A DNA stretch of 44,112 nucleotides from a bacterium BMS3Bbin13. Its GTDB lineage: Bacteria > Pseudomonadota > Gammaproteobacteria > 21-64-14. The position numbers and the translations under genes are program-made. Under the pieces are notes generated by a model. The model did no database searches. It worked only from the letters and a program-made list of their open reading frames with translations, and had not been told where the DNA came from. Position 1 is the first letter of the stretch. Each line of letters begins with the position of its first letter. Shown here in pieces: positions 1 to 44,112 of this stretch. The DNA lies in assembly GCA_002897735.1 (NCBI GenBank), contig BDTW01000051.1, positions 1 through 44,112 of the forward strand. Direction: 5' to 3'.

Positions 1-1750
1 CGGTCTCCTCGGTGAGGCCGCGGATCGTCACCCCGCCCTTGCCGATAACGTCGCGGATCTTCTCCGGGTCGATGCGGAACGAGAGGATGCGCGGCGCATA
101 CTCGGACATCTCCGGGCGCGGCGCCGCAATGGCTTCCTGCATCCGGTCGAGGATGTGCATGCGCGCCTCGCGGGCCTGCTGCAGTGCCGTGTCCATGATC
201 TCGCGGGTGATCCCGTCGATCTTGATGTCCATCTGCAGCGCGGTGATCCCGTCCCGGGTACCGGCCACCTTGAAGTCCATGTCCCCGAGGTGGTCCTCGT
301 CGCCGATGATGTCGGTGAGCACCGCGAACCGCTCGTTCTCCTTGATGAGCCCCATGGCGATACCCGCCACCGGCGCCTTGATGGGCACCCCGGCATCCAT
401 CAGGGACAGGCTCGTGCCGCACACCGAGGCCATGGAACTGGAGCCGTTGGATTCGGTGATCTCCGAAACGACGCGCAGCACATAGGGGAATTGATCCATC
501 GTCGGCATCACCGCCTGGATGCCGCGCTTGGCCAGGCGCCCGTGCCCGATCTCGCGCCGCTTGGGCGAGCCGACCATGCCCGTCTCGCCGACGCAGTATG
601 GCGGAAAATTGTAGTGCAGCATGAACGGCTCGCGGCGTTCGCCTTCGATGGCGTCGATGATCTGCGCATCGCGCGCGGTCCCCAGGGTGGTGACCACGAT
701 GGCCTGCGTCTCACCGCGGGTGAACAGGGCCGAGCCGTGGGCGCGCGGCAGCACACCGGTGCGAATCGTGATCGGGCGCACCGTGTGGTTGTCGCGCCCG
801 TCGATGCGCTGCTCACCCGAAAGCACCTGCCCGCGCACGATCCGCTTCTCCATCTGTTCGTAGGCCGCCTGCACCGCCTCCGGGGTCCAGCGCGCGTCCC
901 CGCCGCCGGCCAGCCGCTCGATCACCTCGGCGCGCACTTCGCCCACGCGCTGCTGGCGCGCCAGCTTGTCCTTGATGCCGTAGGCCTCGCGCAACGCCGC
1001 TTCGCCGGCTTCGGCCACCGCCGCGACGAGCGCCTCATCCGGTTGCGGCGCGGCCCAGTCCCAGTCGCGTGTGCCGGTCTCGGCCTTCAATTCGTGGATC
1101 GCCCGGATCACCGACTGCATCTGCTCTTGGCCGAACATCACCGCGCCGAGCATCACCTCCTCGGGCAGCTCCTTCGCCTCCGACTCGACCATCAGCACGG
1201 CGTTCTCGGTACCGGCGACGACCAGATCCAGTTGCAATTCCTTGAGGGTGCTCGACGCGGGGTTGAGCAGGTACTCGCCGTTGCGGTAGCCGACCCGTGC
1301 GGCGCCGATCGGCCCGTTGAAGGGGATGCCCGAGATCGCCAGCGCGGCGGATGCACCGATCATCGCCGGGATCACCGCGTCCACGTCCTTGTTCAGAGAC
1401 ATCACCGTGGCGATGATCTGGACCTCGCTGAGAAAGCCCTTCGGAAACAGCGGACGCAGGGGGCGGTCGATGAGGCGCGAGGTAAGCGTCTCTTTCTCGG
1501 ACGGGCGCCCCTCGCGCCGGAAGAATCCCCCCGGAATCTTGCCCGCGGAATAGGTCCGCTCCTGGTAGTGCACCGTCAAGGGGAAAAAGCCTCTCCCCGG
1601 CCGCGGCTCCTTGACGCCGACGGCGGTCGCCAGGACCACCGTATCTGCCATGTTGACGAGCACGGCACCGCTCGCCTGGCGGGCGATCTCACCGGTCTCC
1701 AGGGTGACGGTATGGTCACCGTACTGGAAGGTCTTCTTGACGGCTTTCAC
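1..1750 (-). CDS. pnp: Polynucleotide phosphorylase, partial (3' end outside window)
   Basis: 3'-to-5' phosphorolytic exoribonuclease and polynucleotide synthase, a core degradosome enzyme. About 583 residues are present: two RNase PH-like domains separated by an alpha-helical linker, then the start of the KH domain, with its VIGKGG loop at about 24-50. The rest of KH and the S1 domain lie beyond the left edge; the family is usually about 700 residues. The start is a GTG at 1748-1750, giving [11 protein letters not shown], a typical PNPase N-terminus, with an AGGA ribosome site about 9 nt upstream. It lies 54 nt after rpsO in the same direction, the usual rpsO-pnp order. I saw no clear RNase III-type hairpin in that short gap, unlike the E. 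coli pnp leader. Confidence 0.97.
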
Positions 1751-1804
1751 GTTGGACGTTCCTGTATCGAGGGGGTGGACGAGGGGAAGGGGTGGAGACC
1801 GGAC

Positions 1805-2074
1805 CTACCGGCGCAACCCGAGGCGGCCGATCAACTCCTGATAACGACCGTGCTCCGTGCGCTTGAGATAGTCGAGCAGCTTGCGCCGCTGGCTCACCAT
1901 CCGCAGGAGACCTTGACGCGAATGGTGGTCATGCTTGTGGATGGCGAAGTGTCCGGTGAGATAATCGATACGCGCCGAGAGCAACGCGACCTGCACCTCG
2001 GGTGAACCGGTATCGTCCGATCCGCGCTGATAGTCCTGGATGATCTGCGACTTCTGCTCTTGATTAAATGGCAT
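1805..2074 (-). CDS. rpsO: 30S ribosomal protein S15
   Basis: An 89-residue primary 16S rRNA-binding protein of the small subunit, full length for the family. It shows the characteristic [14 protein letters not shown] helix, the [16 protein letters not shown] stretch and the basic C-terminal [11 protein letters not shown] helix. The ATG at 2072-2074 follows a CTGGAG site on the minus strand. It sits between truB and pnp as in most gammaproteobacteria. A candidate promoter of its own lies about 40-70 nt upstream, so it may be transcribed both from the long operon and separately. In E. coli S15 represses its own translation through an mRNA pseudoknot; I could not establish an equivalent fold here. 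Confidence 0.97.
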
Positions 2075-2115
2075 GGATAACTCCAGAATCGGACTGCGAG
2101 CGATAGCAATCTGTC

Positions 2116-2144
2116 ATTGTAGTCGCCCCCTCCGGGGGGCACAA
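2116..2144 (-). promoter_or_regulatory. Candidate sigma70 promoter for rpsO with a hairpin in the spacer
   Basis: On the minus strand TTGTGC (2139-2144) and TACAAT (2116-2121) are separated by exactly 17 nt. The -10 matches consensus at 5 of 6 positions; the -35 keeps TTG. The spacer is almost entirely a perfect 6-bp GC inverted repeat with a 4-nt loop (2125-2140). The site lies in the short truB-rpsO gap, where an internal promoter for rpsO-pnp would be expected. The hairpin lacks a T-run, so it is a poor terminator. Confidence 0.45.
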
Positions 2145-2151
2145 GGCGCGA

Positions 2152-3069
2152 TCAGGCGCCGCTCACCAACCTGCGGGGCGCCACCCGTCCGTCATCGAGG
2201 ATCTGGCCCACCCCGAGAAAGCGCCGGTCCCGGGCATAGAGCCGCACCCAGCCCCGGGTCGGGGCGTGCGGCACGAGCACCGGTTGACCCCGACGCAGGT
2301 AGTAGGCCGCGTCATCGGACAGGCGCACGTCCGGCCACTCCGCGAGTGCGCTCTCCATCGGCAACAGTACTGTATCGAGCTGCCCCGCCCCCTCGGCGGC
2401 CAGCCGCCGCAGTGTCTCGAGGTCGACCATCTCGATGCCGTCGTAGGGCCCCACCGCCAGCCGCCGCAACGCGATCACATGGGCACCGCATCCGAGAGCC
2501 GCGCCGATGTCCTCGGCCAAGGTGCGGACATAGGTACCCTTGGAGCAGCGCACGTCGAACTCCAGAGTGTCACCCTCGAAGTACAACAACTCCAGCGTAT
2601 GGATCACCACCGGGCGCGGCTTGCGCTCCACCTCCACGCCCTGGCGCGCGAGCTTGTAGAGCCGCTGGCCCTGGTGCTTGAGCGCCGAGTACATGGGCGG
2701 GATCTGCTCCTGCGGGCCCTTGAACCCCTCCAGGACCCGCTCGACGCGCGCCCGATCCAGCCCTTCCACCGGGCGGATCTCCACGACCTCCCCCTCGGCG
2801 TCACCGGTGGTGGTCCGCTGCCCCAGGCGGCAACGGACCCGGTAGCGCTTGTTCGCGTCCAGCAGAAAACCGGACACCTTGGTCGCCTCACCCAGGCACA
2901 CCGGCAACAGACCGCTGGCAAGCGGATCCAGACTCCCCGTGTGGCCGGCCTTCTGGGCCTGGAACAGCCGCTTGACGACCTGCAGTGCCTCGTTCGAGGT
3001 CGGTCCCGGATCCTTGTCGAGCAACACGATACCGCTGATGTTCCTGCGCCGCCTGCGCTCACGCATCAT
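2152..3069 (-). CDS. truB: tRNA pseudouridine(55) synthase TruB
   Basis: Converts U55 to pseudouridine in the T-loop of tRNAs. It has 305 residues, normal for a proteobacterial TruB with its C-terminal PUA-like extension. The catalytic motif [12 protein letters not shown] is present with its nucleophilic Asp, preceded by the [13 protein letters not shown] motif I and followed by the [13 protein letters not shown] motif. The N-terminus is very basic (five consecutive Arg). ATG at 3067-3069 overlaps the rbfA stop codon by 4 nt, indicating translational coupling; a second ATG follows immediately. Confidence 0.97.
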
Positions 3070-3515
3070 GATCGATCTTCACCGCCGTTGTCTGGATCTT
3101 CCAACCCCGCGAGCCGACCGGGGGTCCCGTCGTGCGCCTCCGCCGCCGGGGCACGCTTGTTCCGGTCCTCGTTGACCGCCTGATCGATCAGGGAACTGAG
3201 CCGCGCGCCGCGCTCGATCGACGCGTCGTGCTCGAAGCGCAACCGCGGCACGACGCGCAGGCCGAGCGTACGCCCGAGCAGTCGCCTGAGAAAACCCGCC
3301 GCGTGGTTCAGCGCCGCGACCGCCTGCATCGGGTCCCGGTTCTCGTCGAGCACCGACACGAACACGCGGGCGTGGACGAGGTCGCGACTCATCCGCACCC
3401 CCGTAATCGTCACCCAACCCGCGCGCGGGTCCTGGAGATCACGTCGAATCAACGCCGAGAGTTCGCGCTGGATCTGCTCCCCCACGCGCCGGGTCCGGCT
3501 GAATTCCTTCGGCAT
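3066..3515 (-). CDS. rbfA: 30S ribosome-binding factor RbfA
   Basis: Cold-shock 30S maturation factor that acts near helix 1 of 16S rRNA. It has 149 residues. The KH-like fold region runs from [16 protein letters not shown] through the VSVLDENRD and [17 protein letters not shown] segments to the [10 protein letters not shown] motif, all typical. The C-terminus carries about 30 extra charged, low-complexity residues beyond the shortest homologues. It lies 35 nt downstream of infB and overlaps truB, as part of the same operon. Confidence 0.96.
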
Positions 3516-3550
3516 CCGCTGAATCCGCTGTCACACCCGCGTGCGGGCAA

Positions 3551-6043
3551 TCAGACCGTCCTGGCCACCTCGACCCGTTGAAACACCTCGATCTGGTCCC
3601 CGACCTTCACGTCGTTGTAGTTGCGCACACCGATGCCGCATTCCATCCCCGCACGAGCCTCGCTCACGTCTTCCTTGTAGCGGCGCAGGGATTCCAACTC
3701 GCCCTCGAACACCACCACGTTGTCGCGCAGAACCCGGATCGGGTTGTTGCGCTTCACCACGCCCTCCACCACCATGCAGCCGGCGATCGCACCGATCTTG
3801 GAGGAACGGAACACCTCGCGGACCTCCGCGAGCCCGACGATCTCCTCCTTGGTCTCCGGCGCGAGCATGCCGCTCAACGCCTGGCGCACCTCGTCGATCA
3901 CGTTGTAGATGACGCCGTAGTAGCGCAGATCCACATCGGACTCCGCAACCAGCTTGCGGGCGGTCGCATCGGCGCGCACGTTGAAGCCGATCAGGACCGC
4001 ATTGGAGGCCACCGCCAGGTTGACATCCGATTCGGTGATACCGCCCACGCCGCCGGCCACGATCTTGACCTTGACCTCGTCCGTGGACAGTTTTACCAGC
4101 GAGTCCCGAAGCGCCTCGGCGCTGCCCTGCACGTCGGCCTTGATAATCAAATTGAGGTTCTGAGCCTCGCCCTCTTCCATCTGCGAGAGGACGTCCTCGA
4201 GCTTCGCACCCTGCTGGCGCGCCAATCTGACATCGCGGTACTTGCCCTGCCGGTAGAGCGCGATCTCGCGCGCCTTGCGCTCGTCGGGCACCACCACCAT
4301 CTCGTCGCCGGCGTTGGGCAGCCCGGAGAGACCGAGCACCACGACCGGAATGGGGGGGGAGGCGGATTCCACCGCCTTTCCGGACTCGTCGAAGAGCGCG
4401 CGCACGCGCCCGAACTCCTTCCCCGAGAGGACCACGTCGCCCTTCTTGAGCATCCCGCTCTGCACCAGCACCGTCGCAACCGGGCCACGCCCCTTGTCGA
4501 GGCTGGATTCGAGCACGACACCGGCGGCCGGACCCTCGGCCGCCGCGGTGAGTTCCATGACCTCCGCCTGCAGCAGGAGCGCCTCCAGCAGTTCGTCGAT
4601 GCCCTCGCCGGTCTTGGCCGATACGTTGGCGAAGATGGTATCCCCGCCCCACGCCTCGGGGATCACTTCGTGCTGGGACAATTCCTGCTTGACGCGGTCC
4701 GGATCCGCCTCCGGCTTGTCGATCTTGTTGATCGCCACCACCAGCGGCACACCGGCCGCCTTGGCATGCTGAATCGCCTCGATCGTCTGCGGCATCACGC
4801 CGTCGTCGGCGGCCACTACCAGGACCACGATGTCGGTCACCTTGGCACCGCGCGCACGCATCGCCGTGAACGCCGCATGGCCGGGCGTATCGACAAACGT
4901 TATCCCGCCCTTGGGCGTCTTCACGTGGTAGGCACCGATGTGCTGCGTGATCCCCCCGGTCTCGCCGGCCGCCACCTTGGTACGGCGCACATAATCGAGC
5001 AGAGAGGTCTTGCCGTGATCGACGTGGCCCATGATGGTGACCACCGGGGGGCGCGCGACGGGTTTGGCATCACTGCGCTGTTCCGGGACCAGTTCCGACT
5101 CGAGATCGCTGTCCTTGAGCAGCTTCGGCGTGTGACCCAACTCCCCGACCACGAGCGCCGCGGTGTCCTGGTCGATCACCTGGTTGATGGTGGCCATCAT
5201 GCCCATGCCCATCATGGCCTTGATCAACTCGGCCGCCTTGATGGCCATCTTCTGGGCGAGTTCGCCCACCGTGACGGTCTCGGGGATGCTCACCTCGCGT
5301 ACGATCGGCGCCGTAGGCCGTTCGAACCCGTGCTGCGAACTGCCGGTAACCGTAACCGGGCGGGAGCGGGTGCGCTTGCGCCGGCGCCCGCTCTTGTCCA
5401 CCGCGACGTGCAGCTCGCGGCGCCCGTAGCGCGTCTCGCGATCGTCCTTGGAAGGCTTGCGCTTGGTGCCGCGCTCCGCCGGCGCCGGCGCGGGTGGCTG
5501 CTCCGCGACCGCGCGCGCCTGCTGTGCCGCGAGGAGCGCCTGCTGTTCCGCCTCCCGCCGCACCTGCTCTTCGGCCACTACGCGCTGCGCCTCTTCCTGT
5601 CGCTTGGCCTCCTCCGCCTCGGCCGCTTCCCGCACGCGACGCTCGGCATCGAGCCGCTCCTGTTCCAGGCGCGCCTGCTCGGCGGCCTCCTCTTCGCGGC
5701 GCTGGGCCTCCTCCTTGAGGATCTCGCTGCGCTTGATGTAGGTGCGCTTCTGCCGGACTTCGACGTTGACCACGCTCTTGGGCGCGCCGCGCCCCTGGCC
5801 GCTGCCGAACCGCAGTTCGCTCTGGACCTTGCGCTTGATCGTCACCTTCCTGGGTTCGGCGGATTCCGGTGCGGCCTTACCGTGCGCCTGGCGTAGGAAG
5901 GTCAACAGGCGCAATTTATCCTTGTCGTTGATCGTCGCCTCCGCACCGGTGACCGGCAGACCCGCCTCGCCCAACTGATCCAGCAGGCGCTCGACGGGGA
6001 TCCCGACCACCTCTGCGAACTGCTTTATAGTTACCTCCGGCAT
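3551..6043 (-). CDS. infB: Translation initiation factor IF-2
   Basis: GTPase that delivers fMet-tRNA to the 30S subunit and promotes subunit joining. It has 830 residues from the ATG at 6041-6043 ([15 protein letters not shown], the IF2 N-terminal domain), preceded by a GAGGAT ribosome site; a longer in-frame reading upstream lacks family similarity. A highly charged Glu/Arg/Ala-rich region follows (about residues 90-190), then the G domain with GHVDHGKT (G1), DTPGH (G3) and NKID (G4), and the C-terminal beta-barrels and fMet-tRNA-binding domain. It lies 14 nt downstream of nusA and upstream of rbfA, the canonical operon order. Confidence 0.97.
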
Positions 6044-6057
6044 ATCGATCCTCGATG

Positions 6058-7563
6058 TCAGTACTGTGACTGCTGCTCGTTCTCGAACCACGGGGCACGC
6101 GCCGTCATGATAAGCTGCGCGGCACGTTCCTCATCGACGTCGGCGATCTCCTTGAGTTCATCGACCGACTGTTCCGCCAAGTCCTCCATCGTCACCACGC
6201 CGGCGCCGGCCAGGCGATAGGCGAGTTCCCGGTCCATCCCCTCCATCTGCAGCAGGTCTTCCGCCGGCTTCACCGCACCGAGCTTCTCCTCGTCGGTGAT
6301 CGCCTTGATCAGCAGCATGTCGCGCGCCCGGTTACGCAGCTCATTGACGACGTTCTCATCAAACTCCTCGATGCCGAGCAGCTCTCCGGTCGGCACGTAG
6401 GCCACTTCCTCGATACTCGAGAAGCCTTCCTGCGCCAGGATCACCGCCACTTCCTCGTCGACGTCGAGCTGTTCCATGAACATCTTCTGCAGGGTCTGCC
6501 CCTCGGACTCGCTCTTCTCCTCGGCCTGGGCCTCGCTCATCACGTTGAGCTCCCATCCGGTGAGTTGGCTCGCCAGCCGAACGTTCTGGCCGCCCCGGCC
6601 GATGCTCTGCGCGAGTTTCTCCTCGGAGACGGCGATGTCCATACTGTGTACATCTTCATCGACCACGATGGAGACGACCTCCGCCGGCGACATGGCGTTG
6701 ATCACGAACTGCGCCGGATTCTCGTTCCAGAGGATGATGTCGATCCGTTCTCCGGTCAGTTCGTTCGAGACCGTCTGTACGCGCGAGCCGCGCATGCCGA
6801 CGCACGCACCCACCGGGTCGATGCGCGGATCGTTGGAGCGCACGGCGATCTTGGCGCGCAGCCCGGGATCGCGCGCCGCGGCCATGATATCGATGAGCCC
6901 CTGGCCCACCTCCGGGACCTCCAGTTTGAACAGCTCCACCAGCAACTCCGAGCGGGTACGGCTGACGAACAGCTGCGGGCCGCGCAGCTCGGCGTGCACA
7001 TCATACAGGTAGCCGCGGATCCGATCGCCCGGACGCAGCGCCTCGCGCGGGATCATCTCCTCGCGTGCGATCAGCGCCTCGGCATTGCCGCCCAGATCGA
7101 GGATCACGCCGCCGCGCTCGGAACGCTTCACGATGCCGCTCACGAGTTCCCCGACCCGATCCTGGTAGGCCTCCACGACCTGGGCCCGCTCCGCCTCCCG
7201 CACCTTCTGGACGATGACCTGTTTGGCGGTCTGCGCCGCGATGCGTCCGAAGACGATCGACTCCAGCGGCTCTTCGATATGCCCGCCGACCTCGATCGCG
7301 GGATCCCGCTCCCGGGCTTCCCGGAGGGTGAGCTGGTGCTCGGGGAATTCGATCTCCGCGTCGTCGGGCAACACCTCCCAGCAGCGGAACGTGCTGTAGT
7401 CGCCCGTCTCCCGGTCGATCGCCACACGCACCTCGACCTCGCTGCCGTAGCGCTTCTTGGTCGCCGAGGCGAGGGCGGCCTCGATGGCCTCGAATATGAT
7501 CTCCTTCTCGATGCCCTTCTCGTTGGAGACGGCATCCACCACCAGTAATATTTCTTTGTTCAT
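6058..7563 (-). CDS. nusA: Transcription termination/antitermination factor NusA
   Basis: RNA polymerase-associated elongation factor that modulates pausing, intrinsic termination and antitermination. It has 501 residues: an N-terminal RNAP-binding domain beginning [18 protein letters not shown], an S1 domain ([21 protein letters not shown]), two KH domains ([12 protein letters not shown] and [13 protein letters not shown]), and two C-terminal acidic repeats of the gammaproteobacterial type ([13 protein letters not shown] and the final helical part). The ATG at 7561-7563 is preferred over an in-frame TTG 15 nt upstream because GGAGGT sits 8 nt before it. In E. coli NusA feeds back on its own operon; the leader hairpins described at 8061-8266 would fit that. 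Confidence 0.97.
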
Positions 7564-7591
7564 TCCTGCGACCTCCAACGCCCGCCGGCTG

Positions 7592-8044
7592 TCACTCGGG
7601 GATTACCCGCGCCTTGGCGACGCGTTCCAGCGGGATGTCGATCTCCCGCCCATCCTCTTCGATCACGACCTGAGCGCCGCGCACCGCCACGAGCCGCCCG
7701 GTAAACTTGCGCCGCTCACCGAGCGACTCTCCGACCTGAATCCGCACCCGACTGCCGGCCTGACGGGCGAGTTGCTCGGCGTTGAACAACGGCCGATCGT
7801 CGCCCGGCGACGACACCTCGAGCACATAGGGACCGGATATCGGTTCCTCGACGTCCAGCACCCCGCTGAACTGCACGCTTATCCGCCGGCAGTCCTCCAG
7901 CGTAATTCCGCCCGCCCGGTCGATATAGGCGCGCAACACCTGCCCGCGCCCCTGGGCGTGATACTCGATCCCCAGGAGCTCATAGCCCATGGCCTGCGCC
8001 ACGGGACCCAGCAACTCCTGGAGCCTGTCACCGTCATCGTTCAC
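7592..8044 (-). CDS. rimP: Ribosome maturation factor RimP
   Basis: Early 30S assembly factor needed for maturation of the head domain. It has 150 residues from a GTG at 8042-8044 ([15 protein letters not shown]), the usual family length. It shows the N-terminal alpha/beta domain ([11 protein letters not shown]), the central [14 protein letters not shown] motif and the C-terminal SH3-like barrel. The upstream in-frame extension has no similarity and runs through the terminator hairpins, so it is rejected. The ribosome site is weak (GGGACC), which with the GTG suggests modest translation. It is the first gene of the nusA/infB operon, 28 nt before nusA. Confidence 0.94.
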
Positions 8045-8060
8045 GCCATCTGGTCCCGCA

Positions 8061-8084
8061 AATAAAAAATGGGCGCGAGGCCCA
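8061..8084 (-). terminator. Intrinsic-terminator-like hairpin in the rimP leader
   Basis: On the minus strand a TGGGC/GCCCA stem (8070-8084, 5-nt loop) is followed directly by ATTTTTTATT. It lies only 17 nt before the rimP GTG, between the candidate promoter and the gene. It is therefore more likely an attenuator than the end of an upstream gene, since no minus-strand gene lies within 4 kb upstream. Confidence 0.7.
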
Positions 8085-8160
8085 CTCCAAAAATACGAAG
8101 TAGTACATGCACTTAACCAACGCCACCTGCCCACCACACGCATCGGCGGGCGGCAGGCGC

Positions 8161-8180
8161 AAAAAAACCCCGCAACGGGG
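8161..8180 (-). terminator. Strong intrinsic-terminator-like hairpin in the rimP leader
   Basis: CCCCG/CGGGG stem with a 3-nt loop (8168-8180), followed on the minus strand by seven T residues (8161-8167). This is a textbook intrinsic terminator. It is placed about 85-105 nt downstream of the predicted transcription start, inside the leader of the rimP-nusA-infB operon. It could release a short leader RNA of about 100 nt. Confidence 0.8.
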
Positions 8181-8253
8181 CCAGCCACACTACAACCCGA
8201 TGCCCGCGGGGCCGGGGCGCTCCGGACATCGCCCGGACCCACGGCGGCGCAAA

Positions 8254-8266
8254 CCCCGCTTCGGGG
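8254..8266 (-). other. 5'-end stem-loop of the rimP operon leader
   Basis: A CCCCG/CGGGG 5-bp stem with a 3-nt loop, nearly identical in stem sequence to the terminator at 8168-8180 but followed by only three T residues on the minus strand. It would form at the very start of the transcript, because the predicted start site is near 8264. A role in 5'-end stability, or exchange pairing with the matching downstream stem, is conjecture. Confidence 0.5.
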
Positions 8267-8270
8267 TCGG

Positions 8271-8299
8271 ATTTTACACGACCCTACGGGCGGGTTCAA
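8271..8299 (-). promoter_or_regulatory. Candidate sigma70 promoter of the rimP-nusA-infB operon
   Basis: Minus-strand TTGAAC (8294-8299) and TAAAAT (8271-8276) with a 17-nt spacer. The -10 matches 5 of 6 consensus bases and the -35 matches 4 of 6. Initiation near 8264 would give a leader of about 220 nt before rimP. The tRNA gene that stands at this place in E. coli (metY) is absent; I found no T-arm signature on either strand. Confidence 0.6.
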
Positions 8300-8485
8300 C
8301 GCAGGATGAAACCGGGCGCCTCAGCCCGTACCTGGGCCGGGCGTCGGGGCGGGGATGACGAGATCTGTGACCGAGTGCCCACTCCGCCGCCGGCTCCCGG
8401 CGCATGATAGGCATTGTCCGGCACACGCGCCGGGGTCGGCAACCCCGAACCACCGCCAACCACCATCTTAAAGGATCCGCCCAGG

Positions 8486-11002
<2,517 letters not shown>

Positions 11003-11004
11003 CC

Positions 11005-12189
11005 ATGGCTATCGACTTACGCAATGAGAGACGCACCGGTGTCGGCGGAAACGGCTTCCGTAAAGCCTTCCGCACCTTCGCAGCCGCCGCAGCGCTTGGA
11101 GCCTTTGTGTCCGCCTACGGGGCCACGCCACCGTACCCGCAGAGCACGGTTATCACGGGAGTAACGTGGGACTTTGGCAGTCAGCAGCGGCTGGCCCCGG
11201 GCAGCGATATGTGGCCTATTACCTGGGCTTCCGATGGAAATCTCTACACGATTTGGGGTGATGGCGGCGGGTTCGGTGGGACGAACAACCTTGGCCGCGT
11301 CAGCACCGGCATCGCGCGGATCGGCGGCACCCCCCCGACTCTGACGACAACCAACATCAACGGCGGAGTGGCTTCCGCGAGCCCGCCCACTTGGGCGTGC
11401 TCCAACTGCGGTAAAAGTGATGCGGTCCTGTCCGTCGGCGGCGTCCTCTACGCATCGTTCAACGCTCAAACGGGAGGCAGTTCGCCGGTCCATCGGCTCA
11501 TGTGGTCAAACGATCTCGGAAAGTCCTGGCAGTACTCAAGCTGGCAGTATCCGGACAGCGCCTATCCGGCGGTGATACCCGGCTCCTTTCTGAATTTCGG
11601 ACAAGACTATCACGGCGCCCCGGATAACTACGTCTATATGTACTCCCAATACCTGTCCCTGCCGTTTGCCGACGGAGCAACCTCGATCTGGCTTACGCGT
11701 GCACCCAAGGATCGCTTACTTGATCGAGGGGCCTACCAAGTCTTTACCGGACTCGACAGAAGCGGGAACCCGACATGGAGTACCGGCACCGCCAACGCAA
11801 AGCCGGTATTCACGGATTCCAACGGGGTCGATTGGCAGCAGGCCGTGTACGATCCGGGGCTCGGGCGCTACCTCCTTACCGTCGTACATGGAGAAAAAAA
11901 CGCCAACGGCTGGAACGGAGACGGCTCGTGGGGAATCTTCGACGCCCCGCACCCGTGGGGTCCGTGGACCACGGTCGCCTACTACGACCGGTGGATCGAC
12001 AGCACGCCCAAGTTCTCCTTCAGCATCCCGCAAAAATGGATGAGCCCGGATGGGACCAAATTCGTACTGGTATTTTCCGGTACCGGGCCATATGATTCCT
12101 GGAATACGATTTCCGGAACCTTTCTCTTATCGCCCCAAACCGCCCCACCGCCGGCGCCCACCGGGGTCAAACTCCAGATCTCACCGTAA
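11005..12189 (+). CDS. Secreted DUF4185-type protein (putative beta-propeller glycan-related protein)
   Basis: About 394 residues from the ATG at 11005, which comes 2 nt after the lipoprotein stop. A longer in-frame reading from 10894 overlaps that gene and is rejected. An N-terminal arginine-containing region followed by FRTFAAAAALGAFVSAYGA looks like a Sec signal with cleavage after AYGA. The mature part shows features of the DUF4185 family: DMWPITWASDGNLYTIWGDGGGF near the start, LMWSNDLGKSW, YVYMYSQY, a VDWQQAVYDPGLGRYLLTVVHG segment, and WGPWTTVAYYDRW near the end. These resemble repeated blades of a glycosidase-like propeller. Function in this family is not established. The cotranscribed lipoprotein and the nearby glycan genes suggest work on an extracellular polysaccharide. 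Confidence 0.65.
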   Translation: MAIDLRNERRTGVGGNGFRKAFRTFAAAAALGAFVSAYGATPPYPQSTVITGVTWDFGSQQRLAPGSDMWPITWASDGNLYTIWGDGGGFGGTNNLGRVSTGIARIGGTPPTLTTTNINGGVASASPPTWACSNCGKSDAVLSVGGVLYASFNAQTGGSSPVHRLMWSNDLGKSWQYSSWQYPDSAYPAVIPGSFLNFGQDYHGAPDNYVYMYSQYLSLPFADGATSIWLTRAPKDRLLDRGAYQVFTGLDRSGNPTWSTGTANAKPVFTDSNGVDWQQAVYDPGLGRYLLTVVHGEKNANGWNGDGSWGIFDAPHPWGPWTTVAYYDRWIDSTPKFSFSIPQKWMSPDGTKFVLVFSGTGPYDSWNTISGTFLLSPQTAPPPAPTGVKLQISP

Positions 12190-12399
12190 TCGCCCGCATC
12201 TCCGATCAATGCTCAGCGAGATTCGAAAATCCAAACCCTGCGGCCCCTCTGCCCGGAAAGCCCCGGATCGATGCGGTCAGGGCGGCCGAGCGCCTCAATG
12301 ACGAGTTCGTGATCCGCAGCAACAACGACTCCTCGAGCGCCGAGGACCGATCTACGGACAATCCGCTCGCGGCCGGGTTCCGGATGTGCCGAAGAACCG
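12190..12399. other. Junction between the DUF4185 gene and the AT-rich glycosyltransferase gene
   Basis: This gap between two convergent genes holds no confident gene. On the plus strand one frame stays open from about 12187 into the glycosyltransferase gene, including a stretch reading RIDAVRAAERLNDEFVIRS at about 12265-12320. It has no start with a ribosome site, so at most it is a gene remnant. I found no clear terminator. Base composition falls sharply on crossing 12400. Confidence 0.4.
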
Positions 12400-13500
12400 T
12401 CAAAGTCGGGTTAAAATTGACAGTGTATTTCTTGCGGTACTCTTCCAGGTAAAATCTTTCACTCGAAGCAAACCTTTCGCGATCAATTCATTTCTGAAGA
12501 CACGATCGGTAAGCGTAAAGTAAATAGCATTGGATATATCCGCCACATCATATGGATCAACAATATTTGCCGCGTCACCCACTACCTCGGGGCATGACCC
12601 TCTGTTCGAAGTAACTATGGGGCATCCACACGCCATCGCTTCCAATAACGGAATTCCGAATCCTTCATACAAAGACGGGAAAAGAAAAAGATCGGCCAAA
12701 TTGTAGAATACAGGTAAATCTGCATCCGGTATAACACCCACCCTTGTAACATAATCCGATAACCCTAACTCATCGATCAAGGCGACCTCTTTTTCATATT
12801 TCAATGTTGCTTTCCCAACGATTATCAACTTGTGCGGTATTTTATTTCTAATTTGCGAGTATGATCTTATTATCCCGGAGAGATTTTTCATGGGATATAT
12901 TTGCCCGACATATAAAATGAATTTTTCGGGTAAATTATATTTTTCTCTAACTGCTTTTAAACGGTTTTCATCGCGGATAACCTGGAAATTTTCACCCACA
13001 CCATGATGGACTGTTTTTAACTTTTTCCGCTGAATCTTCAAGTGCCTAATGATTTCGTTCGTGGCATTTTGTGATACTGAAATAACCAAATCCGCCTTTT
13101 TGCAATATAGTGATGCAAATATTCGATGGTAAAGCCGATCTAAAAATTTATAATTTTCAGGAAAAACAAACCAATCCGCCCCATGAAGCACAAAGGCCGT
13201 TTTTTTCGACGTAAATAATGGTACGGATAATTTTGGATTGAAAATCAAGTCGACTTTGTATTTCCATGCCATATAGGGAACGGCTATTTGATCCCAGACA
13301 ATATTCCCCGGCAGATTGATGGAAACTTCCGAAACATTCATATGCTTTGAATACGCACCAATATGCTTTTCTTCTTTGTACATTAATACGTATGTATTTT
13401 CCGCATCCATAGACAACATGTTTGACAACAGCTGCTTTGTATAAACTTTCACACCGCCTTCATGCTGGTCTAAATGGCGGAGCATAATTCCTATTTTCAT
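12400..13500 (-). CDS. Glycosyltransferase family 4, AT-rich
   Basis: A 366-residue GT-B fold retaining glycosyltransferase that moves a sugar from a nucleotide donor, probably on the cytoplasmic face. The N-terminal acceptor domain opens MKIGIMLRHLDQHEGGVKVYTK. The C-terminal donor domain shows FILYVGQIYPMKNLSGII and the EX7E motif EGFGIPLLE, followed by MACGCPIVTSNRGSCPEV. The ATG at 13498-13500 is chosen for GGAAGG 8 nt upstream; a GTG three codons earlier is possible. Base composition is far from the neighbours: two 60-base stretches I counted were 27% and 43% GC, and Lys, Ile and Asn codons are frequent. This points to recent transfer. Substrate is unknown. Confidence 0.88.
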   Translation of the reverse strand: MKIGIMLRHLDQHEGGVKVYTKQLLSNMLSMDAENTYVLMYKEEKHIGAYSKHMNVSEVSINLPGNIVWDQIAVPYMAWKYKVDLIFNPKLSVPLFTSKKTAFVLHGADWFVFPENYKFLDRLYHRIFASLYCKKADLVISVSQNATNEIIRHLKIQRKKLKTVHHGVGENFQVIRDENRLKAVREKYNLPEKFILYVGQIYPMKNLSGIIRSYSQIRNKIPHKLIIVGKATLKYEKEVALIDELGLSDYVTRVGVIPDADLPVFYNLADLFLFPSLYEGFGIPLLEAMACGCPIVTSNRGSCPEVVGDAANIVDPYDVADISNAIYFTLTDRVFRNELIAKGLLRVKDFTWKSTARNTLSILTRL

Positions 13501-13633
13501 TTGCAGCACCTTCCCCCTTCAGGTCACATACCAGCTCAATCCATGCATTCAGGTTTCCGGAAAACAGCGCAGATCCCATACCTCCTCCGCAGCCCAATCG
13601 GAACGACGTGCGGCTCCAAACCGCCGCACACCT

Positions 13634-15106
13634 TCAACTCGCCGCTCTCTGCCTGATCGCCTCGATGATCTCCTTAATCTCCCGCACCCGAACAAGCCCC
13701 GTCGTTGCGAGCAGCAACCCATAGACAAGCACAAATCCTAAAAACCCGACCAGCCCGCTCACCACTCCGCCCCGAAAACCCAGAAAAGGAATAATGACGA
13801 CAGCGGCTCCTGCGACCAGGATCGCATCACGCACGCAATGTATCATCTGCTCCTTAAAGAATGCGCTCATAGCAACCGCCAACACGACGCCCGAGATCCC
13901 CGTTGCCACCGCAGCGCCCATCGATTGCAGCCGCGGGATCAATACCGCTGCCGCCAACAGAAAACTGGCCACGGCCATGGTTAGCCCCGCAAAATATCTG
14001 GCCGGTTTGTTATACACTATCGAAAACACTATCCCCATCTTCGCGACGACAAACGCGACACCCCCCATGAGCAAAACGGCCCCATTCCGGTAGATATCCG
14101 AATACTCTCCACCGATCACCCATGGAATCAGACCGGGGCCCGCAATAGCAAAGCCCGCGAATATTATCGTACACAATGCCACCCCATACTTGACCATACG
14201 TCGAGACCACCGCATCAACTTCTCTTCCTGGCCGGACATTCGCAGCTTAACAAACATGGGCACAAGCGCACTGAAAAGAGTCAGGATTCCGCTGAGCGTA
14301 ATGATGAAGATCTGATTGGGAATATCAAAAATCGCCACTTGGTGCGGATCGTGCGTAAACTTGTCGATAAGAACGTTGCCGACACGCTGCCAAATATTGG
14401 TAAGGACCCAACAAAGATAAAAGATAAATCCAAACTGCACGTACGGCATCAGGGACCTGGGCTTCAGATCGAAGCGGCTGTGCGCCAAGTAGGTCCTTGT
14501 CCAGTAAAAGCCAAGGGAGAAAAGCAGAGCCTCAACCAGAAACATCGCCAGCACCGCACCGAATAAGCCGTAAAAATGCACCAACAGCAGCACGAGACCC
14601 AGGCTCAACGCCCGTCTTATCGGATCACGGGCGGAAAACCGGCTCAGCTTGTTCAAGCCAAAGAGCAAGGCGTATGCGGTATTTTGCAAATCACGCAAAA
14701 AAACAGTGCTTACCAGAGCGATCAAGTACGCATTCGGGAACCGGTCTCCATAGATATATTTGAGCAGCAGCAGCAATCCCGTCACCGCAACAATGTCAAC
14801 TATGGCCTTGACGAGAAGCATCGACGAATAAAACCGACGCACTTCCGCTACGCCCCCTCTCATCTCCATCTCCGGAACGAAACGCGCGCAAATCTCCTCT
14901 ATTCCGAAATTAATAAGTGCATCGGCAATAGTAAGTATCGACAACAGTAATACGTATTCCCCGTAGATCTCCGCGCCGAGCGTACGAGGTACGAGCATCA
15001 TGAAGACGGCGAGCAACGGGTATTGCGCGGCCTTGAAGGCCGCTATCTTGGATAGGTTTTTTGTCGTTAAAATCGCCTCGTCCGAGACGTTACCCTTGTC
15101 GCGCAT
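13634..15106 (-). CDS. Wzx-like polysaccharide flippase (MATE/MVF superfamily)
   Basis: About 490 residues with roughly 12-14 predicted membrane segments, the pattern of lipid-linked oligosaccharide flippases and O-antigen/teichoic exporters. It begins with a typical region (KIAAFKAAQYPLLAVFMMLVPRTLG) and has GEYVLLLSILTIADALINFGIEE in the first helices. It would move a lipid-linked repeat unit across the inner membrane. The ATG at 15104-15106 is preferred (GGAA 8 nt upstream) over one 13 codons earlier at 15145, which has no ribosome site. It lies between two glycosyltransferase genes and a deacetylase gene, which supports an exopolysaccharide role. No Wzy polymerase is seen in the window. 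Confidence 0.85.
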   Translation of the reverse strand: MRDKGNVSDEAILTTKNLSKIAAFKAAQYPLLAVFMMLVPRTLGAEIYGEYVLLLSILTIADALINFGIEEICARFVPEMEMRGGVAEVRRFYSSMLLVKAIVDIVAVTGLLLLLKYIYGDRFPNAYLIALVSTVFLRDLQNTAYALLFGLNKLSRFSARDPIRRALSLGLVLLLVHFYGLFGAVLAMFLVEALLFSLGFYWTRTYLAHSRFDLKPRSLMPYVQFGFIFYLCWVLTNIWQRVGNVLIDKFTHDPHQVAIFDIPNQIFIITLSGILTLFSALVPMFVKLRMSGQEEKLMRWSRRMVKYGVALCTIIFAGFAIAGPGLIPWVIGGEYSDIYRNGAVLLMGGVAFVVAKMGIVFSIVYNKPARYFAGLTMAVASFLLAAAVLIPRLQSMGAAVATGISGVVLAVAMSAFFKEQMIHCVRDAILVAGAAVVIIPFLGFRGGVVSGLVGFLGFVLVYGLLLATTGLVRVREIKEIIEAIRQRAAS

Positions 15107-15281
15107 CACATTATTTCCGGCATTGGGCTTGGGCCGTGTTAGCATGCGAGGTCAGGCTGGGGCGCCAACTCACCGGCTGAGTGAGGATCGGCGCCATTCT
15201 CGAACGACTCCGGCCGCCAAGAACGCAATGGCATCGGCGGGTCCGGGCGACCTGCGAGCGCGCGCCGCGGCCGGCCATTGC

Positions 15282-16100
15282 TTACGACCCGGAGTTCATG
15301 GACAGAAACTTCCCGTATGAATGCCGGTACGCCTCCAGCCCGGCCATGTAAAATGCCTCCACATATCCGCCTCGTTGCAAAAGGCTACTCGATCGATAGG
15401 CGTTCAACCCGAGAGCCGTGTGGATATAATCCTTGTCCGCCAGCTGGCTTTTGTAGCACGACAGTGCCTGCCTTTTCAGATCGACCTCGTCGGTGATATC
15501 CACAAGACAGTTCGGAAGCAGAGGCGTCCATACCTCGTAACCGTAACAGTCGAATCGGTATGCCCGGCCTTCCGTTGCGTCCAAAAGGACACGGCTGGTC
15601 TCCCGATGATCCGGGTGTTCCTCCAGAAAGAAGGGAAGATAGACCAGATCCGGCCGGATTTCGTCGATAATCCGCCGCAAGCGCGTGCACAGCGTCGGAT
15701 CGGAACTCAACCGCGGTTCCACAGCATCCAGGTAAACGCCTTCCTGGACACCCAATACGACCAGGCATTGCGCTGCTTCCCGCTTTCGCGTTTCGACGAG
15801 CTTCCGCCGCTGACGTCCTCGCTCCTCTTTTCCCAGCGCCTGCCGAACAGCGCCCCACCGCCCGTCCGTCAGGAAAACGACCGTAACGGTCGCGCCGTTT
15901 TTCACATGTTTCGCGATAGCACCTCCGCATCCGATGACTTCGTCATCCATATGCGGCGATAATACCAGCACCCGTTGCTTTCCGGGGTTCCAAAGCAGCG
16001 CCGGCTTGATCTTCACCGTCTGCAGCAGCCCGAATGAGGCCAAAAGAGGTCTAAGACGATCGCTTGCGCGGCGGACAAACCATCGACTCAATGGGTTCAT
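15282..16100 (-). CDS. PIG-L family deacetylase
   Basis: A 272-residue zinc-dependent de-N-acetylase of the PIG-L/LmbE family, which removes acetyl groups from GlcNAc-type sugars. Both metal-site motifs are present: PHMDDE (about residues 48-53) and, further on, EEHPDH. The family's VVFLTDGRWG strand and LVYLPFFLEEHPDH strand are intact. Start ATG at 16098-16100 with TGAGGCG upstream. Its first codon overlaps the stop of the upstream GT4 gene (ATGA), so the two are translationally coupled. A natural reading is that it deacetylates an amino sugar added by that transferase; this is inference from gene order. Confidence 0.9.
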   Translation of the reverse strand: MNPLSRWFVRRASDRLRPLLASFGLLQTVKIKPALLWNPGKQRVLVLSPHMDDEVIGCGGAIAKHVKNGATVTVVFLTDGRWGAVRQALGKEERGRQRRKLVETRKREAAQCLVVLGVQEGVYLDAVEPRLSSDPTLCTRLRRIIDEIRPDLVYLPFFLEEHPDHRETSRVLLDATEGRAYRFDCYGYEVWTPLLPNCLVDITDEVDLKRQALSCYKSQLADKDYIHTALGLNAYRSSSLLQRGGYVEAFYMAGLEAYRHSYGKFLSMNSGS

Positions 16101-17377
16101 GACGCCTCACCGGCACCCTTTCGCAGATCATCGAAAAGATCCATGTACCGGCGGGCTTCGTTGTCGATACTATATTCCCCCCCTGCCGCGGTCGCCGCAT
16201 GTGCACCCATTGCCTTCCAATGATCGCGACGTTCAAGCATCCACACTATGGCGCTACGCAGCTCCGCCGGATCCTTCGGGGCCACCAGTCGCCCATACTC
16301 TCCATCCCGAATCACCTGCGCCGCCACACCTACGTTTGTCGCAATCGCCGGCAATCCGCAAAATACCGCCTCAAGCAGGGCCGAACCAAACCCCTCGTAA
16401 TCGCTAGGAAAAACAAACACATCCGCTGCTTGAAGATACTCACAAACACTGTCTACTTCTCCCGCCAGAGTGACGTACGCCTCCAGATCATTCTCCCGGA
16501 TGAATGTCTTCAACTCATCCTCGCAACCGTCGACGGAGCGCTTTCCGGAACCCACGTACAACAAATGGATCTTCGGGTACCTGCGCACCATCTCATCCCA
16601 TATGTAGACAAGGTCCATTACCCCCTTCATCCTGGCCAATCGCCCGGTGAAAACGAATATTGCCCGGTCGTCGGGAAGACCGAATTCGCGACGCAGCCGA
16701 AACTTGTCGGCCTCCGTCACGGGGTGAAAGACACTGGGATCGGCCCCGTTAGGGATTTCGGCGATCCTACGAGAATCGACGCCGATATCCAAATACTGCT
16801 GCCGAATTTCCTCGGAAATCGCTACCAAACAATCGGCACGACGCAGAACGCCGTTACGGATATTGCGCAAGATCCGAAGAAGCACATTGACTCCGGGAAA
16901 GCCCATTTTTTTCAGACTTTCCGTAGATATGGCCTCCTGCAACTCAATCGGGGACCCGGACCTGATCACACACGGTTTATGCAGCACTTTGGACACCAGG
17001 ACGGCGGGGATGGAAAGGACCCTGACGCCCGAGACCATGAGTATGTCATAGCGCTTGGCATGTCTTAGCAGTAGATAAGTAACACGCACCAACAGAGACA
17101 GCAACGGCACAAGTGCATTCCAACCTTTCCCCTTCAAGATCCCTACGGGGGGAATCCGGCGTATGGGAACGTTTTTGAATACTTCGTGCGCGGGTGACGT
17201 CGGATCCATTTTTCTGGTGAGGACCGTGACGTCCATATCCGCCGAAACCAACTTGCTCAAAAGCAAATGGGCGTGCTTCTCCAGGCCGCCTACAAACGGC
17301 GGGTAAAAACTTTCCGCAAGGAACCATACCCGCTGCTTTTTGCCGACACCAATATTCGACTTGACGGAGCGCGCCAT
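16097..17377 (-). CDS. Glycosyltransferase family 4
   Basis: A 426-residue GT-B fold glycosyltransferase. Its N-terminal domain shows the FYPPFVGGLEKHAHLLLSKL motif typical of GT4 enzymes. The C-terminal domain has FVFTGRLARMKGVMDL and the EX7E motif EGFGSALLE, followed by FCGLPAIATNVG. Start ATG at 17375-17377 has GAGGAA 7-8 nt upstream. It is the first recognisable gene of the minus-strand glycan cluster. Composition is nearer to the chromosome than that of the GT4 at 12400-13500, so the two transferases probably have different histories. Donor and acceptor cannot be told. Confidence 0.9.
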   Translation of the reverse strand: MARSVKSNIGVGKKQRVWFLAESFYPPFVGGLEKHAHLLLSKLVSADMDVTVLTRKMDPTSPAHEVFKNVPIRRIPPVGILKGKGWNALVPLLSLLVRVTYLLLRHAKRYDILMVSGVRVLSIPAVLVSKVLHKPCVIRSGSPIELQEAISTESLKKMGFPGVNVLLRILRNIRNGVLRRADCLVAISEEIRQQYLDIGVDSRRIAEIPNGADPSVFHPVTEADKFRLRREFGLPDDRAIFVFTGRLARMKGVMDLVYIWDEMVRRYPKIHLLYVGSGKRSVDGCEDELKTFIRENDLEAYVTLAGEVDSVCEYLQAADVFVFPSDYEGFGSALLEAVFCGLPAIATNVGVAAQVIRDGEYGRLVAPKDPAELRSAIVWMLERRDHWKAMGAHAATAAGGEYSIDNEARRYMDLFDDLRKGAGEAS

Positions 17378-18191
17378 GGGTTTTCCTCATCGATGGTCTG
17401 CCGATTCCGGAACATCATGCCGCTCGTTGGCCCGCGCCAAACGAAGGGCAATGCCTCCTTCGACGGTCCTTCGTTCGAGCATGGAAGGGACACCCCATTG
17501 GCTCAGTATCGCAATCTTTCGTTTCGAAACCAAGCCAAAGCCGCTTTCAATAAAGCCATGCGCCCGAGCAGGGAGCCGCCTCCGGCGTTCACGACCAAAA
17601 TACAGGCCCCGCACCCTTCGAGTTGTTGGCGTAACGACCTCATGCCGGCGGTCGCCGCCGCATCTCCACCCAATCGCAGATCACCTGCAGCAGCATCAGG
17701 ATCGGCAGGATGGAGGTGGATCTCCGGGGTACACCCGGCCGTGCAACGATCCGGGCGCTTACCCGGGGCGATCAAAAGTTCGCAGATCGTCGAATTCCTC
17801 ACGGCACGCACGGCCGCCGTTGGGCGCAGCCCGCCGATCATCTTGGGCGGGCACCCCGCCCCGCCCCACCGCAGCCGCTTGGTGCGCGCGTTCGTGGAAA
17901 GCGCCAACGCTCGAGCGCCGCCCGCCTACGCCTCGGGACTCAACCCGATGAAATACCTCCGGCCTGTCTCAAGTAAAACGGCTTGGCCGATTTCTGCGCT
18001 CACGATCTCGATCACCTCTGCAACACCGCCCGGCATAAACTCAAGCCCATGCAACGGCGAGCGACAACACTCATCACGGAATTCCGGAAGCAGGTCGAGT
18101 CGGCTTTGTGGCGCGAAATATCCAGGGAAACCTTGCTGCATGATCGTCCGATATCCGCTTCCACATGCACTGCCGATAGGTTAATTGTCAT
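17378..18191. other. Gap without a convincing gene; possible decayed coding sequence
   Basis: About 0.8 kb between the glycan cluster and the metal ATPase. Open frames exist on both strands but none has a start with a ribosome site and a family match. Plus-strand frames contain a short PPIILGGHPAPPH stretch near 17835-17875 that recalls the strand-loop of B12-binding domains of radical SAM proteins. The minus strand has a 71-residue open frame (17926-18141) with unbiased codon use and no recognised family. Both may be chance or remnants of a broken gene. Confidence 0.35.
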
Positions 18192-20531
18192 TCACGAAGG
18201 AGACGCGCCCGGTTCCCGGTAGCTCAGCAACCGGAGGGCGTTGGAGACCACTACCAAGGTCGAACCCTCGTGTATCATCACCGCCGGACCGATCCCGGCC
18301 AACCCGAAGAGGGTCGCCGGGATCAACAGCGCGATCACGGCCAGTGAAATCCACAAATTCTGCCGGATAATGCGCCGTGAGGCGCGCGACAACCCCACGG
18401 CGAAAGGCAACTTGGCAAGGTCATCGGCCATCAAGGCCACGTCGGCGGTCTCCAGCGCCACGTCGGTACCGGCGCCGCCCATGGCGATTCCGACGGTGGC
18501 GCGGGCCATGGCGGGTGCGTCGTTGACTCCGTCACCGACCATGGCCACCCGACCATGGCGTTTCAACAACGCCGCGACCGCCGCGACCTTGTCCTCGGGC
18601 AGCAGACCCGCCTGCACCTCGTCCAGCCCCACTGCGTCACCGATAGCGCGGCCGACGCGCTCGTTGTCTCCGGTGAGCATGATAGTCCTGCGGATGCCAA
18701 GCTCATGGAGCCGACGCAGCATGGCGGCGGCGTTCTCACGCGGGGTGTCGGAAAGCGCCAGGACGCCCAAAAAGCGTTCGCCGCGCCGCACCACCATGGT
18801 GGTCTTACCGTCCGCTTCCAGCCGCGCAACCTCGGCGCGCACCGCCGCGGGCACCGCATCGGCGGGGAACAGCTTGAGGTTTCCGATGCCGACGGTTTGT
18901 CCCGCCAGTTCGGCGCGCACCCCCTTGCCGGTGACCGACACCAGTTCACCGGCCTCCCGCCACTCGAGTCCCCGCGCCTTCGCCGCGGCGACCACCGCCC
19001 GGGCCAGGGGATGACCACTACGACTCTCCACGGCGGCGGCGGTGGCGAGCAGTTCCAGGTCGTCACCGTCCAGCGCCGCCACATCGGTCACTTCGGGTTC
19101 ACCGCGGGTAATGGTGCCGGTCTTGTCGAAGGCGATCGCACGGACCCGCCCGAGGTTTTCCAGGTGTACTCCCCCCTTGATCAGCACACCGGTGCGCGCG
19201 GCGCGCGCCACGCCGGAGAGCACCGCCGCCGGTGTACCGATGGCCAGCGCACAGGGGGAAGCCGCCACCAACACCGCCATGGCCCGGTAAAAGGCCTCGG
19301 CAAAGGGGAAGCCCAGCAAGGACGGAACGATAATCAGCAGCCCGGCCCCGATCAGCACCAACGGCACGAACACCTGCTCGAAACGCTTGGTGAACTGCTG
19401 TGTCGGCGATCGCCGGGTTTCGGCCTCGGCCACCAGTTCCACCATGCGCGCCAGGGTGCTCTCGCGGACGAGCTTGGTGACCTCGACGACGAGCGCCCCT
19501 TCGCCGTTGATGGTGCCGGCGAAGACACCGTCGCCGGGTTGTTTGTCCACGGGCATGGATTCACCGGTGACCGGCGACTGGTCCACGGCGGAGGCGCCGG
19601 AGCGCACCACGCCGTCGGCCGGAACGCGCTGACCCGGCTTGACGATAACCTGCTCGCCGCGCATCAGCGCTTCGACCGGCACCTCGATTTCCTCGCCGTC
19701 GCGTTGCACCAGCGCCGTCTTGGGGGCGAGTTCGGCCAGCGCCTCGATGGCCTTGCGCGCCCGCTCCATGGCGCGGTGTTCCAGCGCATGACCGAAACTG
19801 AACAGGAACAGCAGCAGTGCGCCTTCGGCCCAGGCGCCGAGCGCCGCCGCGCCGACGGCCGCGACGATCATGAGGGTGTCGATATCGAAATCGCCGCCAC
19901 GCAGCCCTTGCCAGGCATCGCGCAGGGTGTAGAAGCCTCCGGCGGCATAGGCGCCGACGAACAGGCTCAGCGGGAAAACGGCGGGCACCGAACCGAAGCC
20001 GAGCAACCAGCCGGCCAGTAACAGCGCGCCCGATACCAGACTCAGAATGAGTTCACGGTGCTCCGCCCACCCGCCGACCTCCTCGCCCTCTTCGACGACG
20101 TCATAGCCCAGCGCCTCGATCCTTTCGACGATTGCGCTGCGCGAAACCCGTTCGCCGTCGTATTCCAGCCGCAGACGTTCCGCGCCGTAACTCACCGCCG
20201 CCTCCAGTACGCCGTCCATGCGGCCCAACGCATGTTCGATTACGGTGGCGCAGGTCGCGCAGTCCATGCCCTCGATGCGCAGATTTTCGTGGTGGTAACG
20301 AGCGCCGATTTCCCCGCCCGCCGCCCGGACCAGCTCGCGCAGTTGGCCGACCGTGAAACGGTCCGGATCGTAATGCAGGCATAGACGCGTCGTATCGTCC
20401 TCCCGGATCAGATGTGCCGTGTCCAATCCCTTGGCTTCGAGCAGCTCGGTCAGGCGCGCGATGCAGGCATCCCGTTCATCCGGGATACCCGGCAAGGCCA
20501 ACGCCAGATCGATGGCCAGTTTGTCGGTCAT
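18192..20531 (-). CDS. P1B-type heavy-metal-transporting ATPase (SPC/HEGST variant)
   Basis: A 779-residue inner-membrane cation exporter that drives metal efflux with ATP. A degenerate HMA-like domain without CxxC (about 5-75) precedes a canonical HMA domain with GMDCATC (about 88-94). Then come a membrane block, the TGES actuator motif, SPCALAIGTP in the transmembrane metal site (about 425), the DKTGT phosphorylation site (about 467), SGHPLA, and GDGVNDAP. A HEGST motif lies in the last helices (about 751). SPC plus HEG(G/S)T is the pattern described for P1B-4 pumps (Co, Zn, Fe), rather than CPC of the Cu and Zn/Cd groups, so substrate is open. It is last in the minus-strand metal operon, 148 nt after the PII-like gene. 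Confidence 0.93.
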   Translation of the reverse strand: MTDKLAIDLALALPGIPDERDACIARLTELLEAKGLDTAHLIREDDTTRLCLHYDPDRFTVGQLRELVRAAGGEIGARYHHENLRIEGMDCATCATVIEHALGRMDGVLEAAVSYGAERLRLEYDGERVSRSAIVERIEALGYDVVEEGEEVGGWAEHRELILSLVSGALLLAGWLLGFGSVPAVFPLSLFVGAYAAGGFYTLRDAWQGLRGGDFDIDTLMIVAAVGAAALGAWAEGALLLFLFSFGHALEHRAMERARKAIEALAELAPKTALVQRDGEEIEVPVEALMRGEQVIVKPGQRVPADGVVRSGASAVDQSPVTGESMPVDKQPGDGVFAGTINGEGALVVEVTKLVRESTLARMVELVAEAETRRSPTQQFTKRFEQVFVPLVLIGAGLLIIVPSLLGFPFAEAFYRAMAVLVAASPCALAIGTPAAVLSGVARAARTGVLIKGGVHLENLGRVRAIAFDKTGTITRGEPEVTDVAALDGDDLELLATAAAVESRSGHPLARAVVAAAKARGLEWREAGELVSVTGKGVRAELAGQTVGIGNLKLFPADAVPAAVRAEVARLEADGKTTMVVRRGERFLGVLALSDTPRENAAAMLRRLHELGIRRTIMLTGDNERVGRAIGDAVGLDEVQAGLLPEDKVAAVAALLKRHGRVAMVGDGVNDAPAMARATVGIAMGGAGTDVALETADVALMADDLAKLPFAVGLSRASRRIIRQNLWISLAVIALLIPATLFGLAGIGPAVMIHEGSTLVVVSNALRLLSYREPGASPS

Positions 20532-20679
20532 CGTGATTTCCCGGCTACGTTACGGCGATCCGATCGGGCACATCCCGCAGCCGGTCGATGTCGACAACAA
20601 ACCTGCGACACCGGCGACACGACGCATGCCCGCATCCTCCCGGCCCGTTCGGCATCCCCGGCGGGCCGTACCCCCGGGT

Positions 20680-21000
20680 TCAGGTCGCCTCGATCGGCAG
20701 CGCCGCCTGAATCGCGCTGATATAGATCCACCCCGCCTCGGGCTGACCGGTTCGCCCGTGCTCCTGAATAATGCGCACCGCCTCGGCGGTGCGCTCCTCC
20801 CCCCTGCACACGAGTTCCAGCTTCACCTCGGTGATCACCTCGCTTCCGATTTCAATGGAGTATTTCCGCTCTTTCGTGTCCAGCGCCTGGAGCATCCCCT
20901 TGACGTCGATAACCGACAGGTTATGGAATCCCGCCGCCCCCAGGGCGCGGACGACGTCCGCGACCCGGTTGCGATGAATGAAGGCCTTGATCTCTTTCAT
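20680..21000 (-). CDS. Divergent PII-like protein of a metal-efflux operon (PII-NG type)
   Basis: A 106-residue protein with the GlnB-like ferredoxin fold: MKEIKAFIHRNRVADVVRALGAAGF, then SVIDVKGM, then TEVKLELVCRGEE. The start ATG at 20998-21000 has AAGGAG 7 nt upstream and overlaps the czcA stop by 4 nt; a longer in-frame reading has no family support. The T-loop is short and lacks the Tyr51 uridylylation region. The nucleotide-binding B-loop reads TGQPEAGW where canonical PII has TGxxGDGK, and the C-terminal Arg pair is missing. PII relatives linked to heavy-metal efflux genes have been grouped as PII-NG. A role sensing metal or nucleotide and gating the pump is plausible but untested. Confidence 0.85.
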   Translation of the reverse strand: MKEIKAFIHRNRVADVVRALGAAGFHNLSVIDVKGMLQALDTKERKYSIEIGSEVITEVKLELVCRGEERTAEAVRIIQEHGRTGQPEAGWIYISAIQAALPIEAT

Positions 21001-24000
21001 GGTTGTTTCTCCTTTCGGGTCTCCATCCACTCGTAGATCACGGGGAGGAGAACCAGTGTCAGCAAGGTCGAGGTAACGAGACCGCCGACCACCACCGATG
21101 CAAGCGGACGCTGCGTTTCCGCACCCACCCCACTGGACAATAGCATAGGGATCAATCCGAGAATGGCCACGCTGGCCGTCATCATCACCGGACGCAGTCT
21201 GAGCTCCGCGCCCTGGCGCACCGCCTCACGGATCGTCAGCCCCTTCTCGCGCAATTCGTTGATGAAGCTCACCAGCACGATGCCGTTGAGCATTGCCACA
21301 CCGAACACCGCGATGAAGCCGATGGCCGACGGCACCGAGAGATACTGTCCCGATATCCAAAGCGAAACGAGTCCTCCGATGGTGGCGAAAGGAACGTTGG
21401 CGATAATCAGGGTCGCGTACTTCACCGAGTTGAAGGCGGTGTAGAGCAGCACGAAGATGAAAAAGATCGTCAACGGCACGATGATCGACAGCCGTTTCAA
21501 CGCTCGCTGCTGGTTCTCGAAAGCGCCCCCCCACTCGATCCAATAACCGGGCGGCAGATTCACCCGCTGCGCGATGGCCGCATCGGCGTCTTTGACGAAA
21601 CCACCCACATCGCGGCCGCGCACGTCCATCTGGATCACCGCATAGCGTTGCAACTGCTCGCGGCGCACGAAGGAGTAACCCTCCGCCGTGCTCACCTCGG
21701 CGACCCGTCCCAACGGAAGAATCGCACCGCCGGCCGTGCGTAACGGGATGTTGCGGATGGCCTCCACGGAGGCCTTGGACGCATCGTTCAAGCGTGCCGT
21801 GATGGCGAAGCGTTTGACACCGTCGATCAAAGTGGAGACCGGCCGGTTGCCGATCCCGTTTCTTACCACCGTGAGCACGTCGTCCGCATTGAGTCCGAAT
21901 CGGGCGAGCGCCTCGCGATCGACCTTGATGCGGATCTGAGGTTTCCCGATATTCGCCTCCAGCGAGAGGTCCGCGACCCCGGGCACCCCGGCGAGCGCAT
22001 TCTTGATCTCGCTGCTCAGCCGATCGAGTTCGCCCAAATCCTCTCCGTAGACCTTGGCGGCCAGCGTGGAACGCACGCCGGAGATCAGTTCCTCGACCCG
22101 CATTTGAATGGGCTGGGTAAACGCGATAACGGCGGTGGGCACGGTCTTCTCCAGTTCCTCGCGCATCGCATCGACCAGGTTCTCAATCGAACGGGTCCAC
22201 TGACCCTTGGGTTTGAGCCCGGTATAGATTTCCATGTAGTTGACATCGGCGGTCTCGCCCTTCTCCGCCCGCCCGATCATGGCAAGGGTGGTCTCCACTT
22301 CCGGGAACTTTGCGAGCGCCTTCTCGATTTTCTTGGAAATGTCGATGGATTGCTCCAGCGAAGTCGAAGGTATCGAAGTCACGCGCCACATGATCGAGCC
22401 TTCCTGCAGCGTCGGCATGAACTCCTTGCCCAGCAGCGGGAACAGGGCGAGGCTTCCGACCAGGAGCAGCACGGCGGAGATCACGACGGTTCTCTTGTGC
22501 GCCAGCGACCAGAACAGCATCGGCAGATAGCCGCGTTTGATCCACCGCACCAGCAGGGTGTCCCGCTCTTCTTTCGGCTTGAGAATCAGCGCCGCCAGCA
22601 CCGGAATGATGGTGAGCGTCAGCAACAGCGAGCCGGCCATCGCGAAACTGATATTGAAAGCCATGGGCTTGAACAGCTTGCCCTCCAGGCCCTGCAAGCT
22701 GAACAGAGGCAGGAACACCACGATGATAATAATGATGGCGAAGGTGACGGGGTTGGCCACTTCACGCGCCGCGGTCAATACGGCGGCGGTGCGATTGACC
22801 TTCTCGCCCTTCTCCCGCCACTCGGCCATGATGCGAAAGGCATTTTCGGTCATCACCACCGCACCATCCACCATCATGCCGGTACCGATGGCCAGGCCCG
22901 CCAGCGACATCAGATTGGCCGTGAGTCCCGTCTCTTTCATGAAGATGAATGCGATGAGCATCGACAGCGGCAGGGCGGCGATCACCACGACGGCCGAACG
23001 CAGCTCCCCGAGGAACAGGAACAACACGATCGCCACCAGGATGGAACCCTCGATCAACGCCCGCTCGGCGGTCGACACCGCCTTTTCCACCAGATCGGTG
23101 CGTTCGTAAACGGGTTTGATCACCACGCCCGCGGGCAGGGCCGACTGGGCGATGGCCGCCTTTTTCTTGACCGCGTCGACCACGTCGGCGGCATTGGTAC
23201 CGATGCGCGCCAACACCATCCCCATCACCGCCTCCTTGCCGTCACGGGTCACGGCACCGAAACGCAGCGCCGGTGCCTGCTCGATGGTCGCGACGTCGCG
23301 CAGGTACACGGGCGTGCCGGCGACCGTTTTGACCATGATATTACCGATATCGCGCACGCCCGACACCAGTCCCAGCCCGCGAACCAAGTATTGCTCGGGG
23401 CCAAGGTTGACGTACTGGCCGCCCACCTGGCGGTTGTTGGCCTCGATGACCTCCATGACGTCCTTGTAACGGAGTCCATATTTGATCAGGCGCAGGGGGT
23501 CGATGACCACCTGGAACTGGCGCTCCCGCCCGCCCCACGACATCACATCGTCCACCCCCGGCGCGGTACGCAGAATCAACCGCACCGTCCAGTCCTGAAG
23601 GGTGCGCAGGTCCATGTCGGTCAAACCCGATTTCAGTTTTTCGTCGGCACGTTCCACCGTGTACCAGAACACCTGGCCCAGGCCCGAGGTATTGGGCCCC
23701 ATCTCCGGTCGACCATACTCGCGCGGGATACGATTTCCGACTTCCTGCAGCCGCTCCATCACCAGCCGGCGGGCGAAATAGATATCCATGCTGTCTTCGA
23801 AATAGACCGACACATAGGACAGGCCGAACAGGCTCACGGAACGGATTTCCGTCACCCCCGGCAGGCCGGCCATGCCGGACTCCACCGGAAAGGTCAGCAA
23901 CTGTTCCACGTCCTCGGCGGCAAGACCGGGTGACTCGGTATAGATGTTGACCTGTGTCGGCGTCACGTCCGGGAAGGCGTCGATGGGGATCGTGGTAACC

Positions 24001-24089
24001 GCCCGCCAGCCCAGAACCCCGACCACGAGGAAGATGATGATCACCAAAAATTTATAGCGTAGAGACGCTTCAACCAGATTATTCAGCAT
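20997..24089 (-). CDS. Heavy-metal efflux RND permease (CzcA/CusA family)
   Basis: A 1030-residue proton-driven trimeric inner-membrane pump of the HME-RND family. It opens with TM1 and the IPIDAFPDVTPTQVNIYTESPG signature of CzcA/CusA proteins, and has two large periplasmic loops and twelve predicted membrane segments. In TM4 it reads GTGMMVDGAVVMTEN, giving Asp408 and Glu415, but Gly at 402 where CzcA of Cupriavidus metallidurans has an Asp. CusA also lacks that first Asp. The metal served is therefore uncertain. The ATG at 24087-24089 has GAGGAAG upstream. It lies 12 nt after czcB and overlaps the PII-like start by 4 nt. Confidence 0.95.
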   Translation of the reverse strand: MLNNLVEASLRYKFLVIIIFLVVGVLGWRAVTTIPIDAFPDVTPTQVNIYTESPGLAAEDVEQLLTFPVESGMAGLPGVTEIRSVSLFGLSYVSVYFEDSMDIYFARRLVMERLQEVGNRIPREYGRPEMGPNTSGLGQVFWYTVERADEKLKSGLTDMDLRTLQDWTVRLILRTAPGVDDVMSWGGRERQFQVVIDPLRLIKYGLRYKDVMEVIEANNRQVGGQYVNLGPEQYLVRGLGLVSGVRDIGNIMVKTVAGTPVYLRDVATIEQAPALRFGAVTRDGKEAVMGMVLARIGTNAADVVDAVKKKAAIAQSALPAGVVIKPVYERTDLVEKAVSTAERALIEGSILVAIVLFLFLGELRSAVVVIAALPLSMLIAFIFMKETGLTANLMSLAGLAIGTGMMVDGAVVMTENAFRIMAEWREKGEKVNRTAAVLTAAREVANPVTFAIIIIIVVFLPLFSLQGLEGKLFKPMAFNISFAMAGSLLLTLTIIPVLAALILKPKEERDTLLVRWIKRGYLPMLFWSLAHKRTVVISAVLLLVGSLALFPLLGKEFMPTLQEGSIMWRVTSIPSTSLEQSIDISKKIEKALAKFPEVETTLAMIGRAEKGETADVNYMEIYTGLKPKGQWTRSIENLVDAMREELEKTVPTAVIAFTQPIQMRVEELISGVRSTLAAKVYGEDLGELDRLSSEIKNALAGVPGVADLSLEANIGKPQIRIKVDREALARFGLNADDVLTVVRNGIGNRPVSTLIDGVKRFAITARLNDASKASVEAIRNIPLRTAGGAILPLGRVAEVSTAEGYSFVRREQLQRYAVIQMDVRGRDVGGFVKDADAAIAQRVNLPPGYWIEWGGAFENQQRALKRLSIIVPLTIFFIFVLLYTAFNSVKYATLIIANVPFATIGGLVSLWISGQYLSVPSAIGFIAVFGVAMLNGIVLVSFINELREKGLTIREAVRQGAELRLRPVMMTASVAILGLIPMLLSSGVGAETQRPLASVVVGGLVTSTLLTLVLLPVIYEWMETRKEKQP

Positions 24090-24101
24090 GTCGAATCTTC
24101 C

Positions 24102-25247
24102 TCAGTGTCCGTGGCCTTCGCCCATCTGCGACTTGAGCACCAGAGATTTCAGCAGAAAGACCCCCTTGACGACGATCTCATCGCCTTGCGCAAGGCCCGC
24201 TCTGATTTCGGTCCATCCGGCACGGGTCACCCCCGTTTCGACGGGCTGCGGATGCAATTCGTCGCCATCGAGCTTGAAGACCGTCTGCGACCCCTGCATC
24301 AACACCAGGGCATCCCGGGGGACGGCGAGCAGCGGCGCCGCACCACCGGTCCGTAGCGCGACATCGACATACTCGCCGGCCAGCATGATGACGTCGCTGT
24401 TGCTCACCTCGATGCGTACCGGGCGTGTGCGGGTGGCGGGGTTCAGGCGGTAGTAAAGCTGCACCACTCGGCCATCGATCCACTTGCGGCCGTCGCGGCT
24501 GACACGCACCGGCGCGCCCACGGCGACACGGGTCGCATCACGCGGGTCGAGTTGCGCCTCCACCCAGGGGGTCTTGACGTCCGTGAGTTCGAACAACACA
24601 CGACCGCGTGCGACGAACTCGCCGGACACGAACGCATCGCTGATGACGATGCCGTCTTGCGGTGCGAACAAGTCGAACTCTCCGGTCGCACGCGACGCGT
24701 CCCCACTCCGCAGCAGCGCCCCGATCTGCGCCTTGGTCATGCCATAGGCGCGTAGCGCCGCGTAGGCCCGCTGACGTGCCACCTGCGCCGCCACGTAACG
24801 TTTCGCCGATACCACGTTGCGACCGAGTTTCTTCACCCGGCGCCACTCGCGATCGGATTCGATCAAATCGCCTTGCGCCCCGGCGACCTCGACACTGGAC
24901 AGAGTCACCAGCAGCCGCCCCCGTTTGACGCTCTCACCCAGCCGGGCATGGCGGGCAACGATCTGGGCATCGACGCGGGGGGTGACCTGCGCCGAGCGGT
25001 ACGCATTCATATGCACTTCACCCGGGGCGGTGACCACATCGCGCAAGGCCCGCCGTGTCACTTTTGCGATCTCGATGCCCTGTGCACGGCGCTCGGCCGG
25101 TGTCATCTTCAATGCGGTTTCTTCTTCGCGAATCGTATCCCCGGTCGCTTGCGGGACGGGATCCTCGGTCGCGCAGACCCAACCCGGCAGGGCCGATCCC
25201 GTCAGCGCGAGGCCTAAAAACAGTGTCCTGACAGCAGAATTTTTCAT
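24102..25247 (-). CDS. RND efflux periplasmic adaptor (CzcB/CusB family)
   Basis: A 381-residue membrane fusion protein that links the inner-membrane pump to the outer-membrane channel. The ATG at 25245-25247 gives MKNSAVRTLFLGLALTGSALPGWVCA, a Sec signal; the long upstream in-frame extension is rejected. It has the split lipoyl motif (VTAPGEVHMN and LFAPQDGIVISD), a coiled-coil hairpin between them (about 110-170), and a beta-barrel domain. The last residues are QMGEGHGH, a short His tail that could bind metal. It follows czcC by 44 nt in the same operon. Confidence 0.93.
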   Translation of the reverse strand: MKNSAVRTLFLGLALTGSALPGWVCATEDPVPQATGDTIREEETALKMTPAERRAQGIEIAKVTRRALRDVVTAPGEVHMNAYRSAQVTPRVDAQIVARHARLGESVKRGRLLVTLSSVEVAGAQGDLIESDREWRRVKKLGRNVVSAKRYVAAQVARQRAYAALRAYGMTKAQIGALLRSGDASRATGEFDLFAPQDGIVISDAFVSGEFVARGRVLFELTDVKTPWVEAQLDPRDATRVAVGAPVRVSRDGRKWIDGRVVQLYYRLNPATRTRPVRIEVSNSDVIMLAGEYVDVALRTGGAAPLLAVPRDALVLMQGSQTVFKLDGDELHPQPVETGVTRAGWTEIRAGLAQGDEIVVKGVFLLKSLVLKSQMGEGHGH

Positions 25248-25291
25248 GATCTGAATCCCGTGAAATGGATGATGTACAAGGACCGCGGGGT

Positions 25292-26587
25292 TTACCGCCG
25301 TCGGGCCTGACCGATCCAGGCGTTCATCCGGCCGCCGGCCACCAGCCAGTCGGCCCAGGCCGTCCATAGACGACCCCGCACCTTCAATGCATCGGCGCGC
25401 GTATCGAGTGTCTGGTTGAGCCGCACGAGGTAGTCCGTCGTACCCATTTCGCCGGCCTGCCAGATTCGCTCGAGCAGCGATACCTGACCGGCGAGGCTGG
25501 ACCGGCCGGTGCGCAGCCATGCCCCCCAGGCGCTTCGGCTGAGCCGATAACGATCGACGGCCGACAGGAGGCGTGCCCGCGCCCGGCGGTAGCGATCCCG
25601 CAAGGACTGTTCGGCCTGTGTCAGTCCCGCATCGGCGGCCTCCACTTCGGCACGGAAGTCGTTGCGCACATATAACGGGATGCTGAAAGTCAGGCCGATG
25701 GCGCCGTAGGTGTTGTGGTTTCCATTGCGAAATGCGCGTTCTTGTCCGGCATAGAGACCCACGGTGGGATCGGGTCGGCGTTCGCGGATCCGCAAAGCGA
25801 CCGAGGCCCGCGCGGCGCGAACCCGGGCCTGCGCGGCGCGCAGTTCGGGCAGATTCGCGAGTATCGATTGCGCATCGACGGCTTGCAGCTTCGGCAAATC
25901 CGTAGGAAGCGCGGGCCAGTTGCGGCGAGGTTTTCCGACGACGGCGGCCAGGGCCTGCCCGGCCGCGGCCAGATTCGAGGCCGAGCGGGATAACTGCAAT
26001 GCGGCCCGGGTGCGCGCGAGGCGTGCCAGATCGAAATCGATCCGGTTCAAATCACCGGCCCGGCGGCGTTTCCCCGCTACATCGAGAAAGCGCTGCAGCA
26101 ACTCCGCGCGTTGCCGTGCCAGCCGGTTCAGGGATTGCGACGTGTGATAACGGCCCAGCGCCGCGAGTAATTCTCCGCCCAGTCGCCGGCGTACCGCCGC
26201 GTACTCCGCCCGTGCCGCGTCGAGCCTGCCGCCCGCCACGTTGGTGCGCGCACCGCGCTTGTCCGCCCAGTCGATGGCCAGACTCAACCCCAAGGTGCCG
26301 TTGCGGGTTTCGCGCTGCTCGGCGCTCACCTCCAATTGCGGATTGTAGAGCGGCCGGTCCGCGCCACGGACCCGGGCCTCGGCCGCGTTCACCGCGGCCC
26401 GCGCCGCCCGCGCACCGGGATTCTCATCCAGGGTCTCACGAACCAGATCCAGCAACGCCGGACTCGGTGGTGTCGGGGCACGGCCGTCTTGCGCCGCGGC
26501 CGTTCCGATGGTGCCGATGGCGGATAATGGTACGAGAATACTCAGCAGCCGGGCGCATACCGGCCCCCGCATGAAATGCATATTCAT
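25292..26587 (-). CDS. Outer-membrane efflux channel (CzcC, TolC superfamily)
   Basis: A 431-residue outer-membrane factor. The Sec signal ends near GTAAAQDG. Two OEP repeats form the helical barrel, marked by VRETLDENPGARAARAAVNAAEARV in the first half and NLPELRAAQARVRAARASVAL in the second, plus GAIGLTFSIPLYVRN. It has no lipobox, unlike the NodT-type protein at 29093. The ATG at 26585-26587 has GGAGG 10 nt upstream. It is the first of the three structural pump genes and lies 82 nt after the small periplasmic gene. Confidence 0.92.
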   Translation of the reverse strand: MNMHFMRGPVCARLLSILVPLSAIGTIGTAAAQDGRAPTPPSPALLDLVRETLDENPGARAARAAVNAAEARVRGADRPLYNPQLEVSAEQRETRNGTLGLSLAIDWADKRGARTNVAGGRLDAARAEYAAVRRRLGGELLAALGRYHTSQSLNRLARQRAELLQRFLDVAGKRRRAGDLNRIDFDLARLARTRAALQLSRSASNLAAAGQALAAVVGKPRRNWPALPTDLPKLQAVDAQSILANLPELRAAQARVRAARASVALRIRERRPDPTVGLYAGQERAFRNGNHNTYGAIGLTFSIPLYVRNDFRAEVEAADAGLTQAEQSLRDRYRRARARLLSAVDRYRLSRSAWGAWLRTGRSSLAGQVSLLERIWQAGEMGTTDYLVRLNQTLDTRADALKVRGRLWTAWADWLVAGGRMNAWIGQARRR

Positions 26588-26669
26588 GGATTAAAAGCCT
26601 CCAAACGACGAGTCGAGACCACGCGAATACGTGCACGCGCGGAACTTCAACAAAAAATCGAATCGAGAC

Positions 26670-26996
26670 TTAGATCTTGGGGGGACGCAGAGGGGGGGCT
26701 TGGTCGCGGGATCGAAGGGCGGTCAACCGGGGCGATCGAACCGCGTGATCGCTCTTCGGCCGGAATGAAAGCGGGTCCGGCAGCAACCCGAAATAGTGGG
26801 CGCTCTCATGACCGCTGTGGTCGCAAGGTGTGGAGTCCTGGACGGCATGCCCGGAGCCATCCTCATCCGGCTGGTCACCGGCCAAGAGTACCTTGCCGGG
26901 CTCGGTCGCAGCGCGCACTTCGTCCATGTCCGCGATCCAAGCGAGGTTCGCGGACAAAATGAAAAAGACGAGCAATTTGGCGATGGTTTGACGCAT
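26670..26996 (-). CDS. Small periplasmic His-containing protein (CzcI-like?)
   Basis: A 108-residue protein with an N-terminal signal segment (IAKLLVFFILSANLAWIADM) and a mature part containing STPCDHSGHESAHYF, a Cys/His cluster suited to metal binding. The tail is basic and Pro-rich. Short proteins of this kind precede czcCBA in other bacteria (for example CzcI), but sequence similarity here is limited to general features. The start ATG is 3 nt after the stop of the preceding 98-residue ORF (TAGGACATG), suggesting coupling, as the only Shine-Dalgarno-like bases touch the start codon. Confidence 0.65.
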   Translation of the reverse strand: MRQTIAKLLVFFILSANLAWIADMDEVRAATEPGKVLLAGDQPDEDGSGHAVQDSTPCDHSGHESAHYFGLLPDPLSFRPKSDHAVRSPRLTALRSRDQAPPLRPPKI

Positions 26997-26999
26997 GTC

Positions 27000-27296
27000 C
27001 TAAACGATCGGACCCGCCGGAGAGTCGACGGCCTTGCGCCCACCGTGCACCCCCGGGGGGGAATCGGCCCGGCGTTCGCGCCGGCGCAGGGCCGCCGCGG
27101 CGCGGGCGGCCTCCGGTACGGAGCGTGCCGCCCGGACCCCGGAATCGATCTCCGGCGTCTCCGCCACCGGGGCCTCCAGCGCCGCGAGGTCATGCGATCG
27201 AACCACACCGGGGGCCGGTCGACGGTGCAGCCGCGACCGCCTGTGCGTTCCGCAGGCCGTCCACGGAGACCACCGTAGAGACAGTGCGACTGGCAT
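27000..27296 (-). CDS. Unrecognised 98-residue protein at the head of the metal operon
   Basis: ORF from an ATG at 27294-27296 with an AAGGA ribosome site 8 nt upstream, which is better than most starts in this operon. It ends 3 nt before the CzcI-like start. The product is Arg/Ala/Pro-rich, with a central SHDLAALEAPVAETPEIDSG stretch and a helical ARSVPEAARAAAALRRRER segment. There is no signal peptide or known motif. Support comes from the ribosome site and tight spacing only; GC-rich DNA gives many false frames, so it may not be real. Confidence 0.4.
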   Translation of the reverse strand: MPVALSLRWSPWTACGTHRRSRLHRRPAPGVVRSHDLAALEAPVAETPEIDSGVRAARSVPEAARAAAALRRRERRADSPPGVHGGRKAVDSPAGPIV

Positions 27297-27430
27297 GACT
27301 CGAGTCCTTGGAAACCGCAGGTCCAAGGCATCGTAGCAGATGCCTTGGACCCGATCCAGCGCGTCAACGGGCTCCTCCGACACCCGGTGCAAACCCGGCG
27401 ACACTCCTATCTACCTGTATATTATGCAAA

Positions 27431-27460
27431 TTGACTTGGCCCGAGACGATGCGATAGAAT
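27431..27460 (+). promoter_or_regulatory. Candidate sigma70 promoter of the smtB-type regulator gene
   Basis: TTGACT (27431-27436) and TAGAAT (27455-27460) with an 18-nt spacer; 5 of 6 consensus bases in each element. It lies in the only AT-rich patch between the divergent metal operons. Initiation would fall near 27467, just before the first possible start codon at 27475. Confidence 0.6.
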
Positions 27461-27473
27461 GAACGCCTATTCA
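27460..27473. promoter_or_regulatory. Candidate SmtB/ArsR operator
   Basis: Inverted repeat TGAA-6-TTCA starting at the last base of the -10 element and running into the predicted start site. ArsR/SmtB repressors typically bind imperfect inverted repeats with TGAA/TTCA-like half-sites over the -10 to +1 region. The short arms make this suggestive only. Confidence 0.4.
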
Positions 27474-27519
27474 AATGCTCAATTGTTGTTACTTCACGGA
27501 CCCCGCGCGACCCACCCCG

Positions 27520-27870
27520 ATGACCGGCAAAAACACTACGGCACGCCTTCGTCCCCGCCCCGCGGCGGCGCTCTCGCCCGAGCAGGCCGAGGAACTGGCG
27601 GGGATGTTCCATCTCCTCGGTGACGTCAACCGACTGCGCCTGATTCACGCCTGCATGGACGAAGCCGTTTGCGTGCATGATCTCGCGGAGCGCTTCGGTC
27701 TGTCCGCCTCGCTGGTCAGCCACCACCTGCGCCTGCTCAAGGCCGCGCGGCTCATGCGCGCCGAGCGGCGCGGCAAGCAGGTCTTCTACACGGCCGATGA
27801 CGAGCACGTGCGCACCGTGCTCCGGGACATGACCACCCACGTCGCCGAACCGGGGCACGAGCGTGATTGA
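27520..27870 (+). CDS. ArsR/SmtB-family metal-responsive repressor
   Basis: A 116-residue winged-helix repressor that leaves DNA on binding metal. It has the LLGDVNRLRLI helix, a CVHDLAERF segment at the alpha3 metal site (ArsR/CadC have CVCDL) and recognition helix SASLVSHHLRLL. The C-terminal alpha5 helix carries DEH, then ten residues, then HVAE. That spacing matches the D-x-H...H-x-x-E zinc site of SmtB. The start is unsure: the ATG at 27520 suits family length, while one at 27475 would lie only about 8 nt from the predicted transcript start; neither has a clear ribosome site. It is divergent from the czc-type operon and 24 nt before the CDF gene, so it probably represses one or both. Confidence 0.9.
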   Translation: MTGKNTTARLRPRPAAALSPEQAEELAGMFHLLGDVNRLRLIHACMDEAVCVHDLAERFGLSASLVSHHLRLLKAARLMRAERRGKQVFYTADDEHVRTVLRDMTTHVAEPGHERD

Positions 27871-27894
27871 GCCGGACCGAAGGCATTACCACCG

Positions 27895-28818
27895 ATGAGC
27901 CACTCGCACGAACACGGCGACACCGCCGTCTCCGGGGGCGGCAACAGCCGCCGCCTGCTCATCGCACTGGCGCTCACCGCGACGTTCATGGTGGTCGAGG
28001 CCGCGGGCGGCGTCTTCGCACATTCATTGGCGCTGATCGCCGACGCCGGTCACATGCTCGCCGACAGTGCGTCGCTGTTCCTGGCCTGGCTCGCGGTGCG
28101 CGCCGCCCGGCGGCCCGCCGACGAACAACGCTCCTACGGCTATGAGCGCTTCCAGGTGCTGGCGGCCTTTGTCAACGGGGTCACGCTCCTTGCACTGAGC
28201 CTGTGGATCATCGTCGAGGCGGCCCAACGCATGATCGCCCCGCCCGAGGTCGCCGGCGGCGTGATGGTGGTGATCGCCACGATCGGACTGCTGGTCAACG
28301 CGGCGATGTTCCGGCTGTTGCATCACGGCGCCCACGAGGACCTGAACCTGCGCGCCGCCGCACTGCACGTGCTCGGCGATCTCCTCGGATCGGGAGCGGC
28401 GATCGTTGCCGGCGTGGTGATCCTCACGACCGGATGGATGCCGATCGATCCACTACTCTCCGTTCTGGTCGTGCTGCTGATCCTGCGCAGCGCCTGGCGC
28501 CTGACCCGCGAGTCCGGCCATATCCTCCTCGAAGGGTCCCCCGGGAACCTCACGCCGACCGCCCTCGGGACCGCGGTACTCGAAGCGGTCCCGCAGGTCC
28601 GCGACGTGCATCATGTACATACTTGGTCACTGACCGGACGACGGCCCATGGTCACCCTGCACGCGCGCCTGGCCAACGACGCCGACTCCGAATCCTCCCT
28701 GCGGGCGATTCACGAGGCCCTGACCGCACGATTCGGGCTCCGCCACGTCACCGTGCAGATCGAATACGGCCCCTGCACCGACGGCCACGTCATCACACCG
28801 ATCCACCAGCGCCGCTGA
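27895..28818 (+). CDS. Cation diffusion facilitator (ZitB/CzcD-type zinc exporter)
   Basis: A 307-residue inner-membrane antiporter that exchanges cytoplasmic zinc or a similar divalent ion for protons. It has six predicted membrane segments and a His-containing N-terminus (MSHSHEHGD). The transport site is His/Asp in both helices: HMLADS in TM2 and HVLGD in TM5, the pattern of zinc-specific CDFs. The C-terminal cytoplasmic domain has VRDVHHVHTWSLTG and HVTVQIE, typical for ZitB-like proteins. It follows the SmtB-type gene and is probably cotranscribed with it. Confidence 0.95.
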   Translation: MSHSHEHGDTAVSGGGNSRRLLIALALTATFMVVEAAGGVFAHSLALIADAGHMLADSASLFLAWLAVRAARRPADEQRSYGYERFQVLAAFVNGVTLLALSLWIIVEAAQRMIAPPEVAGGVMVVIATIGLLVNAAMFRLLHHGAHEDLNLRAAALHVLGDLLGSGAAIVAGVVILTTGWMPIDPLLSVLVVLLILRSAWRLTRESGHILLEGSPGNLTPTALGTAVLEAVPQVRDVHHVHTWSLTGRRPMVTLHARLANDADSESSLRAIHEALTARFGLRHVTVQIEYGPCTDGHVITPIHQRR

Positions 28819-28857
28819 CCGGCGGTACGTACGCGGTCCGCGCGCCGCTCGCACGGA

Positions 28858-28887
28858 TTGCCGGTGCATCGAGTGGTCTGCTATCTT
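28858..28887 (+). promoter_or_regulatory. Candidate promoter of the drug-type RND operon
   Basis: TTGCCG (28858-28863), an 18-nt spacer and TATCTT (28882-28887), four of six consensus bases in each element. It would leave a leader of about 200 nt before the chosen ATG at 29093. The rest of 28819-29092 holds no recognised feature. Confidence 0.35.
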
Positions 28888-29092
28888 CATGCTCGGCTCA
28901 AGCGAATTCCCGCGCCGGGATCGGCGCGTCGATGCGACCGGCCGGCGGCCGCGTGATCGACGGCGCTACGCCGACCGGCGCCCCCTTCCCCCGGTGACGG
29001 AGTTCGGCACGGTGCCCATACCCAAACGGTCTTCGACTACCCGGCCTGAACCCCGTGGATCCGCGGGCGCGGCACCCGGGCCACCGGCGTCG

Positions 29093-30637
29093 ATGACTCC
29101 CGGGCGTACGGCGCTGATCGCAGGCGCCGCGGCGCTGATCGCCGCCGGCTGCACGATCGGCCCACCCTACGTACCCCCCGGTGCGCCGGCGACGCAGCGC
29201 TATACCGGCGGCGCGCAGCCGGGACACACGGTCGTGGGCGCCGCGGGCACGGCCCAGCACTTCGTCTACGGCGAGAAGCTGAACGCGCAGTGGTGGACGC
29301 TGTTCCGTTCCACCGAACTCGACCGGCTGCTGCGGACCACCCTGCGGCGCAACCCCACCCTGGAGGCGGCGCGGGCGACGCTGCGCCAGGCCCGGGACAC
29401 CCTGGAGGCCGATGAGGGCGCGTTCTATCCGCAGGTCAGCGGACAACTCGGCGCGAAGCGCCAGCGCTTTTCCGGGGCGGTATTCGGCGGCGGCCTCCCC
29501 TCGCGGATTTTCAACCTCTACACCGGCGGGCTCGACGTTAGCTACTATCCCGACTTTTTCGGTGCCAACCGCCTCGTCTACCATCAACAGAAGGCGCATG
29601 TCGACTATCGGCGCTTCCAGATGCAGGCCGCTTACCTGACCCTCGAATCCAACGTGGTCTCGCTAGCCATCACCGCCGCGGAACTCCGCGAGCAGATCCG
29701 CGCGACCCATACCATCCTCGCCGACGAGCGGACGCTGCTGACCCTGACCGGACAGCGCTACCGGCTGGGTGCGGTGCCGTATCTGGACGTCATAAATCAG
29801 CGCAGCCGGCTCGCCGTCACCCGCGCCGGGCTGCCCCCCCTGGAGCAACAACTGGCCCGGACCCGCCACCGGCTCGCGATCCTGTCCGGCGAGTATCCCT
29901 CGCAATGGAAGGGTTATGCATGGACGCTCGCCGGACTCCGGCTCCCGCTGGAACTGCCCGTGAGCCTGCCCTCGGCCCTCGTACAGCAACGCCCGGACAT
30001 CCGCGCCGCCGAGGCGCAGATGCGCGCGGCCAACGCCCAGATCGGAATCGACACCGCGCGCATGTACCCGGTGGTGTCGCTGACGGCGAGCTTCGGGCAG
30101 CAAGGCGCCCTGCCCCGGAAGCTCTTCGACTCCGCGGGCAACGTCTGGGGCCTCGCGGCCGACCTGACCCAACCGCTGTTCCAGGGCGGCCTCCTGCGCG
30201 CCCAACGCCGCGCCTCGCGCGAGGCCTATCGCGCCATGGCCGCGGACTACCGCAAGACGGTGCTCGGCGCCTTCGCCCAGGTCGCCGACGCGCTACGTGC
30301 CGTGGAGAACGGCGCCCGCACGCTACGGGCGCAGCGGCAGGCGCTCGCCGCCGCACGCGAGGCACTGGGTCTCGCGCGCTCGCAGTACGCGGCCGGGGCC
30401 GCCGATTATCTGCGGGTGCTCACCGCGCAGATCGCCTTCCGTAACGCCTGCATCCGCACCTTGCAGGCCCGGGCCGGGCGCCTGCGTGACACTACGGCAC
30501 TGTTCGCGGCGATCGGCGGCGGGTGGTGGCCGCAGCCGGGCGGCGCCAAGGCATCGGCGGGCGGCGGGCACGGTGATCGCAGCGGACCGATCCCGCCCGC
30601 ATCGGAGGCCGCGGCCAACAAGAGAGGAACTCCATGA
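29093..30637 (+). CDS. RND efflux outer-membrane lipoprotein (NodT/OprM family)
   Basis: A 514-residue outer-membrane channel of the TolC superfamily. The ATG at 29093 gives MTPGRTALIAGAAALIAAGC, a lipoprotein signal ending in a lipobox. The mature start CTIGPPYVPP is the family's conserved N-terminus. Two OEP domains follow, with WWTLFRSTELDRLL, QRPDIRAAEAQMRAANAQIG and LTQPLFQGGLLRAQRRAS. The C-terminus has an extra low-complexity tail of about 35 residues. The in-frame reading upstream to 28889 is Arg-rich with no similarity and is rejected; no good ribosome site precedes the chosen start. Its stop overlaps the next start (ATGA). Confidence 0.9.
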   Translation: MTPGRTALIAGAAALIAAGCTIGPPYVPPGAPATQRYTGGAQPGHTVVGAAGTAQHFVYGEKLNAQWWTLFRSTELDRLLRTTLRRNPTLEAARATLRQARDTLEADEGAFYPQVSGQLGAKRQRFSGAVFGGGLPSRIFNLYTGGLDVSYYPDFFGANRLVYHQQKAHVDYRRFQMQAAYLTLESNVVSLAITAAELREQIRATHTILADERTLLTLTGQRYRLGAVPYLDVINQRSRLAVTRAGLPPLEQQLARTRHRLAILSGEYPSQWKGYAWTLAGLRLPLELPVSLPSALVQQRPDIRAAEAQMRAANAQIGIDTARMYPVVSLTASFGQQGALPRKLFDSAGNVWGLAADLTQPLFQGGLLRAQRRASREAYRAMAADYRKTVLGAFAQVADALRAVENGARTLRAQRQALAAAREALGLARSQYAAGAADYLRVLTAQIAFRNACIRTLQARAGRLRDTTALFAAIGGGWWPQPGGAKASAGGGHGDRSGPIPPASEAAANKRGTP

Positions 30638-31743
30638 AGAAGCGCATGGCCCTCATGCTGTTCGTGCTCGCGCTGATCTTCGGCGGCATCTTCGCCTGGA
30701 AGGTCTTCGTCGGCCACATGATGCGTCAGATGCTGGCCCACCGTGCGAGGCCCCCCGCGGTCTCGGTGGCCACCGCCCGGCTCACCGAGTGGGCGCCGCG
30801 GTTGCGCTCGGTGGCGAGCCTGAGCGCGGTGCGGGGAGTGGAGGTCTCGACCCCGCTGGCGGGCAAGATCACCCGCATCCTGTTTCGCTCCGGCGAGCGG
30901 GTACGCAAGGGCCGGCTCCTCGTACAGATCAACGACAGCAGCCAGAAGGCGCAGTTGCGGCACGACCGGGCGCTCGCGCGCCTGGCTCGCATCAACCTGA
31001 AACGCGCAAAGCGGTTGTTCCGCCACAAGGCCGCGAGCCGGGCCGACTTCGACACCGCGCAAGCGGACTACGATGCCGCGCTCGCCCGGGTGGAAAACGA
31101 CCGTGCGCTGCTGCGCAAGCTCGCGGTGCGCGCGCCCTTCGCCGGCGTGCTGGGCATCCGCGAGGTGGACCTCGGCCAGTACGTCGGCCCCGGTCAGGCC
31201 CTCGTCGGGCTGCAATCGTGGGCCCCCCTCTATGTCGACTTCACGCTCCCGCAACAGTACCTGCCCGAGGTGCGCGCGGGTGACCGGATCACGTTGCGCG
31301 TGAATACCTATCCGAAGGAGTCCTTCACCGGGACGGTGCGGGCCATCGGCTCGCGGATCGATCCGGCGACGCGCAACTTCCGCGTACGCGCCCGGGTGGG
31401 CAACCCCGGCCACCGGCTGCGTCCCGGGATGTTCGGGACCGTGACACTGGTCCGGTCGGTGCGGCACGAGGTGCTGGTGGTACCGGTAACCGCCATCGCC
31501 TACAACACCTATGGGGACTACGTGTACGTGGTCGAAAAGACCGAGAAGGCGGGCAAGCCGGTCCTGATCGCGCGCCGGCGTCCCGTGAGCGTCGGGGTGC
31601 GACGCGGGGAACGGGTCGAGGTGGCCAAGGGACTGAAGCCCGGCGAACGGGTCGTGAGCGCCGGACAGATCAAACTGCACAACGGTTCCGTAGTGGTGAT
31701 CGGCGGCGGGAGCGGTGCGGGGCGCAGCGATGCGACTCACTGA
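30634..31743 (+). CDS. RND efflux periplasmic adaptor (MexH/AcrA-type)
   Basis: A 369-residue membrane fusion protein. It has an N-terminal membrane anchor (MALMLFVLALIFGGIFAWKVF) without a lipobox. The lipoyl halves are VEVSTPLAGKITRILFRSGERVRKG and LAVRAPFAGVLGIREVDLGQYVGPG, with an alpha-hairpin between them (about 105-165), then a beta-barrel and a membrane-proximal domain. GAGGAA lies 6 nt upstream of the ATG. It overlaps the outer-membrane gene by 4 nt and the permease by 14 nt, so all three are made together. Confidence 0.95.
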   Translation: MKKRMALMLFVLALIFGGIFAWKVFVGHMMRQMLAHRARPPAVSVATARLTEWAPRLRSVASLSAVRGVEVSTPLAGKITRILFRSGERVRKGRLLVQINDSSQKAQLRHDRALARLARINLKRAKRLFRHKAASRADFDTAQADYDAALARVENDRALLRKLAVRAPFAGVLGIREVDLGQYVGPGQALVGLQSWAPLYVDFTLPQQYLPEVRAGDRITLRVNTYPKESFTGTVRAIGSRIDPATRNFRVRARVGNPGHRLRPGMFGTVTLVRSVRHEVLVVPVTAIAYNTYGDYVYVVEKTEKAGKPVLIARRRPVSVGVRRGERVEVAKGLKPGERVVSAGQIKLHNGSVVVIGGGSGAGRSDATH

Positions 31744-34700
31744 TCTGTTCATCCGGAGACCGGTCCTCGCCGTCTCCCTCAACCTGCTCATCCTGCTGTT
31801 CGGGGTGCGCTCGTTCCTCGGCATGACCGTGCGCGAATACCCGAAACTGACCAACACCGTGATCGCGGTGACCACCGCCTACCCCGGCGCCAGCCCCGGT
31901 ACCGTGCAGGGCTTCATCACCACCCTCCTGGAAAAGGCGGTCGCGAGCGCCCCGGACATCGACTATATGACCTCCACCAGTTCCCAGGGGGTCTCCGCCA
32001 TCCGGGTCTACATGAAGCTCAACTCGGATCCCAACGCGGCCCTCACGCAGGTGATCGCCAAGGTCAATCAAGTCCGCAACCAACTCCCCCCGCAGAGCGA
32101 GTCGCCGGTCGTAAAGGAGACCGAAGGCGGCTCCACGGCACTGATGTACCTGGCGTTCTACAGCCGGACCATGAGTTCGGAGCAGATCGCCGACTACCTG
32201 AACCGCGTGGTACAGCCGAAGATCCAGGGCGTCGCGGGCGTGGGACAGGCGCAGATCCTGCCGGCGGGCTCCGGCAACGGCAACACCTTCGCGATGCGTG
32301 TCTGGCTCAATCCGCGGAAGATGGCCGCGCTCGGGATCACGCCCGCCCAGGTCGCCGCCGCCCTGGCCTCCAACGACCTGGTCTCCGCGGTCGGGCGCAC
32401 CAAGGGCCCCGACGTCGCGATGACCATCCGCGCGACCACCAGCCTGCACTCGGTACAGGCGTTCCGTAAACTCGTCGTCGCGCAACGCGACGGCACCCAG
32501 ATCCACCTGAGCGACGTCGCCGACGTGGAACTCGGTGCCGAAGACTACAATCAATCCGTGTACTTCAAGGGACAACCGGCCACCTTCATCGGCGTGACCC
32601 CCACCCCGTCCGCGAACGCCCTGACGGTGGCCGACGGCGTTCACAGGGTCTTCAACGAGATCCGGAAGAACTTCCCGCCCGGCCTGCGCGCCGGCATCCC
32701 CTACGACGGAAGCGTGTACATTCGCGCCTCGATCCACGAGGTCGCGAACACCATCGCCATCACCCTGGGCGTGGTGGTGCTGGTGATCTACCTGTTCCTC
32801 GGCTCGTTCCGCTCGCTGCTGATCCCGGCGGTCGCCATCCCGCTGTCGATTGTCGGCGCCGGGCTGATCATGCTCGCCCTGCACTTCACACTGAACCTGA
32901 TGACGCTGCTCGCCATCGTGCTCGCCATCGGACTGGTGGTGGATGACGCCATCATCGTCGTCGAAAACATCCACCGCCACATCGAGGAAGGCAGGCGCCC
33001 GCTCGACGCCGCCATTCAGAGTGCACGCGAGCTGACGCTGCCGATCGTGGTCATGTCCACCACCCTGATCGCGGTGTTCGCACCGATCGGATTCATGGGC
33101 GGGCTGGTCGGCAACCTGTTCAGCGAGTTCGCCTTCACCCTGGCCGCGAGCGTCCTGATCTCCATGGTGGTCGCCCTGACGTTGTCGCCCGTCATGGGCT
33201 CGCGGGTTCTGCGCCGCACCCCGCCGCGCGGATTCAGCCATTTCCTGGACCGGACCTTCGGGCGCCTGCGCGCCCGTTACATCCGCTCGCTGCGCGGCGT
33301 GCTCGACTACCGCCCGGTCGTCCTGGTGTTCTCCGCCGTGATCCTCGTGAGCATCTTCTTCCTGCTCACCGGTACCCGTCAGGAACTCGCCCCCACCGAG
33401 GACCAGGGGATCCTGTTCGTACAGGGCAAGGGACCGCCGACCGCCACCCTGCACTACCTGGAGCACTACTCGAAAGGGATGCTGCGGATCTTCGACTCCT
33501 TTCCCGAGGAGCATATGACCTTCCTGGTGAACGGGATCGCGCCGGGCGGCGGCGCCGGCACCAACAGCGCCTTCGGCGGCATGCTCCTCAAACCCTGGGG
33601 CGAGCGCACGCGGTCCCAGATGCAGATCCAGCCGCTGCTCCAGCGCAAGCTCGACGGCATCACCGGGCTCAAGGCCGTGACTTTCCCGCGGCCTTCGGTC
33701 CCCGGCTCCGCGGGCGGGCTGCCGATCCAGTTCGTCGTCAAGGCGAATGCCGACTACCGGCGGATCAACGCCGTCGCCGACCGGTTGCTGGGCCGCGCCA
33801 GGCGCAGCGGGATGTTCATATTCCTCGACAAGGACCTGAAGTTCGACAACCCCGAGGTGGTGGTGTCCATCAACCGCCCGATGGCCGCCGACCTCGGGCT
33901 AACCATGCGCGATATAACCGGCGACCTTCAGCCCCTGCTCGGCGGCAACTATATCAACCGCTTCAGCATGGCCGGGCAGAGCTACAAGGTGATCCCGCAG
34001 GTGCCGGACCGCTTCCGCGCGCGCCCCGATCTGCTCAAACAGTACTACATACGCACCGCGTCCGGGACGCTGGTACCGCTGTCCACCGTCGTCTCGCTGC
34101 ACACCGAGGTGCAACCCGACTACCTACCGCAGTTCCAGCAGCTCAATTCCGCGACCCTCCTGGGCGTCATGATGCCGGGCGTGACCATCGGACAGGCCCT
34201 GACCTACCTGAAGGACACGGCGAAGAAACTGTTTCCGCCGGGCTTCGAGATGGACTATGCCAGCATCTCGCGCCAGTACATGCAGCAGGGCGGTACGGCG
34301 CTGCTGATCTTCGTACTCGCGATCATCCTGGTCTATCTGCTGCTCGCCGCGCAGTTCGAGAGCTTCCGCGACCCGCTGATCGTGATGACCACCGTGCCCA
34401 TGTCCATCTGCGGCGCCCTCATCTTCCTGAGCCTGGGCGCGGCCACGCTCAACATCTACACCCAGGTCGGATTGCTCACCCTGATCGGCCTCATCACCAA
34501 ACAGGGCATTCTCATCGTGCAATTCGCAAACGACCTGCAACGTCACAAGGGTCTCACCCGCCGCGAGGCGGTGGAGCAGGCCTCGAGCGTGCGCCTGCGC
34601 CCGATCCTGATGACCACCGGCGCCATGGTCTTCGGCGTCATCCCGCTGCTGATCGCGACCGGACCGGGCGCGGTCAGCCGCTTCGACATGGGCCTGGTGA

Positions 34701-34831
34701 TCGCCACCGGCCTGTCCATCGGCGCCTTGTTCTCGCTCTACGTGGTTCCGACCTTCTACACCTATCTGGCGAGAGACCACGCCGCGGAAGCGGCGGCCGA
34801 CGCGCATCCCGCCTCCCCGGAAGCCGGATAG
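31730..34831 (+). CDS. RND multidrug efflux permease (HAE1 family)
   Basis: A 1033-residue proton-driven inner-membrane pump. It begins MRLTDLFIRRPVLAVSLNLL, the usual HAE1 N-terminus, and has twelve predicted membrane segments with two large periplasmic loops. TM4 contains the proton-relay Asp pair in VVDDAIIVVENIHRH, distinguishing it from the metal RND at 20997. GFMGG and LYVVPTFYTYLARDH mark later conserved regions. The ATG at 31730 lies inside the end of the adaptor gene; a GTG at 31715 is an alternative. No regulator of this operon is seen within the window, and substrates are unknown. Confidence 0.95.
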   Translation: MRLTDLFIRRPVLAVSLNLLILLFGVRSFLGMTVREYPKLTNTVIAVTTAYPGASPGTVQGFITTLLEKAVASAPDIDYMTSTSSQGVSAIRVYMKLNSDPNAALTQVIAKVNQVRNQLPPQSESPVVKETEGGSTALMYLAFYSRTMSSEQIADYLNRVVQPKIQGVAGVGQAQILPAGSGNGNTFAMRVWLNPRKMAALGITPAQVAAALASNDLVSAVGRTKGPDVAMTIRATTSLHSVQAFRKLVVAQRDGTQIHLSDVADVELGAEDYNQSVYFKGQPATFIGVTPTPSANALTVADGVHRVFNEIRKNFPPGLRAGIPYDGSVYIRASIHEVANTIAITLGVVVLVIYLFLGSFRSLLIPAVAIPLSIVGAGLIMLALHFTLNLMTLLAIVLAIGLVVDDAIIVVENIHRHIEEGRRPLDAAIQSARELTLPIVVMSTTLIAVFAPIGFMGGLVGNLFSEFAFTLAASVLISMVVALTLSPVMGSRVLRRTPPRGFSHFLDRTFGRLRARYIRSLRGVLDYRPVVLVFSAVILVSIFFLLTGTRQELAPTEDQGILFVQGKGPPTATLHYLEHYSKGMLRIFDSFPEEHMTFLVNGIAPGGGAGTNSAFGGMLLKPWGERTRSQMQIQPLLQRKLDGITGLKAVTFPRPSVPGSAGGLPIQFVVKANADYRRINAVADRLLGRARRSGMFIFLDKDLKFDNPEVVVSINRPMAADLGLTMRDITGDLQPLLGGNYINRFSMAGQSYKVIPQVPDRFRARPDLLKQYYIRTASGTLVPLSTVVSLHTEVQPDYLPQFQQLNSATLLGVMMPGVTIGQALTYLKDTAKKLFPPGFEMDYASISRQYMQQGGTALLIFVLAIILVYLLLAAQFESFRDPLIVMTTVPMSICGALIFLSLGAATLNIYTQVGLLTLIGLITKQGILIVQFANDLQRHKGLTRREAVEQASSVRLRPILMTTGAMVFGVIPLLIATGPGAVSRFDMGLVIATGLSIGALFSLYVVPTFYTYLARDHAAEAAADAHPASPEAG

Positions 34832-35175
34832 GCGCCCGTCCGCACGATCATGCGGTTGCGATTGCGCGCGAATCGACGCCTCGTGTACCGCCCCTTCGCG
34901 GTTTACAGGCGGGCATAAACGGCCGGACCGGCTCCGGCGGGCGGGATTGGTTAAAGCCGTGGAAGGGGGCCGGCACCGCACGCCGAGCCCTGAACCGGTT
35001 CCGGGCGGATCGAATCGCAGTCCATTAATTGCATTTCGCAGTGCATAAAATGCATTAGCGGTGTTTTTGGACAACGAGCCCGCTTCGGCGGCCGATCCTG
35101 CCCCCGGTGCGGCCATATGATTGCGTTTTGCCCGCCACCTTACACAGGCTGCAGGGTGCGCGGATGGAAAGAAGA
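34832..35175. other. Intergenic region between the RND and ATP synthase operons
   Basis: No gene was found in these 344 nt. They contain an AT-rich inverted repeat, GCATTT (35031-35036) and AAATGC (35048-35053), set in a cluster of three TGCAT-like words, which may be an operator. The usual gammaproteobacterial neighbours upstream of atpI (parA/parB and the gid genes) are not here. No strong terminator follows the RND permease. Confidence 0.4.
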
Positions 35176-35204
35176 TTGAAGCCCGACGCAAAAAAGGCTA
35201 AACT
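35176..35204 (+). promoter_or_regulatory. Candidate sigma70 promoter of the atp operon
   Basis: TTGAAG (35176-35181) and TAAACT (35199-35204) with a 17-nt spacer that includes an A-run. Each hexamer matches consensus at 4 of 6 bases. A start near 35211 would leave about 45 nt before atpI. The position directly ahead of a complete atp operon makes it the natural promoter. Confidence 0.55.
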
Positions 35205-35255
35205 GCCCGGCGTTCACACAAATTGAGGCGCGAGTCCACGTCTCAATGGCAATAG

Positions 35256-35609
35256 ATGCGAAAGGTTCTTGTCAGCTTGTTGATGATTCAAACCATCGTG
35301 ACTCTTGCAGTCGCAGGTGGTTTTTTCGCATACACGCGGCTCGGTATGGCGGTCGCGGCGCTTTACGGCGGTGGGATCGGTTTGGTGGTATCGGTTCTGC
35401 TCGCATGGCGGATGGATCGAGCCTCGCGGCCGGGAGCCGGAGTCGCAGGTTTGTTCCTGGGAGCGCTGGAACGAATGGTGTTTGTGATTGCGGCCTTTGC
35501 GGTCGGCTTGGCGGTAATGAAGCTTGCTCCACTGGCTTTGATCGCAGGTTTTATAGGCGCCGAATTTGCCTATTACATCGCCGCCGGTTTGTTCCGGCGG
35601 CACGCTTGA
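35256..35609 (+). CDS. atpI: ATP synthase accessory protein AtpI
   Basis: A 117-residue inner-membrane protein with four predicted transmembrane helices, which assists c-ring assembly in some species. Features are VLLAWRMDRASR after the second helix and LERMVFVIAAFAVGLAVMKLAPLALIAGFIGAE at the end, normal for proteobacterial AtpI. The ATG at 35256 has no clear ribosome site. First gene of the atp operon, 19 nt before the atpB start. Confidence 0.9.
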   Translation: MRKVLVSLLMIQTIVTLAVAGGFFAYTRLGMAVAALYGGGIGLVVSVLLAWRMDRASRPGAGVAGLFLGALERMVFVIAAFAVGLAVMKLAPLALIAGFIGAEFAYYIAAGLFRRHA

Positions 35610-35628
35610 AAGAGGACCGAAGAATCCG

Positions 35629-36501
35629 ATGACGGTCAAGGGCACCGAAAGCGCGGGCGGGTACATTACCCACCATCTAACCGACTGGTGTCTGGGCTGC
35701 AATCCGCAGACCCATCAACCGAACGGGTTGGTGGACTTCCATGCTTTCACACTCGACCTGCTTCTGATCTCCCTGATTCTTGCCCTGGGCCTGTGCTTTG
35801 TCGCGTGGCGCATGGGACGCAAGCTGAGCATAGACAACCCCGGCCGCTTTCAACTCGCAATCGAATCGATGGTGGAATACATCACCGATCAGATGCGCGA
35901 AGTATTCCCGGAGATAAATCATTACGTGGGAGCGATGGCGCTCACGATCTTCTCCTGGGTTTTTCTGATGAATGTGATGGACCTGATTCCGGTGGATCTG
36001 ATTCCGCAGATCGCGGCCCTGGTCGGGCATCATTTCTTCGGAATGGGGACCGTGTATTTTCGCAATGTGCCGACGGCCGCCCTCGACACTCCGTTTGCCA
36101 TGGCGATCGTGATTTTCGTGTTGATGGTCGTCTATCAGGTGAAGGCGAACGGCGTGGGGGGATACTTCAAACGCTTTCTGCTTCATCCCTACGGCAAGTA
36201 CGGCGGTCCGGCCAATATCGTGACGACCCTGATCGACGATTTCTCGAAGCTGGTGAGTCTGGCACTGCGACTGTTCGGCAACATGTTCGCCGGGGAGCTG
36301 ATTTTCGCCCTGTTGGCCCTGCTCACGTTCTCGGCGTTGAATCCGCCCAGTTGGAGTGCTGCGGCCTGGGTGCCGGCGCAGTTTGTAACGGGGATCGCAT
36401 GGAGCATATTCGACCTGCTGATCGCCACGCTTCAAGCCTTTATCTTCGGAGTGCTGGCGATCGTCTATCTGGGCATGGCGCAGCAGAAAGTGGAACATTA
36501 A
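35629..36501 (+). CDS. atpB: F-type ATP synthase subunit a
   Basis: A 290-residue membrane stator subunit that forms the proton half-channels against the c-ring. The key Arg lies in LALRLFGNMFAGE. Other family marks are MNVMDLIPVDLIPQIA and the final ATLQAFIFGVLAIVYLGMA. Start ATG at 35629 with AGAGGA upstream; the longer in-frame reading into atpI is rejected. It begins TVKGTESAGGYITHHL, as in gammaproteobacterial homologues, with a short CLGCNP Cys pair in the N-terminal segment. Confidence 0.97.
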   Translation: MTVKGTESAGGYITHHLTDWCLGCNPQTHQPNGLVDFHAFTLDLLLISLILALGLCFVAWRMGRKLSIDNPGRFQLAIESMVEYITDQMREVFPEINHYVGAMALTIFSWVFLMNVMDLIPVDLIPQIAALVGHHFFGMGTVYFRNVPTAALDTPFAMAIVIFVLMVVYQVKANGVGGYFKRFLLHPYGKYGGPANIVTTLIDDFSKLVSLALRLFGNMFAGELIFALLALLTFSALNPPSWSAAAWVPAQFVTGIAWSIFDLLIATLQAFIFGVLAIVYLGMAQQKVEH

Positions 36502-36565
36502 CCTGTTCTCATGCGATCGTGGAGCAATCGCCAACTACTCAACGGATTAGCCAAGGAGTAACCAA

Positions 36566-36862
36566 GTGAATCCAAGTCTTATTGCAGAAATTGTTACCGG
36601 CACGGCCGTCGCCGTCGGCGCCATGTTCGCTGCGGCGGGTCTGGGCTCGGCCATCGGCTGGGGCCTGATTACCTCCAAAACGCTGGAGGGGATCGCACGT
36701 CAGCCGGAAATGCGTGGTCCATTGATGGTGAACATGTTCATTTTCGCCGGCCTGATGGAATCCTTCCCGTTCATTCTGTTCGGCATATCCATGTGGTTTC
36801 TGTTCGCGAACCCCTTCGTCAGCACCTTTACCCGGCTGGCCGCCACTGCGGCGGGCCACTAG
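36566..36862 (+). CDS. atpE: F-type ATP synthase subunit c (Glu-Ser variant)
   Basis: A 98-residue hairpin proteolipid forming the rotor ring. Helix 1 includes GLGSAIGWG; the loop has the conserved ARQPE. Helix 2 has GLMESFPFI with the ion-carrying Glu65 next to Ser66. E. coli has Asp-Ala at these places. Sodium-type c subunits carry Glu-Ser as well but also Gln32, whereas here residue 32 is Trp, so proton coupling is the better reading. It is longer than the E. coli protein (79), with extra residues at the C-terminus. The GTG start at 36566 has AAGGAG 7 nt upstream. Confidence 0.95.
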
Positions 36863-36894
36863 AAACGGTTTTTGTGCTTTAACGCGAGAATGCC

Positions 36895-37371
36895 ATGGTA
36901 GCCCTTACCGGAACGTTATTGGTTCAGATCGTCGTCTTTCTGACACTGATCTGGTTTATTAAGGCATTCCTCTGGAAGCCTTTGATCGACATGATGGATG
37001 ACCGCAAGAAGCACATTGCGGACGGCATCGCCGCAGCCGAGCAGGGGCGCAAGGAGCTCGAGCGAGCCGAAACTCGGGTCGAGCAGGCCATTGAAGAGGC
37101 ACGCCAGCGAGCAAACGAGATCGTCGACAATTCCAACCGCCGCGCACGGGAGATTGTCGCGGTCGCGCGAAACGAGGCCGAGACCGAGCGCGGACGCGAA
37201 CTCGAGCGGGCGCGCGAGGAGATCGATCAGATGGTGCGCCAGGCGCGCGAAGCCTTGCGGGGCGATTTCGCCCGCATCTCGGTCGCCGCCGCCGGCAGGA
37301 TACTCGGGCGCGAACTCGATCCCAAGGCGCATGCATCGCTTGTTGATGAGTTTGCGGAAGAGCTCTTCTAA
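36895..37371 (+). CDS. atpF: F-type ATP synthase subunit b
   Basis: A 158-residue peripheral-stalk subunit. One N-terminal membrane helix (LLVQIVVFLTLIWFIKAFLW) precedes a long charged coiled coil (about residues 35-135) rich in Glu, Arg and Ala that dimerises and reaches the delta subunit. Length is normal. The stop codon directly abuts the atpH ATG (TAAATG). Confidence 0.96.
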   Translation: MVALTGTLLVQIVVFLTLIWFIKAFLWKPLIDMMDDRKKHIADGIAAAEQGRKELERAETRVEQAIEEARQRANEIVDNSNRRAREIVAVARNEAETERGRELERAREEIDQMVRQAREALRGDFARISVAAAGRILGRELDPKAHASLVDEFAEELF

Positions 37372-37908
37372 ATGGCCGACCTCACCACCCTCGCCCGGCC
37401 CTATGCCCGCGCCGCATTCGAGTATGCACGCGAGCGGAATGCGCTCCCGCCCTGGCGGAACTTTCTCCTGCATCTTTCGGAGTTGGTTGCGCTTGCGCCG
37501 GTGCGTGATCTGATCACGAGTCCCGCAGTGAAGCGTGCCGAGCGCGCCGAACTACTCGGCGAATTGGCCAGCGAGCATCCGCCCTCCGGTGGAGCGAATT
37601 TGCTGCGCTTGATGGCGGAGAACGATCGGCTGCAGGTACTGCCCGCGCTTGCCGCGGAGTTCATGCGGCTCGCGGCGATGGCCGAGACCACGGCCAAAGT
37701 CGTCATCGAAACCGCAGTGCCGCTCGAGAAGGCGCATTCAGAGCGCTTGATCGAAGCGCTCTCCCGACGACTCGATTGCAAGATCGAGGCGCACTTCGAA
37801 GTGGTGCCGGAAATTATCGGCGGTGTCGTCATACGTGCCGACGACCACGTCATTGACGGCTCGATTGCCACCCGGCTACGGCGCCTCGCACGCGCCATGG
37901 TCGCATAA
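37372..37908 (+). CDS. atpH: F-type ATP synthase subunit delta
   Basis: A 178-residue peripheral-stalk cap linking subunit b to F1. It begins with the family pattern [15 protein letters not shown], contains [21 protein letters not shown], and ends with [20 protein letters not shown], the conserved C-terminal domain. It starts with no gap after atpF and 23 nt before atpA. Confidence 0.96.
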
Positions 37909-37931
37909 GAAACCTCACAGGACCCGTTCAT

Positions 37932-39476
37932 ATGGATCAACTCAACCCTTCCGAGATCACCGCGCTCATCAAGGAACGTATCGAGAGCTTCAAGCCCGCT
38001 ACGGAGGAGCGCAACATCGGCACGGTGGTCACCGTCTCCGACGGTATTGTGCGCATCCACGGCCTGGGTGACGTGCGGTACGGCGAGATGATCGAGTTCG
38101 AGGGCGAAGTGTACGGCCTCGCGCTCAATCTCGAACGCGACTCGGTCGGCGCCGTGGTGCTCGGCGATTACGTCGACATCGCCGAGGGCAGCACGGTCAA
38201 GACCACCGGGCGCATCCTCGAGGTGCCGGTCGGTGAGGCGCTCGCGGGGCGCGTAGTGGATGCGCTCGGACGCCCGCTCGACGGCAAGGGTCCGATCAAG
38301 ACTGAACAGACTTACCCGATCGAACAGGTCGCCCCGGGGGTCATCTCCCGCCAGTCCGTCTCCCAACCGGTGCAGACGGGGCTCAAGTCGGTGGACTCCA
38401 TGGTGCCGGTCGGCCGCGGCCAACGCGAACTCATCATCGGCGACCGCCAGACCGGCAAAACCGCAGTCGCCCTGGACACCATCATCAACCAGCGCGACAC
38501 CGGCATCCTGTGCATTTACGTTGCGGTGGGACAGAAGGCCTCCTCGGTTGCGGGCGTGGTCGCGAAGCTGAGTGAAACCGACTCGCTCAAACACACGATC
38601 GTGGTTGTCGCCTCGGCGGCCGAATCCGCCGCGATGCAGTACATCGCCCCCTACGCCGGCTGCGCCATGGGCGAGTACTTCCGCGACAACGGCCGCGATG
38701 CGCTGATCATCTACGACGATCTCACCAAGCAGGCATGGGCGTACCGGCAGATCTCGCTCCTGCTGCGCCGCCCGCCCGGGCGCGAAGCGTATCCGGGCGA
38801 CATCTTCTATCTGCACTCGCGCCTGCTCGAACGTGCCTCGCGTGTGAGCGTCGACTATGTCGAGCGTCATACCAAAGGCAAGGTAAAGGGCAAAACCGGC
38901 TCGCTCACGGCACTGCCGATCATCGAGACCCAGGCGGGCGACGTATCCGCCTTCGTGCCGACGAATGTGATCTCCATCACCGACGGACAGATCTTTCTGG
39001 AATCGGATCTGTTCAACGCAGGCATTCGCCCGGCGATCAACGCGGGGCTTTCCGTATCGCGGGTCGGCGGTGCGGCGCAGACCAAGATCATCAAGAAGCT
39101 CGGAGGCAGTATTCGTCTCGCGCTCGCGCAATATCGTGAACTCGCGGCATTTGCGCAGTTCGCCTCGGATCTCGACGAGTCGACCCGACGCCAGCTTGAA
39201 CGCGGCAAGCGGGTGACCGAGTTGATGAAACAAAAGCAGTACTCGCCGCTTTCGGTCGCCGAAATAGCCTTCTCGCTCTACGCCGCAAACGAGGGCTTCC
39301 TCGACGATCTTGAAATCGAAAAGATCGGCGTCTTCGAAGCGGCGTTGCACGATTACCTGCGCTCCGAACGGAAAGATCTGCTCGATCGCATCGATGCGAG
39401 CGGCGACTACGACGACAAGGTGGCCGCCGTCATGCACGAGGCGGTGGAATTCTTCAAGGCCCATCGGGCCTGGTAG
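37932..39476 (+). CDS. atpA: F-type ATP synthase subunit alpha
   Basis: A 514-residue non-catalytic nucleotide-binding F1 subunit. The P-loop is GDRQTGKTA. Other marks are the N-terminal [16 protein letters not shown] beta-barrel, the Walker B region ALIIYDDL, and [10 protein letters not shown] with the arginine finger that completes the catalytic site on beta. Normal length; ATG at 37932. The long open frame on the opposite strand is a shadow. Confidence 0.98.
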
Positions 39477-39486
39477 GGGACAGGCG

Positions 39487-40347
39487 GTGGCCGCTGGCAA
39501 GGAAATTCGCACCAAGATCGGGAGTATCCGGAATACCCAGAAGATCACCAAGGCGATGGAAATGGTCGCGGCGAGCAAGATGCGCCGCGCCCAGGAACAT
39601 ATGGCCGCCGCACGTCCCTATGCCGAGCGGATTCGGGTGGTCGCAAGCCATATCGCGCTGGCCCATCCCGAGTATCGGCATCCGTTCCTTGTGGAGCGCG
39701 AGACGCGCAACATCGGCATCATCGTGGTTGCGACCGACCGGGGACTCTGCGGCGGACTGAACATCAACCTTTTCCGGTGCGCGCTTCAGGCGGCGAGCGA
39801 GTGGCAGGAAAAGGGTGTGGGACTCAAGTTTGCACTCGTCGGTTCGAAGGCGGGCGCGTTTTTCCGGCATGTGGGCGGTGAGGTGCTCGCCCAGGCCGAT
39901 CGTCTGGGGGATCGCCCGGTGATGGAGCAACTCATCGGTGTGGTGGGCGCAATGCTTTCCGCTTACGACAAGGGCGAGATCGACCGCCTGTTGATCGCGG
40001 AGAATCGCTTCGTCAACACCATGAGCCAGCATCCGCGCGTAGCGTCGCTGCTGCCCATCCCTCCGGCCGAAAATACGAGCATGCACCACCAGTGGGATTA
40101 CATCTACGAGCCCGAAGCACGCGAGGTGCTCGACGAGGTGCTGCGCCGCTACATCGAGTCGCAGGTGCTCCAGGCCGTTGTGGAAAACGTGGCCTGCGAG
40201 ATGGCCGCGCGGATGGTGGCTATGAAGAGCGCATCGGACAATGCGGGCGAACTGATCGAAGAGCTGCAGCTCGTCTACAACAAGGCGCGTCAGGCGGCGA
40301 TCACGCAGGAGATCGCGGAGATTGTGAGCGGTGCGGCCGCGGTTTGA
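39487..40347 (+). CDS. atpG: F-type ATP synthase subunit gamma
   Basis: A 286-residue central shaft of F1. The N-terminal helix carries [33 protein letters not shown], and the C-terminal helix has [19 protein letters not shown]; together they form the coiled-coil rotor. The middle has [11 protein letters not shown]. Start is a GTG at 39487 with GGGGA about 7 nt upstream, 10 nt after atpA; the longer in-frame reading into atpA is rejected. Confidence 0.96.
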
Positions 40348-40396
40348 TTTTTCGGAAAAACGGCGCCGTCCGCCCCAAACACGGTTCAAGGTATAG

Positions 40397-41787
<1,391 letters not shown>

Positions 41788-41788
<1 letters not shown>

Positions 41789-42216
41789 TGTCCACTATCC
41801 ACGTCAACATCGTTAGTGCCGACGAAGCAATCTTTGACGGCGAGGCCGAGATAGTCTTTGCGCCGGCGCTGATGGGCGAAGTCGGCATACTGCCCAAGCA
41901 CACGCCGCTATTGACGCAGTTGCGACCGGGCGCGGTGCGCGTGCGCCTGGGGGCGGGCGAGGAACGGAACTTCTTCGTCTCGGGCGGCATTCTCGAGGTG
42001 CAGCCGCACATGGTTTCGGTGCTTGCCGATACGGCCGTGCGTGCGCGCGATCTCGACGAACAGGCCGTGCTGGAGGCGAAACAACGTGCCGAAGACACGC
42101 TTGCCGAACGGCGTAAGGAAGGGGTCGATCTGGCCCATGCCAAGGCCGAGCTGGACGAGGCCCTTGCCCGCCTGCGCCTGATTCAGTATCTGCGTGAGCG
42201 CGATCTGCGGCACTGA
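41788..42216 (+). CDS. atpC: F-type ATP synthase subunit epsilon
   Basis: A 142-residue F1 rotor-foot subunit that can inhibit ATP hydrolysis. The N-terminal beta-sandwich shows VNIVSADEAIFDGEAE, GEVGILPKHTPLLTQL and FFVSGGILEVQP; the C-terminal part is the two-helix hairpin. The start is a GTG overlapping the atpD stop by one base (TAGTG). Last gene of the atp operon; glmU, often next in gammaproteobacteria, is not there. Confidence 0.95.
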
Positions 42217-42476
42217 GTTTCGCCGGTACTCAGGCGGCGCGGCGATCCCGTTCGGGCGGAGGCGATCTGTCGGCGTCTTGTTTCCGCTCCGTGTGGTCCC
42301 GACCTTCCGTACCCGTCCGGTAAGGATGCGCGCCGCGGAACCGGCGGCCGGCCGCGCATCCGCCCTCCCCTAAGCCGGGCAGACACCCGGCTACAAGTTC
42401 ATGCGGCTGCTCGCGCACCGCCGCGCTGCCCCTACCCCCCGTACCGTCGCCCCTCCTCCGCGGTTCACACGGGACA
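42217..42476. other. atpC-metE convergent intergenic region with three stem-loops
   Basis: Holds no gene. Three inverted repeats can be seen: GGATGCGCG/CGCGCATCC (42324-42332 with 42353-42361, 9 bp, 20-nt loop), AGCCGGG/CCCGGCT (42373-42392, 7 bp, 6-nt loop), and a 10-bp perfect stem at 42466-42489 that spans the metE stop codon. None has a T-run on either strand, but together they probably end transcription from both convergent operons. Confidence 0.5.
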
Positions 42477-44112
42477 TCAGTCCCGTGTGCCTGCGCCGCG
42501 ATGCCGCGCCTCGCGCAGCAGGCTTGCCGCGCGCACCATGTTCGCGAGCGCCGCTTCGACCTCCGGCCACGCGCGGGTCTTGAGCCCGCAGTCGGGATTC
42601 ACCCACAGTCTCTGCGGCGGAATGAGCCGTGCCGCCTTCTCCAGCAGGGCGATCATCTCCTCCACCGGAGGCACCCTGGGCGAGTGGATGTCGAAGACGC
42701 CGGGACCGATCTCGTTCGGATACTCGAAATCCCGGAACGCCTCGAGCAACTCCATGCGCGAGCGTGAGGTCTCGATGGTAATCACGTCGGCGTCGAGCGC
42801 GGCGATCGCCTCCAGGATGTCGTTGAACTCCGCGTAGCACATGTGCGTGTGGATCTGGGTCTCGTCACGCACGCCGGAGGAGGCGATACGGAAGCAGCGC
42901 GCGGCCCAGTCCAGATACGCGGGACGCTCGGCGCCCCGTAGCGGCAGCCCCTCGCGAAACGCCGGCTCGTCGATCTGGATAATCGGAATCCCGGCCGCCT
43001 CCAGGTCCGCAACTTCATCGCGCAAGGCGAGTGCAAGCTGCCTACACGTGCGCTCGCGCGGCTGATCATCGCGCACGAACGACCACTGCAGGATGGTCAC
43101 CGGTCCCGTGAGCATGCCCTTGACCGGACGCGCGGTGAGGGACTGGGCGTAGGCGATCCATTCCACGGTCATCGGGCCGCGGCGCTGCACGTCCCCGTAG
43201 AGGATCGGCGGCCGAACGCAACGGGACCCGTAGCTCTGCACCCAGCCGTTCTGCGTGAGCGCAAACCCGTCGAGCATCTCGCCGAAGTATTCCACCATGT
43301 CCGTGCGCTCCGGCTCGCCGTGCACCAGCACATCCAGGCCCAACGCCTCCTGACGCGCGATGATCCGTGCGATCTCCTCGCGCATACGCTCCCGGTAGGC
43401 GTCGGCATCGAGCACTCCACGCCGGAAGTCCCGGCGCGCCCGGCGGATCTCCGTGGTCTGCGGAAACGAGCCGATGGTGGTGGTCGGAAACTCGGGCAAC
43501 GCGAGCCGGCGGCGTTGCGCCTCGCGCCGCCGGGCATACGGACTCGCCCGGCGCGCCCACGCCTCCGTCACGGCGGCGAGCCGCTGCTCGACCGACGGGC
43601 GGTGGATACGCGCCGATCGCCGTCGCTCCCGCACGGCACGACGTGCGGCCTCGATCTCCTGCGCCACCGCGGGTTCGCCTTCCAACAGGGCGCGGCGCAG
43701 CACCACCAGTTCATCGAGTTTTTGTACCGCGAACGCGAACCATTCGTGCAACTCGGGATCGAGTGCGGTCTCCGCGTCCAGGTCGACCGGAACGTGCAGC
43801 AGCGAGCAGGAGGGAGCGAGCCACAGCCGCTCCCCGAGGCGCTCGCGCGCCGGACGCAGGCGGTCCAACACCGGATCCGGATCGGTGCGCCACACATTGC
43901 GCCCGTCGACGACGCCGGCGGAGAGAACCTTATAGGCCGGAAGCCGGTCGAGCACGGCGTCGAGTTGTTCCGGGGCCCGGACCAGATCGACGTGCAGACC
44001 GTCCACCGGGAGTCGGCAGGCAAGCCCCAATTGCGCGTCCAGTCCGCCGAAGTAGGTGGCGACCATGCGATGCAGCCCCGGCACCTGCAAGCGAGAGTAA
44101 GCCGATTCGAAG
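42477..44112 (-). CDS. metE: Cobalamin-independent methionine synthase MetE, partial (5' end outside window)
   Basis: Transfers a methyl group from methyl-tetrahydrofolate polyglutamate to homocysteine without B12. About 544 residues are visible; the frame stays open to the right edge, so the N-terminus lies beyond it (the family is about 750 residues). The catalytic barrel has [32 protein letters not shown], the zinc ligands in HTHMCYAEF (His and Cys) and a final zinc Cys in NPDCGLKTR, and TIETSRS. It is convergent with the atp operon. A TTG at 44088-44090 is an apparent start only because of the window edge. Confidence 0.96.

Follow-up and report, generated by a model that had tools for sequence, protein, structure and literature searches.

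The window, the whole 44,112-nucleotide stretch of bacterium BMS3Bbin13 DNA analyzed here, carries on its minus strand an essential operon with the order rimP-nusA-infB-rbfA-truB-rpsO. The DNA between the operon promoter and rimP very probably specifies an untranslated leader of ~220 nt, with its own sigma70 promoter and two intrinsic terminators in tandem, which we call t1 and t2. The operon encodes NusA, and the leader sits downstream of the operon promoter. In order of transcription, the features are as follows.

8271–8299, minus strand: sigma70-type promoter, TTGAAC (8299–8294), 17-nt spacer, TAAAAT (8276–8271), identified by consensus scan and by the hexamers and spacing of the congener
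8254–8266, minus strand: 5′ hairpin CCCCG-AAG-CGGGG, whose 3′ arm is AAGCGGGG (8261–8254)
8161–8182, minus strand: t1, the upstream intrinsic terminator, of the CCCg...cGGG type (GGCCCCG-TTG-CGGGGTT) with a T run down to 8161, identified by terminator scan and congener conservation
8057–8091, minus strand: t2, the downstream intrinsic terminator, of the GGGc...gCCC type with a T run, identified by a covariance model of other genera; the hairpin (8088–8061) is GGAGTGGGC...GCCCATTTTTT and the end ...GCCCA with TTTTTTATTT, to 8057
7592–8044, minus strand: rimP, 150 amino acids, GTG start at 8044–8042 (Pfam RimP_N and RimP C-terminal domain)
6058–7578, minus strand: nusA (Pfam NusA_N, S1, KH_5); the listed open reading frame begins with TTG and an MNKE start lies a few codons further in
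3551–6091, minus strand: infB, encoding IF2 (Pfam IF-2, IF2_N, GTP_EFTU)
3066–3515, minus strand: rbfA (Pfam)
2152–3069, minus strand: truB (Pfam)
1805–2074, minus strand: rpsO (Pfam)

In the initial annotation, the promoter (TTGAAC-17-TAAAAT) was followed by a hairpin at the 5′ end and then by a pair of terminator hairpins with T runs, all ahead of the rimP GTG. All are present on the minus strand as described, with the position of the GTG amended to 8044–8042, ~16 nt from t2. The promoter is the single promoter-like site that a scan detects between 7000 and 9000, where shuffled sequences are expected to give 0.2. A generic terminator scan of 2 kb detects both t1 and t2 among three terminator-like sites, compared to 1.0 ± 0.9 in shuffles. 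When the window was scanned on both strands for the signature of t1 (CCCG..CGGG followed by a T run) and that of t2 (GGGC..GCCC followed by a T run), each was unique to the leader, apart from a weak t1-like match at 16675. The folding energy of the whole leader is unremarkable for its composition (z = −0.92). What speaks for the leader is the presence of conserved motifs, not total stability.

Plus-strand genes occupy 8414–12189, so t1 and t2 do not directly follow any minus-strand gene that they could end, as the initial annotation had also noted; the nearest upstream minus-strand genes (12400–15145) are ~4 kb away. The large divergent gene at 8414–11002 (plus strand) encodes Big_9, cadherin-like and fibronectin type III domains behind a lipoprotein-like N terminus, and its homolog in the congener, which is 71% identical, also lies beside the rimP leader.

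Two genomes of this order were compared in all, that of the window and one other, the congener, whose RimP and NusA proteins are 74% and 92% identical to those of the window. (In a scan of named genomes, the closest RimP was only ~51% identical.) The congener keeps promoter, t1 and t2 in identical order. Identities are 23/29 for the promoter, with both hexamers and the 17-nt spacing unchanged, 26/28 for t1 and 27/29 for t2, against a background of 60–66% in the spacers and 50% in the DNA upstream. The congener t2 is farther from rimP than in the window, ~187 nt before the aligned start. The 5′ hairpin is weaker in the congener (CCACCG/CGGGG), where its 5′ arm is interrupted and its 3′ arm, AAGCGGGG, is retained.

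The terminators recur well beyond this genus. Among 84 rimP upstream regions, 30 obtained via genome search and 54 from genome contigs, 60 carry the t2 signature (58/82 outside the genus), mostly 24–85 nt before the gene, 25 carry that of t1, and 24 carry both. With the own genus left out, the 300 nt preceding rimP contain 2.2 t2 signatures per kb on the sense strand, compared to 0.07 for the loci overall on both strands; the corresponding figures for t1 are 0.8 and 0.04 per kb. In one relative without a tRNA (L019), an apparent extra CCCC...GGGG terminator precedes t1 and t2, making three in a row. From 35 sequences, none of this genus and some of them enterobacterial, we built a covariance model of t2, which matches the window at 8091–8057 (40.2 bits, E = 1.4e-7). 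The model also matches the congener and E. coli, which is not itself a row, although other Enterobacteria are. The Rfam model of the rimP leader, RF01770, gave no match in the window at its gathering cut-off (47 bits) or at E ≤ 10 and was absent from the leaders of this genus in Rfam scans; as a control, the E. coli leader scored 102 bits. Matches to SorX and to miRNA in the Rfam scans were below cut-off and were set aside as chance or generic terminators.

If t1 and t2 are terminators, how would they act on the operon? RNA polymerase would start near 8268–8262 and then meet t1 and t2, and a fraction of transcripts would terminate at each, before rimP. From the E. coli metY-nusA-infB operon and the rimP leaders of Gram-positive bacteria, we infer by analogy that NusA, which the second gene encodes, would raise the terminated fraction at both sites, and the outcome would be negative feedback on NusA, IF2 and ribosome-assembly factors. 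On this analogy, the most likely reading is that NusA-stimulated premature termination limits expression of rimP-nusA-infB-rbfA-truB-rpsO. A 2011 study by Bylund et al., cited in PMC4448216, reportedly concerns NusA feedback.

One alternative is that the leader contains an RNA switch, in which AAGCGGGG acts as an antiterminator by pairing with the t1 5′ arm until NusA, or some other factor serving as the signal, frees that arm. The initial annotation had raised a switch between the 5′ hairpin and t1, and predicted folds favor this pairing: the AAGCGGGG segment outranks all other partners of the t1 5′ arm in both genomes, at homologous positions, and its pairing with that arm dominates the predicted ensembles (probability 0.94–1.0 in both). 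The segment is conserved at 15/16 positions, both differences within the pairing (U to C, on either strand) preserve it, and the congener keeps this long-range pairing but not an intact local hairpin at the 5′ end. Against the switch, the complementarity is marginal when compared to shuffles. In shuffles that preserve conservation, 27, 10 and 13 of 300 (blocks of 1, 2 and 3 columns, respectively) match the joint complementarity, placing it marginally above chance at about 0.03–0.09 for two genomes, and when each genome is taken singly, dinucleotide shuffles reach the complementarity in 37% and 8% of cases. The case also rests on two genomes, AAGCGGGG coincides with the predicted transcription start, which may be why it is conserved, and equilibrium folding disregards the order of transcription, during which the 5′ hairpin can form earlier. 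An antiterminator role for AAGCGGGG on the t1 arm is plausible, and we regard the switch as a whole as rather unlikely. For t2, no upstream segment in the window or the congener pairs with the 5′ arm better than chance. In Enterobacteria, a segment, GGGUCCAGU, can pair with that arm; we looked for a t2 antiterminator of this type and found no counterpart of GGGUCCAGU in the window.

A second alternative, of similarly low probability, is that t1 is mainly the relic terminator of a lost tRNA-fMet gene and that t2 alone regulates rimP. A tRNA-Met with a CAT anticodon and initiator-like features precedes rimP in 54/84 loci. The window contains no tRNA; the leading tRNA-fMet, whose absence the initial annotation had noted, is also missing before rimP in the congener, and each of the two genomes retains one elsewhere. 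In favor of a relic, t1 lies only some 4–25 nt after tRNA-fMet in eight survey loci (L004, L005, L007, L015, L016, L032, L050 and L051). Moreover, t1 is present in 21/54 loci with a detected tRNA-Met and in 4/30 loci without, a difference that is swayed in part by contig truncation and Enterobacteria. However, t1 is near-identical in the two genomes that have lost the tRNA, although their spacers differ by 34–40%, pointing to selection, and in Enterobacteria t1 sits near t2, with ~130 nt between it and the tRNA. In many relatives, where t1 is ~20 nt past tRNA-fMet, it may primarily end the tRNA transcript. A further locus (L088; G000 contig C3, 50199–51814) carries an array-like group of ~15 tRNA genes in 1.6 kb, several with weak scores.

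In both congeners, the stretch that spans the promoter and the 5′ hairpin is similar to tRNA-fMet, chiefly to its 3′ half (8254–8320 of the window, minus strand, and 2334–2420 of locus L003). It may be a decayed copy of the tRNA gene found here in other Gammaproteobacteria. Scores equal to those of the tRNA-like stretch, AACCCG...GTCGTG-TAAAATCC, were reached in 20 and 9 of 500 shuffles for the two congeners, and 11/418 and 2/186 comparable genomic chunks score as high. A decayed tRNA-fMet overlapping the promoter is suggestive only; the similarity is not clearly above chance, and we do not claim it. An account joining these elements, in which tRNA-fMet was lost, AAGCGGGG and t1 provide conditional termination independent of a tRNA and the promoter possibly lies on the 3′ half of a decayed tRNA, is improbable. 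Least probable is that t1 and t2 only shield rimP from antisense transcription or read-through arriving from upstream, with no regulation of the operon: given the plus-strand genes upstream, stray minus-strand transcription would reach rimP, but both terminators are downstream of the conserved rimP promoter and would stop rimP transcription itself. In addition, the rimP-specific t2 motif recurs throughout Gammaproteobacteria about equally far from rimP, regardless of the upstream neighbor.

Regulated termination within the leader remains our preferred reading. That the pair of terminators survives loss of the initiator tRNA favors a role in control of rimP-nusA-infB over one solely in ending the tRNA transcript. 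Only two points here are mildly new, namely this loss of the tRNA and how little of the class RF01770 covers: the rimP leader extends well past the sequences that model recognizes. A covariance model covering rimP leaders more broadly would be a useful by-product.

In all likelihood, the leader in the window is a rimP-leader, of the kind already described in many bacteria. The class was defined as a GGGc(...)gCCC terminator with a U stretch 4–130 nt before rimP, to which several Gammaproteobacteria add, in tandem and further upstream, a terminator whose motif is the inverse, CCCg(...)cGGG; in this tandem form, an antiterminator structure was tied to the upstream terminator, and NusA was named the best candidate regulator (Naville and Gautheret, 2010; PMC2965389). 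By motif and by covariance model, the window leader belongs to this class: upstream of rimP-nusA-infB, t2 has the defining motif ~16 nt before the GTG and t1 (8182–8161) supplies the tandem form. The earlier description of an attenuator-like leader is well supported. The leader differs from RF01770 in scoring no match to that model and from those of Enterobacteria in the spacing of t1 and t2 (96 nt, compared to ~43 nt there) and in the GGGUCCAGU pairing with the t2 arm that they alone of the two possess.

The initial annotation implied a contrast with E. coli that does not hold, as metY-rimP-nusA-infB of E. coli also has two leader terminators before rimP, in the same order and on the same operon. 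The two do differ in that E. coli carries metY, a tRNA-fMet gene, ahead of the terminators, with promoters upstream of metY (PMC6511841), whereas the window has one promoter just before the leader and no tRNA. In E. coli, reduced NusA termination raises operon transcripts, and cold-shock induction showed no sign of read-through as its cause (PMC6511841); because that study saw no role for read-through in cold-shock induction, the stimulus to which the terminators respond is debated. Finally, we note the rimP (ylxS) leaders of Gram-positive bacteria. Although these belong to a different phylum and a single terminator has been described, they share with the window a leader terminator and a proposed NusA feedback (PMC4448216, PMC2965389), as in Streptococcus agalactiae, in which a short terminated rimP leader transcript was found and feedback by NusA was proposed (PMC4448216).
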